Below are positions 1 through 64,000 of a DNA stretch of 64,000 nt, piece by piece. The DNA lies in contig NZ_MIJB01000024.1 in assembly GCF_002174305.1 (NCBI RefSeq), positions 1 through 64,000 of the forward strand, written 5' to 3'. The DNA is from Aeromicrobium sp. PE09-221 (GTDB lineage Bacteria; Actinomycetota; Actinomycetes; Propionibacteriales; Nocardioidaceae). The notes under the pieces are model-generated. The model was given only the letters and a program-made list of their open reading frames with translations, made no database searches and was not told the DNA's origin. The position numbers and the translations under genes are program-made. Positions within the stretch are counted from its first letter, which is position 1. Each line of letters starts with the position of its first letter.

Positions 1-792
1 GAGCAGGTCGACCAGGTCCGCACCGAGCTCGGCCTTGACCGGCCGGTGTTCCAGCAGTACCTGACCTATCTCGGGGATGTCGTCCGCGGCGACTTCGGGA
101 CCTCCTACTGGCTCCGCATCGATGTCACCAGCATCATCGGCGAACGCGTCTGGGCGACCCTCAGCCTCACGCTCATGGCGTTGGCGATCGCCCTGCTGAT
201 CGCGGTGCCCGCCGGACTGCTCGCGGCCTTCCGCCACAACAAGGCGGTCGACCGGCTCCTCGTGTCCGGCAGCATGCTCGGCAATGCCATCCCGACCTTC
301 TGGATGGCTCCGGTGCTGATCCTGCTGTTCTCCGTGACGATCCCGATCTTCCCGCCCAGCGGGCGGTCGGATATCTCGTCCTATGTCCTTCCGGCCGTGG
401 CGCTGGCAGGCCTGCAGGGAGCCATCCTGTTCAAGATCACGCGCGGCGTGGCCTTGGACATCCTCTCCCAGGACCACATCCGGCTCGCTCGGGCCAAGGG
501 GGTCTACGGCGCCAAGCTCGCGCTGGCCCATGTCTTCCCCAACACCCTGCTACCGGTGCTGACCATGGCAGGTCTCGCCCTCGCGAATCTGCTCAGCAGC
601 GCCATCGTGGTCGAGGTCATCTTCGCCTGGCCAGGTATCGGCTCGACCATGGTCGATGCCGTCCGACAACGCGACTTTCCCCTGGTCCAGGGCATCACCG
701 TGGTGTTCGCGCTGGCTTATGTACTCATTAACACGACGGTGGATCTGCTCTACCGCATCGTCGACCCGCGACTCCGGAAGGCGGAGGCCTGA
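1..792 (+). CDS. Oligopeptide/dipeptide ABC transporter permease, DppB/OppB type (5' partial)
   Basis: Inner-membrane permease of a peptide (or nickel) ABC importer. The reading frame is open from the first base of the window, so the N-terminus lies outside; about 263 residues are visible. Several hydrophobic segments are present, and the cytoplasmic EAA coupling loop is seen as DHIRLARAKG followed by a conserved region ending FAWPGIG, as in the DppB family. The stop is followed after one base by the start of a second permease, so the two form a heterodimeric channel in one operon with two ATPases. The substrate-binding protein is probably upstream, outside the window. The exact peptide substrate cannot be read from sequence. 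Confidence 0.93.
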   Translation, partial: EQVDQVRTELGLDRPVFQQYLTYLGDVVRGDFGTSYWLRIDVTSIIGERVWATLSLTLMALAIALLIAVPAGLLAAFRHNKAVDRLLVSGSMLGNAIPTFWMAPVLILLFSVTIPIFPPSGRSDISSYVLPAVALAGLQGAILFKITRGVALDILSQDHIRLARAKGVYGAKLALAHVFPNTLLPVLTMAGLALANLLSSAIVVEVIFAWPGIGSTMVDAVRQRDFPLVQGITVVFALAYVLINTTVDLLYRIVDPRLRKAEA

Positions 793-793
793 C

Positions 794-1636
794 ATGAAGA
801 ACCACAAGAGCGGCGTGATCGCGGGCGCAGTGCTGATCCTCGTGCTCGTGATGACGGTCGCCGCTCCCCTGCTCACCCCCAGCCCGCCGAATCAGCAGGA
901 CCTCACGGCGGGACTGCTTCCTCCGTTCACCGCCGGCCATCTGCTCGGCACCGACGAGCTCGGTCGCGATGTGCTCTCCCGGCTCATCTACGGAGGTCGG
1001 CCGATCCTGCTGATCGCCTTCGTCAGCACCACGGCCGCGCTCATCGTGGGCGTCATCGCTGGCCTCGCCGCGGGCTTCCTCGGGCGCGGTGCCGACATGG
1101 TCATCATGCGTATCGCCGATATCCAGCTCTCCGTGCCGCCGATCGCCCTCGCGGTGCTGCTCGCCGCCAGCATGGGTCCCGGCGTCAAGAGTGCGATGGT
1201 CGCGATCCCCCTCGTGACGTGGCCGCAGATCGCCCGGGTGGTTCGCGCGGATGTCATGCGGGTGTCGTCCTCGGACTTCGTCGCCCTCGCGCGGGTCGCC
1301 GGTCTCAGTCAGTTCACCATCGCCCGGCGCCATGTCGTGCCGAATGTCTCGACCGTCGTCGTGGTCGTCGGCACGCTGAATCTCGGCGTGGCCGTCATCT
1401 ACTCGGCGGCCATGTCCTTCCTGGGACTCGGCGTGCAGGCACCCCGTGCCGACTGGGGCAACATGCTCGCTGGGGGCACCCAGTACCTCGAATCCTGGTG
1501 GCTGGTCGTGTTCCCCGGCGCCATGCTCACCCTGGTCGTGCTCTGTGTGACGTTGGTGGGTGACGCGCTGCGCGACCGGCTCGATCCCCGCCACACCACC
1601 TCCAACCGAACCGTCGACACCCCCGCGGGAGCGTGA
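794..1636 (+). CDS. Oligopeptide/dipeptide ABC transporter permease, DppC/OppC type
   Basis: Second permease of the peptide importer, 280 residues, the usual length for DppC. An N-terminal hydrophobic segment (about residues 8-30) precedes a periplasmic-side LLGTDELGRDVLSRLIYG motif typical of OppC/DppC, then five further hydrophobic segments. The coupling loop reads DFVALARVAG. ATG at 794 is chosen because it follows the previous stop by one base and matches the family N-terminus; the frame stays open upstream but that part overlaps the first permease. The gene ends in a 4-bp overlap with the downstream ATPase, consistent with translational coupling. Confidence 0.93.
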   Translation: MKNHKSGVIAGAVLILVLVMTVAAPLLTPSPPNQQDLTAGLLPPFTAGHLLGTDELGRDVLSRLIYGGRPILLIAFVSTTAALIVGVIAGLAAGFLGRGADMVIMRIADIQLSVPPIALAVLLAASMGPGVKSAMVAIPLVTWPQIARVVRADVMRVSSSDFVALARVAGLSQFTIARRHVVPNVSTVVVVVGTLNLGVAVIYSAAMSFLGLGVQAPRADWGNMLAGGTQYLESWWLVVFPGAMLTLVVLCVTLVGDALRDRLDPRHTTSNRTVDTPAGA

Positions 1637-2589
1637 CCACCGTGACTGTTCTCTCCGTGAAGAATCTCGTCGTCACCGCATCCTCCTCGCGGCGGCGCAT
1701 CGTCGACGACCTCAGCTTCGAGGTCGAGCCGGGTGAGATCCTCGCCATCGTCGGTGAGTCCGGCAGCGGCAAGTCGACGGCGTGCCTCGCGATCATCGGA
1801 CTCCTCGGCGAAGGCCTCGAGATCGAATCAGGGGTCATCGATCTGGCGGGCACCGATGTCGCCGGATTCGACGAGCGGGCCTGGCGCTCGCAGCGCGGCA
1901 ACACCGTCGGAATGATCTTCCAGGACTCGCTCGCAGCATTGAACCCGGTGCGTACGATCGGCTTCCAACTCCGCGAGGCCTGGCAGAAGCACAACAGCGG
2001 AGGCCGCGAGGCCGCCAGCGACTGGGCCCGCAAGCGCCTCTCGTCGCTGGGCTTCACCGACCCCGATGCCATCCTGCGCGCCTATCCGCATGAGCTCAGC
2101 GGCGGCATGCGCCAGCGCGTCTGCGCAGCCATCGCCTACACCGGCGAGCCCGATGTGGTGCTGGCCGACGAGCCGACGACGGCCCTCGATGTCTCGCTCC
2201 AGGGACGCATGCTGCGCCTGCTCATCGACGAGACCCGGGCCACCGGCAATGCGCTGGTGCTGGTCAGCCACGACATGGCGGTCGTCGAGGCCGTCGCCGA
2301 TCATATCGTCGTCATGTACGGCGGCCGTGCGCTCGAGCGAGGACCGGCGAGCGTGGTCCTCGCGGAGCCGGCCAGCCCGTACACGCGTGCGCTGATGAAC
2401 TCGATCCCCACCCTCGACCCGGATTCGCGCGGTCACGATCTGCCGACGATCGCAGGCGAGTACGTACCCGTGTCCAGTGGTTGCCCCTTCCGTGAACGGT
2501 GCCACCGAGCCAGTGACATCTGTTCACAGGAGTTCCCCCCAGCTCAGACCGACGACCACGGAAGGACCTTCTGGTGTTGGAATCCGTAA
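1633..2589 (+). CDS. Peptide ABC transporter ATP-binding protein, DppD/OppD type
   Basis: Cytoplasmic ATPase of the importer, 318 residues. The Walker A motif GESGSGKST is at about residues 40-48, the signature LSGGMRQR near 155 and Walker B VVLADEPTTALD near 175. The C-terminal oligopeptide-transporter extension carries the cysteine cluster CPFRERC...C that binds an iron-sulfur cluster in some DppD proteins. The start is GTG overlapping the previous stop by 4 bp. The gene overlaps the second ATPase gene by 16 bp, so all four genes are one transcription unit. ATP hydrolysis here would drive peptide uptake with the paired ATPase. Confidence 0.93.
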   Translation: MTTVTVLSVKNLVVTASSSRRRIVDDLSFEVEPGEILAIVGESGSGKSTACLAIIGLLGEGLEIESGVIDLAGTDVAGFDERAWRSQRGNTVGMIFQDSLAALNPVRTIGFQLREAWQKHNSGGREAASDWARKRLSSLGFTDPDAILRAYPHELSGGMRQRVCAAIAYTGEPDVVLADEPTTALDVSLQGRMLRLLIDETRATGNALVLVSHDMAVVEAVADHIVVMYGGRALERGPASVVLAEPASPYTRALMNSIPTLDPDSRGHDLPTIAGEYVPVSSGCPFRERCHRASDICSQEFPPAQTDDHGRTFWCWNP

Positions 2590-3473
2590 ACGCACCCACC
2601 GATGAACTGCTGTCGGCGGTCGATGTCGAACGCGTCTTCGGCAAGAAGAAGCCGGTGCCGGCTCTGGCCGGGGTCGATGTCAGCGTGCTGCGCGGGCGCT
2701 CGGTCGGTATCGCCGGCGAGTCCGGCAGCGGCAAGTCGACGCTGCTGAAACTGCTGCTCGCCCTCGACCGTCCGACCTCCGGGTCCGTCCGCTTCGAGGG
2801 CGTGGACCTCAACAGTCTCGGCGGGGCGGGGATGAAGCAGTACCGTTCCCGGGTCCAGGCCGTCTTCCAAGATCCCTCGGGGTCCTTCAACCCGCGCCAG
2901 CGCATCGGCTCGATCATCACCGAGCCTCTCGCCACGCGCCAGTCCCTCAGCTCGAGCGAACGGGTGGATCACGGGGAGACTCTGCTGCGCTCCGTCGACC
3001 TTCCCGCTGGCTTCATCTCGCGGTACCCGCATGAGCTGAGCGGCGGCCAGAAGCAGCGCGTCGCCATCGCCCGCGCCCTCGGCTGTGGGCCCGAGGTCGT
3101 GCTCCTGGACGAGCCGGTCACGGCCCTCGATATCTCCGTGCGCGGGGCCATCCTCAATCTCTTGAAGAGGAAGGCCACCGACTCCGGGGTGACCTATGTG
3201 GTGGTCTCGCACGATCTCAGCGCGATCTTCCACCTCACCGACTACCTCTATGTCATGCGGCGCGGCATCGTGGTCGAGTCGGGTCCGACGGTGCAACTCG
3301 TCGCCGATCCTCGCCATCCGTACACTCGGCGCCTCGTGGACTCGATCGGCGACCCCCTCGCCGGCTACCACGATCGCGGCACCGCGGGCGAGGTCCGCGA
3401 GGGCGAGGTGGACGACCCCGGTGATGACACGCCCTTCACGGACCTGGGCGAGGGCCACGTCGCCCGCATATGA
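2574..3473 (+). CDS. Peptide ABC transporter ATP-binding protein, DppF/OppF type
   Basis: Second ATPase of the importer, 299 residues. Walker A GESGSGKST lies near residue 48, the signature LSGGQKQR near 155, and Walker B VVLLDEPVTALD follows. GTG at 2574 sits inside the end of the previous gene. The protein is slightly short for the family: after the nucleotide-binding domain it ends in an acidic tail (rich in Asp, Glu and Gly) and lacks the cysteine cluster that its partner has. This could be a natural variant or lineage-specific loss; the ATPase core is complete. Confidence 0.9.
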   Translation: MLESVNAPTDELLSAVDVERVFGKKKPVPALAGVDVSVLRGRSVGIAGESGSGKSTLLKLLLALDRPTSGSVRFEGVDLNSLGGAGMKQYRSRVQAVFQDPSGSFNPRQRIGSIITEPLATRQSLSSSERVDHGETLLRSVDLPAGFISRYPHELSGGQKQRVAIARALGCGPEVVLLDEPVTALDISVRGAILNLLKRKATDSGVTYVVVSHDLSAIFHLTDYLYVMRRGIVVESGPTVQLVADPRHPYTRRLVDSIGDPLAGYHDRGTAGEVREGEVDDPGDDTPFTDLGEGHVARI

Positions 3474-3497
3474 GCACACCCAGTCGGCCAACACGAA

Positions 3498-3503
3498 TAG
3501 GAT
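3498..3503 (+). promoter_or_regulatory. -10-like hexamer for leaderless tetR transcript
   Basis: TAGGAT lies exactly 6 nt before the GTG start of the TetR gene, the spacing expected if transcription begins at or next to the start codon. No well-spaced Shine-Dalgarno sequence fits. Inferred from position only. Confidence 0.35.
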
Positions 3504-3509
3504 GAGGCT

Positions 3510-4169
3510 GTGTCGGGAAATACGTGGTCGATCCGTGACGAGAAGGATCGCGAAGGAACATGGCGCCGCCGCCAGCTGGTGGACGCTGCCCGCACGGTCT
3601 TCGAACGCAAGGGCTATGGTCCGGCGACGGTCTCCGACATCACCAAGGAGGCCGGGGTCAGCCGCCCGACCTTCTACGTCTACTTCGCATCCAAGGAGGA
3701 TGTCTTCTCGGTCATCGCCGAGGAGGTCCGCGATGCCTTCCGCGATGCTCAGCGCTTCAACGACCTCGATCCCGATGACGTCGACGCGGTGCTCACCGTC
3801 ACCGTGGAGTCGACCTTCCAACTCGCGATCGATCACATCGCGCTGATCTCGATCCTGGATCACCAGGCGCTCTCCGATCCCGAGATCCGGGCTCTGTGCA
3901 CGTCGATACGCACCAGGGGCATCCAGCGCACGACGCGGTACCTCGAGGGGCAAGTGGACAAGGGCGTGCTCGAGCTCTCGGTCGAGCCGCACGCACTGGC
4001 CATGATGGGGTCGAGCATGAACGAGCGGTACGCCGCCCTGGTCGTCTTCGGGGAGATCGACCGGGAGACGGCCATCGATCACATGATGCAAGTGTGGGCC
4101 GCCGTCACGGACCGCCCGCAGCTCGCCACGATGCGGGCGGACACCGTGTCGCAGCAACGCCAGAACTAG
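3510..4169 (+). CDS. TetR-family transcriptional regulator, probable regulator of the acyl-CoA carboxylase operon
   Basis: 219-residue one-component repressor. The N-terminal TetR_N domain covers about residues 20-65 with the helix-turn-helix at 40-59 (TVSDITKEAGVSRPTFYVYF). The C-terminal ligand domain is all-helical and poorly conserved, as usual. The gene is followed by a 20-bp inverted repeat that overlaps a sigma70-like promoter for the acyl-CoA carboxylase gene, so I infer that it represses the carboxylase-ligase operon, perhaps in response to an acyl-CoA. GTG start. The peptide importer upstream is on the same strand but separated by 36 bp and may be a separate unit. Confidence 0.85.
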   Translation: MSGNTWSIRDEKDREGTWRRRQLVDAARTVFERKGYGPATVSDITKEAGVSRPTFYVYFASKEDVFSVIAEEVRDAFRDAQRFNDLDPDDVDAVLTVTVESTFQLAIDHIALISILDHQALSDPEIRALCTSIRTRGIQRTTRYLEGQVDKGVLELSVEPHALAMMGSSMNERYAALVVFGEIDRETAIDHMMQVWAAVTDRPQLATMRADTVSQQRQN

Positions 4170-4208
4170 AGCACTCCCCTGGTCTTCCGGGGATGGCCGC
4201 ACATTTCG

Positions 4209-4239
4209 TTGACATTAACGTCAATGTCATTGTTATGAT
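4209..4239 (+). promoter_or_regulatory. Sigma70-like promoter for acyl-CoA carboxylase operon
   Basis: TTGACA at 4209-4214 is followed by possible -10 hexamers TGTTAT (4231-4236, spacer 16) or TATGAT (4234-4239, spacer 19). A GGAGG ribosome-binding site lies at 4259-4263, 7 bases before the ATG at 4271. The AT-rich patch stands out in this high-GC window. Confidence 0.55.
4210..4229. promoter_or_regulatory. Perfect inverted repeat, probable TetR operator
   Basis: TGACATT-AACGTC-AATGTCA is a perfect 7-bp inverted repeat with a 6-bp spacer. It overlaps the -35 hexamer TTGACA (4209-4214) of the carboxylase promoter, as expected for repression by steric exclusion. The upstream TetR protein is the obvious candidate ligand. 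Confidence 0.65.
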
Positions 4240-4270
4240 GATCCCACTACTGGTCTATGGAGGCAGCTCG

Positions 4271-7200
4271 ATGAGAGTCCTGATCGCTAACCGAGGCGAG
4301 ATCGCCGCACGCATCGGCCGCGCGCTCGACGAGCTGGGCTGGGCGGCCCAGCCGGTCCATGCCCGGGGTGAAGCACCGCAGACACCTGGCTCTGCGGAGC
4401 TGCCGGGCCACGGCATCACCGCCTATCTCGACGTGGAAGGCATCATCGACACGGCCATCGCGACCGGCTGCGATGCGCTGCATCCCGGCTACGGATTCCT
4501 CAGTGAGAGCCCCGAGTTGGCACGCGCCTGCGAGAGCGCCGGTCTCATCTTCGTCGGCCCGTCGCCCTCCATCCTCAGCCTCTTCGGCGACAAAGGCACC
4601 GCACGAGATCACGCCGTCTCCCTGGGCCTGCCCGTCATGGCTGCTACCGGAGCGTCCGCCACGCTCGAGGACGTCACCGAGCTCTTCTCCACCTACCGCG
4701 ACGGCATCATGATCAAGGCGACCTCCGGCGGCGGTGGGCGCGGCATGCGCGAGGTCTACCGCGCCGAGGACCTCGCCGAGGCCTACGAGTCCTGCCGCTC
4801 GGAGGCGCGGCGCGCCTTCGGTGGCGACACCGTGTACGCCGAGCGACTGATGACCGATGCGAAGCACATCGAGATCCAGGTGCTGGGCGATGGCACCGGG
4901 GCCGTGAGCATCCTCGGCGAACGCGAATGCAGCGTCCAGCGCCGTCACCAGAAGATCCTGGAGTTCGCCCCTAGCCCGAGCCTCAACGACGCGGAGCGCG
5001 CCCTGCTCAGCGACCACGCACGCCGACTCATCGCACCGCTCGGCTACCGCGGCCTGGCAACGGTCGAGTTCCTGGTGTCCACGGCCAGCCTCGGCTCCGC
5101 GGACGGCTCAGGACTCGATCTGGCGTTCATCGAGGTCAATCCCCGCGTCCAGGTCGAGCACACTGTGACGGAGGAAGTGGTCGGCGTGGATCTGGTCGCC
5201 GCCCAGCTGCGCGTGGCCACCGGCACGACGCTCGTCGAGCTCGGCCTGGCCGAGGACCGGCTTCCGGCGGCCGGCGTGTTCGCCATCCAGTCGCGCGTCA
5301 ACGCCGAGCGCATCCACGCCGGGGCGAGCGTGGCGACCACCGGAACCGTGACCGAGCTCGCATGGCCCGAAGGCATCCGCGTGGACACCTATCTGCGGGA
5401 GGGAACGGTCGTCGACGGCACCTTCGACTCCCTCCTCGCGAAGGTCATCACCCGCACCGAGGGCTCCTGGCGCGAGGCCTGCGCCGACGCGCTCACGGCC
5501 GTGGACCACCTGACGATCCGGGGTATCGAGACCAATACACCGTTGCTGCGCCGACTGCTGACCGACCCGCAAGTCCTCGCCGGCAGCGTGACCACCGCCC
5601 ACCTGGACGCGTGGCTCGCCCGCGAGGCCGAGGCGCAGGCACCCGCCGGGGGCGACACACATCTCATCTCGCCGCTCCCCGGGACGGTCGTGGCGATCGG
5701 CGCCGCACCCGGCGATGTCATCGGGACCCGGACTGCCGCCATCACCCTCGAGGCGATGAAGATGGAACACCCGGTGCGGCCCACCACGCCGTCGGTGCTG
5801 ACCGAACTGCTCGTGAAGGTCGGCGATCAGGTGGCACCCGGCGAGGTTCTCGCGATCCTTTCACCCGCCCACGAGCACGTGGAGAATGACGACACCGGCG
5901 CTGGTGTCGACCTCGACTACGTGCGCCCCGATCTCGCCGAGCTCCAGGAGCGCAAACGCCTCACGCTCGACGACGCGCGCCCCGAGGCGGTGGCCAAGCG
6001 TCACGCCCATGGTCACCTCATGGCGCGCGAATGGATCGATCAGCTGCTCGACGGGGACTCCTTCGTCGAATACGGCTCCTTCCCCGTAGCAGCGCAGCGG
6101 TCACGCCGTTCACTCGATGATCTCGTCGTGAACACCCCCGCCGACGGCATCCTCACCGGCCTAGGCCGCGTGAACGGCCAGCAGATCGGCGTGCTCGCCT
6201 ATGACTACACGGTTCTCGCTGGAACACAGGGCTACTTCAACCACAAGAAGACCGACCGGTTGCTCGGGATCGCCAAGGACAAGCGCATCCCCGTGGTGTT
6301 CTTCGCCGAGGGCGGTGGCGGTCGTCCCGGGGACACCGACACCGAGCTGACCCTCGCGGCCGGGCTCAACGTCCAGACCTTCGCCATGATGGGTTCCCTG
6401 AGCGGCGTCGTGCCGAGTGTCGGCATCCTCACCGGACGATGCTTCGCCGGCAATGCGGCACTCCTCGGCAGCTGCGATGTCATCATCGCCACCGCCGATG
6501 CCAATGTGGGCATGGCCGGACCGGCGATGATCGAAGGGGGCGGGCTCGGGAACTACCGCCCCGAGGACATCGGCCCGATGAGCGTCCAGGCCCCGAACGG
6601 CGTCGTCGACGTCCTCGTGGAGGACGATGCCGAGGCCATCGAGACCGCACAACGCTATCTCTCCTATTTCAGCGGAGAAACCGCCGAGTGGACCGCCACC
6701 GATCAGCGTCGCCTGCGCCACGTCGTCGGTGAGAACCGCAAGCAGGTGTACGACCAGCGCGAGCTCATCTCGATCCTGGCCGATGACGACTCCGTCCTGG
6801 AGCTGCGCCGTGACTTCGGCATCGGGGCGATCACCGCGCTGGTCCGCGTCGAGGGTCGACCGATGGGCCTCGTGGCGAACAACCCGGTCCACCTCGGTGG
6901 CGCGATCGATGCCGACGCCGCCGACAAGATGGCCCGTTTCCTGCAGCTCTGCGATGCCCACGGCCTGCCGGTGGTCTCGCTATGCGACACCCCAGGGTTC
7001 ATGGTCGGACCCGACTCGGAGGAGACAGCTACGGTCCGCCACTTCGGCCGCCTGTTCGTGATCGGTGCCCACCTGCGCGTGCCGATGATCACCGTCATCC
7101 TTCGCAAGGCGTACGGCCTCGGCGCGCAGGCCATGGCTGCGGGCAGCTTCGCCCGGACCGCGGCCACCATCGCCTGGCCCACCGGCGAGATCGGGGGCAT

Positions 7201-7453
7201 GGGACTCGAGGGAGCAGTCCGGCTCGGCTTCGCCAAAGAACTGGACGGCATCGCCGATCCCGAGGCCAAGGAGCGCCGCTACAACGAGCTGCTGGACGCC
7301 CACTATGAGACCGGCAAGGCCATCAACGGCGCCATGAAGCACGAGTTCGACGAGGTCATCGACCCTCTCGACACCCGTCGCTGGATCACGGCGGTCATCG
7401 GCGATTGGGTGCCCGGCACCATCCCCGGCGGTCGCTACGTCGACACCTGGTAA
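4271..7453 (+). CDS. Single-chain acyl-CoA carboxylase (biotin carboxylase-BCCP-carboxyltransferase fusion)
   Basis: A 1060-residue biotin-dependent carboxylase with all parts in one chain. Residues 1 to about 450 are biotin carboxylase: RVLIANRGEIAARI at the N-terminus, the Gly-rich ATP loop GGGGRGM near 150, and EVNPRVQVEHTVTEE near 290. A biotinyl domain follows with EAMKM and the predicted biotinylated Lys497. Residues from about 555 to the end are carboxyltransferase, with FAEGGGGRPG near 678 and CDTPGFMVG near 900. The enzyme would carboxylate an acyl-CoA using bicarbonate and ATP. The family includes single-chain long-chain acyl-CoA carboxylases, but the substrate is not readable here. 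ATG 4271 is chosen over the longer open frame because it has a GGAGG site and begins at the conserved N-terminus. Confidence 0.93.
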   Translation: MRVLIANRGEIAARIGRALDELGWAAQPVHARGEAPQTPGSAELPGHGITAYLDVEGIIDTAIATGCDALHPGYGFLSESPELARACESAGLIFVGPSPSILSLFGDKGTARDHAVSLGLPVMAATGASATLEDVTELFSTYRDGIMIKATSGGGGRGMREVYRAEDLAEAYESCRSEARRAFGGDTVYAERLMTDAKHIEIQVLGDGTGAVSILGERECSVQRRHQKILEFAPSPSLNDAERALLSDHARRLIAPLGYRGLATVEFLVSTASLGSADGSGLDLAFIEVNPRVQVEHTVTEEVVGVDLVAAQLRVATGTTLVELGLAEDRLPAAGVFAIQSRVNAERIHAGASVATTGTVTELAWPEGIRVDTYLREGTVVDGTFDSLLAKVITRTEGSWREACADALTAVDHLTIRGIETNTPLLRRLLTDPQVLAGSVTTAHLDAWLAREAEAQAPAGGDTHLISPLPGTVVAIGAAPGDVIGTRTAAITLEAMKMEHPVRPTTPSVLTELLVKVGDQVAPGEVLAILSPAHEHVENDDTGAGVDLDYVRPDLAELQERKRLTLDDARPEAVAKRHAHGHLMAREWIDQLLDGDSFVEYGSFPVAAQRSRRSLDDLVVNTPADGILTGLGRVNGQQIGVLAYDYTVLAGTQGYFNHKKTDRLLGIAKDKRIPVVFFAEGGGGRPGDTDTELTLAAGLNVQTFAMMGSLSGVVPSVGILTGRCFAGNAALLGSCDVIIATADANVGMAGPAMIEGGGLGNYRPEDIGPMSVQAPNGVVDVLVEDDAEAIETAQRYLSYFSGETAEWTATDQRRLRHVVGENRKQVYDQRELISILADDDSVLELRRDFGIGAITALVRVEGRPMGLVANNPVHLGGAIDADAADKMARFLQLCDAHGLPVVSLCDTPGFMVGPDSEETATVRHFGRLFVIGAHLRVPMITVILRKAYGLGAQAMAAGSFARTAATIAWPTGEIGGMGLEGAVRLGFAKELDGIADPEAKERRYNELLDAHYETGKAINGAMKHEFDEVIDPLDTRRWITAVIGDWVPGTIPGGRYVDTW

Positions 7454-7465
7454 GAGAGGAACCCC

Positions 7466-9100
7466 ATGACCACCTTGGACGCCTACATCGACAACCTGCG
7501 AGCACTGCAGGCACGACGACGACCCGCCGGGATACCCGACCACGTGATCTACCCGGCCGGCGAGATCACCATCCCCGCGCATGTGAGCCACTGGGCAGTC
7601 GAGCGACCCGAGACCACGGCGCTGACCTTCGACGGCACCGGCTACACCTACCCCGAGCTCGACGACCTCCACCGACGGCTCGCCGGCTGGATGGCCGAGC
7701 AGGGGATCTCGCGAGGCGATCGGGTCGCGGTCTATCTCGGCAACAGCCCGCAGTTCGTCATCGCCTTCCTGGCCATCCTGCGGCTGGGCGCCGTGCATGT
7801 GCCGGTCAACCCCATGTTCGCACCCGCTGAGCTGACACACGAGCTGCGCGACGCGGAGCCCATCCTGATCGTCACGAGTCGTGCGCTGGCCGACACCGTG
7901 GAGCAGGTGCAGGGACGTCTCCAGCAGCGGGTTCCCGTGCTGACCATCGAGGAGGGTTGGGCCGAGGCCGTCACCCACGAGCCCTTCGCGGGAGACGACG
8001 GCGACCTCGATGCCCTCGCCGCGCTCAACTACACCGGGGGCACGACCGGCCTGCCGAAGGGCTGCCAGCACACCCAGCGACACATGCTCTACACCGCGGC
8101 ATCCGCGGCCACGGCGACCCAGCTCTCCGCCGATCCCGGTTTCACCAGCCTGTGCTATCTGCCGATCTTCTGGATCGCCGGCGAGGACCTCGGGATCCTG
8201 CTCCCCTTCGTGCTGGGCGGCACGAGCGTGCTGTTGGCCCGCTGGGATGCCGCGACCGTGCTCGATGCGATCGAGGAGTTCGGCGTCAGCGTCATGACCG
8301 GCACGGTGGAGAACTACCTGGAGCTGATGGCACGTCCCGATATCGGTGAGCGCGATCTGTCGTCGCTGGTGGATCCCCAGGCCGTCTCCTTCGTCCGCAA
8401 GATGACGCCGCAGGTGCGCGCCGACTGGGCCGCCGCGGCGCCGACGAGCGGGACGCTGCGCGAGTCGTCCTATGGCATGACCGAGACGCACACGATCGAC
8501 TGCGTGCCCTATGGCTTCGCGACCGATGACGAGGATCTTCTGGCCGAGCCCGTGTTCTGCGGCCTGCCGGTGCCGGGTACCGATATCGCGGTCGTCGAAT
8601 TCGGCACCCAGACGCCTCTGCCGCTGGGTGAGGTCGGCGAGATCATCGTCCGCAGTCCCTCGGTGACCGACGGCTACTGGCGCAACCCCGAGGCGACGGC
8701 CGACCAGCTCGTCGACGGTTGGATCCACACAGGCGACAACGGCCGCATCGACGAGCAGGGCCTGCTGCACTACCTCGGTCGTCGCAAGGAGATGATCAAG
8801 GTCAAGGGCATGAGCGTGTTCCCCGCAGAGATCGAGGTGCTGCTCGCTCAGCATCCGCTGGTGGAGTCGGTGGCCGTGGTCCCAACCGATGATCCGGAAT
8901 CCGGTCAGCGGCCCGTGGCCTTCGTCCTGCCCGCTGAGGGGGCGACGGTGACGGCCGAGGAACTGGTTTCCTGGAGCCGCGAGAACATGGCGACCTACAA
9001 GGTCCCGCTCGTCAAGGTCGTCGGCGCTCTGCCCATGACCGCCACCGGCAAGGTGCGGAAGCACGAGCTCGCCGAGGAGGCCGCCGCCCTCAATCGCTGA
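7466..9100 (+). CDS. AMP-forming acyl-CoA synthetase/ligase
   Basis: 544-residue member of the ANL adenylate-forming superfamily. It would activate a carboxylic acid with ATP to an acyl-adenylate and then to acyl-CoA. Motifs seen are the P-loop YTGGTTGLPKG near residue 190, YGMTE near 337, DGWIHTGDNG near 420, the hinge MSVFPAEIE near 450, and the C-terminal catalytic lysine in TATGKVRK near 528. The gene starts 12 bp after the carboxylase stop with an AGAGAGGA ribosome-binding site, so the pair is an operon: the ligase probably supplies the acyl-CoA that the carboxylase uses. Chain length of the substrate is unknown. Confidence 0.92.
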   Translation: MTTLDAYIDNLRALQARRRPAGIPDHVIYPAGEITIPAHVSHWAVERPETTALTFDGTGYTYPELDDLHRRLAGWMAEQGISRGDRVAVYLGNSPQFVIAFLAILRLGAVHVPVNPMFAPAELTHELRDAEPILIVTSRALADTVEQVQGRLQQRVPVLTIEEGWAEAVTHEPFAGDDGDLDALAALNYTGGTTGLPKGCQHTQRHMLYTAASAATATQLSADPGFTSLCYLPIFWIAGEDLGILLPFVLGGTSVLLARWDAATVLDAIEEFGVSVMTGTVENYLELMARPDIGERDLSSLVDPQAVSFVRKMTPQVRADWAAAAPTSGTLRESSYGMTETHTIDCVPYGFATDDEDLLAEPVFCGLPVPGTDIAVVEFGTQTPLPLGEVGEIIVRSPSVTDGYWRNPEATADQLVDGWIHTGDNGRIDEQGLLHYLGRRKEMIKVKGMSVFPAEIEVLLAQHPLVESVAVVPTDDPESGQRPVAFVLPAEGATVTAEELVSWSRENMATYKVPLVKVVGALPMTATGKVRKHELAEEAAALNR

Positions 9101-9465
9101 GCAGTCGCCCTCATCCGGGGAGCGGCCAAGCTCTGCTGACCCCGGCAGCCGGGCGGCAGTCCGTCAACCCCATTCAGCCCCGGATAGGTTGACCAGCTAC
9201 CGCCAACGTGACGGAAAGGTTGATGGCCTACCGCCCAGGGCCGGGCACCACCCGCAAAGCAGCACAGGGGCCCGTCTCCTCTTCGGCGACGGGCGCCTCG
9301 TGGCCGGGGCGGTCGAGGGCCATCCCGTCGACAACCGCGGAGAGAAAGACGATCTGATCATGGGCCATGTCGGCACTCGCACCCTGTTTCGAGCGCCGGC
9401 TTCACCTACGCGGCGGATACCACCTCTGTGCGTGCTGATACGACGGGACCTGCCGCTCGTGAGAC
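9101..9465. other. Intergenic region between acyl-CoA ligase and PIN toxin
   Basis: 365 bp with no convincing gene. The first half holds three copies of the GGCGGTAG...TCAACC repeat; the second half (about 9236-9465) shows only short open frames without family resemblance or ribosome-binding sites. Both flanking genes point into this gap, so it must contain the transcription ends of both. Confidence 0.6.
9152..9235. repeat. Intergenic repeat family A, three copies (one direct, two inverted)
   Basis: Copies: GGCGGCAGTCCGTCAACC at 9152-9169 on the plus strand; GGCGGTAGCTGGTCAACC at 9187-9204 and GGCGGTAGGCCATCAACC at 9218-9235, both on the minus strand. The ends are constant and the three central bases vary. 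Related copies occur at 14110-14162, 33800-33905 and 49335-49413. Direct and inverted copies can pair, so a terminator-like or structured-RNA role is possible in this convergent gap. Confidence 0.75.
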
Positions 9466-9849
9466 TCAGCGGGTGGCGTCGAGGATCCACGGCCGCCCGA
9501 GCGAGAGCAGCCGCCGGTCGGCGGTGAGGAAGGCCAGCTGTTCGGCGGCCGCCTGCGCCAGCAGGGCACGGTCGAAGGGGTCGTGTCCGATGAGTTCGGG
9601 GAACTCTCCCATCGCCTCGGCGTGCTCACCGACCCAGGGGAGCTGCCGAAGCCCGACATCGTCCAGGATCGAGCACACGTCGCGAGGGATCTCCAAGCGA
9701 CCCCGCATCGTCTTGATCGTCATCTCCATGACGCTGATCGACGAGTAGTGGGCGGGGTGACGGGTGGCGATGAGCTCCGCCGCACTAGACCCGAGCCGCT
9801 CTTCACCCCGCAACGCCCACAACAGAGCGTGCGTATCAAGCAGGATCAT
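9466..9849 (-). CDS. PIN-domain toxin (VapC-like ribonuclease)
   Basis: 127-residue PIN-domain protein, the toxin half of a type II toxin-antitoxin pair. The N-terminus MILLDTHALLW has the first acidic catalytic residue Asp5; Glu42, Asp93 (in PFDRALLAQA) and Asp111 (in FLTADRRL) fit the other PIN acidic positions. The family cleaves RNA with Mg2+ or Mn2+. The ATG at 9849 overlaps the end of the antitoxin gene by 14 bp, the usual antitoxin-first arrangement that keeps antitoxin in excess. Longer in-frame starts exist but run through the antitoxin gene. The cognate antitoxin is Phd/YefM-like rather than classical VapB. Confidence 0.9.
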   Translation of the reverse strand: MILLDTHALLWALRGEERLGSSAAELIATRHPAHYSSISVMEMTIKTMRGRLEIPRDVCSILDDVGLRQLPWVGEHAEAMGEFPELIGHDPFDRALLAQAAAEQLAFLTADRRLLSLGRPWILDATR

Positions 9850-10096
9850 CGAGCCCGAGATCCTCGTCGAACATGGCGCGGATCTCGGCATCGGCTTCCT
9901 CAGTGAAAGCCTCTTCCCAATTCGGCCCGCCGAAGCCGGGGATCGAGCCGAACAGCGGGGCCCGGGGGCGCACCGACCGCCACTCCATGATCGGCGTGCC
10001 GGCGCGGGCCACGATGACCGTCTCCCCGGCCTCGACGGCACGCGCGAGCCGCGACATCTGCGTCTTGGCCTCGTGGATGTTGACCGTGATGCTCAT
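9836..10096 (-). CDS. Antitoxin, Phd/YefM-like
   Basis: 86 residues. The N-terminal MSITVNIHEAKTQMSRLARAVEAG segment and the following ETVIVARAGTPIMEW are typical of the Phd/YefM antitoxin fold, which dimerises and binds its own operator. The acidic C-terminal part (about residues 58-86) is the likely toxin-binding tail. The ATG follows a 33-bp palindrome by one base, which leaves no room for a Shine-Dalgarno site and suggests leaderless translation with autoregulation. The gene is transcribed with the PIN toxin. Confidence 0.9.
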   Translation of the reverse strand: MSITVNIHEAKTQMSRLARAVEAGETVIVARAGTPIMEWRSVRPRAPLFGSIPGFGGPNWEEAFTEEADAEIRAMFDEDLGLDDPA

Positions 10097-10097
10097 A

Positions 10098-10130
10098 GGA
10101 CCATCTTAGTCCAGTGGACTAAGATGGTCC
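10098..10130. promoter_or_regulatory. 33-bp perfect palindrome containing the toxin-antitoxin promoter
   Basis: Arms GGACCATCTTAGTCCA and TGGACTAAGATGGTCC (16 bp each) flank a single G. On the minus strand the palindrome holds a -10 hexamer TAAGAT (10103-10108), while a -35-like TGGACC sits at 10126-10131 with a 17-bp spacer. The -10 is 6 nt from the antitoxin ATG. This is the expected autoregulatory operator; repressor binding would cover the whole promoter. Confidence 0.8.
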
Positions 10131-10180
10131 ACTATCGTTCGCGCAGCGGGACACCGAAGAGAGGGGCCCACCATGACGAA

Positions 10181-10210
10181 TGGCCCGGAACCCTCTCGGG
10201 TTCCGGGCCA
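10181..10210. terminator. Hairpin terminator after rplQ
   Basis: TGGCCCGGAACCC, a TCTC loop and GGGTTCCGGGCCA form a perfect 13-bp stem. It lies 15 bp beyond the rplQ stop on the minus strand. The following T-tract is weak, so efficiency is uncertain. It insulates the ribosomal operon from the toxin-antitoxin promoter. Confidence 0.8.
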
Positions 10211-10224
10211 TTCCTTCAGACGGC

Positions 10225-10785
10225 TCAGGCCTTGTCGTCGGTGGACTCCTCGGTGTCCTCGACCGGGGCCTCGACGTCCGAGGTCTCCTCGGCCTCGCCG
10301 GACACCGGCGCCTCCTCGGCAGCGGCGGTCTCCTCGGCCGGTGTCTCCTCGGCCGGTGCCTTCTCGGCCGGAGCCGGAGCGGCCTCGGCCTTCGGGGCGG
10401 ACTTCTCGGCCTTCGAGGTCGGCGCGAAGCCGCCCTCCACGATCTCGATCACGGCCATGGGGGCGTTGTCGCCCTTGCGCGGACCGATCTTCGTGATCCG
10501 CGTGTAACCGCCGGGACGGTTCTCCATCGCCGGGCCGATCTCCGTGAAGAGGGTGTGCACGACACCCTTGTCGCGGATGACCTTGAGCACCTGGCGGCGG
10601 TTGGCCAGCGAATCGGTCTTGGCCTTGGTGATGAGCTGCTCGGCATACGGACGCAGGCGGCGAGCCTTGGCCTCCGTCGTCGTGATCTTGCCGTGCTCGA
10701 ACAGCGACTGCGCCAGATTGGCGAGGATCAGACGCTGGTGCGAGGGGCTACCGCCGAGACGGGCTCCCTTGGTGGGGGTGGGCAT
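10225..10785 (-). CDS. rplQ: 50S ribosomal protein L17 with acidic C-terminal extension
   Basis: 186 residues. The bL17 core (about residues 1-120, starting [12 protein letters not shown]) lies near the peptide exit tunnel of the 50S subunit. Beyond it is a low-complexity tail of about 60 residues rich in Ala, Glu and Pro, a common actinobacterial elaboration of unknown role. It is the last gene of the alpha operon, downstream of rpoA, and is followed by a strong hairpin. Confidence 0.97.
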
Positions 10786-10827
10786 TGTCAGTTCTCCGTT
10801 TCAAAGAATCAGCGCGCGGCGGGCAGA

Positions 10828-11838
10828 TCAGTACTGCTCGTCCTCGGCGAAGCTCGCATCGTCGTCGTAGCTGTCGATGACCGCGCTGGGGTCGAAGCCG
10901 GCGGGGCTGTCCTTGAGGGACAGGCCCATCTCGGCCAGCTTGGCCTTGACCTCGTCGATCGACTTGGAGCCGAAGTTGCGGATGTCCAGCAGATCCTGCT
11001 CGCTGCGTCCGACGAGCTCACCCACGGTGTGGATGCCCTCGCGCTTCAGGCAGTTGTACGAGCGAACCGTGAAGTCCAGATCCTCGATCGGCAGGGCCAG
11101 GTCAGCGGCCATCGCCTCATCGACCGGCGACGGGCCGATGTCGATGCCCTCCGCCTCGACGTTGAGCTCACGGGCGAGGCCGAAGAGCTCGACCAGGGTC
11201 GATCCGGCCGAGGCGATCGCATCGCGCGGCAGAATGGACTGCTTGGTCTCGACGTCGATGATCAGCTTGTCGAAGTCGGTGCGCTGCTCGACTCGGGTGG
11301 CCTCGACCTTGTAGGTGACCTTCAGGACCGGGCTGTAGATGGAGTCGACCGGCATGCGGCCGATCTCTTCCTCGCCGGTCTTGTTCTGCGCGGCCGACAC
11401 GTAGCCACGGCCCCGCTCGACGACCAGCTCGATCTCGAGCCGGCCCTTGTCGTTGAGGGTCGCGACGTGCAGGTCAGGATTGTGCACCTCGACACCCGCC
11501 GGCGGCGTGATGGCCGCGGCGGTGACATCGCCGGCACCCTCGGCGCGCAGGTACATGACCACCGGCTCGTCGTTCTCCGAGGAGACGACGAGGTTCTTCA
11601 GGTTGAGGATGATCTCGGTGACATCCTCGGTGACTCCGGGGATCGTCGAGAACTCGTGCAGGACACCGTCGATCTTGATCGAGGTGACGGCCGCACCCGG
11701 GATGGAGCTCAGCAGCGTGCGACGCAGCGAGTTACCGAGGGTGTAGCCGAATCCGGGCTCGAGGGGCTCGATGACGAACCGCGAACGGTAGTCGCCTTCG
11801 GACTCTTCGGTCAGGACGGGACGCTGGGCGATCAGCAT
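10828..11838 (-). CDS. rpoA: DNA-directed RNA polymerase subunit alpha
   Basis: 336 residues. The N-terminal dimerisation domain (about 1-235) starts [13 protein letters not shown] and contains [19 protein letters not shown] flexible linker leads to the C-terminal domain (about 250-320, including [20 protein letters not shown]) that binds UP elements and activators. The acidic tail ends [12 protein letters not shown]. It assembles the RNA polymerase core. Operon position between rpsD and rplQ is canonical. Confidence 0.98.
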
Positions 11839-11900
11839 GGTGACTGTTCCTTTCCGAACCGCCCACTATTTGACGGCTCGGGTCGAGGGAAGGGGATGGA

Positions 11901-12509
11901 TCAGATCTTCGAGTAGAACTCGACGATCAGCTGCTCCTGGATCGGGACGACGATCTGCTCACGCACCGGCTTCTGGTGCACGAGGATACGTCCGCGCTCC
12001 GGCGAGACGTCGAGCCAACCGGGAACGGTGTCCTGGTCATGGGTCTCGCGCGCCACGATGAAGGGCGTCATCTCCAGGCTCTTGGGACGCACGTCGATGA
12101 TGTCGTGCGGGGAGACCTGGAAGGAGGGGATATTGGTCTTGACACCGTTGACCAGGAAGTGACCGTGGGTCACCAGCTGGCGGGCGTGACGCCGCGTGCG
12201 GGCCAGGCCTGCACGGTAGACGACATTGTCCAGGCGGGTCTCGAGCAGCGTGAGCAGGTTGTCACCGGTCTTGCCGGGCTTGCGGTGAGCGTGCTCGTAG
12301 TACTTGCGGAACTGCTTCTCCAGCACGCCGTAGGTGTACCGCGCCTTCTGCTTCTCCTGCAGCTGGGTGCGGTACTCCGACTCCTTGACGCGGGCTCGGC
12401 CGTGCTGGCCGGGCGCGTACGGACGGCGCTCGAAGGCCTTGTCCCCACCGACGAGGTCGACGCCGAGGCGGCGCGACTTCTTGGTGAGAGGTCCGGTGTA
12501 ACGGGCCAT
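11901..12509 (-). CDS. rpsD: 30S ribosomal protein S4
   Basis: 202 residues. uS4 binds 16S rRNA early in 30S assembly. The N-terminus MARYTGPLTKKSRRLG lacks the zinc-binding cysteines of some S4 paralogs, so this is the zinc-free form. An S4 RNA-binding domain is at about residues 92-155 (RLDNVVYRAGLARTRRHARQ). It lies between rpsK and rpoA in the alpha operon. Confidence 0.97.
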   Translation of the reverse strand: MARYTGPLTKKSRRLGVDLVGGDKAFERRPYAPGQHGRARVKESEYRTQLQEKQKARYTYGVLEKQFRKYYEHAHRKPGKTGDNLLTLLETRLDNVVYRAGLARTRRHARQLVTHGHFLVNGVKTNIPSFQVSPHDIIDVRPKSLEMTPFIVARETHDQDTVPGWLDVSPERGRILVHQKPVREQIVVPIQEQLIVEFYSKI

Positions 12510-12537
12510 GGGTGAAAACTCCTAGAAAATCGACGCG

Positions 12538-12939
12538 TCAGAGACGACGGTGCTTGGGCGGACGGCAGCCGTTGTGCGGCGTGGGGGTCACATCGGAGAT
12601 GGTGCCGACCTCCAGGCCGACGCCGCTGAGCGACCGGATCGCCGTCTCGCGGCCCGAACCCGGGCCCTTCACGAAGACGTCGATCTTCTTCATGCCGTGC
12701 TCCATCGCCTGGCGGCCCGCGGCCTCGGCGGCCATGCCTGCGGCGTAGGGCGTCGACTTGCGCGAGCCCTTGAAACCGACGGTTCCGCCGGAGGCCCAGG
12801 AGATCACCTGACCGCTGGGGTCGGTGATCGTCACGTGCGTGTTGTTGAACGTGCTCTTGATATGCGCCTGGCCCTGCGCGACGTTCTTCTTCTCCTTGCG
12901 GCGCACCTTCTTGGCGCCTGCATTGCTCTTGGGAGGCAT
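12538..12939 (-). CDS. rpsK: 30S ribosomal protein S11
   Basis: 133 residues, uS11 of the 30S platform. ATG at 12939 begins [20 protein letters not shown]; the longer open frame upstream overlaps rpsM and is rejected. Core motifs include [15 protein letters not shown] and the C-terminal [16 protein letters not shown]. Seven bases separate it from the rpsM stop. Confidence 0.97.
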
Positions 12940-12946
12940 CGTCAGA

Positions 12947-13315
12947 TCACTTCTTCTTTCCGGCGACGGTGCGCTTGGGGCCCTTGCGCGTGCGGGCATT
13001 GGTCTTGGTGCGCTGGCCACGGACGGGCAGGTGGGCCCGGTGGCGGCGACCCTGGTAGCTGCCGATCTCCATCTTGCGACGGATGTCGGCGGTGATCTCG
13101 CGGCGGAGGTCACCCTCGACCTGGTAGTTGGTCTCGATGTGGTCACGGAGCGCGACGAGCTGGTCGTCGTTCAGCTCGTGGACACGAGTGCTCGGGTCGA
13201 TGCCGGTCGCGGCAAGGGTCTCGGCGGCGCGCGTGCGGCCGACGCCGAAGATATAGGTGAGTGCGATCTCGATGCGCTTCTCGCGCGGGAGATCGACTCC
13301 GATGAGGCGTGCCAT
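12947..13315 (-). CDS. rpsM: 30S ribosomal protein S13
   Basis: 122 residues, uS13 of the 30S head, contacting the P-site tRNA and intersubunit bridges. The N-terminus [20 protein letters not shown] and the C-terminal basic stretch [14 protein letters not shown] are characteristic. Start chosen at the conserved MARL. Confidence 0.97.
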
Positions 13316-13490
13316 GGTGGCATTTCCTTTCGATCAGCGAAGGTGTTGGCGTCCGTGGCGCCCCGGTTGCCTCCCACAGCGGCCCTAGGTGGCCGTCATG
13401 GAACCGGGCCCCGGCCTTCGCGCCGGGGGTGGCGTCCGCACGAGGCGGACGAGCCGTCAGACGATGTGATTCACGGTGAAGAAGCCGCGA

Positions 13491-13604
13491 TCAGCCCTGG
13501 CGCTGCTTGTGGCGCGGGTTAGAGCAGATCACCATGACGCGGCCGTGGCGACGGATCACCTTGCAGCTGTCACAGATCTTCTTCACGCTCGGGTTGACCT
13601 TCAT
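13491..13604 (-). CDS. rpmJ: 50S ribosomal protein L36
   Basis: A 37-residue protein starting [14 protein letters not shown]. The zinc ligands Cys11, Cys14, Cys27 and His32 are present, so this is the zinc-ribbon form. It lies between infA and rpsM as in most actinobacteria. About 175 bp separate its stop from rpsM, so a separate rpsM promoter is possible there. Confidence 0.97.
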
Positions 13605-13640
13605 CGAGAAATCTCTCTCTTGGGTACGAACGTGACGGGT

Positions 13641-13862
13641 TTACTTGTAGCGGTAGACGATGCGCCCGCGGCTGAGGTCATAGGGCGACAGCTCCACCAC
13701 GACCCGGTCCTCGGGGAGGATCCGGATGTAGTGCTGACGCATCTTGCCCGAGATGTGCGCGAGGACCTTGTGGCCGTTGGCCAGCTCCACGCGGAACATC
13801 GCGTTCGGCAGGGCTTCGATGACCGCGCCCTCCATCTCGATGACGCCTTCTTTTTTCGCCAT
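13641..13862 (-). CDS. infA: Translation initiation factor IF-1
   Basis: 73 residues, single S1/OB-fold domain beginning [20 protein letters not shown]. It binds the ribosomal A site during initiation. It heads the infA-rpmJ-rpsM-rpsK-rpsD-rpoA-rplQ unit and has a recognisable promoter about 95 bp upstream. Confidence 0.98.
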
Positions 13863-13961
13863 GACCTCTTCTTCGGTTGACTACGTCGACCAGACCTCGG
13901 CACACACGTCCGCCACCGACCCGAGGGCAGGAAGGGACGCGGCTGACGAGGCCGACTCCCT

Positions 13962-13991
13962 ATCATACGCTGGCCGTCATGCCCGACTCAA
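13962..13991 (-). promoter_or_regulatory. Sigma70-like promoter for infA operon
   Basis: On the minus strand TTGAGT (13986-13991) and TATGAT (13962-13967) are separated by 18 bp. The predicted leader is about 95 nt before the infA ATG. Both hexamers are near-consensus and the -10 region is AT-rich against a high-GC background. Confidence 0.65.
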
Positions 13992-14109
13992 ATCGGGTCG
14001 ATCTGTCGTCCTGTCGAGTCCATGCTCGACGACTCGACGGAACCACGGCTCCAGGGAACGAACGATGTGTTTCGGTCGCCCCGCGAACGACGAGAGCGCG
14101 GCCGTCACT

Positions 14110-14162
14110 GGTTGACAGCTCACCGCGATGTACCCGGGCCCGAGTCCGGTGAGCAGTCAACC
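14110..14162. repeat. Intergenic repeat family A, inverted pair after map
   Basis: Minus-strand copy CGCGGTGAGCTGTCAACC (14110-14127) and plus-strand copy TCCGGTGAGCAGTCAACC (14145-14162). They form a 16-bp stem with one mismatch and a loop of about 20 nt. Position 53 bp downstream of the map stop suggests a terminator-like function. Confidence 0.75.
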
Positions 14163-14214
14163 ATCAGACCCACCCCGGTTACGCGCCTTCCAGACGCTCG
14201 GGAGCGGAGCTCGC

Positions 14215-15030
14215 TCAGAGGGCGCCGAGCGGCACACCCTCGTCGGCGAGCCGGGCGGCGCCCCCGTCCTCGGCGGTCAGCACCCAGATACCGGACTCGG
14301 TACGGGCCACCGTGTGCTCCCAGTGCGCGGCCAGCGAGCTGTCCGGGGTCACCGCCGTCCAGCCGTCCTCGAGGATGCGTGCCTGCGCCGAGCCCAGGGT
14401 CACCATCGGCTCGATCGCGAGCGTCACCCCCGCGGTCAACCGGGGTCCCTTGCCGGCGCGACCGGTATTGGGCACATCGGGGTCCATGTGCATCTCCCGG
14501 CCGATGCCGTGCCCGGTGAACGACTCGGTGATACCGTAATCGCCGGCCGCGTCGACGCTCGCAGCGATGGCGTGGGAGATGTCGCCGACGCGTTCGCCGG
14601 TCGCCATCGCCGCGATACCGGCCCACAGCGCCGCCTCCGTTACCCGGGACAGCGCGGTGGCCGCTTCGGAGACGGTGCCGATCTCCACGCTGATCGCCGC
14701 GTCACCGTGCCAGCCGTCGACGATAGCCCCGCAGTCGATGGACAGCAGGTCACCGTCGCGCAGAACCCGGTCACCGGGGATGCCGTGGACGATCTCCTCG
14801 TTGACCGAGGTGCAGATGACACCGGTGAAGCCGTGATACCCGAGGAAGTTCGAGGTCGCACCCTGCTCACGGATCCGCTCGTGCGCGAAGTCGTTGAGCT
14901 CGCCCGTGGTGACGCCTGGCGCCGCAGCATCGCGCAGCGACTGCAGCGTCCGGGCGACCACGAGGCCGGCCCGACGCATCAGCATCAGCTCGGCCTCGCT
15001 CTTGGTCTCGATCCGTCCCCGCCCGAACAT
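14215..15030 (-). CDS. map: Type I methionine aminopeptidase
   Basis: 271 residues; removes the N-terminal methionine from nascent proteins. Metal ligands are seen in the family motifs SIDCGAIVDGWHGDAA (two Asp), GHGIGREMH (His), IEPMV (Glu) and WEHTVARTESG (Glu). ATG 15030 begins MFGRGRIETKSEAEL and has a GGGAG ribosome-binding site; a longer frame upstream would run into the 15046-15108 inverted repeat. The gene follows secY-adk, the standard order, but the inverted repeat separates it from adk. Confidence 0.96.
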   Translation of the reverse strand: MFGRGRIETKSEAELMLMRRAGLVVARTLQSLRDAAAPGVTTGELNDFAHERIREQGATSNFLGYHGFTGVICTSVNEEIVHGIPGDRVLRDGDLLSIDCGAIVDGWHGDAAISVEIGTVSEAATALSRVTEAALWAGIAAMATGERVGDISHAIAASVDAAGDYGITESFTGHGIGREMHMDPDVPNTGRAGKGPRLTAGVTLAIEPMVTLGSAQARILEDGWTAVTPDSSLAAHWEHTVARTESGIWVLTAEDGGAARLADEGVPLGAL

Positions 15031-15045
15031 CTCAGCTCCCGCCCT

Positions 15046-15108
15046 CGTTGAGTGTGACGTTTGGACGGCTGAAACGCCGTTCTTCCCGTCCAAACGTCAC
15101 ACTCAACG
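15046..15108. repeat. 23-bp perfect inverted repeat between adk and map
   Basis: Left arm 15046-15068 and right arm 15086-15108 are exact reverse complements, with a 17-nt loop. The core of the right arm is CCGTCCAAACGTCACACTC. It lies 28 bp after the adk stop and 16 bp before the map start, so it could end adk transcription or sequester the map leader. Its length is beyond an ordinary terminator. Confidence 0.85.
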
Positions 15109-15135
15109 TGGACTCGTACCGCTGAGGCCGCACGG

Positions 15136-15702
15136 TCAAGGTTTGGGGAGGGCGGCGTCGATGCGCGACGCGACCTCGTCGACACTGCCCATGCCGTCGA
15201 CCTCGACCAGCAGACCGCGCTGACGATAGACATCCAACAGCGGAGCCGTCTCGGCCGCGTACACCTCCTGGCGGTGGCGGATGACCTCCTCTGTGTCATC
15301 GCTGCGTCCGCTCGTCTCGGCGCGCTTGAGCAGTCGCGCGATGAGCTCCTCGGGGTCCACCGTCAACGCCAATGCGGCATCGAGCTGGGTCCCGAGGTCC
15401 GCCAGGATCGAGTCCAACTCGGTCACCTGATCCGGCGTACGCGGGTACCCGTCGAGCAGGAAGGCGTCACGGGCATCGGGCTGCGCCAGACGATCGCGCA
15501 CCATCGCATTGGTGACCGAATCGGGGACGTACTCCCCCGCGTCCATGTAGCGCTGCGCCGTCTTCCCCAGCTCGGTCTGCCGCGAGACATTGTCGCGGAA
15601 GATGTCACCGGTGGAGATGTGAGCACCCTCGATACGGCGCGCCAGCGCCTCAGCCTGCGTGCCCTTGCCCGCCCCCGGCGGACCCATGATGACAAGACGC
15701 AT
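15136..15702 (-). CDS. adk: Adenylate kinase
   Basis: 188 residues; catalyses ATP + AMP to 2 ADP. The P-loop GPPGAGKGTQ is at residues 7-16 and the AMP-binding STGDIFR near 30. LID residues SGRSDDTEEVIRHR indicate the short, zinc-free LID type, in keeping with the length. The ATG overlaps the secY stop by one base (TAATG), so the two are translationally coupled. Confidence 0.97.
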   Translation of the reverse strand: MRLVIMGPPGAGKGTQAEALARRIEGAHISTGDIFRDNVSRQTELGKTAQRYMDAGEYVPDSVTNAMVRDRLAQPDARDAFLLDGYPRTPDQVTELDSILADLGTQLDAALALTVDPEELIARLLKRAETSGRSDDTEEVIRHRQEVYAAETAPLLDVYRQRGLLVEVDGMGSVDEVASRIDAALPKP

Positions 15703-17006
15703 TACTTCAAGAACCCTTCGTAGTTGCGCTGCTGGAGCTGGCTCTCGATCTGTTGGACCGTCGAGAGACCGACGCCGACGATGATGAGGATCGAGGTACC
15801 ACCGAACGGGAAGTTCTGGCTCGCGCCGAGCAGCGCGATCGCGACCATCGGGATGAGCGCGACGACCCCGAGATAGGTCGCACCCGGCGCGGTGATCCGG
15901 CTGAGCACATAGGCGAGGTAGTCCTCGGTCGGCCGACCCGCGCGGATACCCGGGATGAAGCCGCCGTACTTGCGCATATTGTCCGCGACCTCGTTCGGGT
16001 TGAACGTGATCGAGACGTAGAAGTACGTGAAGAACACGATCAACAGGAAGAACGTGATCATGTAGTACGGGTGGTCGCCGCGCACGAAATGGTCCTGGAT
16101 CCAGGTCGACCACGACTCAGCGGGGTTGAAGTTCGCCACGAGCGCCGGGATGTACAGCAGGCTGGAGGCGAAGATCACCGGGATGATGCCGGCCTGGTTG
16201 ACCTTGATCGGGATATAGGTCGAGGAGCCACCGAACATCCGACGGCCCACCATCCGCTTGGCGTACTGGACCGGGATGCGGCGCTGCGCCTGCTCGACGA
16301 AGATGACCGCCGCGACGATCACCAGACCGACGAGCGTGACGAGGGTGAAGGTCGTCCAGCCGTTCTGCAGGCGGATCTGCCACATGGCACCCGGGAAGGT
16401 CGCGATGACCTGGCAGAAGATCAGGATCGACATGCCGTTGCCGACGCCGCGGTCGGTGATGAGCTCACCGAACCACATGATGACCGTCGTGCCGGCCACC
16501 ATCACGGTCACGATCAGCAGGAAGGACAGGACATTGTCGGGGCGATACAGCAGGTCACCGCACTGGATGCCGCCGAAGAGCTGGCCGCTGCGCGCGAGCG
16601 CCACGATGCCGGTCGCCTGCAGGATCGCGAGCCCCACGGTGAGATAGCGGGTGTACTGGGTGATCTTGGTCTGCCCGGCCTGGCCTTCCTTCTTCAAGGC
16701 CTCCAGTCGCGGGATCACCACCACGAGCAGCTGCAGGATGATGCTCGCGGTGATGTACGGCATGATGCCGAGGGCGAAGACCGTCAGCTGGAGCAGCGCA
16801 CCGCCGGAGAAGACGTTGATGAGGGCGAACAGGCTGCTCTGCTCGCTCTGGGCCGCCAGGTCGACACACTGTTGCACATTGGGGACGTTGATCCCCGGCG
16901 CCGGCAGCATCGATCCGAAGCGGAACAGCACGATGATGAACAGCACGAAGAGGAGCTTGCGCCGCAGATCGGGTGTCTTGAACGCGTTGACGAAGGCGCT
17001 GAGCAC
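15702..17006 (-). CDS. secY: Preprotein translocase subunit SecY
   Basis: 434 residues, ten predicted membrane segments, the channel of the Sec translocon. The N-terminus MLSAFVNAFKTPDLRRK and the segment GRRMFGGSSTYIPIKVNQAG are family hallmarks. A 311-bp gap with a hairpin on its right side separates it from rplO, so it probably has its own promoter. It is coupled to adk. Confidence 0.98.
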   Translation of the reverse strand: MLSAFVNAFKTPDLRRKLLFVLFIIVLFRFGSMLPAPGINVPNVQQCVDLAAQSEQSSLFALINVFSGGALLQLTVFALGIMPYITASIILQLLVVVIPRLEALKKEGQAGQTKITQYTRYLTVGLAILQATGIVALARSGQLFGGIQCGDLLYRPDNVLSFLLIVTVMVAGTTVIMWFGELITDRGVGNGMSILIFCQVIATFPGAMWQIRLQNGWTTFTLVTLVGLVIVAAVIFVEQAQRRIPVQYAKRMVGRRMFGGSSTYIPIKVNQAGIIPVIFASSLLYIPALVANFNPAESWSTWIQDHFVRGDHPYYMITFFLLIVFFTYFYVSITFNPNEVADNMRKYGGFIPGIRAGRPTEDYLAYVLSRITAPGATYLGVVALIPMVAIALLGASQNFPFGGTSILIIVGVGLSTVQQIESQLQQRNYEGFLK

Positions 17007-17317
17007 CGGGTTCCTCCTCGTGCGCTAGGAGACTGCTGACGAATCGTGGTCGTCGCGAGCGGCGTATCCCTGGGATGGCTCGCGATGCGCAGGAGCGCTG
17101 GCAGGCTGGGAGGCCTTTCGAGCGACTGCAACGTAGCGAGGCGCCCACGGGGCGGCGCGCAGTAGGCCAGGATTCTTCAGCAGCCTCCTCAGTGCTGACT
17201 CGTGTGATGGCTGTGCTCTGATGTGTCGATCAGGGCACAGACGCTGACTCTAACAGGGGACGAGAACGGCGGGACATGCCGATGGCATATCCCGCCGTTC
17301 TTCAGACGATCATTCGA
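17007..17317. other. Intergenic region between rplO and secY
   Basis: 311 bp. A hairpin near rplO (17264-17300) ends the spc unit. The remainder should hold the secY promoter on the minus strand, but I cannot pick a convincing pair of hexamers. Confidence 0.5.
17264..17300. terminator. Hairpin terminator after rplO
   Basis: GAACGGCGGGACATGC at 17264-17279 pairs with GCATATCCCGCCGTTC at 17285-17300 with a single mismatch and a 5-nt loop. It lies 18 bp past the rplO stop on the minus strand. The T-tract is poor. Confidence 0.7.
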
Positions 17318-17761
17318 TCACCGCTCGGTGATCGAACCGCCCGCGCCCTCGATCTTGCTCTTGGCCGAGGCCGAGAACTTGTCTGCCGTGACCTGCACGG
17401 CGACCGAGAGATCTCCGCCACCGAGCACCTTGACGCGCTGGCCCTTGCGGACCGCGCCCTTGGCGACGAGCGCGTCGACATCGACGGCACCGCCCTCGGG
17501 GAACAGCTCGCCGATGCGGCCGGCGTTGACGACCTGGTACTCCTCGCGGAAGGGGTTCTTGAAGCCCTTCAGCTTGGGCAGACGCATGTGGAGCGGTGTC
17601 TGACCGCCCTCGAAGGCCGCCGAGACCTGGTAACGCGCCTTGGTGCCCTTGGTACCGCGGCCGGCGGTCTTGCCCTTGGACGCCTCACCGCGACCCACAC
17701 GGGTCTTGGCGGTCTTGGCGCCGGGGGCGGGACGCAGATGGTGCAATTTCAGCGGCGCCAT
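17318..17761 (-). CDS. rplO: 50S ribosomal protein L15
   Basis: 147 residues, uL15. The glycine/lysine-rich N-terminal arm [10 protein letters not shown] is characteristic. It immediately precedes the rpmD stop (adjacent coordinates) and is the last gene of the spc operon before a hairpin. Confidence 0.97.
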
Positions 17762-17944
17762 TCAGTCCACCTCCTTGACGGTGATCAGATGCGGGATGGT
17801 CGCGACCATGCCGCGGATCTCGGGGCGATCCTCGACCGTCGAGGTATCGCCGATCTTGCGCAGTCCCAGCGAGCGCAGGGTGGCGCGCTGATTCTGCTGA
17901 CGGCCGATGGCCGAACGGACCTGGGTGACTTCGAGCTTGGCCAT
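17762..17944 (-). CDS. rpmD: 50S ribosomal protein L30
   Basis: 60 residues, uL30, beginning [20 protein letters not shown]. The ATG at 17944 overlaps the rpsE stop by one base (TGATG). A GTG one codon upstream is also in frame, but the ATG fits the family N-terminus. Confidence 0.96.
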   Translation of the reverse strand: MAKLEVTQVRSAIGRQQNQRATLRSLGLRKIGDTSTVEDRPEIRGMVATIPHLITVKEVD

Positions 17945-18549
17945 CACGCACCCACCTCGGCCGGAGCCTCGGCGGGCGCGGTGGTGTCCTCGCCCTTCTC
18001 GGCCCGCAGCAGCGCGGCCGGAGCGACCTGCTCGACATCGAGTCCACGGCGGGCGGCGACCGCCTCGGGGGACTCGAGCGTCTTGAGGGCCTCGACCGTC
18101 GCGTGGACGATGTTGATCGCATTGGAGGAACCGAGCGACTTGGACAGGATATCCGCGACGCCGGCGGCCTCCAGCACGGCGCGCACCGGACCACCGGCGA
18201 TGACACCGGTACCGGGCGAAGCCGGGCGCAGGAAGACCACACCGGCAGCCTTCTCACCCGTGACCGGGTGCGGGATCGTGCCCTGGATGCGCGGGACGCG
18301 GAAGAAGTTCTTCTTCGCCTCCTCGACACCCTTGGCGATCGCCGTGGGGACTTCCTTGGCCTTGCCGTAACCGATGCCGACCATGCCGTCGCCGTCACCG
18401 ACGATCACCAGGGCGGTGAAGCTGAAGCGCCGACCACCCTTGACGACCTTGGCGACACGGTTGATCGTGACGACCTTCTCGATGTAGTTGGACTTGTCGG
18501 CTCCGCGGTCGCCGCGACCGCGTCCGCTGCCCTGACGGCGCGTGCTCAT
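17944..18549 (-). CDS. rpsE: 30S ribosomal protein S5
   Basis: 201 residues, uS5, involved in translational accuracy and mRNA helicase function of the 30S. The core covers about residues 20-170 ([20 protein letters not shown]). It ends in an Ala/Pro/Glu tail. ATG 18549 gives [16 protein letters not shown]; the longer open frame is rejected because it overlaps rplR. Confidence 0.97.
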
Positions 18550-18580
18550 GCCGAACTCCTCATGTTGGTGGTGATGATCA

Positions 18581-18964
18581 TCAGAACTCCAGACCGCCCT
18601 CGCGGGCACCGTCGGCGAGCGCCGCGATACGGCCGGCGTACTTGTTGCCGGCACGGTCGAAGACGACCGCGTCGATCCCCGCGGCCTTGGCGCGGTCCGC
18701 GACGATCTCGCCGACCCGACGCGCCTTGGCGGTCTTGTCGCCCTCGAGCGCGCGCAGGTCCGCTTCCATGGTCGACGCCGATGCGAGGGTGTGCCCCTCG
18801 AGATCGTTGACGACCTGGACGACCAGGTGCTTGCTCGAGCGGGTCACGACCAGGCGAGGACGTTCGGCCGATCCGTGCAGCTTCTTGCGGCCACGCAGCT
18901 GGCGGCGAGCCCGCGAAGCCTGACGACCCCGGAGACGCTTGTTGTGCTTGATCGAGATTGCCAT
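18581..18964 (-). CDS. rplR: 50S ribosomal protein L18
   Basis: 127 residues, uL18, which binds 5S rRNA with L5. It begins [20 protein letters not shown] and ends [17 protein letters not shown], both typical. Located between rplF and rpsE. Confidence 0.97.
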
Positions 18965-18967
18965 GGC

Positions 18968-19510
18968 TTACTTACCAGCCTTTCCGACCTTGCGGCGGAC
19001 ATGCTCGCCGGCATAACGAACACCCTTGCCCTTGTATGGCTCGGGCTTGCGGATCTTGCGAATGTTCGCCGCGACCTCGCCGACGACCTGCTTGTCGATG
19101 CCGGTCACCGTGAGCTTGGTCGGCGACTCGACCGTGAAGGTGATGCCCTCGGGAGCCTTGAACGGCACCGAGTGGCTGAAGCCGAGGTTCAGCTCGATCT
19201 CCGACGGACCCTTGGAGAGCACACGGTAACCGACACCGACGATCTCGAGTTTCTTCTCATAGCCCTGGGTCACACCGATGACCATGTTGTTGACGAGCGT
19301 GCGCGAGAGGCCGTGCAGCGCCCGGCTCTTGCGCTCCTCGTCGGGACGATCCACCGCAAGCGAGCCGTCCTCGGCCCGCGAGACGGTGATCGGCTCGGCG
19401 ACCGTGTGCGAGAGCTGGCCCTTGGGACCCTTCACCGTGACGGTCTGGCCATCGATGGTGACGTCGACGCCCGAGGGCACCGGAACGGGAAGCTTGCCGA
19501 TACGTGACAT
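18968..19510 (-). CDS. rplF: 50S ribosomal protein L6
   Basis: 180 residues, uL6, near the GTPase-associated centre. ATG 19510 gives [17 protein letters not shown], the conserved start; the preceding in-frame codons are not part of the family. The C-terminus [20 protein letters not shown] is conserved. Confidence 0.97.
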
Positions 19511-19526
19511 ATTCGTTCTCCTCCCG

Positions 19527-19934
19527 TTACCAGACGTAGGCGAGGACTTCCCCGCCAACGCCCTTGATCGTGGCCTGACGGTCCGTCAGCAGACCGTGGC
19601 TGGTCGAGATGATCGCCACGCCGAGTCCGCCGAGGACCTTGGGCAGGTTGGTGGACTTGGCGTACACCCGCAGACCGGGCTTGCTGATGCGCCGGATGCC
19701 GGCGATCGAGCGCTCGCGGTGCGGGCCGTACTTGAGGGTGATCGTCAGCTGCTTGCTGACCTCGCCCTCACCGGGCTCGGCGACCTCGAAGTCGGTGATG
19801 TAGCCCTCCTGCTTGAGGATCTGGGCGACGCCAGCCTTCAACTTGGAGTGCGGCATCGTCACCGAGTCGTGGAACGCCTGGTTTCCGTTGCGCACACGCG
19901 TCAGCATGTCCGCGATCGGATCGGTCATCGTCAT
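19527..19934 (-). CDS. rpsH: 30S ribosomal protein S8
   Basis: uS8, a 16S rRNA-binding protein and, in enterobacteria, the spc operon autoregulator. The coding region gives 135 residues from ATG 19934 ([13 protein letters not shown]) or 133 from ATG 19928 ([11 protein letters not shown]), which matches most homologues. The C-terminus GGEVLAYVW is diagnostic. Confidence 0.97.
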
Positions 19935-20019
19935 AAGTGGTGTTTCCGTTCTCGCGCCGGTTTCACATCTCGTCCCCGAACTGGGTGGGAGAGGACCTGT
20001 CGCGTCGTGGGTGGTGGTG

Positions 20020-20205
20020 TTACCAGGAGCTCTTGGTCACGCCGGGCAGCTCGCCGCGGTGGGCCATCTCCCGCAAGCAGATACGGCACAGGCCGAACTT
20101 GCGGTAGACCGACTGCGGACGACCGCAGCGCTGGCAGCGGGTGTATCCGCGGACCGCGAACTTGGGCTTGCGCGCCTGCTTGACCTTCAGGCCAGTCTTC
20201 GCCAT
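20020..20205 (-). CDS. rpsN: 30S ribosomal protein S14, zinc-binding (type Z)
   Basis: 61 residues, uS14. Two CxxC pairs (Cys24/Cys27 and Cys40/Cys43) show the short, zinc-ribbon type that gram-positive bacteria encode in the spc operon. It is one base from rplE. Confidence 0.97.
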
Positions 20206-20206
20206 G

Positions 20207-20770
20207 TCAGTTCTCCTTGTACGGGAAGCCGAGCAGCTTGAGGAGGGAGCGTCCCTCGTCGTCGGTGGTCGCCGTGGTGACGACCGTGATGTCCATGCCC
20301 CGCGAACGGTCGATCTTGTCCTGATCGATCTCGTGGAACATGACCTGCTCGGTCAGACCGAACGTGTAGTTGCCGCGACCGTCGAACTGCTTGGCCGACA
20401 GACCGCGGAAGTCGCGGATGCGGGGCAGAGCGAGGGTCAGCAGACGGTCGAGAAACTCCCACATCCGGTCGCCGCGCAGCGTGACGTGCGCGCCGATCGG
20501 CATGCCCTCGCGCAGCTTGAACTGCGCGATGGACTTACGGGCCTGCGTGACCTGCGGCTTCTGACCCGTGATGGCGGTCAGGTCGCGGATCGCACCCTCG
20601 ATCAGCTTGCCGTCGCGGGCCGCCTCACCGACGCCCATGTTGACGACGATCTTGGTCAGGCCAGGGATCTGCATGCGGTTGGCGTAGCCGAACTGCTCCT
20701 GGAGCGCCGGAATGATCTCCTCGCGGTACTTCGCCTTGAGGCGCGGCCCCGTGATGGTGTCAGTACTCAC
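20207..20770 (-). CDS. rplE: 50S ribosomal protein L5
   Basis: 187 residues, uL5, a 5S rRNA-binding protein of the central protuberance. Motifs include [11 protein letters not shown] and the C-terminal [20 protein letters not shown]. Standard position between rplX and rpsN. Confidence 0.97.
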
Positions 20771-20775
20771 AGAAC

Positions 20776-21129
20776 TCAGATCTCCTTTCCGGTCTTGGTG
20801 GCGATGCGCACGCTGCGCTGCGCCTCATACTCCGACCCGTCGGGACGGGTCTTGGTCACGGTGTCGCGGCGGAAGCCCACGCGGGTGGTGGTCTTCTCGC
20901 CGTCGACCTCGACGACCAGGGCCACGTTCGAGACGTGGACCGGGGCCTCGGCGGTGATGATGCCCGCCTCGCCCCCGGCCTGCGTCGCGCGGCGGTGCTT
21001 CTTGACGCGGTTGACGCCCTCGACGATCACCCGATCGCTGTCGGTGAGCACCTCGAGGACCTTGCCCTCGACACCCTTGTCCTTGCCGGCGATGACGCGA
21101 ACCTGATCGCCCTTACGAATGCTTGCCAT
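20776..21129 (-). CDS. rplX: 50S ribosomal protein L24
   Basis: 117 residues, uL24, an assembly initiator with a KOW motif at about residues 5-32 ([20 protein letters not shown]). ATG 21129 is two bases from the rplN stop. A longer open frame upstream overlaps rplN and is rejected. Confidence 0.97.
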
Positions 21130-21130
21130 C

Positions 21131-21499
21131 TCAGAGCACCTCCGGAGCGAGCGAGATGATACGCATGAACTTCTTGTCACGCAGCTCGCGGCCCACCGGG
21201 CCGAAGATGCGCGTGCCACGCGGGTCGCCGTCAGTCTTGAGGATGACGGCGGCGTTCTCGTCGAACTTGATGTAGGAACCATCGGGACGACGGCGCTCCT
21301 TGACGGTGCGCACGACGACCGCCTTGACGACATCGCCCTTCTTGACGTTGCCGCCGGGGATGGCGTCCTTGACCGTGGCGACGATCGTGTCGCCGATGCC
21401 GGCGTACCGCCGGCCCGAGCCGCCGAGCACGCGGATGCACAAGATCTCCTTGGCACCGGTGTTGTCGGCGACCTTGAGTCGCGACTCCTGCTGAATCAT
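21131..21499 (-). CDS. rplN: 50S ribosomal protein L14
   Basis: 122 residues, uL14, beginning [20 protein letters not shown] and ending [10 protein letters not shown]. First gene of the spc part of the cluster, separated from rpsQ by only 10 bp, so the S10 and spc units are probably cotranscribed. Confidence 0.97.
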
Positions 21500-21509
21500 C
21501 GCTTGTCTC

Positions 21510-21806
21510 CTACTTCGCCTTCTCGAGGATCTCCACGACGCGCCAGCGCTTGGTCGCCGACAGCGGTCGCGTCTCCGCCAGGAGCACGCGATCGCCGACG
21601 CCGGCCGCATTGGCCTCGTCGTGGGCCTTGAGCTTGGTATTGCGACGCATGACCTTGCCGTATAGCGGGTGCTTGATGCGGTCCTCGATGCTGACGACGA
21701 CGGTCTTGTCCATCTTGTCGCTCACCACGAGGCCCTCGCGGACCTTACGGGTCGAACGCTCGCTCACGGTCGTTTCCTTCTTGTTCTCGTCGCTGGTGTC
21801 GCTCAT
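21510..21806 (-). CDS. rpsQ: 30S ribosomal protein S17
   Basis: 98 residues, uS17. The OB-fold core starts near residue 20 ([20 protein letters not shown]); the first 19 residues are an acidic, actinobacterial-type extension. It overlaps rpmC by 4 bp. Confidence 0.97.
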
Positions 21807-22024
21807 GCTTCAACCTCTTCGATGATGCCGAGCTCGCGCTCACGGATGACCGTGTAGATGCGGGCGATCTCGCGACGAACGGACTTCAGTCGCGCGGTGT
21901 TGTCGAGCTGGCCGGTGGCGTTCTGGAAGCGCAGGTTGAACAGCTCTTCCTTGGCCTCCTTCAGCTTGCTCGCCAGATCGTCGGCGCTGAGACCGCGCAG
22001 CTCTGCGGCTGTCGTTGTCGACAT
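21803..22024 (-). CDS. rpmC: 50S ribosomal protein L29
   Basis: 73 residues, uL29, located at the exit tunnel where trigger factor docks. It begins [20 protein letters not shown]. The ATG overlaps the rplP stop by one base; a GTG one codon upstream is less likely. Confidence 0.96.
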
Positions 22025-22443
22025 CACAGGTCTCCTGTCTCACGGGTGATGAAGCGGGCCTTCATCGGCAGCTTGTGGATGGCGCGGCGCATCGCCTCGC
22101 GGGCGACGTCCTCGCTCACGCCCGACAGCTCGAACATGACGCGTCCGGGCTTGACATTGGCGACCCACCACTCCGGCGAGCCCTTACCCGAGCCCATGCG
22201 GGTCTCGGCGGGCTTCTTGGTGATCGGGCGGTCCGGGAAGATGTTGATCCAGACCTTGCCACCGCGCTTGATGTGACGGGTCATCGCGATACGGGCCGAC
22301 TCGATCTGCCGGTTGGTGACGAAGTGTCCCTCGATCGCCTGGATGCCGTAGTCGCCGAAAGCGAGCTCCGTACCGCCCTTGGCCATGCCACGCCGCTTGG
22401 GCGTGTGCTGCTTGCGGTGCTTGACCCTGCGGGGCATCAACAT
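22024..22443 (-). CDS. rplP: 50S ribosomal protein L16
   Basis: 139 residues, uL16, which helps position the A-site tRNA acceptor end. The start [19 protein letters not shown] contains two candidate ATGs; the first overlaps the rpsC stop by one base. Motif [19 protein letters not shown] is conserved. Confidence 0.97.
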
Positions 22444-23237
22444 CAGTTCGTCCCTCCCTGGGGAGCCGCCTCGGCCGAGGCGGCGTTCTCAGCGGGCGCC
22501 TGCTGACCGGCAGCGGCGTCCTGGCGGGCGGGGCGGCGGTTGCCGCGGCCGGGACGGCGGCTGCCGGGGGCGGCAGCACGCTTGGCGGCCTCGGCCTCGC
22601 GCTCAGCGCGCGTGCCGGCGACCTCGCCCTTGTAGATCCAGACCTTCACGCCGATCCGGCCGAAGGTCGTCTTGGCCTCGTAGAAGCCGTAATCGACATC
22701 GGCACGCAGCGTGTGCAGCGGGACGCGGCCCTCACGGTAGAACTCCGAACGGCTCATCTCCGCGCCACCGAGGCGACCCGAGCACTGGATCCGGATGCCC
22801 TTGGCACCCGAGCGCATCGTGGTCTGCATCGCCTTACGCATCGCGCGACGGAACTGCACGCGACCACTCAACTGCTCGGCCACGCCCTGCGCGACGAGCT
22901 GGGCGTCCATCTCGGGCTGCTTGACCTCGAGGATGTTCAGCTGCACCTGCTTTCCGGTGAGCTTCTCGAGGTCGCCGCGGATGCGGTCGGCCTCGGCTCC
23001 ACGGCGGCCGATGACGATGCCCGGGCGCGCCGTGTGGATGTCCACGCGGACACGGTCGCGGGTGCGCTCGATCTCGACCTTGCTGATGCCGGCCCGGTCC
23101 ATGCCCTTGGTGAGCATCTTGCGGATCTTGACATCCTCACCGACGTAGCTGCTGTACAGCTTGTCGGCGTACCAGCGGCTCTTGTGGTCGGTCGAGACGC
23201 CGAGGCGGAAACCGTGCGGGTTGATCTTCTGGCCCAT
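22443..23237 (-). CDS. rpsC: 30S ribosomal protein S3 with C-terminal extension
   Basis: 264 residues, uS3, with an N-terminal KH domain and a C-terminal domain ending near residue 212. A tail of about 50 residues rich in Ala, Arg, Pro and Gln follows; such tails are common in actinobacteria. It begins [20 protein letters not shown]. Confidence 0.97.
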
Positions 23238-23240
23238 AGC

Positions 23241-23660
23241 TCAGTTCCCACCCTTCTTCGAAATGGAGTCTTCGGGCTGCACGACCACGGTCAGGTGGCT
23301 CGTACGCTTGAGGATGCGGTTGGCCGCACCCTTGGCGCGCGGACGCCAGCGCTTCATGGTCGGCCCCTCGTCGACGGTCACGATGCTGACGATCAGATCA
23401 TCGGTCTCGAGGCCCTCGGTGGTCTCGGCATTCGCGACGGCCGACTCGACCAGCTTGTAGAAGTTCTGGGCCGCGGCCTGCGGCGCGAACTGGAGCGTGG
23501 CGAGCGCGTCCTCGACACGGGCGCCGCGGATCAGATCCGCGACACGGCGAGCCTTGAGGGGCGTCACGCGCACGAAACGGGCCACGGCGAACGCGCCGGG
23601 CTCATCGCCCAGCAGACGCTCACGTCGGGCGCTGATGTTCTCGCGGGTCGCTGCGCTCAT
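23241..23660 (-). CDS. rplV: 50S ribosomal protein L22
   Basis: 139 residues, uL22, whose loop lines the exit tunnel. The family core begins [20 protein letters not shown] near residue 27; the first 25 residues are an extension. It overlaps rpsS by 4 bp. Confidence 0.97.
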
Positions 23661-23938
23661 CGCCTCTTCGCCTTTCGGTCGTCCTTCTCATGGCCACGGA
23701 ACGTGCGGGTCGGGGCGAACTCGCCCAGCTTGTGACCCACCATCGAGTCGGTGATGAACACCGGCACGTGCTTGCGGCCATCGTGTACGGCGATCGTGTG
23801 TCCGATGAAGGACGGCAGGATCATCGAGCGCCGCGACCAGGTCTTGATCACGTTGTGGGTACCGGCCTCGTTCTGAGCGTCCACCTTCTTCTCGAGGTGG
23901 CCGTCGACGAAGGGACCCTTCTTCAAACTACGGGGCAT
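23657..23938 (-). CDS. rpsS: 30S ribosomal protein S19
   Basis: 93 residues, uS19 of the 30S head. It begins [19 protein letters not shown] and contains [15 protein letters not shown] and [16 protein letters not shown], all diagnostic. Confidence 0.98.
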
Positions 23939-23965
23939 GTCTCTTCCTCAGTTCCTACGCCGGGC

Positions 23966-24796
<831 letters not shown>

Positions 24797-24809
24797 GATG
24801 GTCCTCGTC

Positions 24810-25112
24810 TCAGCTCGGGCTCGAGAAGATGTCGATGCTCTGGCCGGGTGCCACGCTGACGATCGCGCGCTTGGTGTCCTTGCGCTTGCCGATGCCGTTA
24901 CGCGTGCGGCGGGCCTTGCCCTTGCGGTTGATCGTGTTCACCGAGACGACCTTGACGTCGAAGATCTCCTCGATGGCGATCTTGATCTGCGTCTTGTTGG
25001 CGTCGGGGTGGACGTCGAACGTGTACTTGTTGTCGTCGATCAGCATGTAGGTCTTCTCGCTGACGATCGGCGCGATGATGATGTCGCGCGCGTGCGAGTG
25101 CAGGCTGCTCAT
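24810..25112 (-). CDS. rplW: 50S ribosomal protein L23
   Basis: 100 residues, uL23, docking site of trigger factor and SRP at the tunnel exit. It contains [20 protein letters not shown]. Its ATG overlaps the rplD stop by one base. Confidence 0.97.
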
Positions 25113-26023
25113 CAGTTCTCCTCCTGAGCCGGGGCGAACCCGGCGGCCTCGGCGGACTCGGCGGTGTCGAACCAGACCTCGGGCTCGGCAGCGTCGTAGC
25201 CCGCGCCACCCGGCACGAAGTACGCCTTGGCGGCATCGCCCTTGATCTCGTGGCCCTTCGGAGCGTTGCCGCTCGCGAGGGGGGCCTTGGAGCCGGGACC
25301 GTAGGGCTGGGTCTTGGTGGCACCCGTCGGCGACGCGTCGGCAGCAGGCTTCGCGGCCTTCTTCGGCGCCGGGGCCGCCGGGGCTGCCTGGGCCAGCTCA
25401 CTCAGCTTGAGGGTGGCGACACCCTCGGCGGAGCGGGCGGCGACGAAAGCCTCGTACGCGGCCTGGGTGAACACCACGTCATCGGACAGCAGCACGTCGT
25501 ACGTGTTGAGCTGGTCGAAGGACAGCAGGGCGATCGCCTCGGCATTGCGCAGGCTCTTGAGGGTCAGCTCGTCCTGACGCTCGACGACGACGAGGACGCG
25601 CGGGCGAGCGGTGAGCTCGCGCAGAGCGGCCAGGGCTGTCTTGGTCGAGGGCTTGTCACCGCTGACGAGCGACTCCACCACGTGCACGCGACCGGCGCGG
25701 GCACGATCGGAGAGGGCGCCCCGCAGTGCGGCGGCCTTCATCTTCTTGTTGGTGCGCTGCTCGTAGCTGCGTGGCGTCGGGCCGTGGACGACGCCACCGC
25801 CGGCGAACTGGGGCGCGCGGATCGAGCCCTGACGAGCGCGACCGGTGCCCTTCTGGCGGTACGGCTTCTTGCCGCCACCGGCGACCTCACCACGCGTCTT
25901 GGTGTCATGTGTGCCCTGGCGCGCCGCGGCGAGCTGGGCGGTGACCACCTGATGGATGAGCGGGATGTTCACCTGCACGTCGAAGATGTCGACGGGAGCG
26001 TCGACGTCGATCGTCTGTGCCAT
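25112..26023 (-). CDS. rplD: 50S ribosomal protein L4 with C-terminal sunset-like domain
   Basis: 303 residues, against about 210 for an ordinary uL4. Residues 1-212 are the L4 core ([16 protein letters not shown] and [20 protein letters not shown]). An Ala/Pro/Lys-rich linker (about 213-250) leads to residues 259-296, which read [19 protein letters not shown] then [15 protein letters not shown]. This pattern matches the small actinobacterial sunset domain. ATG 26023 ([10 protein letters not shown]) is three bases after the rplC stop; a much longer frame upstream is a shadow of rplC. The role of the extension is unknown. Confidence 0.95.
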
Positions 26024-26025
26024 GG

Positions 26026-26676
26026 TCAGGCTCCCTTCGCGGCGTTGCGGATGACGACGAGGGCGCCCTTGGGGCCGGGGACGGCGCCCTTGACCAGGAC
26101 GACTCCCTTCTCGACGTCGACCGAGTGGACGGTGAGGTTCTGGGTGGTCACGGTGTCGGTGCCCATGTGGCCGGCCATCCGCAGACCCTTGAAGACGCGG
26201 CCGGGGGTGGCACAGCCGCCGATCGAGCCGGGCTTGCGGTGGTTGCGGTGAGCGCCGTGCGAGGCGGAGACGCCGGCGAAGCCGTGACGCTTCATGACGC
26301 CGGCGAAGCCCTTGCCCTTGCTGGTGGCGGTGACGTCGACCTTGTCTCCCGCGGCGAAGATCTCCGGGGAGATCTCCTGACCGAGGGTGTAGTCGGCGAC
26401 GGCCTCGGTGCGGATCTCGACCACGTGACGGCGGGGGGTCACACCGGCCTTGGCGAAGTGGCCGGACTGCGGCTTGTTGACCTTGCGACCGTCGATCTCG
26501 CCGAATCCCAGCTGGACGGCGCTGTAACCGTCGGCCTCGCGGGTGCGGATCTGGGTGACGACATTGGTGCCGGCCGCCAGGACGGTGACGGGCACGACGC
26601 GGCCGTCGGCGTCCCAGACCTGGGTCATGCCGAGCTTGCGGCCGAGGAGACCGCGCGCGTTGATGGTGCTGCTCAT
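26026..26676 (-). CDS. rplC: 50S ribosomal protein L3
   Basis: 216 residues, uL3, near the peptidyl transferase centre. It begins with a short extension before [20 protein letters not shown], and the central [20 protein letters not shown] is diagnostic. Second gene of the S10 operon. Confidence 0.98.
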
Positions 26677-26693
26677 GGCGTGCGTGTCCTTCC

Positions 26694-27002
26694 TCAGAGC
26701 TTGATCTCGATGTCGACACCGGCCGGGAGGTCGAGACGCATGAGCGAGTCGACGGTCTTCGGCGTCGGGTCGATGATGTCGATGAGCCGCTTGTGGGTGC
26801 GCATCTCGAAGTGCTCGCGGCTGTCCTTGTACTTGTGGGGCGAACGGATCACGCAGAACACGTTCTTCTCCGTCGGCAGCGGCACGGGGCCGGCCACCTT
26901 CGCGCCGGTGCGGGTCACGGTGTCGACGATCTTCTTCGCCGAGGAGTCGATGACCTCGTGGTCGTAGGCCTTGAGCCGGATACGGATTTTCTGTCCCGCC
27001 AT
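26694..27002 (-). CDS. rpsJ: 30S ribosomal protein S10
   Basis: 102 residues, uS10 (also NusE in antitermination). It begins [20 protein letters not shown] and ends [15 protein letters not shown] 27002 fits the family; upstream codons in frame belong to the leader. It is the first gene of the cluster. Confidence 0.98.
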
Positions 27003-27518
27003 GCTCTGCTCGTCCTTTACGTTCGTCTTCGCTTCACTCGCCCCCGGCTGGGAGGAGTAACCGTTGCGCTCCTTCTCCGTCCCCCGAGGTCGGGCGTGTC
27101 GCAGCGCTACCGCGCGCAGATTCACACACTTCTCGAGTTAGGTGGTTGGACCGGCTCCGCCCCCCGGAGGGTTCGACTGGCCGGACGAGCACGAGCGCGG
27201 ATCCGACGTACGCGCCGTCGCCAGGTGTGAGATGCCTGAGCGCATACGTCACCACGACCATGCCGAGGCAACTTGTCTATCTTGACATAGGCGCCCTGAC
27301 AGACACAAATCGGGGTCATCGTGCGCTCCCTCACGTCTCCCTCCGCGAGCGGTGAGTTACGCACCCCTCGGTGTCCCGGGCGGTGGACGACGCACCTCTC
27401 ACGATGAGCAGCGGTGGACGACGCACCCCTCGGCAGCCGTGAGGGGTGCGTAAGTCACCGCCCCGACGCTGAGAGGTGCGTAGGTCACCGCCCCGGGGAG
27501 CGTGGGGCGGACGATGGC
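27003..27518. other. Long intergenic region upstream of rpsJ
   Basis: 516 bp with no gene. The part nearest rpsJ (27003 to about 27300) should hold the S10 operon promoter and leader, and an AT-richer patch near 27270-27310 is the likeliest promoter location. The part nearest the cation exporter carries five copies of repeat family B. Confidence 0.6.
27349..27491. repeat. Intergenic repeat family B, five 21-bp copies (three direct, two inverted)
   Basis: Plus-strand copies at 27349-27369, 27380-27400 and 27411-27431; minus-strand copies at 27441-27461 and 27471-27491. Consensus of the first 20 bases is GCGGTGRVYKACGCACCYCT. The two halves can fold into nested stems. The head GCGGTG is shared with repeat family A. 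They lie just past the stop of the cation exporter gene and upstream of rpsJ. Confidence 0.85.
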
Positions 27519-28433
27519 TCAGACGTGGACGTGAGACTCGGAGTCCTCATGCCCCAGCGGCTCAATCTGGAAGGTCGAATGCTCGACATCGAAGTGCTCC
27601 GACAGGCACGAGCGGAGCCGATCGAGCACCTCGTGCGCCTCGCTCATCTGGTCCACCGATTCGGCGACCACGACGTGCGCGCTCATCACGGGCATGCCTG
27701 ATGTGATGGTCCAGACGTGGAGATCGTGCACGTCCACCACACCGGGGATGCCGATGATGTGGTCGCGCAGGGCCGCGAGGTCGACGCCGCGGGGGGCTGT
27801 CTCGAGCAGGACCTCACCCACCTCTCGCAGCAGCGAGATCGCCCGCGGGACGATAAGCGCGGCGATCACCAGCGAGGCGATCGGATCCGCGGCCGACCAA
27901 CCGGTCGCCACGATGATCACAGCGGAGACCAGTACGGCGATCGAGCCCAGCGCGTCCCCGAGGACCTCGAGGTACGCGCCTCGGACGTTGAGGTTCTCTC
28001 GTGCTCCGCTGCGCAGGAGCAGCAAGGCGACGATATTGGCGATGAGGCCGACGGTGCCGGCGGCCAGCACCAGACCGCCGTCGATCTCCACCGGAGCACT
28101 CAGCCGGCGGACGGCACCCACCACGATGACGGTGCAGAGACCGATCAGGATGAGGCCGTTGGCCCCGGCCGCGAGCACCTCCGCACGGTGGAAGCCATAA
28201 GACGATCGGGCGTCGCGCCCTCCCCCGCGCTGTCCGATGGTGATCGCGATGAGCGCCATGAGCACGCCGATCGCATCGGTGAGCACATGGCCGGCGTCCG
28301 CGAAGAGGGCAAGGCTGCCGGTGATCGTAGCGACGACGATCTGCACCAGGAAGACGCTGACGGCGATCGCGAGCACCGCCGCGAGCCGGCCACGGTGCTG
28401 GACTCCGGTTGTGTGCTGGTGTCCGTGGCCCAT
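27519..28433 (-). CDS. Cation diffusion facilitator family metal exporter (CzcD/ZitB-like)
   Basis: 304 residues, six membrane segments followed by a cytoplasmic CDF C-terminal domain (from about 215). The N-terminus MGHGHQHTTG is a short His-rich metal-binding stretch. In segment 2 the transport site is intact as His49 and Asp53 (GHVLTD). In segment 5 the usual His is Glu156, with Asp160 (YLEVLGDALGS). Such proteins export Zn2+ or related divalent ions in exchange for protons; the Glu variant makes metal choice uncertain. A TAGCCT hexamer 7 nt before the ATG suggests a leaderless mRNA. Monocistronic. Confidence 0.92.
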   Translation of the reverse strand: MGHGHQHTTGVQHRGRLAAVLAIAVSVFLVQIVVATITGSLALFADAGHVLTDAIGVLMALIAITIGQRGGGRDARSSYGFHRAEVLAAGANGLILIGLCTVIVVGAVRRLSAPVEIDGGLVLAAGTVGLIANIVALLLLRSGARENLNVRGAYLEVLGDALGSIAVLVSAVIIVATGWSAADPIASLVIAALIVPRAISLLREVGEVLLETAPRGVDLAALRDHIIGIPGVVDVHDLHVWTITSGMPVMSAHVVVAESVDQMSEAHEVLDRLRSCLSEHFDVEHSTFQIEPLGHEDSESHVHV

Positions 28434-28446
28434 GCGAATAAGGCTA
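28434..28446 (-). promoter_or_regulatory. -10-like hexamer for leaderless CDF exporter transcript
   Basis: On the minus strand TAGCCT (28441-28446) is 7 nt from the ATG at 28433, with no Shine-Dalgarno sequence between them. No good -35 hexamer is seen. Confidence 0.3.
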
Positions 28447-28603
28447 GACCGATGTTGCGAAAATCGCGACCACCGGCCCGAACCCCGGACAGTGGCCCGC
28501 CTCACACGACCCCTCCCACGCGGGATGTGTTTTCTTAGCCGCCATAGCAACCACCGAAACGCATCTTGCGTGAGGACCGACAGCGCCGAGGCTGCGCACC
28601 GGG

Positions 28604-29938
28604 TCAGTGCCAGCGCCCGCCCCAGGAGACGTGCGGGGCGAGTACGGCCGTCGGTGCGGCGAGAACGGGCATCAGGGCGACCCCGTCTCCCTCGGCGTAT
28701 CGCGCCTGGGCATACATCCCCGGCCCCGTCACGAGCAGATAGGACGCTCCATCGGCGATCTCGCCCGCCCCGAGCGCGACGCTCCCGCCCTCGGGGATGT
28801 CCAACGCCTGCTCACCCAACGGACTCATATCGGCGTCGAAGGCCTCGACGGTCGCGTCTCCGGCGCGTCCGGGACTCGCCAGCGTCAGTCGCGTGTCTCC
28901 GACGACCGGGATGACCGCGGCGCGATCCTCGAGGGGGGTGAGACTCGTGCCCAGGGCGAGGTCGTTCTCCCCCTGCCGCCGGCTCGCCGCTGTGACCGGC
29001 CTATCCGCGTTCACCAAGAGCGGAACATCGACGGCCGGGAGCTCGACCCGGGCAACCGTGCCAGGGTCGACCGCGACATCGTCGAGACCCTCCAGCACGT
29101 ACGTGCCGTTGTCGGCGCCGAGGGCCGACACCCGCACGTTGGCGGTCTCCTCGCCCGGATTGGTCAGCAGGAGCGCTCGATCACCTTCGCCGTCCGCCGC
29201 GGCGAGGACCAGCTCGCGAGCCGGCGCCGCCGATGCCGTCATCAGCTCACTGCCCCGGACGTCCGCACTGCCGGCATCGAGGACTTGGGCCGTGGCCTCG
29301 CCCCTCAGACGCTGCACCCGGACGGCCATGGTCGTCTCCGCCGCCGCGAGGTCCGAGGCCACGATGCGCCGGACCTCGCCGGCATCGAGTGTGATGGTGT
29401 CGTCACCGGCGATCGACAAGGCTCCGGACTCCCCCCATGCCGAGAGCCGCACGACCGCCGGGCCGCCGGCGGGATTGACGAGCACGAGCTGCGATTCGTG
29501 TCCGTCGACGGCTCCGAGACCGGTGAACCAGGCGTCATCGGCGCGTGTGGCGCACGGCGCGACCACCAGGCCGTCGCCACTGCCGTCGGCGATGCCGGAG
29601 GTGAAGCCGACCGCCCCCGACGCCGCGCCGGTCTGCGTGACGGCCACCGCCTCGCCCGCGCTGCCGACGGATCTCCAGACCGACGGATCCTCCAGATCGG
29701 TGATCTCCGTGTCATCGGGCAGAGCACGTGCGGAGACGGCGTCGCCGGGCGAGACCTGACCCGCCAGTACGGAGAGTCCATCACCGGACGGACAGGTGTA
29801 GGTGGTGGCCGCGACATCGAGTGCCTCGGGGGATCGTTCGTCGGCATCGCGAGACATCGAGGGCCCCACCGCCGCGACGACGATCACAGCCGCCGCCACG
29901 ACGGGTGCGAGGAAACGGGGCGCGATCTGAACCTTCAC
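28604..29938 (-). CDS. DUF5719 family secreted/envelope protein
   Basis: 444 residues. One N-terminal membrane segment or signal peptide (about residues 9-30, FLAPVVAAAVIVVAAVG) precedes an extracellular, Ala/Gly/Val-rich region predicted to be beta-structured. The family (DUF5719) is typically encoded beside a large glycosyltransferase and a whiB gene in actinobacteria, exactly as here. The start overlaps the glycosyltransferase stop by 4 bp, so they are cotranscribed and translationally coupled. No catalytic motif is recognised; a structural or accessory role in envelope glycan synthesis is an inference. Confidence 0.85.
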   Translation of the reverse strand: MKVQIAPRFLAPVVAAAVIVVAAVGPSMSRDADERSPEALDVAATTYTCPSGDGLSVLAGQVSPGDAVSARALPDDTEITDLEDPSVWRSVGSAGEAVAVTQTGAASGAVGFTSGIADGSGDGLVVAPCATRADDAWFTGLGAVDGHESQLVLVNPAGGPAVVRLSAWGESGALSIAGDDTITLDAGEVRRIVASDLAAAETTMAVRVQRLRGEATAQVLDAGSADVRGSELMTASAAPARELVLAAADGEGDRALLLTNPGEETANVRVSALGADNGTYVLEGLDDVAVDPGTVARVELPAVDVPLLVNADRPVTAASRRQGENDLALGTSLTPLEDRAAVIPVVGDTRLTLASPGRAGDATVEAFDADMSPLGEQALDIPEGGSVALGAGEIADGASYLLVTGPGMYAQARYAEGDGVALMPVLAAPTAVLAPHVSWGGRWH

Positions 29939-32703
29939 AGCTCCTCCTCCTGCTCGACGCGTCCTCGACCCGGGATCGCCCCGATGACCAGTGCTCCCCA
30001 GCCGACGAGCCAGATCCCGACGAGGACCGGACGGGCCGCAGAGGCCTCGGGGACATGAGCATCATCGGAGGGTTCGACCTCGACGGTCCACACACGCGAG
30101 CCCGGCCGGTCGCTGCCAGCGGGGGCGAGTCCGGGCGCGGCACTGATCCGCACGGCGGCATCGGTGCTCGCGTCCGGCAGGTAGATCGCCTCGACACCGG
30201 CGTCGGCCAGCTCCTGGACGGGGCTGGCCGATGGCTCAGCGACGAGGCGGGCGACCACGGCGGCGAAATCGTCGCGGTCCTCCGGCGTAGGCCGGGCGGT
30301 CTCCTGCCCGAGGTGGGGCCCCGGACCGTGGACCACGTCGATCGCGACGCCGTCCTCGATATCGCCCGAGACCACGAGCGTCCTGAGGTCTTGATCGGCC
30401 AGGTAGGCCGGAACGGTCGGCTCGGCTGTCGACACGAGTGGCCCCTCGATACCGCGAACGACCCACCAGGCGCCGACGCCGATCGGGAAGACGAGCGCCA
30501 GGACCGTGAGCCCGACCGCGATCCGGCGGCCCGCGCGGGCCGCTTCACCGGCCGCGAGGAGTGCCGCGGTCCCGAGGCCGGCGATCCAGATCGCGGAGCC
30601 GAGTCCCGACCAGGCCGACGAGCCCGGCGGTCCGGCGACCGCGGGGACGAACATGCCGATCGCGGCGATCACCAGTCCGCTGAGGGCCACGACCCAGCTC
30701 ACGGTCACCTCGTACCGCGACGCCCGGGGCACCAGGGCGAGCACACCGAGCACGAGCACACCGAAGGACAGCCAGGGCAGCGTGGTGCCCGGGCCGCCGC
30801 CGAGGCCCCCGAGGATGTCCAGCGCCGTGGTGTCGACACCGCGCGGGACCCCCGCCTCCCACCACCAGAGCGATGGATGCAGGAATCTCGCCCACCACGA
30901 GGGGCCGGCCACGAGCGCTGCGGCCACGACACCGGCGACGAGCTCGCGCGGGGGGCGCAGGCGAGCGATGATCAACAGTCCCGCGATGGCGACGATCGCG
31001 ACCAGGAAACCGGCCGGGGCGAAGACCGAGATCACGGCGAGCCAGAGCCCGACCTGGGCGGCCCGGGTCCACGACGGAGTCACGAGGGTGTGCGTGACGA
31101 CATTCGCGAGCAGCGGGGCGAGCACGAGCGCCACGACGGTGCCGAGACGTCCCTGCGCGACAGCACCGGTCCCTGCCACCAGCAGGCCGTACGAGACGGC
31201 CCAGATCATGCGAGCGACCCGGTGATCGGTGATGAGCCGACCGAAGCGGTGGGCCGTCATCGCGGCGAGGGGGACCGCGAGCACCAGGATCACCCACGGC
31301 AGCAACCCCGGTGCGAAGGCGAAGGGGAGCCCCACCACGGCCATGACGGGGAGATAGGCCGCCGGCCACGAGCTCCCGGGCAGACCCGCGCCGTCGATCG
31401 TGCGAGCCATCAGGTCGCGCCACCAGTCCCCGACCGTGTCCGGCGACGCGGGCAGCACAGGTGACGCCACGCTTCCCGTCCAGAGGCCACGGGCCGCGAC
31501 GAGCGCGAGCAGGACCAGCACGAGCAGGGTCGTGGCCCAGGGGTAGCGCCGATACCAGCGATCGGTGTCCTCGACGACGATCTCCTCGTCCAGGAGGTCG
31601 AGGGACGACGAGCGGCGGCCGAGTGTCTGCACCGCCTCGGGCCGCACCATCGCCTGGACGCTCTCGACCATGACATCCCAGCCGTGCTGATAGGGCAGCC
31701 AGGCGGACGGGAACAGGTGCCGGATGTCGCGCCGAGCGACCGTGGCGGTCGCGGCTCGGTCGCGGCGCGCACCGCGCATGCGCCGCGGGGCGGCGAAGAC
31801 GGAACGCAGGGCGGCGGCCTCTCCCCGTGCTCCACGGGTGTCCTTGAAGACCAGATCCGCGATCATCCGCAGCAGGGAGCCGATGACGAAGCGCACGGAC
31901 TGCCACCAGAACCGGAAACCGGTCTCATTGGCCAGCACCGTGTACACCGCGGCGCGACGCTGCTCACCGGGCACCGCCCGTCGACGCCGGGTACGCCGGG
32001 CCGACGCCTCGGCGTGGAAGATCACGGCGGCCGGTGCGGTGCGGGTGCGAAGACCGGCACGCGCGACCCGCCAGCCGAAGTCGACATCGTCGAAGAACAG
32101 CGGGAGGGCGGGGTCGAGACCACCGAGGCGTTCCCACACGTCGGCGCGCACCAGCATGCCGGCGGTGTTCACGGCGAGGACGTCACGTGGCCAGTCGTGC
32201 TGGCCGGCATCGGGCTCGCCGGGTTCGAGCCCGGTCTCGAGGCGACCGGTGCCGGTGATCGTGCGGCCCACCTCGAGCAGGCGCTGGAGAGAAGGCCACT
32301 CGCGGATCTTCGGGCCCACGACCGCGATGTCCTCGGCACTCGTCGCCTCGTCGAGCAAGGCGGTGAGGGCCCCGGGGTCGACGATCGCGTCATCGTGCAG
32401 CAGCCAGATCCACTCCGCCGGCCCGCTCGCGTGATCGAGGCCCCGACGGACCGCGTCACCGAAGCCGGTGCCCGCGGGGGCATCGACCACGTGCGCTTCG
32501 CCGAGGGCATCGCGCAGCAGGGTGCCGGAGGCGTCCTCGTGCGGAGCGACATCGACGGCGACCCATTCGGCGGGCAGATGCTTCAGCTGCGCAAGCGATG
32601 CCAGGGTCTGCGGCAGCCAACGCTCACCGCCGCGACTCACCAGAACGGCGACGACGCGCGGTGGCGAACTGCGCCACGCGGGCAGCTGTTCCTCCTCGTC
32701 CAC
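29935..32703 (-). CDS. Large membrane glycosyltransferase, family 2 domain plus polytopic membrane region
   Basis: 922 residues. A GT2-type nucleotide-sugar transferase domain occupies about residues 14-240: VAVLVSRGGERWLPQTLASL at the N-terminus, the HDD metal site at 103-105 (WLLHDDAIVDPG) and FFDDVDFGWRVARAGLR near 215. From about residue 390 on there are a dozen or so hydrophobic segments, ending in an extracellular region before a final membrane segment. Membrane-anchored enzymes of this layout transfer sugars to polyprenyl-linked or cell-wall acceptors. It is operonic with the DUF5719 gene downstream, and whiB lies upstream. The acceptor is unknown. Confidence 0.9.
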   Translation of the reverse strand: MDEEEQLPAWRSSPPRVVAVLVSRGGERWLPQTLASLAQLKHLPAEWVAVDVAPHEDASGTLLRDALGEAHVVDAPAGTGFGDAVRRGLDHASGPAEWIWLLHDDAIVDPGALTALLDEATSAEDIAVVGPKIREWPSLQRLLEVGRTITGTGRLETGLEPGEPDAGQHDWPRDVLAVNTAGMLVRADVWERLGGLDPALPLFFDDVDFGWRVARAGLRTRTAPAAVIFHAEASARRTRRRRAVPGEQRRAAVYTVLANETGFRFWWQSVRFVIGSLLRMIADLVFKDTRGARGEAAALRSVFAAPRRMRGARRDRAATATVARRDIRHLFPSAWLPYQHGWDVMVESVQAMVRPEAVQTLGRRSSSLDLLDEEIVVEDTDRWYRRYPWATTLLVLVLLALVAARGLWTGSVASPVLPASPDTVGDWWRDLMARTIDGAGLPGSSWPAAYLPVMAVVGLPFAFAPGLLPWVILVLAVPLAAMTAHRFGRLITDHRVARMIWAVSYGLLVAGTGAVAQGRLGTVVALVLAPLLANVVTHTLVTPSWTRAAQVGLWLAVISVFAPAGFLVAIVAIAGLLIIARLRPPRELVAGVVAAALVAGPSWWARFLHPSLWWWEAGVPRGVDTTALDILGGLGGGPGTTLPWLSFGVLVLGVLALVPRASRYEVTVSWVVALSGLVIAAIGMFVPAVAGPPGSSAWSGLGSAIWIAGLGTAALLAAGEAARAGRRIAVGLTVLALVFPIGVGAWWVVRGIEGPLVSTAEPTVPAYLADQDLRTLVVSGDIEDGVAIDVVHGPGPHLGQETARPTPEDRDDFAAVVARLVAEPSASPVQELADAGVEAIYLPDASTDAAVRISAAPGLAPAGSDRPGSRVWTVEVEPSDDAHVPEASAARPVLVGIWLVGWGALVIGAIPGRGRVEQEEEL

Positions 32704-32745
32704 TCAGCCGAGGCTAGTGGACGAGGAGAAGAGGCGCGCCGTGGG

Positions 32746-32997
32746 TCAGGCGCGCTTCTTGAGCTTGCGGCGTTCGCGCTCCGAGAGACCGCCCCAGATG
32801 CCGAAGCGCTCGTCATGAGCGAGCGCATACTCCAAGCACTCGTCCCGGACCTCGCACGTCGTGCAGACGCGCTTCGCCTCGCGAGTGGAGCCGCCCTTCT
32901 CAGGGAAGAACGACTCTGGGTCGGTCTGGGCACACAGGGCACGCTCCTGCCAGGCCAGCTCTGGATCGCTGGGCGGTGGCCAAACCTCTAATGACAT
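32746..32997 (-). CDS. WhiB-family iron-sulfur transcription factor (WhiB2/WhmD-like)
   Basis: 83 residues. Four cysteines (22, 45, 48 and 54) in the CxxC plus flanking arrangement bind a [4Fe-4S] cluster. The GIWGG turn at about 67-71 and the basic tail RERRKLKKRA bind DNA. The N-terminus MSLEVWPPPSDPELAWQERA resembles the WhiB2/WhmD group, linked to septation and development. WhiB proteins act by binding the primary sigma factor. A promoter with TTGACG and TGTAAT sits so that transcription would begin at or near the ATG. It is divergent from the TIGR03089 gene. Confidence 0.95.
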   Translation of the reverse strand: MSLEVWPPPSDPELAWQERALCAQTDPESFFPEKGGSTREAKRVCTTCEVRDECLEYALAHDERFGIWGGLSERERRKLKKRA

Positions 32998-33004
32998 ACC
33001 TGAA

Positions 33005-33033
33005 ATTACAACGGTGCGCATGCCAAACGTCAA
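33005..33033 (-). promoter_or_regulatory. Promoter of whiB, probably leaderless
   Basis: Minus strand TTGACG (33028-33033), a 17-bp spacer and TGTAAT (33005-33010). Only 7 nt separate the -10 from the ATG at 32997, so the mRNA is probably leaderless. Confidence 0.55.
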
Positions 33034-33093
33034 GCTGAAAAGCAATCCTGGGGATATCTTCGGCGTGTCGTCCACAGGTTGTACGGTCGAGGG

Positions 33094-33750
33094 GTGCCCT
33101 CGACCCTGTCCTCGCTCGCCCCCGTCAGCCCGCAACCGCTCGTCACTTTCTACGACCTCGCCACCGGCGAACGGGTCGAGCTGAGCGGCATCACGCTCGG
33201 CAACTGGGTTGCCAAGGCGACCAACTACCTCACCGAGGACCTCGAGATCGAGTCCGGTGCCCGGGTGCGGATCGGGTTGCCGCCGCATTGGCTGCGGCCG
33301 GTCTGGGTGCTGGCGACCTGGACCGCCGGGGCCGTCGTGGCCGACAGCGAGGCCGAGGTCGCGGTCGTCGGCCCCGACCTGGATGCCGACGAGCCCATCC
33401 GTCTCGCCGCCTCGCTACGCCCGTTGGGTGCCCGTTTCGCCGAGCCTCCCGAGGGATTCACCGATATCGCCGCAGTCGTGCCCCCGCAGCCCGACGTGTT
33501 GCTGACCATCGACTCCCCCGGTCCCGATGATGTCGCCATCGATCTCGGCGGGGCCGAGCGGTCGCACGCGGAGGTCCTCGCAGTCGCGGCTGATGATCGT
33601 CGTCTGCTGTTGGGCGACCCCGAGCTGGCCGAGGAGATCGATGCCCTCGTCGCCGCCTGCCGTGGAACCGGCTCCCTCGTGATCACCGTCGGCGGGACCG
33701 ATGACGACCGCGCCCGGATCGCCGCGCAGGAGCACGCCGAGCGTCCCTGA
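33094..33750 (+). CDS. TIGR03089 family protein
   Basis: 218 residues from GTG 33094. The family is actinobacterial, of unknown function, and resembles a truncated AMP-binding enzyme N-terminal domain: VTFYDLATGERVELSGITLG resembles the start of acyl-CoA ligases. No ATP-binding P-loop or lid domain is present, so catalysis as a ligase is unlikely. TACGGT lies 6 nt before this GTG, which favours it over the in-frame TTG at 33079. It is divergent from whiB and convergent with the LCP gene. Confidence 0.85.
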   Translation: MPSTLSSLAPVSPQPLVTFYDLATGERVELSGITLGNWVAKATNYLTEDLEIESGARVRIGLPPHWLRPVWVLATWTAGAVVADSEAEVAVVGPDLDADEPIRLAASLRPLGARFAEPPEGFTDIAAVVPPQPDVLLTIDSPGPDDVAIDLGGAERSHAEVLAVAADDRRLLLGDPELAEEIDALVAACRGTGSLVITVGGTDDDRARIAAQEHAERP

Positions 33751-33799
33751 TCGCGTCTCCGCGTGGCGGTGCGCGGAAGACCCGCCCGCCCCGCACCAT

Positions 33800-33905
33800 C
33801 GCGGTGAGCCACCAACCACCGTCGCTGAGCACCCGTGCGCGGTTCCCGGGCTGAGGTCGGGGACAACTCACCGCCCGATGGACGAGTGCGGGATGGCTCA
33901 CCGTC
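33800..33905. repeat. Intergenic repeat family A, three divergent copies
   Basis: CGCGGTGAGCCACCAACC at 33800-33817 (plus), GGCGGTGAGTTGTCCCCG at 33858-33875 (minus) and GACGGTGAGCCATCCCGC at 33888-33905 (minus). The GCGGTGAG head is kept while the tail has drifted. It lies in the convergent gap between the TIGR03089 and LCP genes. Confidence 0.65.
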
Positions 33906-33922
33906 CGGCCGGGGACCCGAGA

Positions 33923-35401
33923 TCAGCAGGCGGCGGCGAGATCGTCGGTGATATTGGCGTCCGGGGTCGGCTCGGTCTCGCCGGGCTCGGTCGGCTCCGG
34001 CTGAGCCGGCTCGGAGGTCTCCTCGGCGGGATCGGGGCCCGCGGGCGCGACACCCTCGATGAGCGCCTGGATATCAGCGTGGATCTGGGCGAAATCGGGA
34101 TTGGCCGTGTTGTACTCCGGCGGTACCACCGACAAGGTGGCGATCTGGGTCCCGCGCGCCTTGAGCGCCAGATCGGCGAAGGCGGCGAGCTCTGATCCCG
34201 GCAGATCCGTGGCCAGCATCTGAGCGCTCGAATCGGCGATCTTGCCGGCATTCAGCAGTACCGTCTGCGGACTGAGCTGGTCGAGCATCGAGACCATCAG
34301 GCACTTCTGCCGCGCCATCCGGTCGAAGTCATCGCTCTGGATCCGGCTGCGAGCGAACCAGAGCGCCTCATTGCCGTCGAGCTTCCGTCGTCCCGCGGGG
34401 AGGTACTCGTCGCGTCTACGGTCGGTCTCGCCGAACATCGCGATCGGTGTGGGGACGTCCACCGTGACCCCGCCCACGGCGTCGACGAGGGACGCGAACC
34501 CCTCCATGTTGATGAGCACGTAGTAGTTGATCGTCAGACCGGTGGCGCCCTCGACCGCGTCGATCGTGGCGTCCAACCCGGGGTCCGCGCTGTCCGGGTA
34601 CAGATCCGAGCGATCCTCCCCCGCCGTGTGCACCGCGTTGAGGAGACACTCCTCGCCGCAGTTGAAGCCGTAGGGGTAGACCTCCCGCATCGGCGAGTCC
34701 TCGGGGAAGGGAACGTTCTGCAGATTGCGCGGCAGCGAGATCATCACGGTGTCGCCCGTCGAGGCGTCGATGCTGACCACGTTCAGGGAGTCCGGGCGCA
34801 GCCCCTCCCTGCCGTCCCCGGAGTCCGCGCCCAGGAGCAGGATATTGTACCTGCCCTCCAGCGGTGGTGTCGTCGCGGTGGCGTCGAAGACCTGCGTCAC
34901 GACCTGTCGAGAGGCCGAGACCGTGTTCCAACCGACCGTCACGATGCCGCTCGCGAGGGCGATCACCACCATGTTGACAACGCTGACGACCGCCATCCGC
35001 CGGAGATCGAGGCCGGGCAGCACCGCCAGACGCCATGCGTCGATGAAGAGCGCCAACCAGCCGATCGTGACGATCGCGAGACCGAAGCGGGCGATGTCGA
35101 GGGTCGCCGGGTCGGTCACCCATCCGATCAGGGTCTCGCGCTCGGGACGGACCACGAGCACGGCCACCAGGAAGCCGATGACGGCCAGCGCCCACAACCC
35201 CATCACGACCTGCCCGAGACGCCTCGCACCGGCGAGGAACTGCGCGCTGCCGGGCCAGATGATCGTGGCTGCCATCAGCGAGAGGGCACGGCGCAGGGCA
35301 CGATCCGGTGACATCCGGCGTCGGCCGGGGCGCACGTCCTGCGATTCCAGGGCAGCGCTCCTCTCGGACGGTTCCGGGTCGTCGCCCAGTGTGCCAGTCA
35401 C
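33923..35401 (-). CDS. LytR-CpsA-Psr (LCP) family protein with N-terminal membrane domain
   Basis: 492 residues. Four hydrophobic segments (about residues 40-165, including QVVMGLWALAVIGFLVAVLV) precede the extracellular LCP domain, which starts with RYNILLLGADSGDGREGLR and contains MISLPRNLQNVPFP and LDGNEALWFARSRIQSDDFD. LCP enzymes transfer polyprenyl-linked glycopolymers to peptidoglycan; the Asp and Arg residues in these motifs bind pyrophosphate. The C-terminus is a Pro/Glu-rich tail ending in Cys. It is a close paralog of the next gene upstream, 37 bp away, implying a tandem duplication and a shared operon. Confidence 0.93.
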   Translation of the reverse strand: MTGTLGDDPEPSERSAALESQDVRPGRRRMSPDRALRRALSLMAATIIWPGSAQFLAGARRLGQVVMGLWALAVIGFLVAVLVVRPERETLIGWVTDPATLDIARFGLAIVTIGWLALFIDAWRLAVLPGLDLRRMAVVSVVNMVVIALASGIVTVGWNTVSASRQVVTQVFDATATTPPLEGRYNILLLGADSGDGREGLRPDSLNVVSIDASTGDTVMISLPRNLQNVPFPEDSPMREVYPYGFNCGEECLLNAVHTAGEDRSDLYPDSADPGLDATIDAVEGATGLTINYYVLINMEGFASLVDAVGGVTVDVPTPIAMFGETDRRRDEYLPAGRRKLDGNEALWFARSRIQSDDFDRMARQKCLMVSMLDQLSPQTVLLNAGKIADSSAQMLATDLPGSELAAFADLALKARGTQIATLSVVPPEYNTANPDFAQIHADIQALIEGVAPAGPDPAEETSEPAQPEPTEPGETEPTPDANITDDLAAAC

Positions 35402-35438
35402 CGATCAACCGCCCCGGTGGCGGTGCCCTCGAACCCCA

Positions 35439-36872
35439 TCAGCACGTCTGGTCGAGGTCCTCGGTCTGATTGGCCTTGCGCGGATCCAAGGTCTCGGGAT
35501 CCGGGTCAGCCATCGACAGGGACGACGACACCATGAGCGAGGTGGCCTCCGGCCGCCCCTCGGCGACCGCGATGGCATCCTCGACCATCCGGCGCACCTT
35601 CGGATAGTCCGGATCTCCGGTGTTGATCTCAGGCGGCACGAGGGAGACCGAGGAGATCGGCTCACTCCGGGTCTTGAGCACCAGATCCATGAAGATGTTG
35701 AGGTCCTGGCGCGGGATGTCGGTCTCCAGCATGGCCTCGCCGGAGTCGGCAATCTTCTGCATGTTCATGACGACCGTCTGCGGACTGAGCTGCTGTGCCA
35801 TCGCGTTCATGACGCATTTCTGTCGGCCCATACGCGACCAATCGTCGTTGAGCACCCGGCTCCGGGCGTACCAGAGGGCCTCGTAGCCGTTGAGCTTCTG
35901 CTCCCCCGCCTCGATGTAGCCGCTGATCGGACTGCCGATGCCGTCGATCGCGGTGCGCTCGCGCACGTTCATCGTCACACCGCCCACCGCATCGACGAGC
36001 CCCTCGAAGCCGTGCATGTTGATGAGGGCGTAGTAGTTGAGCTTCAGGCCGGTGATCTCCTCGACGGCCCCCATCGTCGCGCCGATGCCCGGTGAGGACG
36101 AGTCGAACATGTCGGCATGATCCTCGGCCCAGGTGTTGACCCCGTTGAGATAGCAGTCGTCACAGTCGAAGCCGTTCGGGAACTCCTTCCCCATCACCGA
36201 GTCCTTCGGGAAGGGCACGTTCTCCAGATTGCGCGGCAGGCCGATGATGACGGCCCTTCCGGTGTCGGCATCCACACTCACGACATTGATCGAGTCCGGC
36301 CGCATGCCCGTCCGGTCGTCATCGGCATCCGATCCCAGCAGGAGGATGTTGTACCGGCCCTCGTGGGGATCGACGGAACTGGTGGAGGCGAAGACCGCGC
36401 CGGCGAATCCGTCCACGACCGAGACGGTGTGCGCGGCGAAGAACATGACCCCCGCGACCAGGAAGCAGAGCGCGCCGTTGACGCCCGCGGAAATGGCCCG
36501 GTGGCCGCGACGCAGCTCCCGCGGGCGTCCCAGTCGCCAGGCATCGACGATGAGAGCGGCCCACGCGACAGCACCCACGATGAGCAGCCAGCGTCCCAAG
36601 CCCAGGATCAGGCCGTTGGTGGCGAACTCGAAGAGCATCGAACGCGAGCTGAGGGCGATGAGAGCGAGGAGGGCCACGAGGACGAGGACTCCGAGCCAGA
36701 TCCGCACGGCGATCCGGCCGACGGCGCGATTGCCGTGCACCAGCTGGGCCGATCCGGGCATCACGACCGACATGGCCGCGAGGGTCAGGGAGCGTCGGAA
36801 ACGGATACGGGAGGTGGCGGCCTCGGGGTCGCGGTAGCTCCCGCCCATGACGCTGGAGGGCACGTTCGACAT
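35439..36872 (-). CDS. LytR-CpsA-Psr (LCP) family protein, paralog of the adjacent gene
   Basis: 477 residues with the same layout as its downstream neighbour: four membrane segments (about 28-165), then an LCP domain beginning RYNILLLGSDADDDRTGMR, with IIGLPRNLENVPFPKDS and LNGYEALWYARSRVLNDDW. It also ends in Cys. ATG 36872 gives MSNVPSSVMGGSYRDP; a longer open frame would run through the divergent promoter region. Probable function is attachment of a wall glycopolymer to peptidoglycan. It is divergent from a third LCP gene. Confidence 0.93.
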   Translation of the reverse strand: MSNVPSSVMGGSYRDPEAATSRIRFRRSLTLAAMSVVMPGSAQLVHGNRAVGRIAVRIWLGVLVLVALLALIALSSRSMLFEFATNGLILGLGRWLLIVGAVAWAALIVDAWRLGRPRELRRGHRAISAGVNGALCFLVAGVMFFAAHTVSVVDGFAGAVFASTSSVDPHEGRYNILLLGSDADDDRTGMRPDSINVVSVDADTGRAVIIGLPRNLENVPFPKDSVMGKEFPNGFDCDDCYLNGVNTWAEDHADMFDSSSPGIGATMGAVEEITGLKLNYYALINMHGFEGLVDAVGGVTMNVRERTAIDGIGSPISGYIEAGEQKLNGYEALWYARSRVLNDDWSRMGRQKCVMNAMAQQLSPQTVVMNMQKIADSGEAMLETDIPRQDLNIFMDLVLKTRSEPISSVSLVPPEINTGDPDYPKVRRMVEDAIAVAEGRPEATSLMVSSSLSMADPDPETLDPRKANQTEDLDQTC

Positions 36873-36991
36873 CGTCGTCCTTACGGTGGGGAAGGGTCCG
36901 TAGGTCCCGCCCAGTATCGAGGCCGGAACCGGGCGAGGCCACGAGACGCGCCGAGCACAGCAGTGTTTTTCTCCCTCGATGCCGGCTCGGC

Positions 36992-36997
36992 TATTTT
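36992..36997 (+). promoter_or_regulatory. -10-like hexamer for leaderless LCP transcript
   Basis: TATTTT lies 6 nt before the ATG at 37004 in a locally AT-rich stretch, with no Shine-Dalgarno sequence. A leaderless mRNA is inferred. Confidence 0.35.
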
Positions 36998-37003
36998 CGA
37001 CCC

Positions 37004-38071
37004 ATGTCCTCCGACGGCCGTTCCGGCGATTACGACTGGCTCTATGAGGACGATCGCCGACGGTCGTCCTCGCCCGAGCCTGCTCCTCGCGGAGGCGATG
37101 ATCTCCCACCCCCGCAGCTGCCGCCGCCGGGGTCGGGAAGCGGCTCGGCAGGAGGTCCGCGCAAGAAGCGGGGAAAGCTCCGCTATCTGTGGCTGTTGTT
37201 GGTGCTCTGGCTCGCCTTCCTGGTCGCTGTGCCCTTCATCGCCTGGGCCCAGGTCACCAAGGTCCCGGCAACCCCCGATGGGGACCGCCCGGACGGTCAG
37301 CGCGGGTCGAACTATGTGATCGTCGGATCGGATGCCCGACCGGGCGAGGAGGGCCGCGGACGCACCGACTCGATCATGGTGCTCCACACGGGTCGTGGAC
37401 CCACGGTGCTGACGTCGTTCCCGCGCGACTCGATCGTCGACATCCCCGGGCACGGGAGCACCAAGATCAACGCTGCCTATGCCTTCGGCGGCGCTCCCCT
37501 GCTGGTGCAGACGATCGAGCAGAACACCGGCCTGCAGATCGACGGCTTCGTCGAGATCGGCTTCGAAGGCCTGGTCGACGTGGTGGATTCCCTGGGCGGG
37601 ATCGAGCTCTGCCCGGAGAACGCTCTGCAGGACGAGGACTCCGGGCTCGACATCGAGGCAGGCTGCCAGACGGTCGACGGCGAGACCGCCCTCGCCTACT
37701 CACGCAATCGCAAGGCCTACGCCGCCGGCGACATCGCGCGCGGGGAGGCTCAGCGCGAGGTGATCGGCGCGATCGGCGCCAAGGCTCGCTCGCCGTGGAC
37801 CGTCCTCAACCCGCTGCGCTACTACGGCGCGGCGGTCGACACCGGCAGCTCGCTCGCTGTCGGCGATGATGTCTCGCTCTTCTCCTTCGTACGCTTCGCA
37901 TGGGCACTGTCCGGGGCGATGGGTGGCAGCGGCCTCAACTGCACGGTCCCGATCGCGGACATGCAGGTGAACTGGGACAGCACCCGCGCCCCCGCCTTCT
38001 TCGACCACCTGATCAACGACACCAGCGCAGACCTCGGCGAGCTCTGCACGCCCACCGGCCTGCCCGACTGA
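37004..38071 (+). CDS. LytR-CpsA-Psr (LCP) family protein, single-membrane-segment type
   Basis: 355 residues. A Pro/Gly/Ser-rich cytoplasmic N-terminus (about 1-58) leads to one membrane segment (about 60-82, YLWLLLVLWLAFLVAVPFI) and an extracellular LCP domain: NYVIVGSDARPGEEGRGRTD, FPRDSIVDIPGHGSTKIN and TALAYSRNRKAYAAGDIARG. This is the classical LCP topology, unlike the two divergent paralogs with four segments. Same general role in linking glycopolymers to the wall. Confidence 0.94.
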   Translation: MSSDGRSGDYDWLYEDDRRRSSSPEPAPRGGDDLPPPQLPPPGSGSGSAGGPRKKRGKLRYLWLLLVLWLAFLVAVPFIAWAQVTKVPATPDGDRPDGQRGSNYVIVGSDARPGEEGRGRTDSIMVLHTGRGPTVLTSFPRDSIVDIPGHGSTKINAAYAFGGAPLLVQTIEQNTGLQIDGFVEIGFEGLVDVVDSLGGIELCPENALQDEDSGLDIEAGCQTVDGETALAYSRNRKAYAAGDIARGEAQREVIGAIGAKARSPWTVLNPLRYYGAAVDTGSSLAVGDDVSLFSFVRFAWALSGAMGGSGLNCTVPIADMQVNWDSTRAPAFFDHLINDTSADLGELCTPTGLPD

Positions 38072-38087
38072 GCGGCGGCCCGGCGGT

Positions 38088-39251
38088 TCAGAGCGTGGAC
38101 TGCACTCCCGCAAGCAGCTGGCGGGCCATGACGATGCGCTGCACCTGGTTGGTGCCCTCGTAGATCTGGGTGATCTTGGCATCGCGCATCATCCGCTCGA
38201 CCGGGTAGTCGCGCGTGAATCCATACCCACCGAGCAGCTGCACGGCATCGGTCGTCACCTGCATCGCCGTGTCGGAGGCGAAGGCCTTCGCGGCAGCTCC
38301 GAAGAAGGTCAGGTCCTCGTCCCCTCGCTCGGAGCGGCCCGCCGCGGCATAGGTGATCTGCCGCGCGGCCTCCACCTTCATGCCCATGTCGGCGATCATG
38401 AACTGGAGGCCCTGGAAGTCGCTGATCGGCTTGCCGAACTGCTGGCGCTCCTGCACATAAACGAGCGCGTAGTCCAAGGCGCCCTGCGCCACGCCCACGG
38501 CCTGCGCCGCGATGGTGACCCGGGTGTGGTCGAGGGTCTGCATCGCGATCGCGAAACCCTTGCCCTCGTCGCCGATGATGCGGTCCTCGGGGATCCGGAC
38601 ATCGTCGAGGTAGACCTCGCGCGTCGGCGAGCCCTTGATACCGAGCTTCTTCTCCGGGGCGCCGAAGGACACGCCCGCGTCGGACTTCTCCACGACGAAG
38701 GCGCTGATGCCCTTGCTGCGCTTCTCGGGGTCCGTCATGGCGAGCACGGTGTAGTACTCGGACTCACCGGCATTGGTGATCCACCGCTTGGTACCGTTCA
38801 GCACCCAGTGGTCGCCGTCGCGGACCGCGCGGGTCTTCTGATTGGCTGCATCCGAGCCGGCCTCGGGTTCGGAGAGGCAATAGGAGAAGCCGCCCTCTCC
38901 AGCCGCCAGCTTGCCGAGATACTTCTGCTTGAGCTCCTCACTGCCCCCGATCTGCACCGGCAGGGATCCGAGCTTGTTGACCGCGGGGATGAGCGAGCTC
39001 GACACGCAGGCCCGCGCGACCTCCTCGATCACGAGGACGGTGGCGAGGGCATCGGCACCCGCGCCGCCGTACTCTTCGGGCACATGGGGCGCATGGAAGC
39101 CACCGGCGACCAGCGCGTCGTGGGCCTCCTGCGGGTAGCGTGCCTCCTCGTCGACCGCGGCGGCGAAAGGCGCGATCTTGGCCTCCGCCAACGCTCGGAC
39201 AGTCTCCCGGATGGCCTGGTGCTCGTCACTCAGTGCGTAGATATCGCTCAC
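38088..39251 (-). CDS. Acyl-CoA dehydrogenase
   Basis: 387 residues, FAD-dependent alpha,beta-dehydrogenation of acyl-CoA in beta-oxidation or branched-chain degradation. N-terminal, middle and C-terminal ACAD domains are complete: YCLSEPEAGSDA near 130, NGTKRWITNAGE, and the C-terminal catalytic-base region QIYEGTNQVQRIVMARQLL. GTG 39251 is preferred over GTG 39257 because the AGGA site ends 7 nt before it. An 18-bp palindrome lies just upstream and probably controls it. The electron acceptor would be ETF. Substrate range cannot be told. Confidence 0.93.
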   Translation of the reverse strand: MSDIYALSDEHQAIRETVRALAEAKIAPFAAAVDEEARYPQEAHDALVAGGFHAPHVPEEYGGAGADALATVLVIEEVARACVSSSLIPAVNKLGSLPVQIGGSEELKQKYLGKLAAGEGGFSYCLSEPEAGSDAANQKTRAVRDGDHWVLNGTKRWITNAGESEYYTVLAMTDPEKRSKGISAFVVEKSDAGVSFGAPEKKLGIKGSPTREVYLDDVRIPEDRIIGDEGKGFAIAMQTLDHTRVTIAAQAVGVAQGALDYALVYVQERQQFGKPISDFQGLQFMIADMGMKVEAARQITYAAAGRSERGDEDLTFFGAAAKAFASDTAMQVTTDAVQLLGGYGFTRDYPVERMMRDAKITQIYEGTNQVQRIVMARQLLAGVQSTL

Positions 39252-39258
39252 CCGCACA

Positions 39259-39276
39259 TCCTAGGACGTCCTAGGA
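39259..39276. promoter_or_regulatory. 18-bp perfect palindrome upstream of acyl-CoA dehydrogenase
   Basis: TCCTAGGACGTCCTAGGA is fully self-complementary. It sits 8 bp before the GTG start and supplies the AGGA ribosome-binding site. Such sites are typical of TetR-family regulators; the regulator is not evident nearby. It could also act as an mRNA hairpin hiding the ribosome-binding site. Confidence 0.65.
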
Positions 39277-39439
39277 CATGCCCCTCGCGACGGGCGGCCG
39301 TACGCCGCATTGATGACCTGCGGGTAATGAGGCGAAGATCACCTGGCTGCGGGTAGGCCCCCGGCGTGTCATCGAGCGAGAATGGCCGGTGGCCCCATAC
39401 GTGTCGGGTCCCTTCACGCGATGCAGGAGTGATTCTCGC

Positions 39440-40975
39440 TTGTCCAGCCAGGCCAACCTCCCTGAGATCCGCACCACCCGTCAGCCTTCTCGTCAGACGA
39501 CCGATGTCCTGCTGGTCGGGGCGGGAGTGATGAGCGCGACCCTCGGCGCGCTCCTCCAGTCGCTGGAGCCGGACTGGAGCATCACCGTCCTGGAGCGCCT
39601 CGACGGCCCAGCCCTCGAGAGCAGCGATCCGTGGAACAACGCCGGTACCGGGCACGCGGCGCTGTGCGAGCTCAACTACACCCCCCAGCTGGCCGACGGG
39701 TCGGTCGATGTCAGCAAGGCGCTCAAGATCAACGAGCAGTTCCAGCTCTCGCGCCAGATGTGGTCCTACGCGGTCGAGAACGGGCAGCTCGCCGATCCCT
39801 CCTCCTTCGTCAATCCCGTGCCGCATGTCAGCTTCGTACGTGGAGCGGAGAACGCCGAGTACCTGCGCCGGCGGTACGACGCCCTTGCCGAGAGCCCCCT
39901 CTTCGAGGGCATCGAGCTCATCGAGGATCGTGAGGAGTTCGCACGGCGTCTCCCGCTGATGGCTGACGGACGTGACGACGACGAGCCGATCGCCCTCAAC
40001 TGGTCGCAGAACGGCACCGATGTCGACTACGGATCGCTGACCCGTCAGTTCATCGACAGCCTCGAACGCCGCGGCGCCGACATCCGCTACGGCCAGCAGG
40101 TCAAGAACCTCTCCAAGCAGACCGATGGCACCTGGGTCGCGAAGGTCAAGGACAGGCAGCAGGGGTCCACCTACCAGCTCAACGCGCGTTTCGTCTTCGT
40201 CGGAGCCGGAGGCGGGGCGCTGCACCTGCTGCAGAAGTCCGGCATCGAGGAGATCAAGGGCTTCGCCGGCTTCCCGGTGAGCGGGCAGTTCCTGCGGTGC
40301 CTCAACACCGATATCGCCGACCGACACTGGGCCAAGGTCTACGGTCTCGCGGCGGTGGGCGCTCCCCCGATGTCGGTACCACACCTCGACACCCGGGTGA
40401 TCGATGGCCAGCGCAGCCTGCTCTTCGGCCCCTACGCGGGATGGACCCCCAAGTTCCTGAAGAACGGCTCCTTCACCGATCTGCCGCGGTCGATCCGCCT
40501 CAACAATCTGATGCCGATGCTCGGCGTGGGCGTCACCTCGATGCCTCTGGTCAAGTACCTCGTCCTGGAGGTGCTGAAGAGCTCCAAGAGCCGGATCGAC
40601 GAGTTGAACGTCTTCGCCCCATCGGCCGATGCCGACGACTGGGAACTCATCACCGCCGGTCAGCGGGTTCAGGTGGTCCGCAAGAAGGGCAAGGGCGGCA
40701 GCCTGGAATTCGGCACCTCGATCATCAGCGCCGCTGACGGCTCGATCGCGGGCCTCCTGGGTGCCTCTCCCGGCGCCTCCACCTCCGTAGCGGCCATGCT
40801 CGAGGTGCTGGAGAAGTGCTTCGGCTCGCAGTTCGAGGCGTGGAAGCCCAAGCTCAAGGAGATCGTGCCGTCCTATGGCGTCTCCCTCGCCGAGAATCCG
40901 AGCCTGCTCGCCGATCTGCGCGACTGGACCGACCGCACGCTCCAGCTCTCCACCAGCGAGCAGCCCGCGAACTGA
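39440..40975 (+). CDS. mqo: Malate:quinone oxidoreductase
   Basis: 511 residues from TTG 39440; peripheral membrane FAD enzyme oxidising malate to oxaloacetate and reducing the quinone pool. The FAD-binding N-terminus is [18 protein letters not shown], followed by [20 protein letters not shown], both diagnostic of Mqo. The TTG start has an AGGAG site 10 nt upstream and keeps the family length; an in-frame start at 39389 gives 528 residues but no better site. Together with Sdh and Icd it supplies the TCA cycle. Confidence 0.93.
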
Positions 40976-41010
40976 TCAGCCCTCACCGCCCGTAGCGCTC
41001 CTCCCGCTCG

Positions 41011-41037
41011 CGAGTGTGGTGCAATCGTGCCCGCTCG
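41011..41037. repeat. Repeat family C, copy downstream of the lipoprotein gene
   Basis: The block contains CGAGTGTGGTGCAATCGTGC followed by CCGCTCG. The 15-base core TGCAATCGTGCCCGC recurs in the same orientation at 42084-42098, so the lipoprotein gene lies between two direct copies. Confidence 0.65.
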
Positions 41038-41065
41038 ATCAGGTGGAGCCGGAGTGCCCATCCGA

Positions 41066-42040
41066 TCACGAGAACCGTGATTCGAGCAGCGGGCGGAACA
41101 GCTCCCGGTGATGTCCCGCGAAATAGTCTGGCAGCAGTGGCCCCGCGAACACGCCGGCGACAGACTCCGGAGTGAGCTGGCGGACTCCGCCACCGTCATA
41201 GAAGCCCGCGTCGCGGCAGTCGCCGTAGCGCACCAGCAGCTCATCGGACCGTCCGCCGCCCGATGAGGCTCGCAGTACGACCACCTCACGGGCCCCGCCG
41301 GTCGACAGACAGCTGCTCGGGTCATTCGGCCCGCTACCCTCGGGGGCTCGCGCGATCGCGCCGACCACCTCGGGGGCCAGCTCGATCGAGCCCGTCAGAC
41401 CGGGTTCGCCGCCACCAGCCGTGTACCCGCACGCCACCAGCCGAATGTCCTCGGAGGCCTCGGTGGGGAACTCCGTGGTGGGCGTCCAGTCCGCGTCGTC
41501 GACCAACGGCGGCGACACGGGACAGCCCAGATAGTCCGTGTCGATCCGGTGGGCCGATTCGAGGATCCGTTCCCGCAGCCCGGCCTCGGCCTGCACGATC
41601 AGCCGCGTCTCACCGAGTTCCACGACGGCACGGTCGCCCTCCGTCTCCGCCGTGTGAGCATCCGCCGCCGTATGGTCACCCACGGGAAGGAAGGCGACGA
41701 ACTCGCCGGTGGCATCCACGAGCGTCTCGCGGGGATCGCCGGCGGGGCATCCAACCTCGGTCGACGAGCCCGGTCGCCCGACGGCAGGGTCCCGTGGTCC
41801 GGCATCGATGCCCAGACACCACTGGCCCAGACGCTGGCTCCCGGACTCCCAGCCCCACTCGTCCGGGACCGCGACCTGGGCCGAGCCATAGGACTCCCAA
41901 CGGAAACCGTGTGGCAGAGCCGGACCGGGCGTCGGCGATGGCGTCACCGGTGCGGGCTGTGCCACCTCTCCGCGCACGCCACAACCCGCGACCACCACGA
42001 TCGCCACCACCAGCCAGGTCTCCGGACGCATCACTCGCAT
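41066..42040 (-). CDS. Predicted lipoprotein of unknown function
   Basis: 324 residues. The N-terminal signal ends in a lipobox VVAGC with acylated Cys20, followed by a Pro/Thr-rich linker and a secreted domain with several Cys residues. I recognise no family. The gene is monocistronic, oriented toward mqo, and bounded on both sides by repeat family C in the same orientation, which may mean that gene plus repeats arrived together. Start at ATG 42040; ATG 42031 would also keep the signal peptide. Confidence 0.75.
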   Translation of the reverse strand: MRVMRPETWLVVAIVVVAGCGVRGEVAQPAPVTPSPTPGPALPHGFRWESYGSAQVAVPDEWGWESGSQRLGQWCLGIDAGPRDPAVGRPGSSTEVGCPAGDPRETLVDATGEFVAFLPVGDHTAADAHTAETEGDRAVVELGETRLIVQAEAGLRERILESAHRIDTDYLGCPVSPPLVDDADWTPTTEFPTEASEDIRLVACGYTAGGGEPGLTGSIELAPEVVGAIARAPEGSGPNDPSSCLSTGGAREVVVLRASSGGGRSDELLVRYGDCRDAGFYDGGGVRQLTPESVAGVFAGPLLPDYFAGHHRELFRPLLESRFS

Positions 42041-42076
42041 ACCCCGCTATGTCGCCCCAGCGCCGATCGTCTCGCC

Positions 42077-42120
42077 CGAGTGATGCAATCGTGCCCGCGA
42101 GTGGCGCAGCTTCGCCCTCG
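42077..42120. repeat. Repeat family C, two tandem copies upstream of the lipoprotein gene
   Basis: CGAGTGATGCAATCGTGCC at 42077-42095 and a diverged copy CGAGTGGCGCAGCTTCGCC at 42098-42116 lie head to tail. The first shares the 15-base core TGCAATCGTGCCCGC with the copy at 41011-41037. Confidence 0.65.
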
Positions 42121-42181
42121 AAAGGACCGGATCGGCGCGAATTTGCCCCGCTTGCGGAACCAACCGGGCGACATTGGAAAG

Positions 42182-42217
42182 GAGGAAGCCCCGCCGAACG
42201 TCCGGCGGGGCTTCCTC
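42182..42217. terminator. Strong hairpin terminator after sdhB
   Basis: GAGGAAGCCCCGCCG and CGGCGGGGCTTCCTC form a perfect 15-bp stem with a 6-nt loop. It lies 15 bp past the sdhB stop on the minus strand, followed there by CTTTCC. It ends the sdhCAB transcript. Confidence 0.85.
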
Positions 42218-42231
42218 GTGTGCGGTCGGGA

Positions 42232-42977
42232 TCAGGCGGAGCCGGGCTTGGCCAGGGCGCCCATCAGATCGCGGTTCAGCTGGGAGATGACATCCAGCGG
42301 GATGCCCTTGGGGCATGCCGCCGTGCACTCGCCGATATTGGTGCAGCTGCCGAAGCCCTCGGCGTCCATCTGCTCGACCATGTTCAACACCCGCGACTCC
42401 CGCTCGGGCTGGCCCTGCGGCAGCAGTCCGAGGTGGGTGATCTTGGCGGCCGTGAACAGCATCGCCGAGCCATTGGGGCACGCCGCCACGCAGGCGCCGC
42501 AACCGATACAGGTGGCGGCCTCGAAGGCGTGATCCGCGTCGATCTTCGGCACGGGAAGGTTATTGGCTTCCGGGGCCGATCCCGTCGGCGCGGTGATATA
42601 GCCGCCCGCCGCGATGATGCGATCGAAGGCGCCGCGATCGACCACCAGGTCCTTCACGACCGGGAAGGCGCCTGCACGCCAGGGCTCGATGTCGATGGTG
42701 TCGCCATCGTTGAACGTGCGCATGTGCAGCTGGCAGGTCGTGGTGACCTCCGGGCCGTGCGCGATGCCGTTGATGACGACACCGCACATGCCGCAGATGC
42801 CCTCGCGACAGTCGGAGTCGAACGCGACCGGCTCCTCGCCCTCGAGCGTGAGTCGCTCGTTGAGCACGTCGAGCATCTCCAGGAAGGACATGTGCTCGCT
42901 GACATCGTCGAGCTCATAGGGCACCATGGTGCCCTTGGCCTCCGGGCCCTTCTGGCGCCAGATTCGAACGGTGATCT

Positions 42978-42981
<4 letters not shown>
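42232..42981 (-). CDS. sdhB: Succinate dehydrogenase iron-sulfur subunit
   Basis: 249 residues, electron-transfer subunit of the membrane complex. Three clusters are readable: [2Fe-2S] in [10 protein letters not shown]...C near 58-90, [4Fe-4S] in [12 protein letters not shown] near 155, and the [3Fe-4S]-type region [14 protein letters not shown] near 215. The start overlaps the sdhA stop by 4 bp. Last gene of sdhCAB, followed by a hairpin. Confidence 0.96.
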
Positions 42982-44930
<1,949 letters not shown>

Positions 44931-44943
44931 GTGCAGTAGCCCT

Positions 44944-45666
44944 TCAGCCGGTGATCCCGAGCAGGATCGCCCACGGGGGAAGCAGGAATCCGATGGTGAT
45001 GACGGCCGAGACGAACCACGCGAGCGGGGTCAGCCGCGAGGCCAGACGCGTCTTGCTGCGGTTCTGGCCGAGCGTGGTCAGCGCACTCCAGATGCCGTGC
45101 CAGAGGTGGAGGCCGACCGCGAGCACCGCGATCGTGTAGGACAGCACGACCCACCAGATCTCGAAACCGTTGACCGTCCGCTGGTAGGGGCTGTCCGAGG
45201 CGCCGCCGGGGCTGATGACATTGGCCGTCAGGTGCAGCAGGTGGTAGACGATGAAGACCAGGATGATGACGCCGCCCCAGCGCAGGGTGAACGACGCATA
45301 CGAGCGCTGGACGCCCGTGGCACCCTTCGAGGAGTGGTAGCGCTTGCCACCGCTGTAGCCCGCAGCGGCCTTGTTACGGCGCCACAGGGTGATCGCGGCC
45401 CACGCATGGACGAGCACCGAGGCGAGGAGCGCGACGCGCACGATCCACAGCAACCCCTCGTACGGGAGCATCGGCTCACCGAAGGTGCGCAGGTGGTGGG
45501 CGTAGGCGTCGAACGCCTCCTGACCTCCGAACACCTTGAGATTGCCGTACATGTGCAGAATCAGGTAGCCCACCATGATGAGCCCCGATACCGCCATGGC
45601 GTACTTCATCGCGACCGTCGACCGTGAGGCCGGGACGCGCTTCTTCGTCAATTGGGTACTGGCCAC
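44944..45666 (-). CDS. sdhC: Succinate dehydrogenase cytochrome b subunit
   Basis: 240 residues with five membrane segments and His residues in segments 1 (LILHMYGNL), 2 (VLVHAWAAI), 4 ([10 protein letters not shown]) and 5 ([10 protein letters not shown]) able to hold two b hemes. This is a type B anchor, in which one protein replaces separate SdhC and SdhD. It passes electrons to or from menaquinone. First gene of sdhCAB; an array of two direct repeats lies just upstream. Confidence 0.94.
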
Positions 45667-45675
45667 GAGGACACA

Positions 45676-45709
45676 CTAAGTCCAAGGTGGCGATTCACGC
45701 TAAGTCCAA
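45676..45709. promoter_or_regulatory. Direct repeats in the sdhC-lysR intergenic region
   Basis: CTAAGTCCAA occurs at 45676-45685 and again at 45700-45709, 24 bp apart, on the same face of the helix within the 87-bp divergent gap. They probably bind a regulator of sdhCAB, perhaps the adjacent LysR protein. Confidence 0.5.
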
Positions 45710-45753
45710 CTGAGGCCGACTTTCATAGACGATGGGCATGACACACTGGGACC

Positions 45754-46629
45754 ATGCAAGTGCAGCAGCTGGCCTACTTCCTCGCCGTCGCCGAGGCACG
45801 CCACTTCACGCGGGCCGCCGATGTCATGGGCGTCTCACAGCCCACGCTCTCCAAGCAGGTCCGAGCGCTGGAGAACTCCCTCGGCACAGCGCTGTTCACG
45901 CGCACCCGCCACGGCGCCGAGCTGACCACCGCGGGTGAGACGCTCCTCCCCCACGCCCGCCGTATCGTCATCGATGTCGCGAATGCCGAGCGCGCCGTCC
46001 ACGAGATCGCCCAGCTGCGCCGCGGGCGCGTGCGCCTCGGCGCGACCCCCTCGATGATCGACGGACTGTTGCCCGATGTCCTGCGCGAGTTCCGACTCAC
46101 CTATCCCGATATCGAGCTGGAGGTCCAGGAGGCCGGCTCGCGGGTGCTGACCGATCATCTGCTCGCCGGACGCCTCGACATCGCCGTGCTGATCGTGCCG
46201 CTCGCCGTGAGCTCACCGGATATCGAGACACACCTCGTCTTCCGTGAACGGCTCGTGCTCGCGAGCCCGCACGATGCCTGGCTGGGCGAGGAGGTCGCGG
46301 TGACCGATCTGAACGACCTGCCCCTGGTGATGTTCCGCGAGGGCTACGATCTGCGCGATGTGACCGTCCGAGCGTGCAATCGGGCCGGATTCGAGCCTCG
46401 CTTCGCGGTCGAGGGCGGCGAGATGGGAGCGGTCCTGCGTTTCGTCGAGGCGGGCCTCGGACACGCGGTCGTGCCCGAGATCGTGCTCTCCAGCCGGACC
46501 GATCTCGCCCGATCCTGGATCGTCGAACCACCGCTGACACGTGAGGTGGCGGTGGCCCACCGCGATGTCAGCTCACTTCCGCTGGCGGCCCGCACCTTCC
46601 GCGACCTGCTGCTGCGCAAGCTCGGCTGA
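45754..46629 (+). CDS. LysR-family transcriptional regulator
   Basis: 291 residues. The N-terminal winged helix-turn-helix reads MQVQQLAYFLAVAEARHFTR with helix AADVMGVSQPTLSKQVRALE. The effector-binding domain follows from about residue 90. It is divergently transcribed from sdhC with an 87-bp gap that contains two direct repeats, so sdhCAB is the likely target. LysR regulators often also repress themselves. The co-inducer cannot be predicted. Confidence 0.92.
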   Translation: MQVQQLAYFLAVAEARHFTRAADVMGVSQPTLSKQVRALENSLGTALFTRTRHGAELTTAGETLLPHARRIVIDVANAERAVHEIAQLRRGRVRLGATPSMIDGLLPDVLREFRLTYPDIELEVQEAGSRVLTDHLLAGRLDIAVLIVPLAVSSPDIETHLVFRERLVLASPHDAWLGEEVAVTDLNDLPLVMFREGYDLRDVTVRACNRAGFEPRFAVEGGEMGAVLRFVEAGLGHAVVPEIVLSSRTDLARSWIVEPPLTREVAVAHRDVSSLPLAARTFRDLLLRKLG

Positions 46630-46641
46630 GCAGCGCCACCC

Positions 46642-47151
46642 TCACGCCAGGGCGAAGTGACGTTGCGGCACCCACCCGTCGACTGCCTCGTGACAGTACA
46701 GCGTCACGTGCTCCACGTCGAAGGAGCAGCGGAACTCCGCGAGATCCTCGAAGGCACGGTCCAGGCTCTCCTCATCCAGGTGGTGCGCCACGGTCACATG
46801 CGGGTGGAAGGGGAAGGACGCCGTCGGGAGCTGCACCGCCTCGCGTATCGCCCTCTCGAGCAGCTCGGTGACGGAGATGCCCTCGGAGACCGCCACGAAG
46901 ACGACCGGGGAGATCGGCCGGAAGGTGCCCGTACCCTGGAGCGTCATGCGGAAGGCCGGGACGATGGCCGCGACCTCCGCGAGCGCCTGCTCGACCGCTG
47001 CCAGGTCGTCATGGCCGATCTCGGTCGGCGGCACGAGGGTCACGTGCGTGGGCACGGTCTCAGCCATCGAATCGCCGTAGGAGAGCCGCTTGGCTCGCAG
47101 GTGCTCTCCGAAGGGCTCGGGAACGGGGATCGCCACACCGATCGTCGGCAT
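46642..47151 (-). CDS. 2'-5' RNA ligase/2H phosphoesterase family protein
   Basis: 169 residues with the two HxT motifs that define the 2H superfamily: His36-Val-Thr38 (PTHVTLVPP) and His118-Val-Thr120 (FHPHVTVAHH). These enzymes cleave or form 2',5' or cyclic phosphate bonds in RNA or nucleotides. The ATG overlaps the trpS stop by one base, so it is translated from the trpS message. Substrate unknown. Confidence 0.88.
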   Translation of the reverse strand: MPTIGVAIPVPEPFGEHLRAKRLSYGDSMAETVPTHVTLVPPTEIGHDDLAAVEQALAEVAAIVPAFRMTLQGTGTFRPISPVVFVAVSEGISVTELLERAIREAVQLPTASFPFHPHVTVAHHLDEESLDRAFEDLAEFRCSFDVEHVTLYCHEAVDGWVPQRHFALA

Positions 47152-48164
47152 CAGCGGGCCTTGACGAATCCCGACCGCTCGTAGACGAGCTCGAGGGTGG
47201 GAGAGGCGACGGCACGAGCGCGTTCCGCACCACGGGCGAGGAGCGCGTCCAGCTCGGCCCGATCGTCCAACAGCGCCCGGGTCCGCTCACCGAAGTCACG
47301 GACGAGGTCACCGACGATCTCAGCGAGCGCCACCTTGAGGTGACCGTACTGCTGCCCCTCGAACTCGGTGACGATCTCGTCGACCGGCCGTCCGGTGAGC
47401 GCCGAGAAGATGGTGAGCAGGTTGGAGACCCCGGGCTTGTTCTCCGGATCGAAGCGGATCTCGCTGCCCGAGTCGGTGACCGCCGAACGGATCTTCTTGG
47501 CGGCCGCCTTCGGATCGTCGAGCATGTTGACCACACCGCTGGGCCCGGAGAAGGACTTGCTCATCTTGCCGCTCGGATCCTGGAGGTCGTAGATCTTGGC
47601 GATGTCCTTGACGATGTGCGGCTCCGGCACCGTGAAGGTCTCACCGAAGCGGTGATTGAAGCGCTGAGCGAGATTGCGGGTCAGCTCGATGTGCTGGCGC
47701 TGATCCTCGCCCACCGGCACGCGGTCGGCCTGGTAGATGAGGATGTCGGCGGCCATCAGCGTCGGATAGGTGAACAGCCCGACACTCGCCGAATCGGCCC
47801 CGGTCTTGCTGCTCTTGTCCTTGAACTGCGTCATCCGGCTGGCCTCGCCGAATCCCGTGATGCACTGCAGCACCCAGGCGAGCTGCGCATGCTCGGGCAC
47901 CTGGCTCTGCACGAAGATCGCGCTGCGCTCGGGATCCACGCCGGCGGCGATGAGCTGTGCCGCGGCGATATAGGTCCGCTCGCGGAGCGCGGCCGGGTCG
48001 TACTCGACCGTGATCGCGTGCATGTCGGGGATGAAGTAGAACGCCTCGAACTCGTCCTGCAGCGCCACCCACTGCTTGAACGCCCCGATGTAGTTGCCGA
48101 GATGGTACGAGTCGGCTGTCGGCTGAGCACCGGACAGCACGCGTGGCTGGCGATCTGCGGGCAT
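47151..48164 (-). CDS. trpS: Tryptophanyl-tRNA synthetase
   Basis: 337 residues, class I synthetase. HIGH-like [12 protein letters not shown] near residue 16 and the KMSKS loop GKMSKSFSG near 195 are present. ATG 48164 gives [16 protein letters not shown]; upstream in-frame codons lie in the divergent gap with galK. Followed by a coupled 2H phosphoesterase gene. Confidence 0.97.
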
Positions 48165-48201
48165 GAAGGCATTGTGCCAGCCTCGCCTGAGCACGGAGCC
48201 G

Positions 48202-48207
48202 TAGGCT
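48202..48207 (+). promoter_or_regulatory. -10-like hexamer for leaderless galK transcript
   Basis: TAGGCT is 7 nt before the GTG at 48215 with no ribosome-binding site between. Suggests a leaderless mRNA; no clear -35 is seen. Confidence 0.3.
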
Positions 48208-48214
48208 CGGGACC

Positions 48215-49306
48215 GTGAACGAGGTACGCGAGTGGACGGTCCCGGGCCGGGTGAACCTCATCGGGGAGCACCTGGACTACAACGGTGGCGCGGTACTGCC
48301 GATCGCGATCGATCGGGGCCTGCTGATCAAGGTCCGGATGCGCGATGACGGTGTGGTGAACATCTGGAGCGGCGGACGCAAGGCCTCCTTCGGGGTCGAT
48401 ATCGCCCCCGGGGAGATCGGTGACTGGGCGCGCTACGCCGCCGCAGCCGTCTGGGCCTCCCGCCAGGCAGAGATCCCGGTGCCCGGGGCAGACATCGTCA
48501 TCGAGTCGACCCTCCCGCCGGGCGCTGGGCTGTCGTCCTCGGCGGCCCTCACCTGCGGTCTGGCGGCAGCCCTCGACGACTTCGCCGACACGGCCCTCTC
48601 CCGGCTCCAGCTCGCCCGGATCGGTCAGCGCGCCGAGAGCGACTTCGTCGGCGCCCCGGTTGGTCTGATGGACCAGCTGGCGGTGCTCTGCGGTGAGTCC
48701 GGAAACGCTGTGCACATCGACTTCGCGGATCCCGATTCGCCCGCCCTCGCCTCGGTCCCTGCCACCTGGTCTGACCACGGTCTGGTGCTCGCGGTGATCG
48801 ATACCGGCGTTACTCATGCTCTCGCCTCGGGCGAGTACGCCGCACGTCGTCGCGAGTGCGATGAGGCTGCCGGTCGGCTCGGCCTCACCGCCCTCGCACG
48901 CGCCCAGGTCGATGCCGTGCTGAGGCTCGAGGACGACATCCTCAAGCGACGCACCCGACACGTCGTGACCGAGAGCGCACGCGTCCGGGGCACCGTCAAA
49001 GCACTCGGAGCCGGGGAATGGAAGCAGTTCGGCGCGATGCTCTCGTCCTCGCACGAGTCCCTACGCGATGACTTCGAGGTGAGTTGTCCCGAGCTCGACG
49101 TAGCAGTGGAGGAGGCGATCGAGGCGGGTGCAGTGGGTGCCCGGATGACCGGGGGCGGTTTCGGCGGCAGCGCCATCGCGCTCATCGGTTCCGGCGATGT
49201 CGAGGCATTGCGGACGCGGGTCGAGGCCCGTTACACGCGCCTCGGCTGGAAGCCGCCACAGGTCTTCACCGTCGCCCCGGTCGCCGGCGCCGCCCGCCGC
49301 ACCTGA
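48215..49306 (+). CDS. galK: Galactokinase
   Basis: 363 residues, GHMP kinase family; phosphorylates galactose at C1 with ATP. The galactokinase signature [15 protein letters not shown] is near residue 11, the ATP loop [13 protein letters not shown] near 101 and the third GHMP motif [16 protein letters not shown] near 309. It stands alone, without galT or galE nearby. GTG start. Divergent from trpS. Confidence 0.94.
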
Positions 49307-49334
49307 TCCCGGCCCCGCCGTCATCGCGCCCGGT

Positions 49335-49413
49335 GGCGGTAGCCCATCAACCGGATGCCCGCCCCGCGGTAGCTCATCAACTCATCCACCCGCAATGAGG
49401 TTGACGGTCCACC
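49335..49413. repeat. Intergenic repeat family A, three copies upstream of pheA
   Basis: GGCGGTAGCCCATCAACC at 49335-49352 and CGCGGTAGCTCATCAACT at 49365-49382 are direct; a shorter minus-strand copy GGTGGACCGTCAACC is at 49399-49413. The last lies about 28 bp before the pheA start, so the hairpin could affect both galK termination and pheA expression. Confidence 0.75.
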
Positions 49414-49440
49414 CTGCGCGGGGCGTGAGAGCCTAGGACG

Positions 49441-50286
49441 GTGAGCAGTGTACGCATCGCCTATCAGGGTGAGCCGGGAGCCAATTCGCATCTGGTGATC
49501 AAGCAGAACTATCCCGACGCCGAGGCCATCGCCTGTGCCTCCTTCGAGGACACGTTCGCGCTGGTGGAGTCCGACGGCGCCGACCTCGCGATGATCCCGA
49601 TCGACAACTCCCTCGCCGGCCGCGTCGCCGACATCCACCACTTCCTGCCCACGACCAACCTGCACATCATCGCCGAGCACTTCCTGCGCATCCAGTTCGC
49701 GCTGATGGCTCCCCCCGGAGCCTCCCTCGACTCGATCAAGACCGTGCACAGCCACGTGCACGCCTTGGGCCAGTGCCGCAAGATCATCCGCATGCACGGC
49801 TGGACCTCCGTGATCGCCGGTGACACCGCCGGAGCCGCACGCGAGATCCACGAGGCGGGAGACGTCACGCAGGCCGCGCTCGCGCCCCCTCTGGCCGCCG
49901 ACATCTACGGACTGCAGATCCTCGCGGAGGACGTCGAGGACGAAGCACACAACACCACACGCTTCATCGTGCTCTCCCCCGATCCGGTACGCACCGCCGC
50001 CGGCAACGGACCCGTCGTCACGACCTTCATGTTCAACGTCCGCAACCTGCCTTCCGCGCTGTACAAGGCACTGGGCGGATTCGCCACCAATGGCGTCAAC
50101 ATGACCAAGCTCGAGAGCTACATGGTGGGCGGGGAATTCACCGCCACGCAGTTCCTCGCCGAGGTGGAAGGACATCCCGAGGACCCTGCCCTCGCCCGCG
50201 CCCTGGAAGAACTGCGCTTCTTCACCACCGAGGTCAAGATCATGGGCGTCTACCCCGCCGACCCCTACCGGCTCGCCACCTCGTGA
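49441..50286 (+). CDS. pheA: Prephenate dehydratase
   Basis: 281 residues; converts prephenate to phenylpyruvate in phenylalanine synthesis. The dehydratase domain (about 1-180) begins SVRIAYQGEPGANSH and contains the TRF motif NTTRFIVLS. A C-terminal ACT domain (about 195-275, LPSALYKALGGFATNGVNMT) should mediate feedback inhibition by phenylalanine. No chorismate mutase domain is fused, unlike enterobacterial PheA. GTG start. Confidence 0.95.
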   Translation: MSSVRIAYQGEPGANSHLVIKQNYPDAEAIACASFEDTFALVESDGADLAMIPIDNSLAGRVADIHHFLPTTNLHIIAEHFLRIQFALMAPPGASLDSIKTVHSHVHALGQCRKIIRMHGWTSVIAGDTAGAAREIHEAGDVTQAALAPPLAADIYGLQILAEDVEDEAHNTTRFIVLSPDPVRTAAGNGPVVTTFMFNVRNLPSALYKALGGFATNGVNMTKLESYMVGGEFTATQFLAEVEGHPEDPALARALEELRFFTTEVKIMGVYPADPYRLATS

Positions 50287-50311
50287 GCACACCCAGAGCC
50301 GAGATTCGCGG

Positions 50312-51424
50312 GTGCCGATGACCGGGCTGCCGTTCCCACTCGGTGTCCCCGTCCTGACCGACGGCTCCGTGACGCTCCGGGCGCACACACCCGCCGATAT
50401 CGACCCGGTCTACGAGATGGCGACCGATCCCGCGATGCAGCGGTGGACCGCGATCTCCGTGCCCTACCGCCGCAGCGACGCCGAGGAGTTCGTCACGCGG
50501 ATCATCCCGCGGGGCTGGGACACCGCGCAGGGACTCTCATGGGCGATCGAGCTCGACGGACGCTTCGCCGGCAATGTCGACATTCGCGGTCCGGGTCCGG
50601 TCACCGATATCGGCTTCGCCCTGCACCCCTGGGCACGCGGTCGCGGTGCCATGAGAGCGGCCGTGGATCTCGCCGTGCAGTATGCCTTCTCCGAAGGCGG
50701 CAAGGAGGTCGTGCATTGGCGGTCCCAAGTCGGCAACGAGGCCTCACTGCGCGTGGCCCACGCGTGCGGATTCAGCATGCACGGACTCCAACCGGGACTC
50801 CTCTACGAGCGCGGGCGGGTGCACGATGCCTGGACGGCATCGATCCGCTTCGGCGACGCGCCGATGCCGAAGACCCGGTGGAGGTCCTCGCTGATCGAGA
50901 CGGCGGATTTGCGACTGCGTCCCCTCGAGGAACGCGATCTCGACCGCATCGTCGAGGCCTGCAATGATCCGCTGACCCGTCGCTACCTGTCCTGGCTGCC
51001 GCGTCCCTACGGCATCGCGCAGGCAGAGGAGTACCGTGCCGACTCGATCTGGCAGGCGGCAACCGGCAGCAAGGAGATCTGGGCCTTCTGCGATGTGGCG
51101 ACCGATGAGCTGCTCGGCACCGTGGCCGTCATGGGCTTACGCGGTGTCGATGACGGCTCGGGAGAGGTCGGTTACTGGACTCATCCCTCGGCCCGCGGGC
51201 GCGGTCTCACGACCGCCGCCGTGCGCGCGGCGGTCGAGCACGCGTTCTCCGCCGCCGGTCTGGATCGCCGGCGCCTCACCCTCTACGCGGCCGCGAGCAA
51301 CGGTGCCAGCAATGCCATCGCGAGAGCCGCGGGATTCACCGTCTTCGGCACCCAGCATCTCGCCGAGCCCCTCGGCGACGGCAGCTTCGACGATCTCGTC
51401 GGGTACGAGCTCGTCCGCTCTTAA
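50312..51424 (+). CDS. Tandem GNAT acetyltransferase
   Basis: 370 residues made of two RimJ-like GNAT domains, about 1-180 and 190-370. Each has the acetyl-CoA pyrophosphate loop: HPWARGRGAMRAAV near 107 in the first and HPSARGRGLTTAAV near 295 in the second. These enzymes acetylate amino groups of proteins or small molecules. The substrate is unknown. The start is GTG 50312, or ATG 50318. The stop overlaps that of the convergent DUF6230-like gene by 3 bp. Confidence 0.88.
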   Translation: MPMTGLPFPLGVPVLTDGSVTLRAHTPADIDPVYEMATDPAMQRWTAISVPYRRSDAEEFVTRIIPRGWDTAQGLSWAIELDGRFAGNVDIRGPGPVTDIGFALHPWARGRGAMRAAVDLAVQYAFSEGGKEVVHWRSQVGNEASLRVAHACGFSMHGLQPGLLYERGRVHDAWTASIRFGDAPMPKTRWRSSLIETADLRLRPLEERDLDRIVEACNDPLTRRYLSWLPRPYGIAQAEEYRADSIWQAATGSKEIWAFCDVATDELLGTVAVMGLRGVDDGSGEVGYWTHPSARGRGLTTAAVRAAVEHAFSAAGLDRRRLTLYAAASNGASNAIARAAGFTVFGTQHLAEPLGDGSFDDLVGYELVRS

Positions 51425-52170
51425 CGCGGGAACTCACCGCGTTCGGCGAGCTCGCGGCAGGAGACCTTGCCGGGGACGACGCGGATCCGCAGATCAGGCA
51501 GGACGATATCGCCCTCGATCTGCGCCTGCCAGATATCGCCGTACACCATGTTGAGGTCAGCGGTCGTGGCATCGATCGCCGTGTACCCCTGGCCGTTGTT
51601 GTGCCCGCCGTTGCGCGAGCTGTTGTACCAGCGCGGATCGAAGGTCTTGGGCACCTCGAAGGGATTGGCATCGAAGGGGGCCGTACCGGGGATCGTGGTC
51701 AGATCCGTCGTCGCGAGGCCGATCTGCGTGGAGCCCTTCAGATCGATCCCTGGACTCGACGCCGCCCGCAGGTAGGTGATGTCGAAGGCTGCCGACCGGG
51801 CACTGATCTCCGAAGTCTCTGCCTCCCCGTCCCCGGACTGCAGATGGAAGGTCACATCGCCGAGCAGGGGCACCGACTCGGTCTTCGTCAGGCAGAAGCC
51901 GTTCATGGTCGCGCTCGCGAATCCGGCGCGCAGCACCGGTTGCGTCGTCCCGTCGTGACGTCCCACCACCGCCGTGCCGAAGCCGGCGTCCGCGGCATAG
52001 ATGCGTGAGGAGGCGAAGGTCGCGTTGCCGTTGTTGATCGTGATCGTGGAGTCGAAAGCGCTGATCAGCTCCGTGCGCATCGCCGTCGACAGTGTCGCCA
52101 ACAGGCCGATGCCGACCACCACGGCTATCGTGGCCCGGCCCCACCGGGTTCCGTAGGTCGCGTCGGTCAT
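51421..52170 (-). CDS. DUF6230-like secreted protein, third paralog of the cluster
   Basis: 249 residues. An N-terminal membrane segment (about 15-33, IAVVVGIGLLATLSTA) is followed by an extracellular domain with two shared features of the cluster: MNGFCLTKTES near residue 90 and the C-terminal LPDLRIRVVPGKVSC. Same fold as the product of 53577-54329 is inferred from these matches. It overlaps the preceding gene by 4 bp and is the last of the operon. Function unknown. Confidence 0.8.
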   Translation of the reverse strand: MTDATYGTRWGRATIAVVVGIGLLATLSTAMRTELISAFDSTITINNGNATFASSRIYAADAGFGTAVVGRHDGTTQPVLRAGFASATMNGFCLTKTESVPLLGDVTFHLQSGDGEAETSEISARSAAFDITYLRAASSPGIDLKGSTQIGLATTDLTTIPGTAPFDANPFEVPKTFDPRWYNSSRNGGHNNGQGYTAIDATTADLNMVYGDIWQAQIEGDIVLPDLRIRVVPGKVSCRELAERGEFPR

Positions 52171-53108
52171 CGCACCATGATCGTCGTGTTGGGCATTCGG
52201 ATGGAGTTGAGCGGATTCGCGCCACCGGGCGGATGCACATAGGGATCGCGCGAGGCGTCCATGTCGTGGGTCCACAGATAGTCGAATGTCAGGTCGAATG
52301 CGATGATGCTGAAATCGCCTCCCTGCGCGAGGCCCGAGACGATGGCGGCGATCAGCTGGCCCAACAGCCCAGACCCGCCGCCGGCGAGGGTCTGCAGCCG
52401 GATCCGGCAGACATCACCGCTCGAGCCCGCCGTGCAGATGGCACCCTTGCCCACCACATTGGCCAGGAAGCTCATGGCCGTGATCTGCGACCACGGCAAG
52501 GCGAACCAGCTGTCCCCGGTCGCGATGAGCTCGGTGCGCACGCCCGGTCCCCCGACCGTCATCGGGCCGTCGGGCTTGATCGTCAGCGTGTGACCCGCCG
52601 CCGGCCTGGGGTCGGGCGCGGTCCGCGAATCGGCCGTCAGCACCGGTGCCCCGTGCTGGGCGACATTCGGCCGGAAGGTGAGATCGCGAAAGGCGAGCTG
52701 GTACAGACTCCTGCTGCCGTCAGCCGCCAGGTAGTAGGTGTGCGCGTTCTGGGTGTTGATGCCTCTGACGTCCGCGACGATCGCTCCCGTGTCGCTGGTG
52801 CTCGGATCGCCGGCGGTCATCCGCCACTGCACGCCCGACAGACACGGGAACATCCGGGTTCCACTGTTGCGGTTCTCGAAACCGTTGCCACTCGTGGACT
52901 TCAACGGGATCGTCTGCCGTCGCTGTTGCGGATTGCCAGTGCCCGGCTGGCTGCAGTCGAAGGGCTGGTGAGCATTGCTCTGGCTGTTCGCCTCCGCGGG
53001 GTCAGCATCACCCGCGACCCAGGTCACCAGTCCGGTGACGAGGGCGAGCAGGGCGCCGAGGACGATGAACCGTTGCAGGCCGCGGCTAGGCGTCGAGGCG
53101 GTCGTCAT
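52167..53108 (-). CDS. Secreted protein of unknown function in the DUF6230/DUF6114 cluster
   Basis: 313 residues. One N-terminal signal or membrane segment (about 13-33, FIVLGALLALVTGLVTWVAG) precedes an extracellular region with five Cys residues (positions near 51, 89 and around 220-235 visible). No family is recognised. The start overlaps the DUF6114 gene by 23 bp and the end overlaps the DUF6230-like gene by 4 bp, so it is co-translated with them and likely works with them at the cell surface. Confidence 0.75.
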   Translation of the reverse strand: MTTASTPSRGLQRFIVLGALLALVTGLVTWVAGDADPAEANSQSNAHQPFDCSQPGTGNPQQRRQTIPLKSTSGNGFENRNSGTRMFPCLSGVQWRMTAGDPSTSDTGAIVADVRGINTQNAHTYYLAADGSRSLYQLAFRDLTFRPNVAQHGAPVLTADSRTAPDPRPAAGHTLTIKPDGPMTVGGPGVRTELIATGDSWFALPWSQITAMSFLANVVGKGAICTAGSSGDVCRIRLQTLAGGGSGLLGQLIAAIVSGLAQGGDFSIIAFDLTFDYLWTHDMDASRDPYVHPPGGANPLNSIRMPNTTIMVR

Positions 53109-53577
53109 CGGTCACCTCCCCGGCCGTCGTCGGCGTGATCGGCGCGCGGTGCTCCTCCTCGGGCGACCGGGCGCGGCGACCGCGACCGGGGGGCTTCTTC
53201 TCACCCCAGGCCCACACCATCGAGCCGCCGATGATGCCCAGCAGCGTGCCGATGAGGAATCCCCCGAGATTGCTTCCGACGAAGGCCGCCAGCGCGGTCA
53301 GCACGCCGAGCAGCCCCACGAGGCCTGAATAGTGCGGGGTGAACCAGGCGACGAGGCCGAACAGCACCATCGCGCCGCCGAGGATGTACCCCGATGACGC
53401 GCTCCACCCTCCCTGCACGGCAAAGCCGATCGAGGAGGAGGCGAGGTCGATCACCACGTATCCGCCGAGCAGCAGCCAGAGCCCACCCCAGAAAGGACGC
53501 GTCCGCCGGAAGGCCCCGAACCAGCGCCAGGCGCGGCGCACCCGGCCACGGTCCTCGGCGACCAGGGAGAACGCCAT
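53086..53577 (-). CDS. DUF6114 family membrane protein (second copy)
   Basis: 163 residues. The family hallmark RTRPFWGGLWLLLGGYVVID is near residue 29, followed by three or four membrane segments and a cytoplasmic Arg/Pro/Glu-rich tail. The ATG shares one base with the stop of the upstream DUF6230 gene. DUF6114 proteins are nearly always paired with DUF6230 proteins, implying a membrane partner. Function unknown. Confidence 0.85.
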   Translation of the reverse strand: MAFSLVAEDRGRVRRAWRWFGAFRRTRPFWGGLWLLLGGYVVIDLASSSIGFAVQGGWSASSGYILGGAMVLFGLVAWFTPHYSGLVGLLGVLTALAAFVGSNLGGFLIGTLLGIIGGSMVWAWGEKKPPGRGRRARSPEEEHRAPITPTTAGEVTDDDRLDA

Positions 53578-54329
53578 CAGTACTGCGCCGCGCAATCGGA
53601 CTGGTCCTTGGCGCCGGGCAGGACCTTGATCCTCAGCTTCGGCAGATTGATCTGCCCCTGCAGATCGACGCCATAGGACTCACCGTCGAGGTGGGAGATG
53701 TTCATCGTCTGCGCCTGCAGTCCGAAAGCCCCCGGTGTGCCCCCGTCCAGCCAGTCCCCCTGATAGGAGCCCATCCCGAGGGTGTCCGCGGACTGTCCCA
53801 GCGTCAGCTTGGCGATCTGATCGCCCTGTCCGGTGAGGTCCTTGGACGCGAAGAACAACTGGTCGGCGGAGATCTCGTCACTGCCCTCCACCGTCCCGTC
53901 GACCTTCTCACCCGCGATGACCATCATCGACACACGGCCGATGCCCCCGATCTCCTGCTGCGCGACGAGGCACAGACCGTTGAGGGTGGCCTGGTTGAAC
54001 CCGAACTGCGCCAGCGCCTCCTGGCCGTCGTTCAACGGCTGGGCCTTCAGATAGGCGGCGGCATCGGTGCCGTTGATCCGATCGGTATAGACCTGGTGCG
54101 GGGTATTGGCCGAGGTGAAGTTCACCGCCAGCACATTCTGCGCGACCATCGCGAACATGACCGCGAGCGCGGCCGTGGCCGCGGTCGCCATCGGCAGCGC
54201 CCGCAGCCGGGTGCCGCGCTGGACGGCCTCCGCCTCGGCCATCATCAGGTTGCGCCGATCGGACAGCCGCCGGACCAGTCCTTCGGACCAGCCGGTGATC
54301 CGCTGGCCGCGTCGTGCACGACGAGACAT
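53577..54329 (-). CDS. DUF6230 family secreted protein (second copy)
   Basis: 250 residues. A basic cytoplasmic N-terminus of about 48 residues leads to a membrane segment (about 48-66, ATAATAALAVMFAMVAQNV) and an extracellular beta-rich domain with LNGLCLVAQQ near 118 and a C-terminal LPKLRIKVLPG. ATG 54329 (MSRRARRGQR) has a GGGAG site just upstream. It is translationally coupled to the following DUF6114 gene. The family is of unknown function. Confidence 0.85.
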   Translation of the reverse strand: MSRRARRGQRITGWSEGLVRRLSDRRNLMMAEAEAVQRGTRLRALPMATAATAALAVMFAMVAQNVLAVNFTSANTPHQVYTDRINGTDAAAYLKAQPLNDGQEALAQFGFNQATLNGLCLVAQQEIGGIGRVSMMVIAGEKVDGTVEGSDEISADQLFFASKDLTGQGDQIAKLTLGQSADTLGMGSYQGDWLDGGTPGAFGLQAQTMNISHLDGESYGVDLQGQINLPKLRIKVLPGAKDQSDCAAQY

Positions 54330-54396
54330 CGAGTACTCCCTCCCGGTACGCTCGGGCTCCCTCAAGCCCCGTGAGCATGCCGTGCTTTCGTGTGAT

Positions 54397-54852
54397 TCAG
54401 GCGGCGCTCGTGCGGAGTGCTCGGCGACGGCCGCGACGCTCTTCACGTGCGGCGAACTTCGCGAGCTGCTTCTCGCTGTACGGGGTCCAGGCGAAGATCA
54501 GTCCCGAGCCGATGATGCCGAACATCATGCCGATGATCCATCCGCCCAGGTTGGCGAGCGGCAGCGAGGCCACCGAGAACATCGAGGCGACGATGGCCGG
54601 GAAGTGCCGCTGCGCCGGGGCGCACAGCGCGACGAGCGCCGCGGCCGCCATGCCTCCGGCGAGCAGCAGTGGGGTCATTCCGCGCACTCCCATGTGCACA
54701 TAGAAGGCCCATTCCGCGCCGAAGAGCGGATTGGCCACGAAATAGGCTCCTGCCAGGAGCGCCAGGCTGCCCCAGAAGGGACGGGTGCGCCGCCAACGGG
54801 TGATACCGCGCCAGGCGCGGACGAACAGATTCGGCTTCTGCGATGTGGACAT
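54397..54852 (-). CDS. DUF6114 family membrane protein (first copy)
   Basis: 151 residues. RTRPFWGSLALLAGAYFVAN near residue 22, then about four membrane segments ending GMMFGIIGSGLIFAWTPYSE, and a basic tail. It is paralogous to the 53086-53577 product and pairs with the DUF6230 gene just upstream (61 bp). A GGGAG ribosome-binding site precedes ATG 54852. Function unknown. Confidence 0.86.
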   Translation of the reverse strand: MSTSQKPNLFVRAWRGITRWRRTRPFWGSLALLAGAYFVANPLFGAEWAFYVHMGVRGMTPLLLAGGMAAAALVALCAPAQRHFPAIVASMFSVASLPLANLGGWIIGMMFGIIGSGLIFAWTPYSEKQLAKFAAREERRGRRRALRTSAA

Positions 54853-54913
54853 CGTCGTCTCCCTTGCCGTCGAGGGCGTGGCGGGCCGGAGCCCGCCACG
54901 CCGCCAGCGATGA

Positions 54914-55513
54914 TCAGCTGCGCTTGACCGACAGCGACAGGTTGTTCAGCGACAGGCCGCTGAGCGTGACCGCATAGGCTTTCGCCGAGATGTTGTTCAA
55001 TGTCGACTCGCCGCTCACCAGGGAGAAGCCGGTCGCGTCATAGCCCGAGGCCTGACTCGTGTCCGAGAAGCCGGAGCGCGACTGCGCCTGCCCCAGCGTG
55101 ACGTTGTTCAGGCTCGCTCCATCCGGCGTCCGCAAGGTGGCCGCGTTCAGCGCGACATTACCGAGGCCGATATCGCTGTCCGTCGACGCGATCTCCAGAT
55201 GGACGCCTTGCACCAGCGGCAGGTTCACCGTGGGGCTCTTGACCGTCAGACCGTCGGCCCGCGCGTTCTCGGTCTCGGCGAAGATCGTCTCCTTGCCGGT
55301 GTCGGCATCGCCGACCTGCGTCTGCCCCGGACGGACCTTGAGCGCATCGGCGCTCAGGCTGGTGTCCAGATCGAAGCCTCCGGCCGATGAGATGGTGGCC
55401 GCGACCATGCCCTGCACGATCGCGATCCCCAGTCCGACGCTCGCCAGCGTGGCAGGCACCGTGATGGCCGCGAACCGCCCGAGGCGTGCGCGACCCATTC
55501 CCTCTGTCTTCAT
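54914..55513 (-). CDS. DUF6230 family secreted protein (first copy, head of cluster)
   Basis: 199 residues. A signal or membrane segment at about 14-42 (AITVPATLASVGLGIAIVQG) precedes an extracellular domain of regular short repeats rich in Leu, Asn and Thr (SLNNVTLGQAQ, TLNNISAKAYAV, LSLNNLSLSVKR), which suggests a beta-solenoid-like or beta-sandwich fold. ATG 55513 has GGGAG upstream. It heads the minus-strand cluster; a Crp/GlxR-like site is about 67 bp upstream. Confidence 0.85.
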   Translation of the reverse strand: MKTEGMGRARLGRFAAITVPATLASVGLGIAIVQGMVAATISSAGGFDLDTSLSADALKVRPGQTQVGDADTGKETIFAETENARADGLTVKSPTVNLPLVQGVHLEIASTDSDIGLGNVALNAATLRTPDGASLNNVTLGQAQSRSGFSDTSQASGYDATGFSLVSGESTLNNISAKAYAVTLSGLSLNNLSLSVKRS

Positions 55514-55579
55514 CTATGTCTCCCTCTGACCGCTCGTCCCTCAACGAGCAGCGGTGTCGCCCTACTGGTAACTCCCTCA

Positions 55580-55593
55580 GTGACCCAGATCAC
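55580..55593. promoter_or_regulatory. Crp/GlxR-like site upstream of the DUF6230 cluster
   Basis: GTGACCCAGATCAC matches the GTGA-N6-TCAC core of Crp-family operators. It lies in the 186-bp divergent gap between the DUF6230 gene and signal peptidase, about 67 bp from the former. cAMP-dependent control of the cluster is a hypothesis. Confidence 0.45.
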
Positions 55594-55699
55594 GAGGCGA
55601 CGGTCAGAGTGTAGGCATAACTCGCAGTTGCAGTCCACCAAGATCGTGATTCTCCACCCCGACTACAGTGGTGCCGCCGGACGAACCACCGAGGACCCC

Positions 55700-56308
55700 A
55701 TGCTTTTTTCCTATGAACGCGGCACCGCCGCCGTCCGCATCCTCGGCATCGCCGCCCTCATCGGATTCTTCGTGCTGGCAGTGGGAGCCGTGGCCGCACT
55801 CGCCTTCTCGGTGCAGGTGAACGGCACGAGCATGCATCCGACTCTCGTCCACGGTGACCGCCTGCAAGCGCAGTTCTGGAACCGCTCCAGTATCGAGCGC
55901 TTCGACCTCGTCGAGACACGCACGCCCGACGAGGTCGCGATCGTCAAACGCGTCATCGGGCTCCCGGGGGACATGCTCACCGTCGAGTCGACCGGCCTGG
56001 TGCCGGTCGTGACCGTGCGGCCCGAGGGGAAGACAGCCGTCTACCGCGTGGAGAACCCACGATGGGACGACCAACCGGGCGGCGGCGCGTGCTGCACCGT
56101 AGACGGCACAGAGGGCGGCACGAGCGAGTTCGTCGTGCCCGAGGGCGAGTACTGGCTGGTGGGCGACAACTGGGGCGCGTCGGAAGACTCGCGCGTCTAC
56201 GGCTTCTTCGCCGCCGATGCCATCAAGGCCAAGTTGAACTTCAGGATCCTGCCCCTGGACAGGTTCGGCACCGTCCCCAATCCGGCCTCTCTCGTGGCAA
56301 TCCCCTGA
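55700..56308 (+). CDS. lepB: Signal peptidase I
   Basis: 202 residues, type I signal peptidase (S26 family). One membrane segment (about 14-36) precedes the catalytic domain with Ser44 in NGTSMHPTL and Lys83 in VKRVIGLPGD; the later GDNWGASEDSR box is present. It cleaves signal peptides of exported proteins on the outer face. ATG 55700 with a GAGG site is chosen over the longer open frame, which would run into the Crp-like site. Divergent from the cluster of secreted DUF6230 proteins. Confidence 0.93.
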   Translation: MLFSYERGTAAVRILGIAALIGFFVLAVGAVAALAFSVQVNGTSMHPTLVHGDRLQAQFWNRSSIERFDLVETRTPDEVAIVKRVIGLPGDMLTVESTGLVPVVTVRPEGKTAVYRVENPRWDDQPGGGACCTVDGTEGGTSEFVVPEGEYWLVGDNWGASEDSRVYGFFAADAIKAKLNFRILPLDRFGTVPNPASLVAIP

Positions 56309-56360
56309 CCGCGACCCTCGCAGCGACCAGAACGTCGGGCGTCGGTGGCAGACTCTGCCT

Positions 56361-57827
56361 GTGACCGCATCCCCGCACCGCGACACCACCACCCTGCCCG
56401 CCAATCCCTGGCCGGCGCTGTGGGCCATGGTGATCGGCTTCTTCATGATCCTGGTCGACACCACGATCGTCTCGGTCGCGACCCCCGCCATCCGTGAGGC
56501 GCTGGAGACCGACTACAACACCGTCATCTGGGTCACGAGCGCCTATCTGCTGGCCTATGCCGTGCCTCTGCTCATCACCGGGCGGCTCGGCGATCGCATC
56601 GGACCGAAGAACGTGTATCTGGTGGGCTTGACGCTGTTCACGCTGGCATCACTGTGGTGCGCGGTCACCACGACGGTCGAGATGCTGATCATCGCGCGGG
56701 TCTTCCAGGGACTCGGCGCCTCGATGATGACCCCGCAGACCATGGCGGTCATCACCCGCACCTTCCCTCCCGAGAGTCGCGGGCGCGCGATGGCGCTGTG
56801 GGGTGCCACGGCAGGCGTCGCCACGCTGGTGGGTCCCGTGCTCGGCGGTGTCCTGGTCGACTCCGCGGGGTGGGAGTGGATCTTCTTCGTCAACGTGCCC
56901 GTGGGGATCATCGCCTTCGTACTGGCCTGGAGATTGGTGCCGCGGCTGGAGACCCATGCGCACTCCTTCGACTGGGTGGGCGTCGCACTCAGCGCCGCCG
57001 CGATGTTCCTCATCGTCTTCGGCATCCAGGAGGGTGAGCGCTATGACTGGGGACAGATCACCGGCATCGTCTCGGTACCCGCGCTCATCGGTCTCGGCCT
57101 GGTGGTCGGGGCGGTCTTCCTGTGGTGGCAGTCCCGGGTCCGTCGTGAGCCTCTCGTCCCGCTCCGACTGTTCCGCGAGCGCAGCTTCTCGGTCTCCACG
57201 GCGGCGATCTCGATGGTCTCCTTCTCGGTCACCGCGATGTCCTTCCCCTTCATGCTGTGGGCCCAGACGGCTCGTGGCTGGTCTCCGACCGAGTCGGGGA
57301 TGCTGTTGATCCCGATGGCCGTCGTCACGGCCGCGATGGCACCGATCGTCGGCCGCTGGACCGATCGCGTCGCACCGCGGCTGCTGGCCTCGATCGGTTT
57401 CGGCGTCTCCGGAGGATCGATCCTGTTCATGAGCCAGACGGTCGCCCAGGAGAGTCCCATCTGGCTGATCCTCATCGCCACCGCGCTCGTGGGCTTCGGC
57501 AATGCCTTCCTGTGGTCGCCGCTCGCGGCGACGGCCACGCGTCGTCTGCCGATGTCGTCCGCGGGGGCTGGCTCGGGGGTCTACAACGCGACCCGGCAGA
57601 TCGGCGCGGTGCTCGGCAGCGCGGCGATCGCCGCGGCGATCTCCAGCCGGCTGGCGGCCCACCTCCCGCAGGCGGCCGAAGCGGGTGCCGAGGGCGCGGG
57701 TCCCACGGTCCTGCCCCCCGAGGCGGTCGAGCCCTTCTCGACGGCCATGAGCCAGGCGCTCCTCGTCCCCGCCGCCGCCTTCCTCCTCGGCCTCCTGATC
57801 GTCCAGCTCTTCCCCCGCCCCCGCTGA
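56361..57827 (+). CDS. MFS drug/metabolite exporter, DHA2 (14-segment) family
   Basis: 488 residues with about 14 membrane segments, as in EmrB/QacA-type proton antiporters. The N-terminus contains FFMILVDTTIVSVATPAIRE, motif A GRLGDRIGPKNVYLVGL, and motif C-like GATAGVATLVGPVLGGVLVD. Exported compound unknown. GTG start. The stop lies two bases from a 39-bp repeat that marks the boundary with the DUF559 gene. Confidence 0.92.
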   Translation: MTASPHRDTTTLPANPWPALWAMVIGFFMILVDTTIVSVATPAIREALETDYNTVIWVTSAYLLAYAVPLLITGRLGDRIGPKNVYLVGLTLFTLASLWCAVTTTVEMLIIARVFQGLGASMMTPQTMAVITRTFPPESRGRAMALWGATAGVATLVGPVLGGVLVDSAGWEWIFFVNVPVGIIAFVLAWRLVPRLETHAHSFDWVGVALSAAAMFLIVFGIQEGERYDWGQITGIVSVPALIGLGLVVGAVFLWWQSRVRREPLVPLRLFRERSFSVSTAAISMVSFSVTAMSFPFMLWAQTARGWSPTESGMLLIPMAVVTAAMAPIVGRWTDRVAPRLLASIGFGVSGGSILFMSQTVAQESPIWLILIATALVGFGNAFLWSPLAATATRRLPMSSAGAGSGVYNATRQIGAVLGSAAIAAAISSRLAAHLPQAAEAGAEGAGPTVLPPEAVEPFSTAMSQALLVPAAAFLLGLLIVQLFPRPR

Positions 57828-57828
57828 C

Positions 57829-57867
57829 CCGACCCTCCGGGTCCAGCTTTTGCCGGGTTGTGGCCCT
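57829..57867. repeat. Repeat family E, left copy bordering the DUF559 gene
   Basis: A 39-bp block that matches the right copy at 58953-58991 in inverted orientation with four or five mismatches. It starts CCGACCCTCCGGGTCCA and ends TGCCGGGTTGTGGCCCT. It lies 2 bp after the MFS stop and touches the DUF559 stop codon. Confidence 0.85.
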
Positions 57868-58823
57868 CAGGCGGCCGCTCGAGGGGCCATTGCCCGGCGA
57901 AAGTTGCTCGCGGCGAACCAGCGTTCCCACATCACGGACGTCACCGGTGCGGGGCCAAGGTAACCCTGCTCGCGGAGTGCGTGGAAGATCCGCCAGGGGA
58001 TCTTCCGGGGGTCCGACAGATCGGTGTCGTAAATGACGATAACCGTCCAGCCCAGACGTTCGAGGCACTCGCGTCGATCACGATCCCGCTCACGTTGTCG
58101 AGCCGAACGTTCGTGCCAGTAACCGTCGTACTCGACCGCGACCTGCCAGCGCACATAGGCCATATCCACCCGTGCGATGAAATGCCCGTCGCCATCGAGG
58201 ACCCGGACCTGGAGCTCGGGTTCCGGAAATCGTGCCGTCACGAGGAGCAGCCGCACCCACGATTCTCGTGGAGATTCCGCCCCCTCGCGGACCCACCTCA
58301 AGGCCCGGCGAGCTCGACGCACACCGCTGAGATGCCGATCATCGGCGTACTCGACCAGCCGCTGGAGCGTGGTGAACCTCTGCGTGATCAACCAGTCCCC
58401 CGTGACCACGAGCCAGGGCCAACTGAGTTTGGTGGCGAGGTCGACGAAGGTGCGCTCCGGACTCGTCACAGGCAGGCCGTGTCGCTCACGGCTCGCGATC
58501 GAGCCTTGGCGGCGGTGACTGGCGATCCGAGCTTGCTCGCTGTCCCAATTCGTGCGTGTCGAGACATGGATCCTGCCGTCCGAGGGCACATCGAGCCCCC
58601 AGAGAGCGAGCGCCGTGTAGTGGGAGATCACGGCACCTCGTGGCGCTGCCAACAAGGCGGCACGTGCCCAGACCACGACGGTGAGGACGAGATCAGCGTT
58701 GACATAGACCCCTCGCAGCAGCCGGCGCCATCGAACCGATCTCAACTGCTTGGGCGTGAGCCCGGCTGCAAGTGCCTCCGCACGGGTGAAGGGACGGTCG
58801 GCCACATCAGCAGGAAGCTTCAT
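57867..58823 (-). CDS. DUF559 nuclease-like protein with N-terminal AbiEi-like domain
   Basis: 318 residues. The N-terminal part (about 10-45, FTRAEALAAGLTPKQLRSVR and LLRGVYV) resembles the AbiEi-type winged-helix antitoxin domain. The C-terminal part has the restriction-endonuclease-like DUF559 pattern: VAVEYDGYWH near residue 222, then RDRDRRECLERLGWTVIVIY. Asp and Glu there would form the metal site. Proteins of this layout are multi-copy in actinobacteria and of unknown function. ATG 58823 is the first start with homology; upstream codons lie between the repeats. The gene is bounded on both sides by 39-bp inverted repeats, suggesting a mobile or recently inserted unit. Confidence 0.85.
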   Translation of the reverse strand: MKLPADVADRPFTRAEALAAGLTPKQLRSVRWRRLLRGVYVNADLVLTVVVWARAALLAAPRGAVISHYTALALWGLDVPSDGRIHVSTRTNWDSEQARIASHRRQGSIASRERHGLPVTSPERTFVDLATKLSWPWLVVTGDWLITQRFTTLQRLVEYADDRHLSGVRRARRALRWVREGAESPRESWVRLLLVTARFPEPELQVRVLDGDGHFIARVDMAYVRWQVAVEYDGYWHERSARQRERDRDRRECLERLGWTVIVIYDTDLSDPRKIPWRIFHALREQGYLGPAPVTSVMWERWFAASNFRRAMAPRAAA

Positions 58824-58920
58824 TCTCAGAGCGTCATCCCGGGCCGAGGGATCGACCAGACCTCGCGGAACGATTGTGGATGTCCGGATCGTGGTCTCAA
58901 CTCTGTGGACAACAAATAAA

Positions 58921-58991
58921 TGCCGGGTTCTGGCCCTCTCCGATGCTCGGAAAGGGCCAGAACCCGGCAAATCTTGGACCCGGAGGGTCGG
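58921..58991. repeat. Repeat family E, right copies bordering the DUF559 gene
   Basis: TGCCGGGTTCTGGCCCT at 58921-58937 (plus) and its perfect inverse at 58953-58969 form a 17-bp stem with a 15-nt loop. The inverse copy extends to 58991, completing a 39-bp match to the left border at 57829-57867. It lies 9 bp past the icd stop on the minus strand, so it may also serve as the icd terminator. Confidence 0.87.
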
Positions 58992-58999
58992 ACCGGGGG

Positions 59000-61225
<2,226 letters not shown>

Positions 61226-61409
61226 CTACCGCCCATCGAGGCGACGACGGTCGCTGGCGTGGCCCTGAGCGCCCGGAGAGCCCCCGCTCCTACCAGAACT
61301 CGACGACCTCGGGAAGCCTGTCCACCAGGCGGACGCGCGTCTCAAAAGCGCATCCGGCGCCTAACGTGAGGGCTCGTCAGGATCTCCGAAAGCCCAGAAA
61401 GGCACCTCG

Positions 61410-62453
61410 ATGACTTCTCGGTACCGTCGCCGGTTGGCGGCTGCAGCGGCCCTCGCCTCGCTGATCGCGACTGCCGCGTGCGCGCCTTCGGGAGCCGGAG
61501 GCGGCACCGACGCGGATGCCACGTCGCTCTCCCTCGTCGGGTTCGCGGTGCCGAAGGCCGGCAACAACGCCGCACAGGCCGCCTTCGCCGAGACCGACGA
61601 GGGTGCCGGGGTCAGCTGGAAGGAGTCCTACGGCGCCTCCGGCGACCAGAGCCGCGCGGTCGCGAGCGGCCTGGATGCCGACTACGTGCACTTCTCCGTG
61701 ACCCCCGATGTCACGCGCCTGGTCGATGCCGGACTGGTGGACGAGTCCTGGGACGACGGACCGAACAAGGGCATCGTCACGGACTCGGTCGTGGTGCTCG
61801 CCGTGCGCGAGGGCAATCCGAAGAACATCCAGGGCTGGGACGATCTGGCCCGCGACGATATCGGCATCGTGACGCCCAATCCGGGATCGTCCGGAGCGGC
61901 GCGCTGGAATATCCTCGGCGCCTGGCTGCACATCGTGGGCCAGGGCGGTTCGCCGGAGGAGGCCGAGGCCTTCCTCGCCGATGTGCTCGACAACGTCCAG
62001 GCCTTCCCCGGCAGCGGCCGCGACGCCACGCAGGCCTTCCAGAGCGGCACGGGTGATGTCCTCATCTCCTATGAGAACGAGGCGATCCTCGCGCGGCAGA
62101 ACGGCGAGCCGATCGAGTACGTGGTGCCCGAGGACACCCTGCTGATCGAGAATCCCGCGGCGGTCCTCACCGATGCCGATCCCAAGGCGGAGGCCTTCCT
62201 GGACTTCGTGCTCACGCCCGAGGGCCAGACCGAGTACGTGAGCAAGGGCTTCCGGCCGCTGCGCTCGGTGGAGGGAATCGAGGTCGGCGAGGTCGAGGGA
62301 GCAATGGATCCGCAGGAGCCGTTCCCGGAGATCACCACGCTGTTCACGATCGATGACGACCTCGGTGGGTGGGACGAGGTCAACGACACCTTCTTCGATG
62401 AGAACGAGGGCATCATCACCCGGCTCCAGACCGCCGCGGGACTGAACTCGTGA
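61410..62453 (+). CDS. Sulfate/thiosulfate ABC transporter substrate-binding lipoprotein
   Basis: 347 residues. The signal peptide ends in lipobox ATAAC with Cys24 acylated. The mature domain has the Sbp/CysP pattern: SYGASGDQSRAVASGLDADY, the VTPNPGSSGAARWN ligand loop and NEAILARQNGEPIEYVVPED. It captures sulfate or thiosulfate for the permeases downstream. The GAAAGG ribosome-binding site is 8 nt before the ATG at 61410. The gene overlaps cysT by 4 bp. Confidence 0.93.
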   Translation: MTSRYRRRLAAAAALASLIATAACAPSGAGGGTDADATSLSLVGFAVPKAGNNAAQAAFAETDEGAGVSWKESYGASGDQSRAVASGLDADYVHFSVTPDVTRLVDAGLVDESWDDGPNKGIVTDSVVVLAVREGNPKNIQGWDDLARDDIGIVTPNPGSSGAARWNILGAWLHIVGQGGSPEEAEAFLADVLDNVQAFPGSGRDATQAFQSGTGDVLISYENEAILARQNGEPIEYVVPEDTLLIENPAAVLTDADPKAEAFLDFVLTPEGQTEYVSKGFRPLRSVEGIEVGEVEGAMDPQEPFPEITTLFTIDDDLGGWDEVNDTFFDENEGIITRLQTAAGLNS

Positions 62454-63298
62454 CGATCGAGCAGCTCGATCCGGCCGCGACGGTGCGAACGCGCCGTCGC
62501 GGCCGGGCGCGGTCCACCCTCGACCGCCCCGCCGCGATCGGTCTGGGGATCGGTGTCACGTGGTTCAGCATCCTCGTCCTGATCCCGCTGGCCCTCATCG
62601 TCTTCCAGGCGGCCGGCGGCGGCTGGGGCGTCTTCGCCGAGACCCTCGGCAGCTCCCAGACGGCGGCGGCGATCTGGCTCACCGTTCGCCAGGCCCTGCT
62701 CGTGACCGCGCTCAATGTCGTCATGGGCACGCTCATCGCATGGGTTCTCGTCCGCGATGAGTTCCCCGGCAAGCGAGCGCTCGAGATCATCATCGACATC
62801 CCCTTCGCACTACCGACGATCGTCGCCGGACTGGTGTTGCTGAGCCTCTACGGGCCCGCGAGTCCGCTCGGGATCGATGTCTCCAATACCTCGCACTCGG
62901 TGTTCCTCGCGCTGTTGTTCGTGACGCTGCCTTTCGTGGTGCGGGCGGTGCAGCCGGTGCTCATGGAGCTGGAGCCCGAGGTGGAGGAGGCCGCCGCGTC
63001 GCTCGGCGCCAGCACCTTCACGACCTGGCGCCGCGTCATCCTGCCAAGCCTGACGCCCGCGATCGCAGCCGGCGCGACGTTGTCCTTCGCGCGGGGGATC
63101 AGCGAGTACGGCTCGCTCGTGCTGCTCTCGGGCAACCTGCCCTTCGAGTCCGAGGTCGCGTCGGTGCGCATCTTCACCTATATCGAGAATGACAACCCGG
63201 CCGCTGCCTCGGCGGTCGCCGTCATCCTGCTCGCGGTGGCGCTGGCGGCGATCATCACGCTGAACCTGATCTCCCGGAGAGTGGCCCGTCGTGACTGA
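62450..63298 (+). CDS. cysT: Sulfate ABC transporter permease CysT
   Basis: 282 residues, six membrane segments. The coupling loop reads EVEEAAASLGASTFTTWRRV near residue 178. It pairs with CysW to form the channel. GTG 62450 overlaps the binding-protein gene by 4 bp. GTG of cysW lies 8 bp inside its end. Confidence 0.93.
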   Translation: MTIEQLDPAATVRTRRRGRARSTLDRPAAIGLGIGVTWFSILVLIPLALIVFQAAGGGWGVFAETLGSSQTAAAIWLTVRQALLVTALNVVMGTLIAWVLVRDEFPGKRALEIIIDIPFALPTIVAGLVLLSLYGPASPLGIDVSNTSHSVFLALLFVTLPFVVRAVQPVLMELEPEVEEAAASLGASTFTTWRRVILPSLTPAIAAGATLSFARGISEYGSLVLLSGNLPFESEVASVRIFTYIENDNPAAASAVAVILLAVALAAIITLNLISRRVARRD

Positions 63299-64000
63299 GC
63301 TCTCCACCGTCCGCCACCCCCGCCGTACGCGGGCGACCTATGTGCGCCGGGCGATCGTGCTGGCCTATCTGTTCTTCCTTGTGGTCTGGCCGGTCTCGCT
63401 CGTGGTGATCCACACCTTCAGTGATGGCAACCACCTCGTCGCCGCATTACAGGACCCGGTAGTGGTATTCGCCCTGCAGATGACCGTGGTCGTCGCCTTC
63501 TGGGCCGTGATCATCAACACGGTCTTCGGGGTCGGCATGTCCCTGCTGCTGGTCCGCTACGAGTTCCCCGGCAAGGGCCTGCTCAACTCGCTGCTCGACC
63601 TGCCGCTGTCGGTCTCCCCCGTGGTCATCGGCCTGGCGCTGCTGCTCGCCTACGGCCCGCGCGATGGGACCTTCGCTCCCCTGCTCGGCGCGATCGACTT
63701 CCAGGTGATCTTCTCGGTGCCGGGCATCATCATGGCGACCGCCTTCGTCAGCCTGCCCTTGGTGATCCGCGAGATCGTGCCGGTGCTCCAGGAGGTGGGC
63801 ACCGAGCAGGAGCAGGCGGCGCGTTCTCTCGGCGCCGGCGGCTGGCAGACCTTCCGTCGCATCACCCTGCCCTCGATCCGGTGGGCCCTCGTGTACGGCG
63901 TGGTGCTGAGTCTCGCCCGCTCGCTCGGCGAGTTCGGCGCCGTCAAGATCGTCTCGGGCAATATCACCCAGCAGACCCAGACCGCGACCCTCGTCGTGGA
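63291..64000 (+). CDS. cysW: Sulfate ABC transporter permease CysW (3' partial)
   Basis: The frame runs from GTG 63291 (MTELSTVRHPRRTRATYVRR) to the window edge without a stop; about 236 residues are visible. Membrane segments start near residue 20 and the coupling loop EQEQAARSLGAGGWQTFRRI is complete. It overlaps cysT by 8 bp. The ATPase CysA should follow outside the window. Confidence 0.92.
   Translation, partial: MTELSTVRHPRRTRATYVRRAIVLAYLFFLVVWPVSLVVIHTFSDGNHLVAALQDPVVVFALQMTVVVAFWAVIINTVFGVGMSLLLVRYEFPGKGLLNSLLDLPLSVSPVVIGLALLLAYGPRDGTFAPLLGAIDFQVIFSVPGIIMATAFVSLPLVIREIVPVLQEVGTEQEQAARSLGAGGWQTFRRITLPSIRWALVYGVVLSLARSLGEFGAVKIVSGNITQQTQTATLVV

Follow-up and report, generated by a model that had tools for sequence, protein, structure and literature searches.

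A DUF559 nuclease-like gene and its flanking palindromes are a co-varying pair in Aeromicrobium and beyond

Among described systems, the closest to the locus reported here are the REP/RAYT (TnpA-REP) elements and REPINs. The passages cited portray these as dispersed extragenic palindromes with a GTAG or CGTC end, in families that vary by lineage and that flank the gene of their own enzyme, an HUH tyrosine transposase (PMC3116915, PMC3733652). A second point of comparison is the EDxHD homing endonuclease I-Bth0305I, whose target, according to the cited part of its description, measures nearly 60 bp and is held by a dimer (PMC3943268). In homing systems of this type the gene interrupts the target, and in AbiE, a type IV toxin-antitoxin system, the antitoxin AbiEi is found adjacent to the nucleotidyltransferase toxin AbiEii. 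AbiEi binds inverted repeats. Within the cited parts of earlier work, five AbiEi-domain genes were counted in a Rhodococcus (PMC12915292), the MTES_1575 Vsr-type REase domain was described within a large multi-domain protein (PMC3710099), and the words nuclease and transposase are absent from a stem-loop survey that included actinobacteria (PMC2267715). Our search of an open library of papers, with subscription papers and preprints outside its scope, found no paper joining DUF559, MTES_1575 or Vsr to extragenic palindromes.

The locus lies in a window of 64,000 nucleotides (the whole stretch of DNA that was analysed) from Aeromicrobium sp. PE09-221, whose 4.0-Mb genome we call G000. There, a DUF559/MTES_1575 gene stands between two palindromes and is neighboured by an MFS transporter gene and icd, both named as in an earlier sequence-only reading of the same DNA. 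The features are as follows.

56361 to 57827, plus strand: MFS transporter gene, convergent neighbour
57831 to 57844: outer extension GACCCTCCGGGTCC on the MFS side, complementary to 58976-58989 across the gene
57851 to 57899: 3' palindrome, with arms 57851-57867 and 57883-57899 (the second worn) and a 15-nt spacer, 57868-57882
57867 to 58823, minus strand: DUF559/MTES_1575 gene, 318 aa, with a predicted AbiEi-like domain (about residues 1-179) and a predicted Vsr/homing-type nuclease domain (about 184-288)
58875 to 58883, minus strand: second leader box ACATCCACA, about 60 nt before the start codon
58904 to 58912, minus strand: leader box TTGTCCACA, DnaA-box-like, 89 nt before the start codon
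58921 to 58969: 5' palindrome, with arms 58921-58937 and 58953-58969 and a 15-nt spacer
58976 to 58989: outer extension GGACCCGGAGGGTC on the icd side
59000 to 61216, minus strand: icd gene, same-direction neighbour

The sequence-only reading had placed the gene and the MFS and icd stops (57827 and 59000) where we find them, and the 39-nt inverted pair that it reported (57829-57867 and 58953-58991) is real and 90% complementary. As a description of the repeats, however, the pair is incomplete, being the outer arms of two palindromes plus the common extension GACCCTCCGGGTCC, and what had been taken at 58921 for a third, partial copy is present as a full palindrome, 58921-58969. In both palindromes the arms are 17 nt long and follow TGCCGGGTTNTGGCCCT, although the 3' palindrome has a worn inner arm. 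The left repeat does meet the DUF559 stop codon, as had been noticed: the codon (57867-57869) falls within a palindrome arm because the left palindrome extends into the coding end of the gene, where it also overlaps the last codons. In A. piscarium (genome G016), which has an 82% identical gene at the same position, the 3' palindrome is arranged as in the window (L036/L052). The last protein residues are encoded by the 3' palindrome both in the window (57867-57899) and in L052. The 5' palindrome folds strongly as DNA (z = -9.2); the imperfect left (3') palindrome, as a single strand, is only moderately more stable than its shuffles (z = -2.3, with 3 of 200 shuffles equalling it).

We compared a predicted model of the protein (mean pLDDT 86) with known structures. 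In this model, residues 1-179 match the AbiEi antitoxin 6y8q (Z 12.1, rmsd 4.8, 173 residues aligned), and residues 184-288 match the catalytic domain of I-Bth0305I, 3r3p (Z 11.6, rmsd 2.4, 96 residues aligned), the next matches to the C-terminal fold being NGO0050 (Z 10.3) and Vsr 1cw0 (Z 9.4). These fold matches therefore point to a DNA-binding fold joined to a nuclease type that elsewhere drives gene copying. Pfam PF18741 (MTES_1575) matches with an E of 1e-7, under its curated cut-off. An HUH Y1 tyrosine transposase was not among the Pfam, NCBIfam and fold matches, which are to AbiEi and to Vsr/homing nucleases. In 71 genus homologs, among the matches listed, S184, E187, R191 and D220 are invariant and E231, G234 and H237 are conserved at 0.99, suggesting that these residues are catalytic.

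Compared with the EDxHD homing type, whose I-Bth0305I gives, together with Vsr, the best fold match to the predicted C-terminal domain, the locus has no intron or intein and the protein has an AbiEi-like half that would bind DNA. The target of I-Bth0305I, as given in the cited part of its description, is of about the same size as window-type palindromes with their tips (PMC3943268). The gene described here encodes some 300 aa and is flanked by palindromes, unlike the large multi-domain protein of the cited part of PMC3710099. Among PADLOC profiles, that of AbiEi matches at E 8e-15 and that of Hhe, in its nuclease end, at E 6e-6, and these matches favour a role in defence or self-recognition, in which the nuclease attacks DNA that lacks, or carries, the palindromes or cruciforms of its genome. 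Yet where AbiE has its toxin adjacent, the neighbours in the window are MFS and icd, with no toxin, methylase or helicase, and the AbiEi-like part is fused to a nuclease. Defence also gives by itself no account of flanking palindromes that change with the gene, and we consider it highly improbable.

Gene and palindrome are paired across the genus. We counted a gene as paired if its 5' and 3' flanks share a repeat with a score of at least 17. Such a matched flank repeat occurs in 59 of 72 genus homologs, which are part of the matches listed when 49 genomes were searched; among 1000 mismatched flank pairs, 12 have one. The 59 is slightly low because the gene end was placed too far downstream in L056 and L071. 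The other 13 of the 72 (again among the matches listed) fall below the threshold. In the same set of fetched loci, 7 of 10 DUF559-like ORFs have a matched flank repeat and 0 of 115 other complete genes do. These 115 control ORFs, complete and at least 120 aa long, come from palindrome-centred, icd and PLDc_N loci and were taken by locus, whether or not they touch a palindrome; the comparison rules out matched flanks as a general trait of genes near palindromes. Genus-wide, the 5' palindrome occupies about -150 to -90 relative to the start codon, and the 3' palindrome is located around the stop. A four-arm score yielded these positions, which we kept, but it was dropped as a statistic because it separated real from shuffled flanks poorly (minimum arm score 8 in 66 of 72 real and 72 of 141 shuffled flanks). 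The 5' and 3' palindromes have equal arm spacing in 47 of 52 genes, a figure that has no fair between-gene baseline and is given no weight.

The sequence of the repeat varies from gene to gene, even at one site: the 60% identical gene that G001 carries between icd and MFS is flanked on either side by an entirely different palindrome. The sequence-only reading had considered that paralogs elsewhere might lack the repeats. Paralogs do lack TGCCGGGTTCTGGCCCT, but two of the four other G000 matches have palindromes of their own, L032 at both sides and L034 downstream, with one arm upstream at a contig end (score 22, over about 115 nt of upstream flank). The remaining two are fragmentary and were excluded from the 72; L035 has a flank score of 25, and L033, which scores 11, shows no palindrome. 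The enzyme and its palindrome seem to evolve jointly. The protein-palindrome correlation over non-syntenic gene pairs is weak (Spearman 0.08, p = 0.027), and a value of 0.29 was rejected as inflated by adjoining coding sequence in the arm-similarity measure.

Pairing is also found outside the genus. Homologs at E <= 1e-12 occur in 39 of 246 sampled genomes of the phylum, two of them in this genus. Of 28 loci outside the genus, one had no tblastn match and 27 were scored, counting shared repeats whether palindromic or otherwise; the flanks match in 14 of the 27 and in 1 of 304 control pairs, and about half of the distant homologs show no flank match. Among 11 related loci in named genomes (L036 included), 4 pass, or 6 if cruder gene ends are used. 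Two genomes of one other actinomycete genus have nine scored copies each, and 11 of these 18 pass against 0 of 306 cross pairs; the repeats therefore differ between paralogs in those two genomes.

The palindromes are also dispersed in the genome, in a REP-like manner. Arm matches with at most 2 mismatches number 38 in G000, against 4 for a reversed-pattern control, and 46 in A. piscarium G016, against 2. The 38 arms of G000 make up 16 two-armed palindromes, 2 more with a worn second arm, and 4 single arms, and the 18 palindromes are mostly remote from the DUF559 gene and mostly behind stop codons. The 32 two-armed copies of G000 and G016 share the arms TGCCGGGTTNTGGCCCT, mostly with ACTTTTG-like tips, and their spacer is 14-16 nt long in 32 of 32 and exactly 15 nt in 26. 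Arm identity across the 32 is 0.89, the arms having been picked by similarity and spacing not having been a selection criterion; among the 26 copies with a 15-nt spacer, spacer identity is 0.30, near chance. Chance repeats are ruled out by the shuffled and reversed-pattern controls. Two matches to the palindrome pattern were seen in viral contigs, where no relative was found.

By mechanical ORF calls, 30 of 31 classified copies lie outside ORFs, 20 of them between convergent and 10 between tandem ORFs; 1 lies in an ORF. None of the 31 is placed between divergent ORFs, and operator or regulon sites are accordingly unlikely. This distribution, with the strong fold of the 5' palindrome, favours host-serving bidirectional terminators or mRNA stabilisers behind stops, the protein being merely a DNA-binding factor that regulates itself and is often located among palindromes. 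Ordinary terminators, however, need no common sequence, yet the arms are common within a genome and different between genomes; moreover, the flank match is tied to DUF559 genes and absent from the control genes, and the candidate catalytic residues are invariant. We regard this explanation as quite unlikely.

The full window pattern occurs 9 times in G000, 8 times in G016, both of which carry the gene, and 0 times in the other 47 of 49 genus genomes. The family of the L053 gene has 8 arms in G001, 7 in G015, one each in 8 other genomes and 0 in 39, and that of the L109 gene has 20 arms in G018, 3 in G037, 1 in G030 and 0 in 46 (control, 2 overall). Each of the three families traced thus has several copies in its own genomes and few or none in the other genus genomes. 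For the L067 family, an over-strict full pattern matched only two copies, those at the gene. G015 has retained L053-type palindromes, yet its best homolog, among the matches listed, reaches only E 4e-26.

Taken with the pairing, the dispersal and the predicted folds, these patterns make it reasonably probable, in our judgement, that the DUF559 protein is a dedicated sequence-specific nuclease of lineage-specific palindromes whose cutting spreads and homogenises its targets. The target would be a lineage-specific family of 50-60-bp palindromes. The AbiEi-like N-terminal half would read the two arms, probably as a dimer, to judge by its fold and the fixed arm spacing, and the Vsr/homing-type C-terminal half would cut in the spacer. 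Repair of the cuts could then copy palindrome sequence from site to site, which would keep the palindromes of one genome alike while genomes and paralogs diverge, and would open the stretch immediately after stop codons to colonisation by palindromes; the gene would be placed between two copies of its own target. Such a nuclease would supply a testable function for a multi-copy actinobacterial family that so far has only the labels DUF559 and AbiEi-like. It would also be a candidate enzyme behind dispersed palindromes of otherwise open origin, and the many natural enzyme-palindrome pairs, with their differing sequences, would be a ready-made specificity table for a long-target nuclease.

Several points speak against a palindrome-specific nuclease of this kind, among them the genes of the genus and the distant homologs without a flank match, the weak protein-palindrome correlation and the L053-type palindromes of G015. 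A self-cutting enzyme between two targets would need restraint, and the gene seldom changes place: 13 sites shared within the genus account for 52 of the 58 genes tested. The sequence-only reading had seen here a candidate mobile or selfish unit. This is partly borne out: gene and palindrome family do go together, but, to judge by the shared sites, the unit does not hop freely.

Between sister species, the palindromes themselves are gained and lost at junctions that are conserved. We looked in G000 for four G016 palindromes that none of the fetched G000 palindromes matches, and all four are missing in G000 between conserved flanks, although a worn half arm may remain at the L303 site and some intergenic bases are missing too at the L302 site. 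Nine G000 palindromes were checked in G016. The same family is present at two of the sites (L018/L263 and L013/L261), a related second family, about TGGCC[AG]GTTGTGGCCCGTT, is found at six, and the ninth (L020) has no clear G016 counterpart. None of the four G016 genes in the matches listed is a partner to this second A. piscarium family. A strict one-to-one pairing is therefore disfavoured, unless its partner was lost or the enzyme reads both families. Two of the six sites are clear doublets 75-80 nt apart (L296, L298), a likeness to REPINs, and L301 is perhaps another. Read by eye, these REPIN-like doublets have a common inner GAGACGATCTC-like motif.

Genes of other kinds were also seen between palindromes. 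One that has the appearance of a GNAT acetyltransferase gene (L051, G000 C106:202452-203725) is enclosed by two palindromes that belong to the window family or are close to it. Another, of EamA-transporter appearance (L261, G016 C16), lies between two palindromes of different families and is missing at the matching G000 junction (L013, C51).

The analogy to RAYT/REP drawn in the sequence-only reading holds as a logic, in that gene and palindrome family go together in the genus and beyond and that sister species differ in palindrome presence. The repeats do occur mostly without DUF559 genes, a possibility raised in the same reading, and we judge that neither this nor the lack of TGCCGGGTTCTGGCCCT in paralogs refutes the analogy. 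Set against the cited descriptions of REP/RAYT, the enzyme here is AbiEi-like plus Vsr/homing nuclease by its predicted fold, and the window family lacks a GTAG or CGTC end and has 17-bp arms with a fixed 15-bp spacer (PMC3116915, PMC3733652).

We examined the icd end in 30 of the 46 genomes with a match there. The gene is present only in G000, G016 and G001; it is not syntenic in all relatives, but found at the icd site in 3 of the 30. G015 has a lone palindrome of the G001 family at this site, G018 has one of its own L109 family, and G011, G030, G031, G040 and G042 have other palindromes, while the stretch inspected in the remaining 20 genomes contains ordinary short hairpins or none. The G015 site is not cleanly empty, with about 380 bp of other sequence in the gene's place. 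At a second junction, whose neighbour we take to be a PLDc_N-like gene, 7 of 30 genomes have the unit, and no homolog was found within 1.5 kb in the other 23. Where it is absent, the stops may be one base apart (L323), or there may be half a palindrome (G000, L329), a palindrome on its own (L322) or two palindromes but no gene (L332). The unit in L335 (G020) is reversed relative to L306-L309, L327 and L333, which recombination between the flanking palindromes could cause. Alignments of empty sites showed no clear target-site duplication of the kind that an insertion sequence with terminal inverted repeats would leave, the junctions being diverged, and no fresh gene insertion was caught among the genes tested.

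If the unit had entered one palindrome, its outermost arms would be expected to be the halves of one older, longer palindrome. Over the 10 nt past the core, the outermost arms are 0.60 identical; the three remaining 5'-3' pairings of arms give 0.42, 0.46 and 0.40 (p = 0.0006, 0.007 and 0.002, over 19 site clusters), and extension identity between genes is 0.34. These 5'-3' pairings were used in place of arms of the same palindrome because the core was taken from the best 5'-3' match, which biases the latter comparison. The result suggests that the unit once inserted into the spacer of a single palindrome; the similarity could also stem from stop-codon neighbourhoods that are alike for other reasons.

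Such an origin would fit a classical free-standing homing gene, a selfish gene that cuts solo palindromes and is copied into them, the dispersed palindromes being vacated or unoccupied sites. The longer similarity of the outermost arms fits this, as do I-Bth0305I as nearest nuclease fold and the PLDc_N-like junction, where some of the 23 genomes without the unit keep a palindrome or half of one. Homing insertion normally destroys its target by interrupting it, yet here both flanking targets exist and keep two arms, and the genes are few and site-stable whereas the palindromes are many. For these reasons we think a homing gene of this sort unlikely. Gene and palindromes are a co-varying pair, REP/RAYT-like without the defining transposase or end motif and homing-like without target destruction.

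The stretch between the 5' palindrome and the start codon holds a further conserved element. A box with at most 2 mismatches from TTGTCCACA, which we take to resemble the actinobacterial DnaA box, is present there on the coding strand in 62 of 71 genus genes (among the matches listed). The search spanned 130 nt, and as controls eight permuted motifs gave 2-9, the reversed motif 10 and the reverse complement 19. Box positions cluster at -60/-61 and at -88 to -91, and in 24 of the 26 genes having a pair the boxes are 28-30 nt apart; outside the genus, the box is found in 25 of 56. Because the box is constant between genes, unlike the palindromes, it likely serves a host factor, and expression of the DUF559 gene might, as a guess, be tied to replication.

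A palindrome-specific nuclease with such a leader leads us to a broader proposal, which we hold tentatively and with somewhat less than even confidence: a phylum-wide class of AbiEi-Vsr fusion nucleases, not transposases, that would keep palindromes by placing, spreading and continually rewriting their own 50-60-bp targets behind stops, with cutting perhaps timed to replication through the two DnaA-box-like leader motifs. Today this class is matched only by AbiEi, DUF559 and MTES_1575 profiles. If the proposal is true, palindrome-keeping nucleases would add to homing and the RAYT transposases a third way for a gene and short DNA repeats to co-persist in bacterial chromosomes.

Palindrome ends show some regularities of their own. 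In the other actinomycete genus with nine scored copies per genome (L336-L352), many palindromes begin CGCCGAG or CGAG. Within Aeromicrobium, different palindrome families often have alike tips (ATTTG, ATGTG or CTTTTG), recalling the fixed end of REPs.
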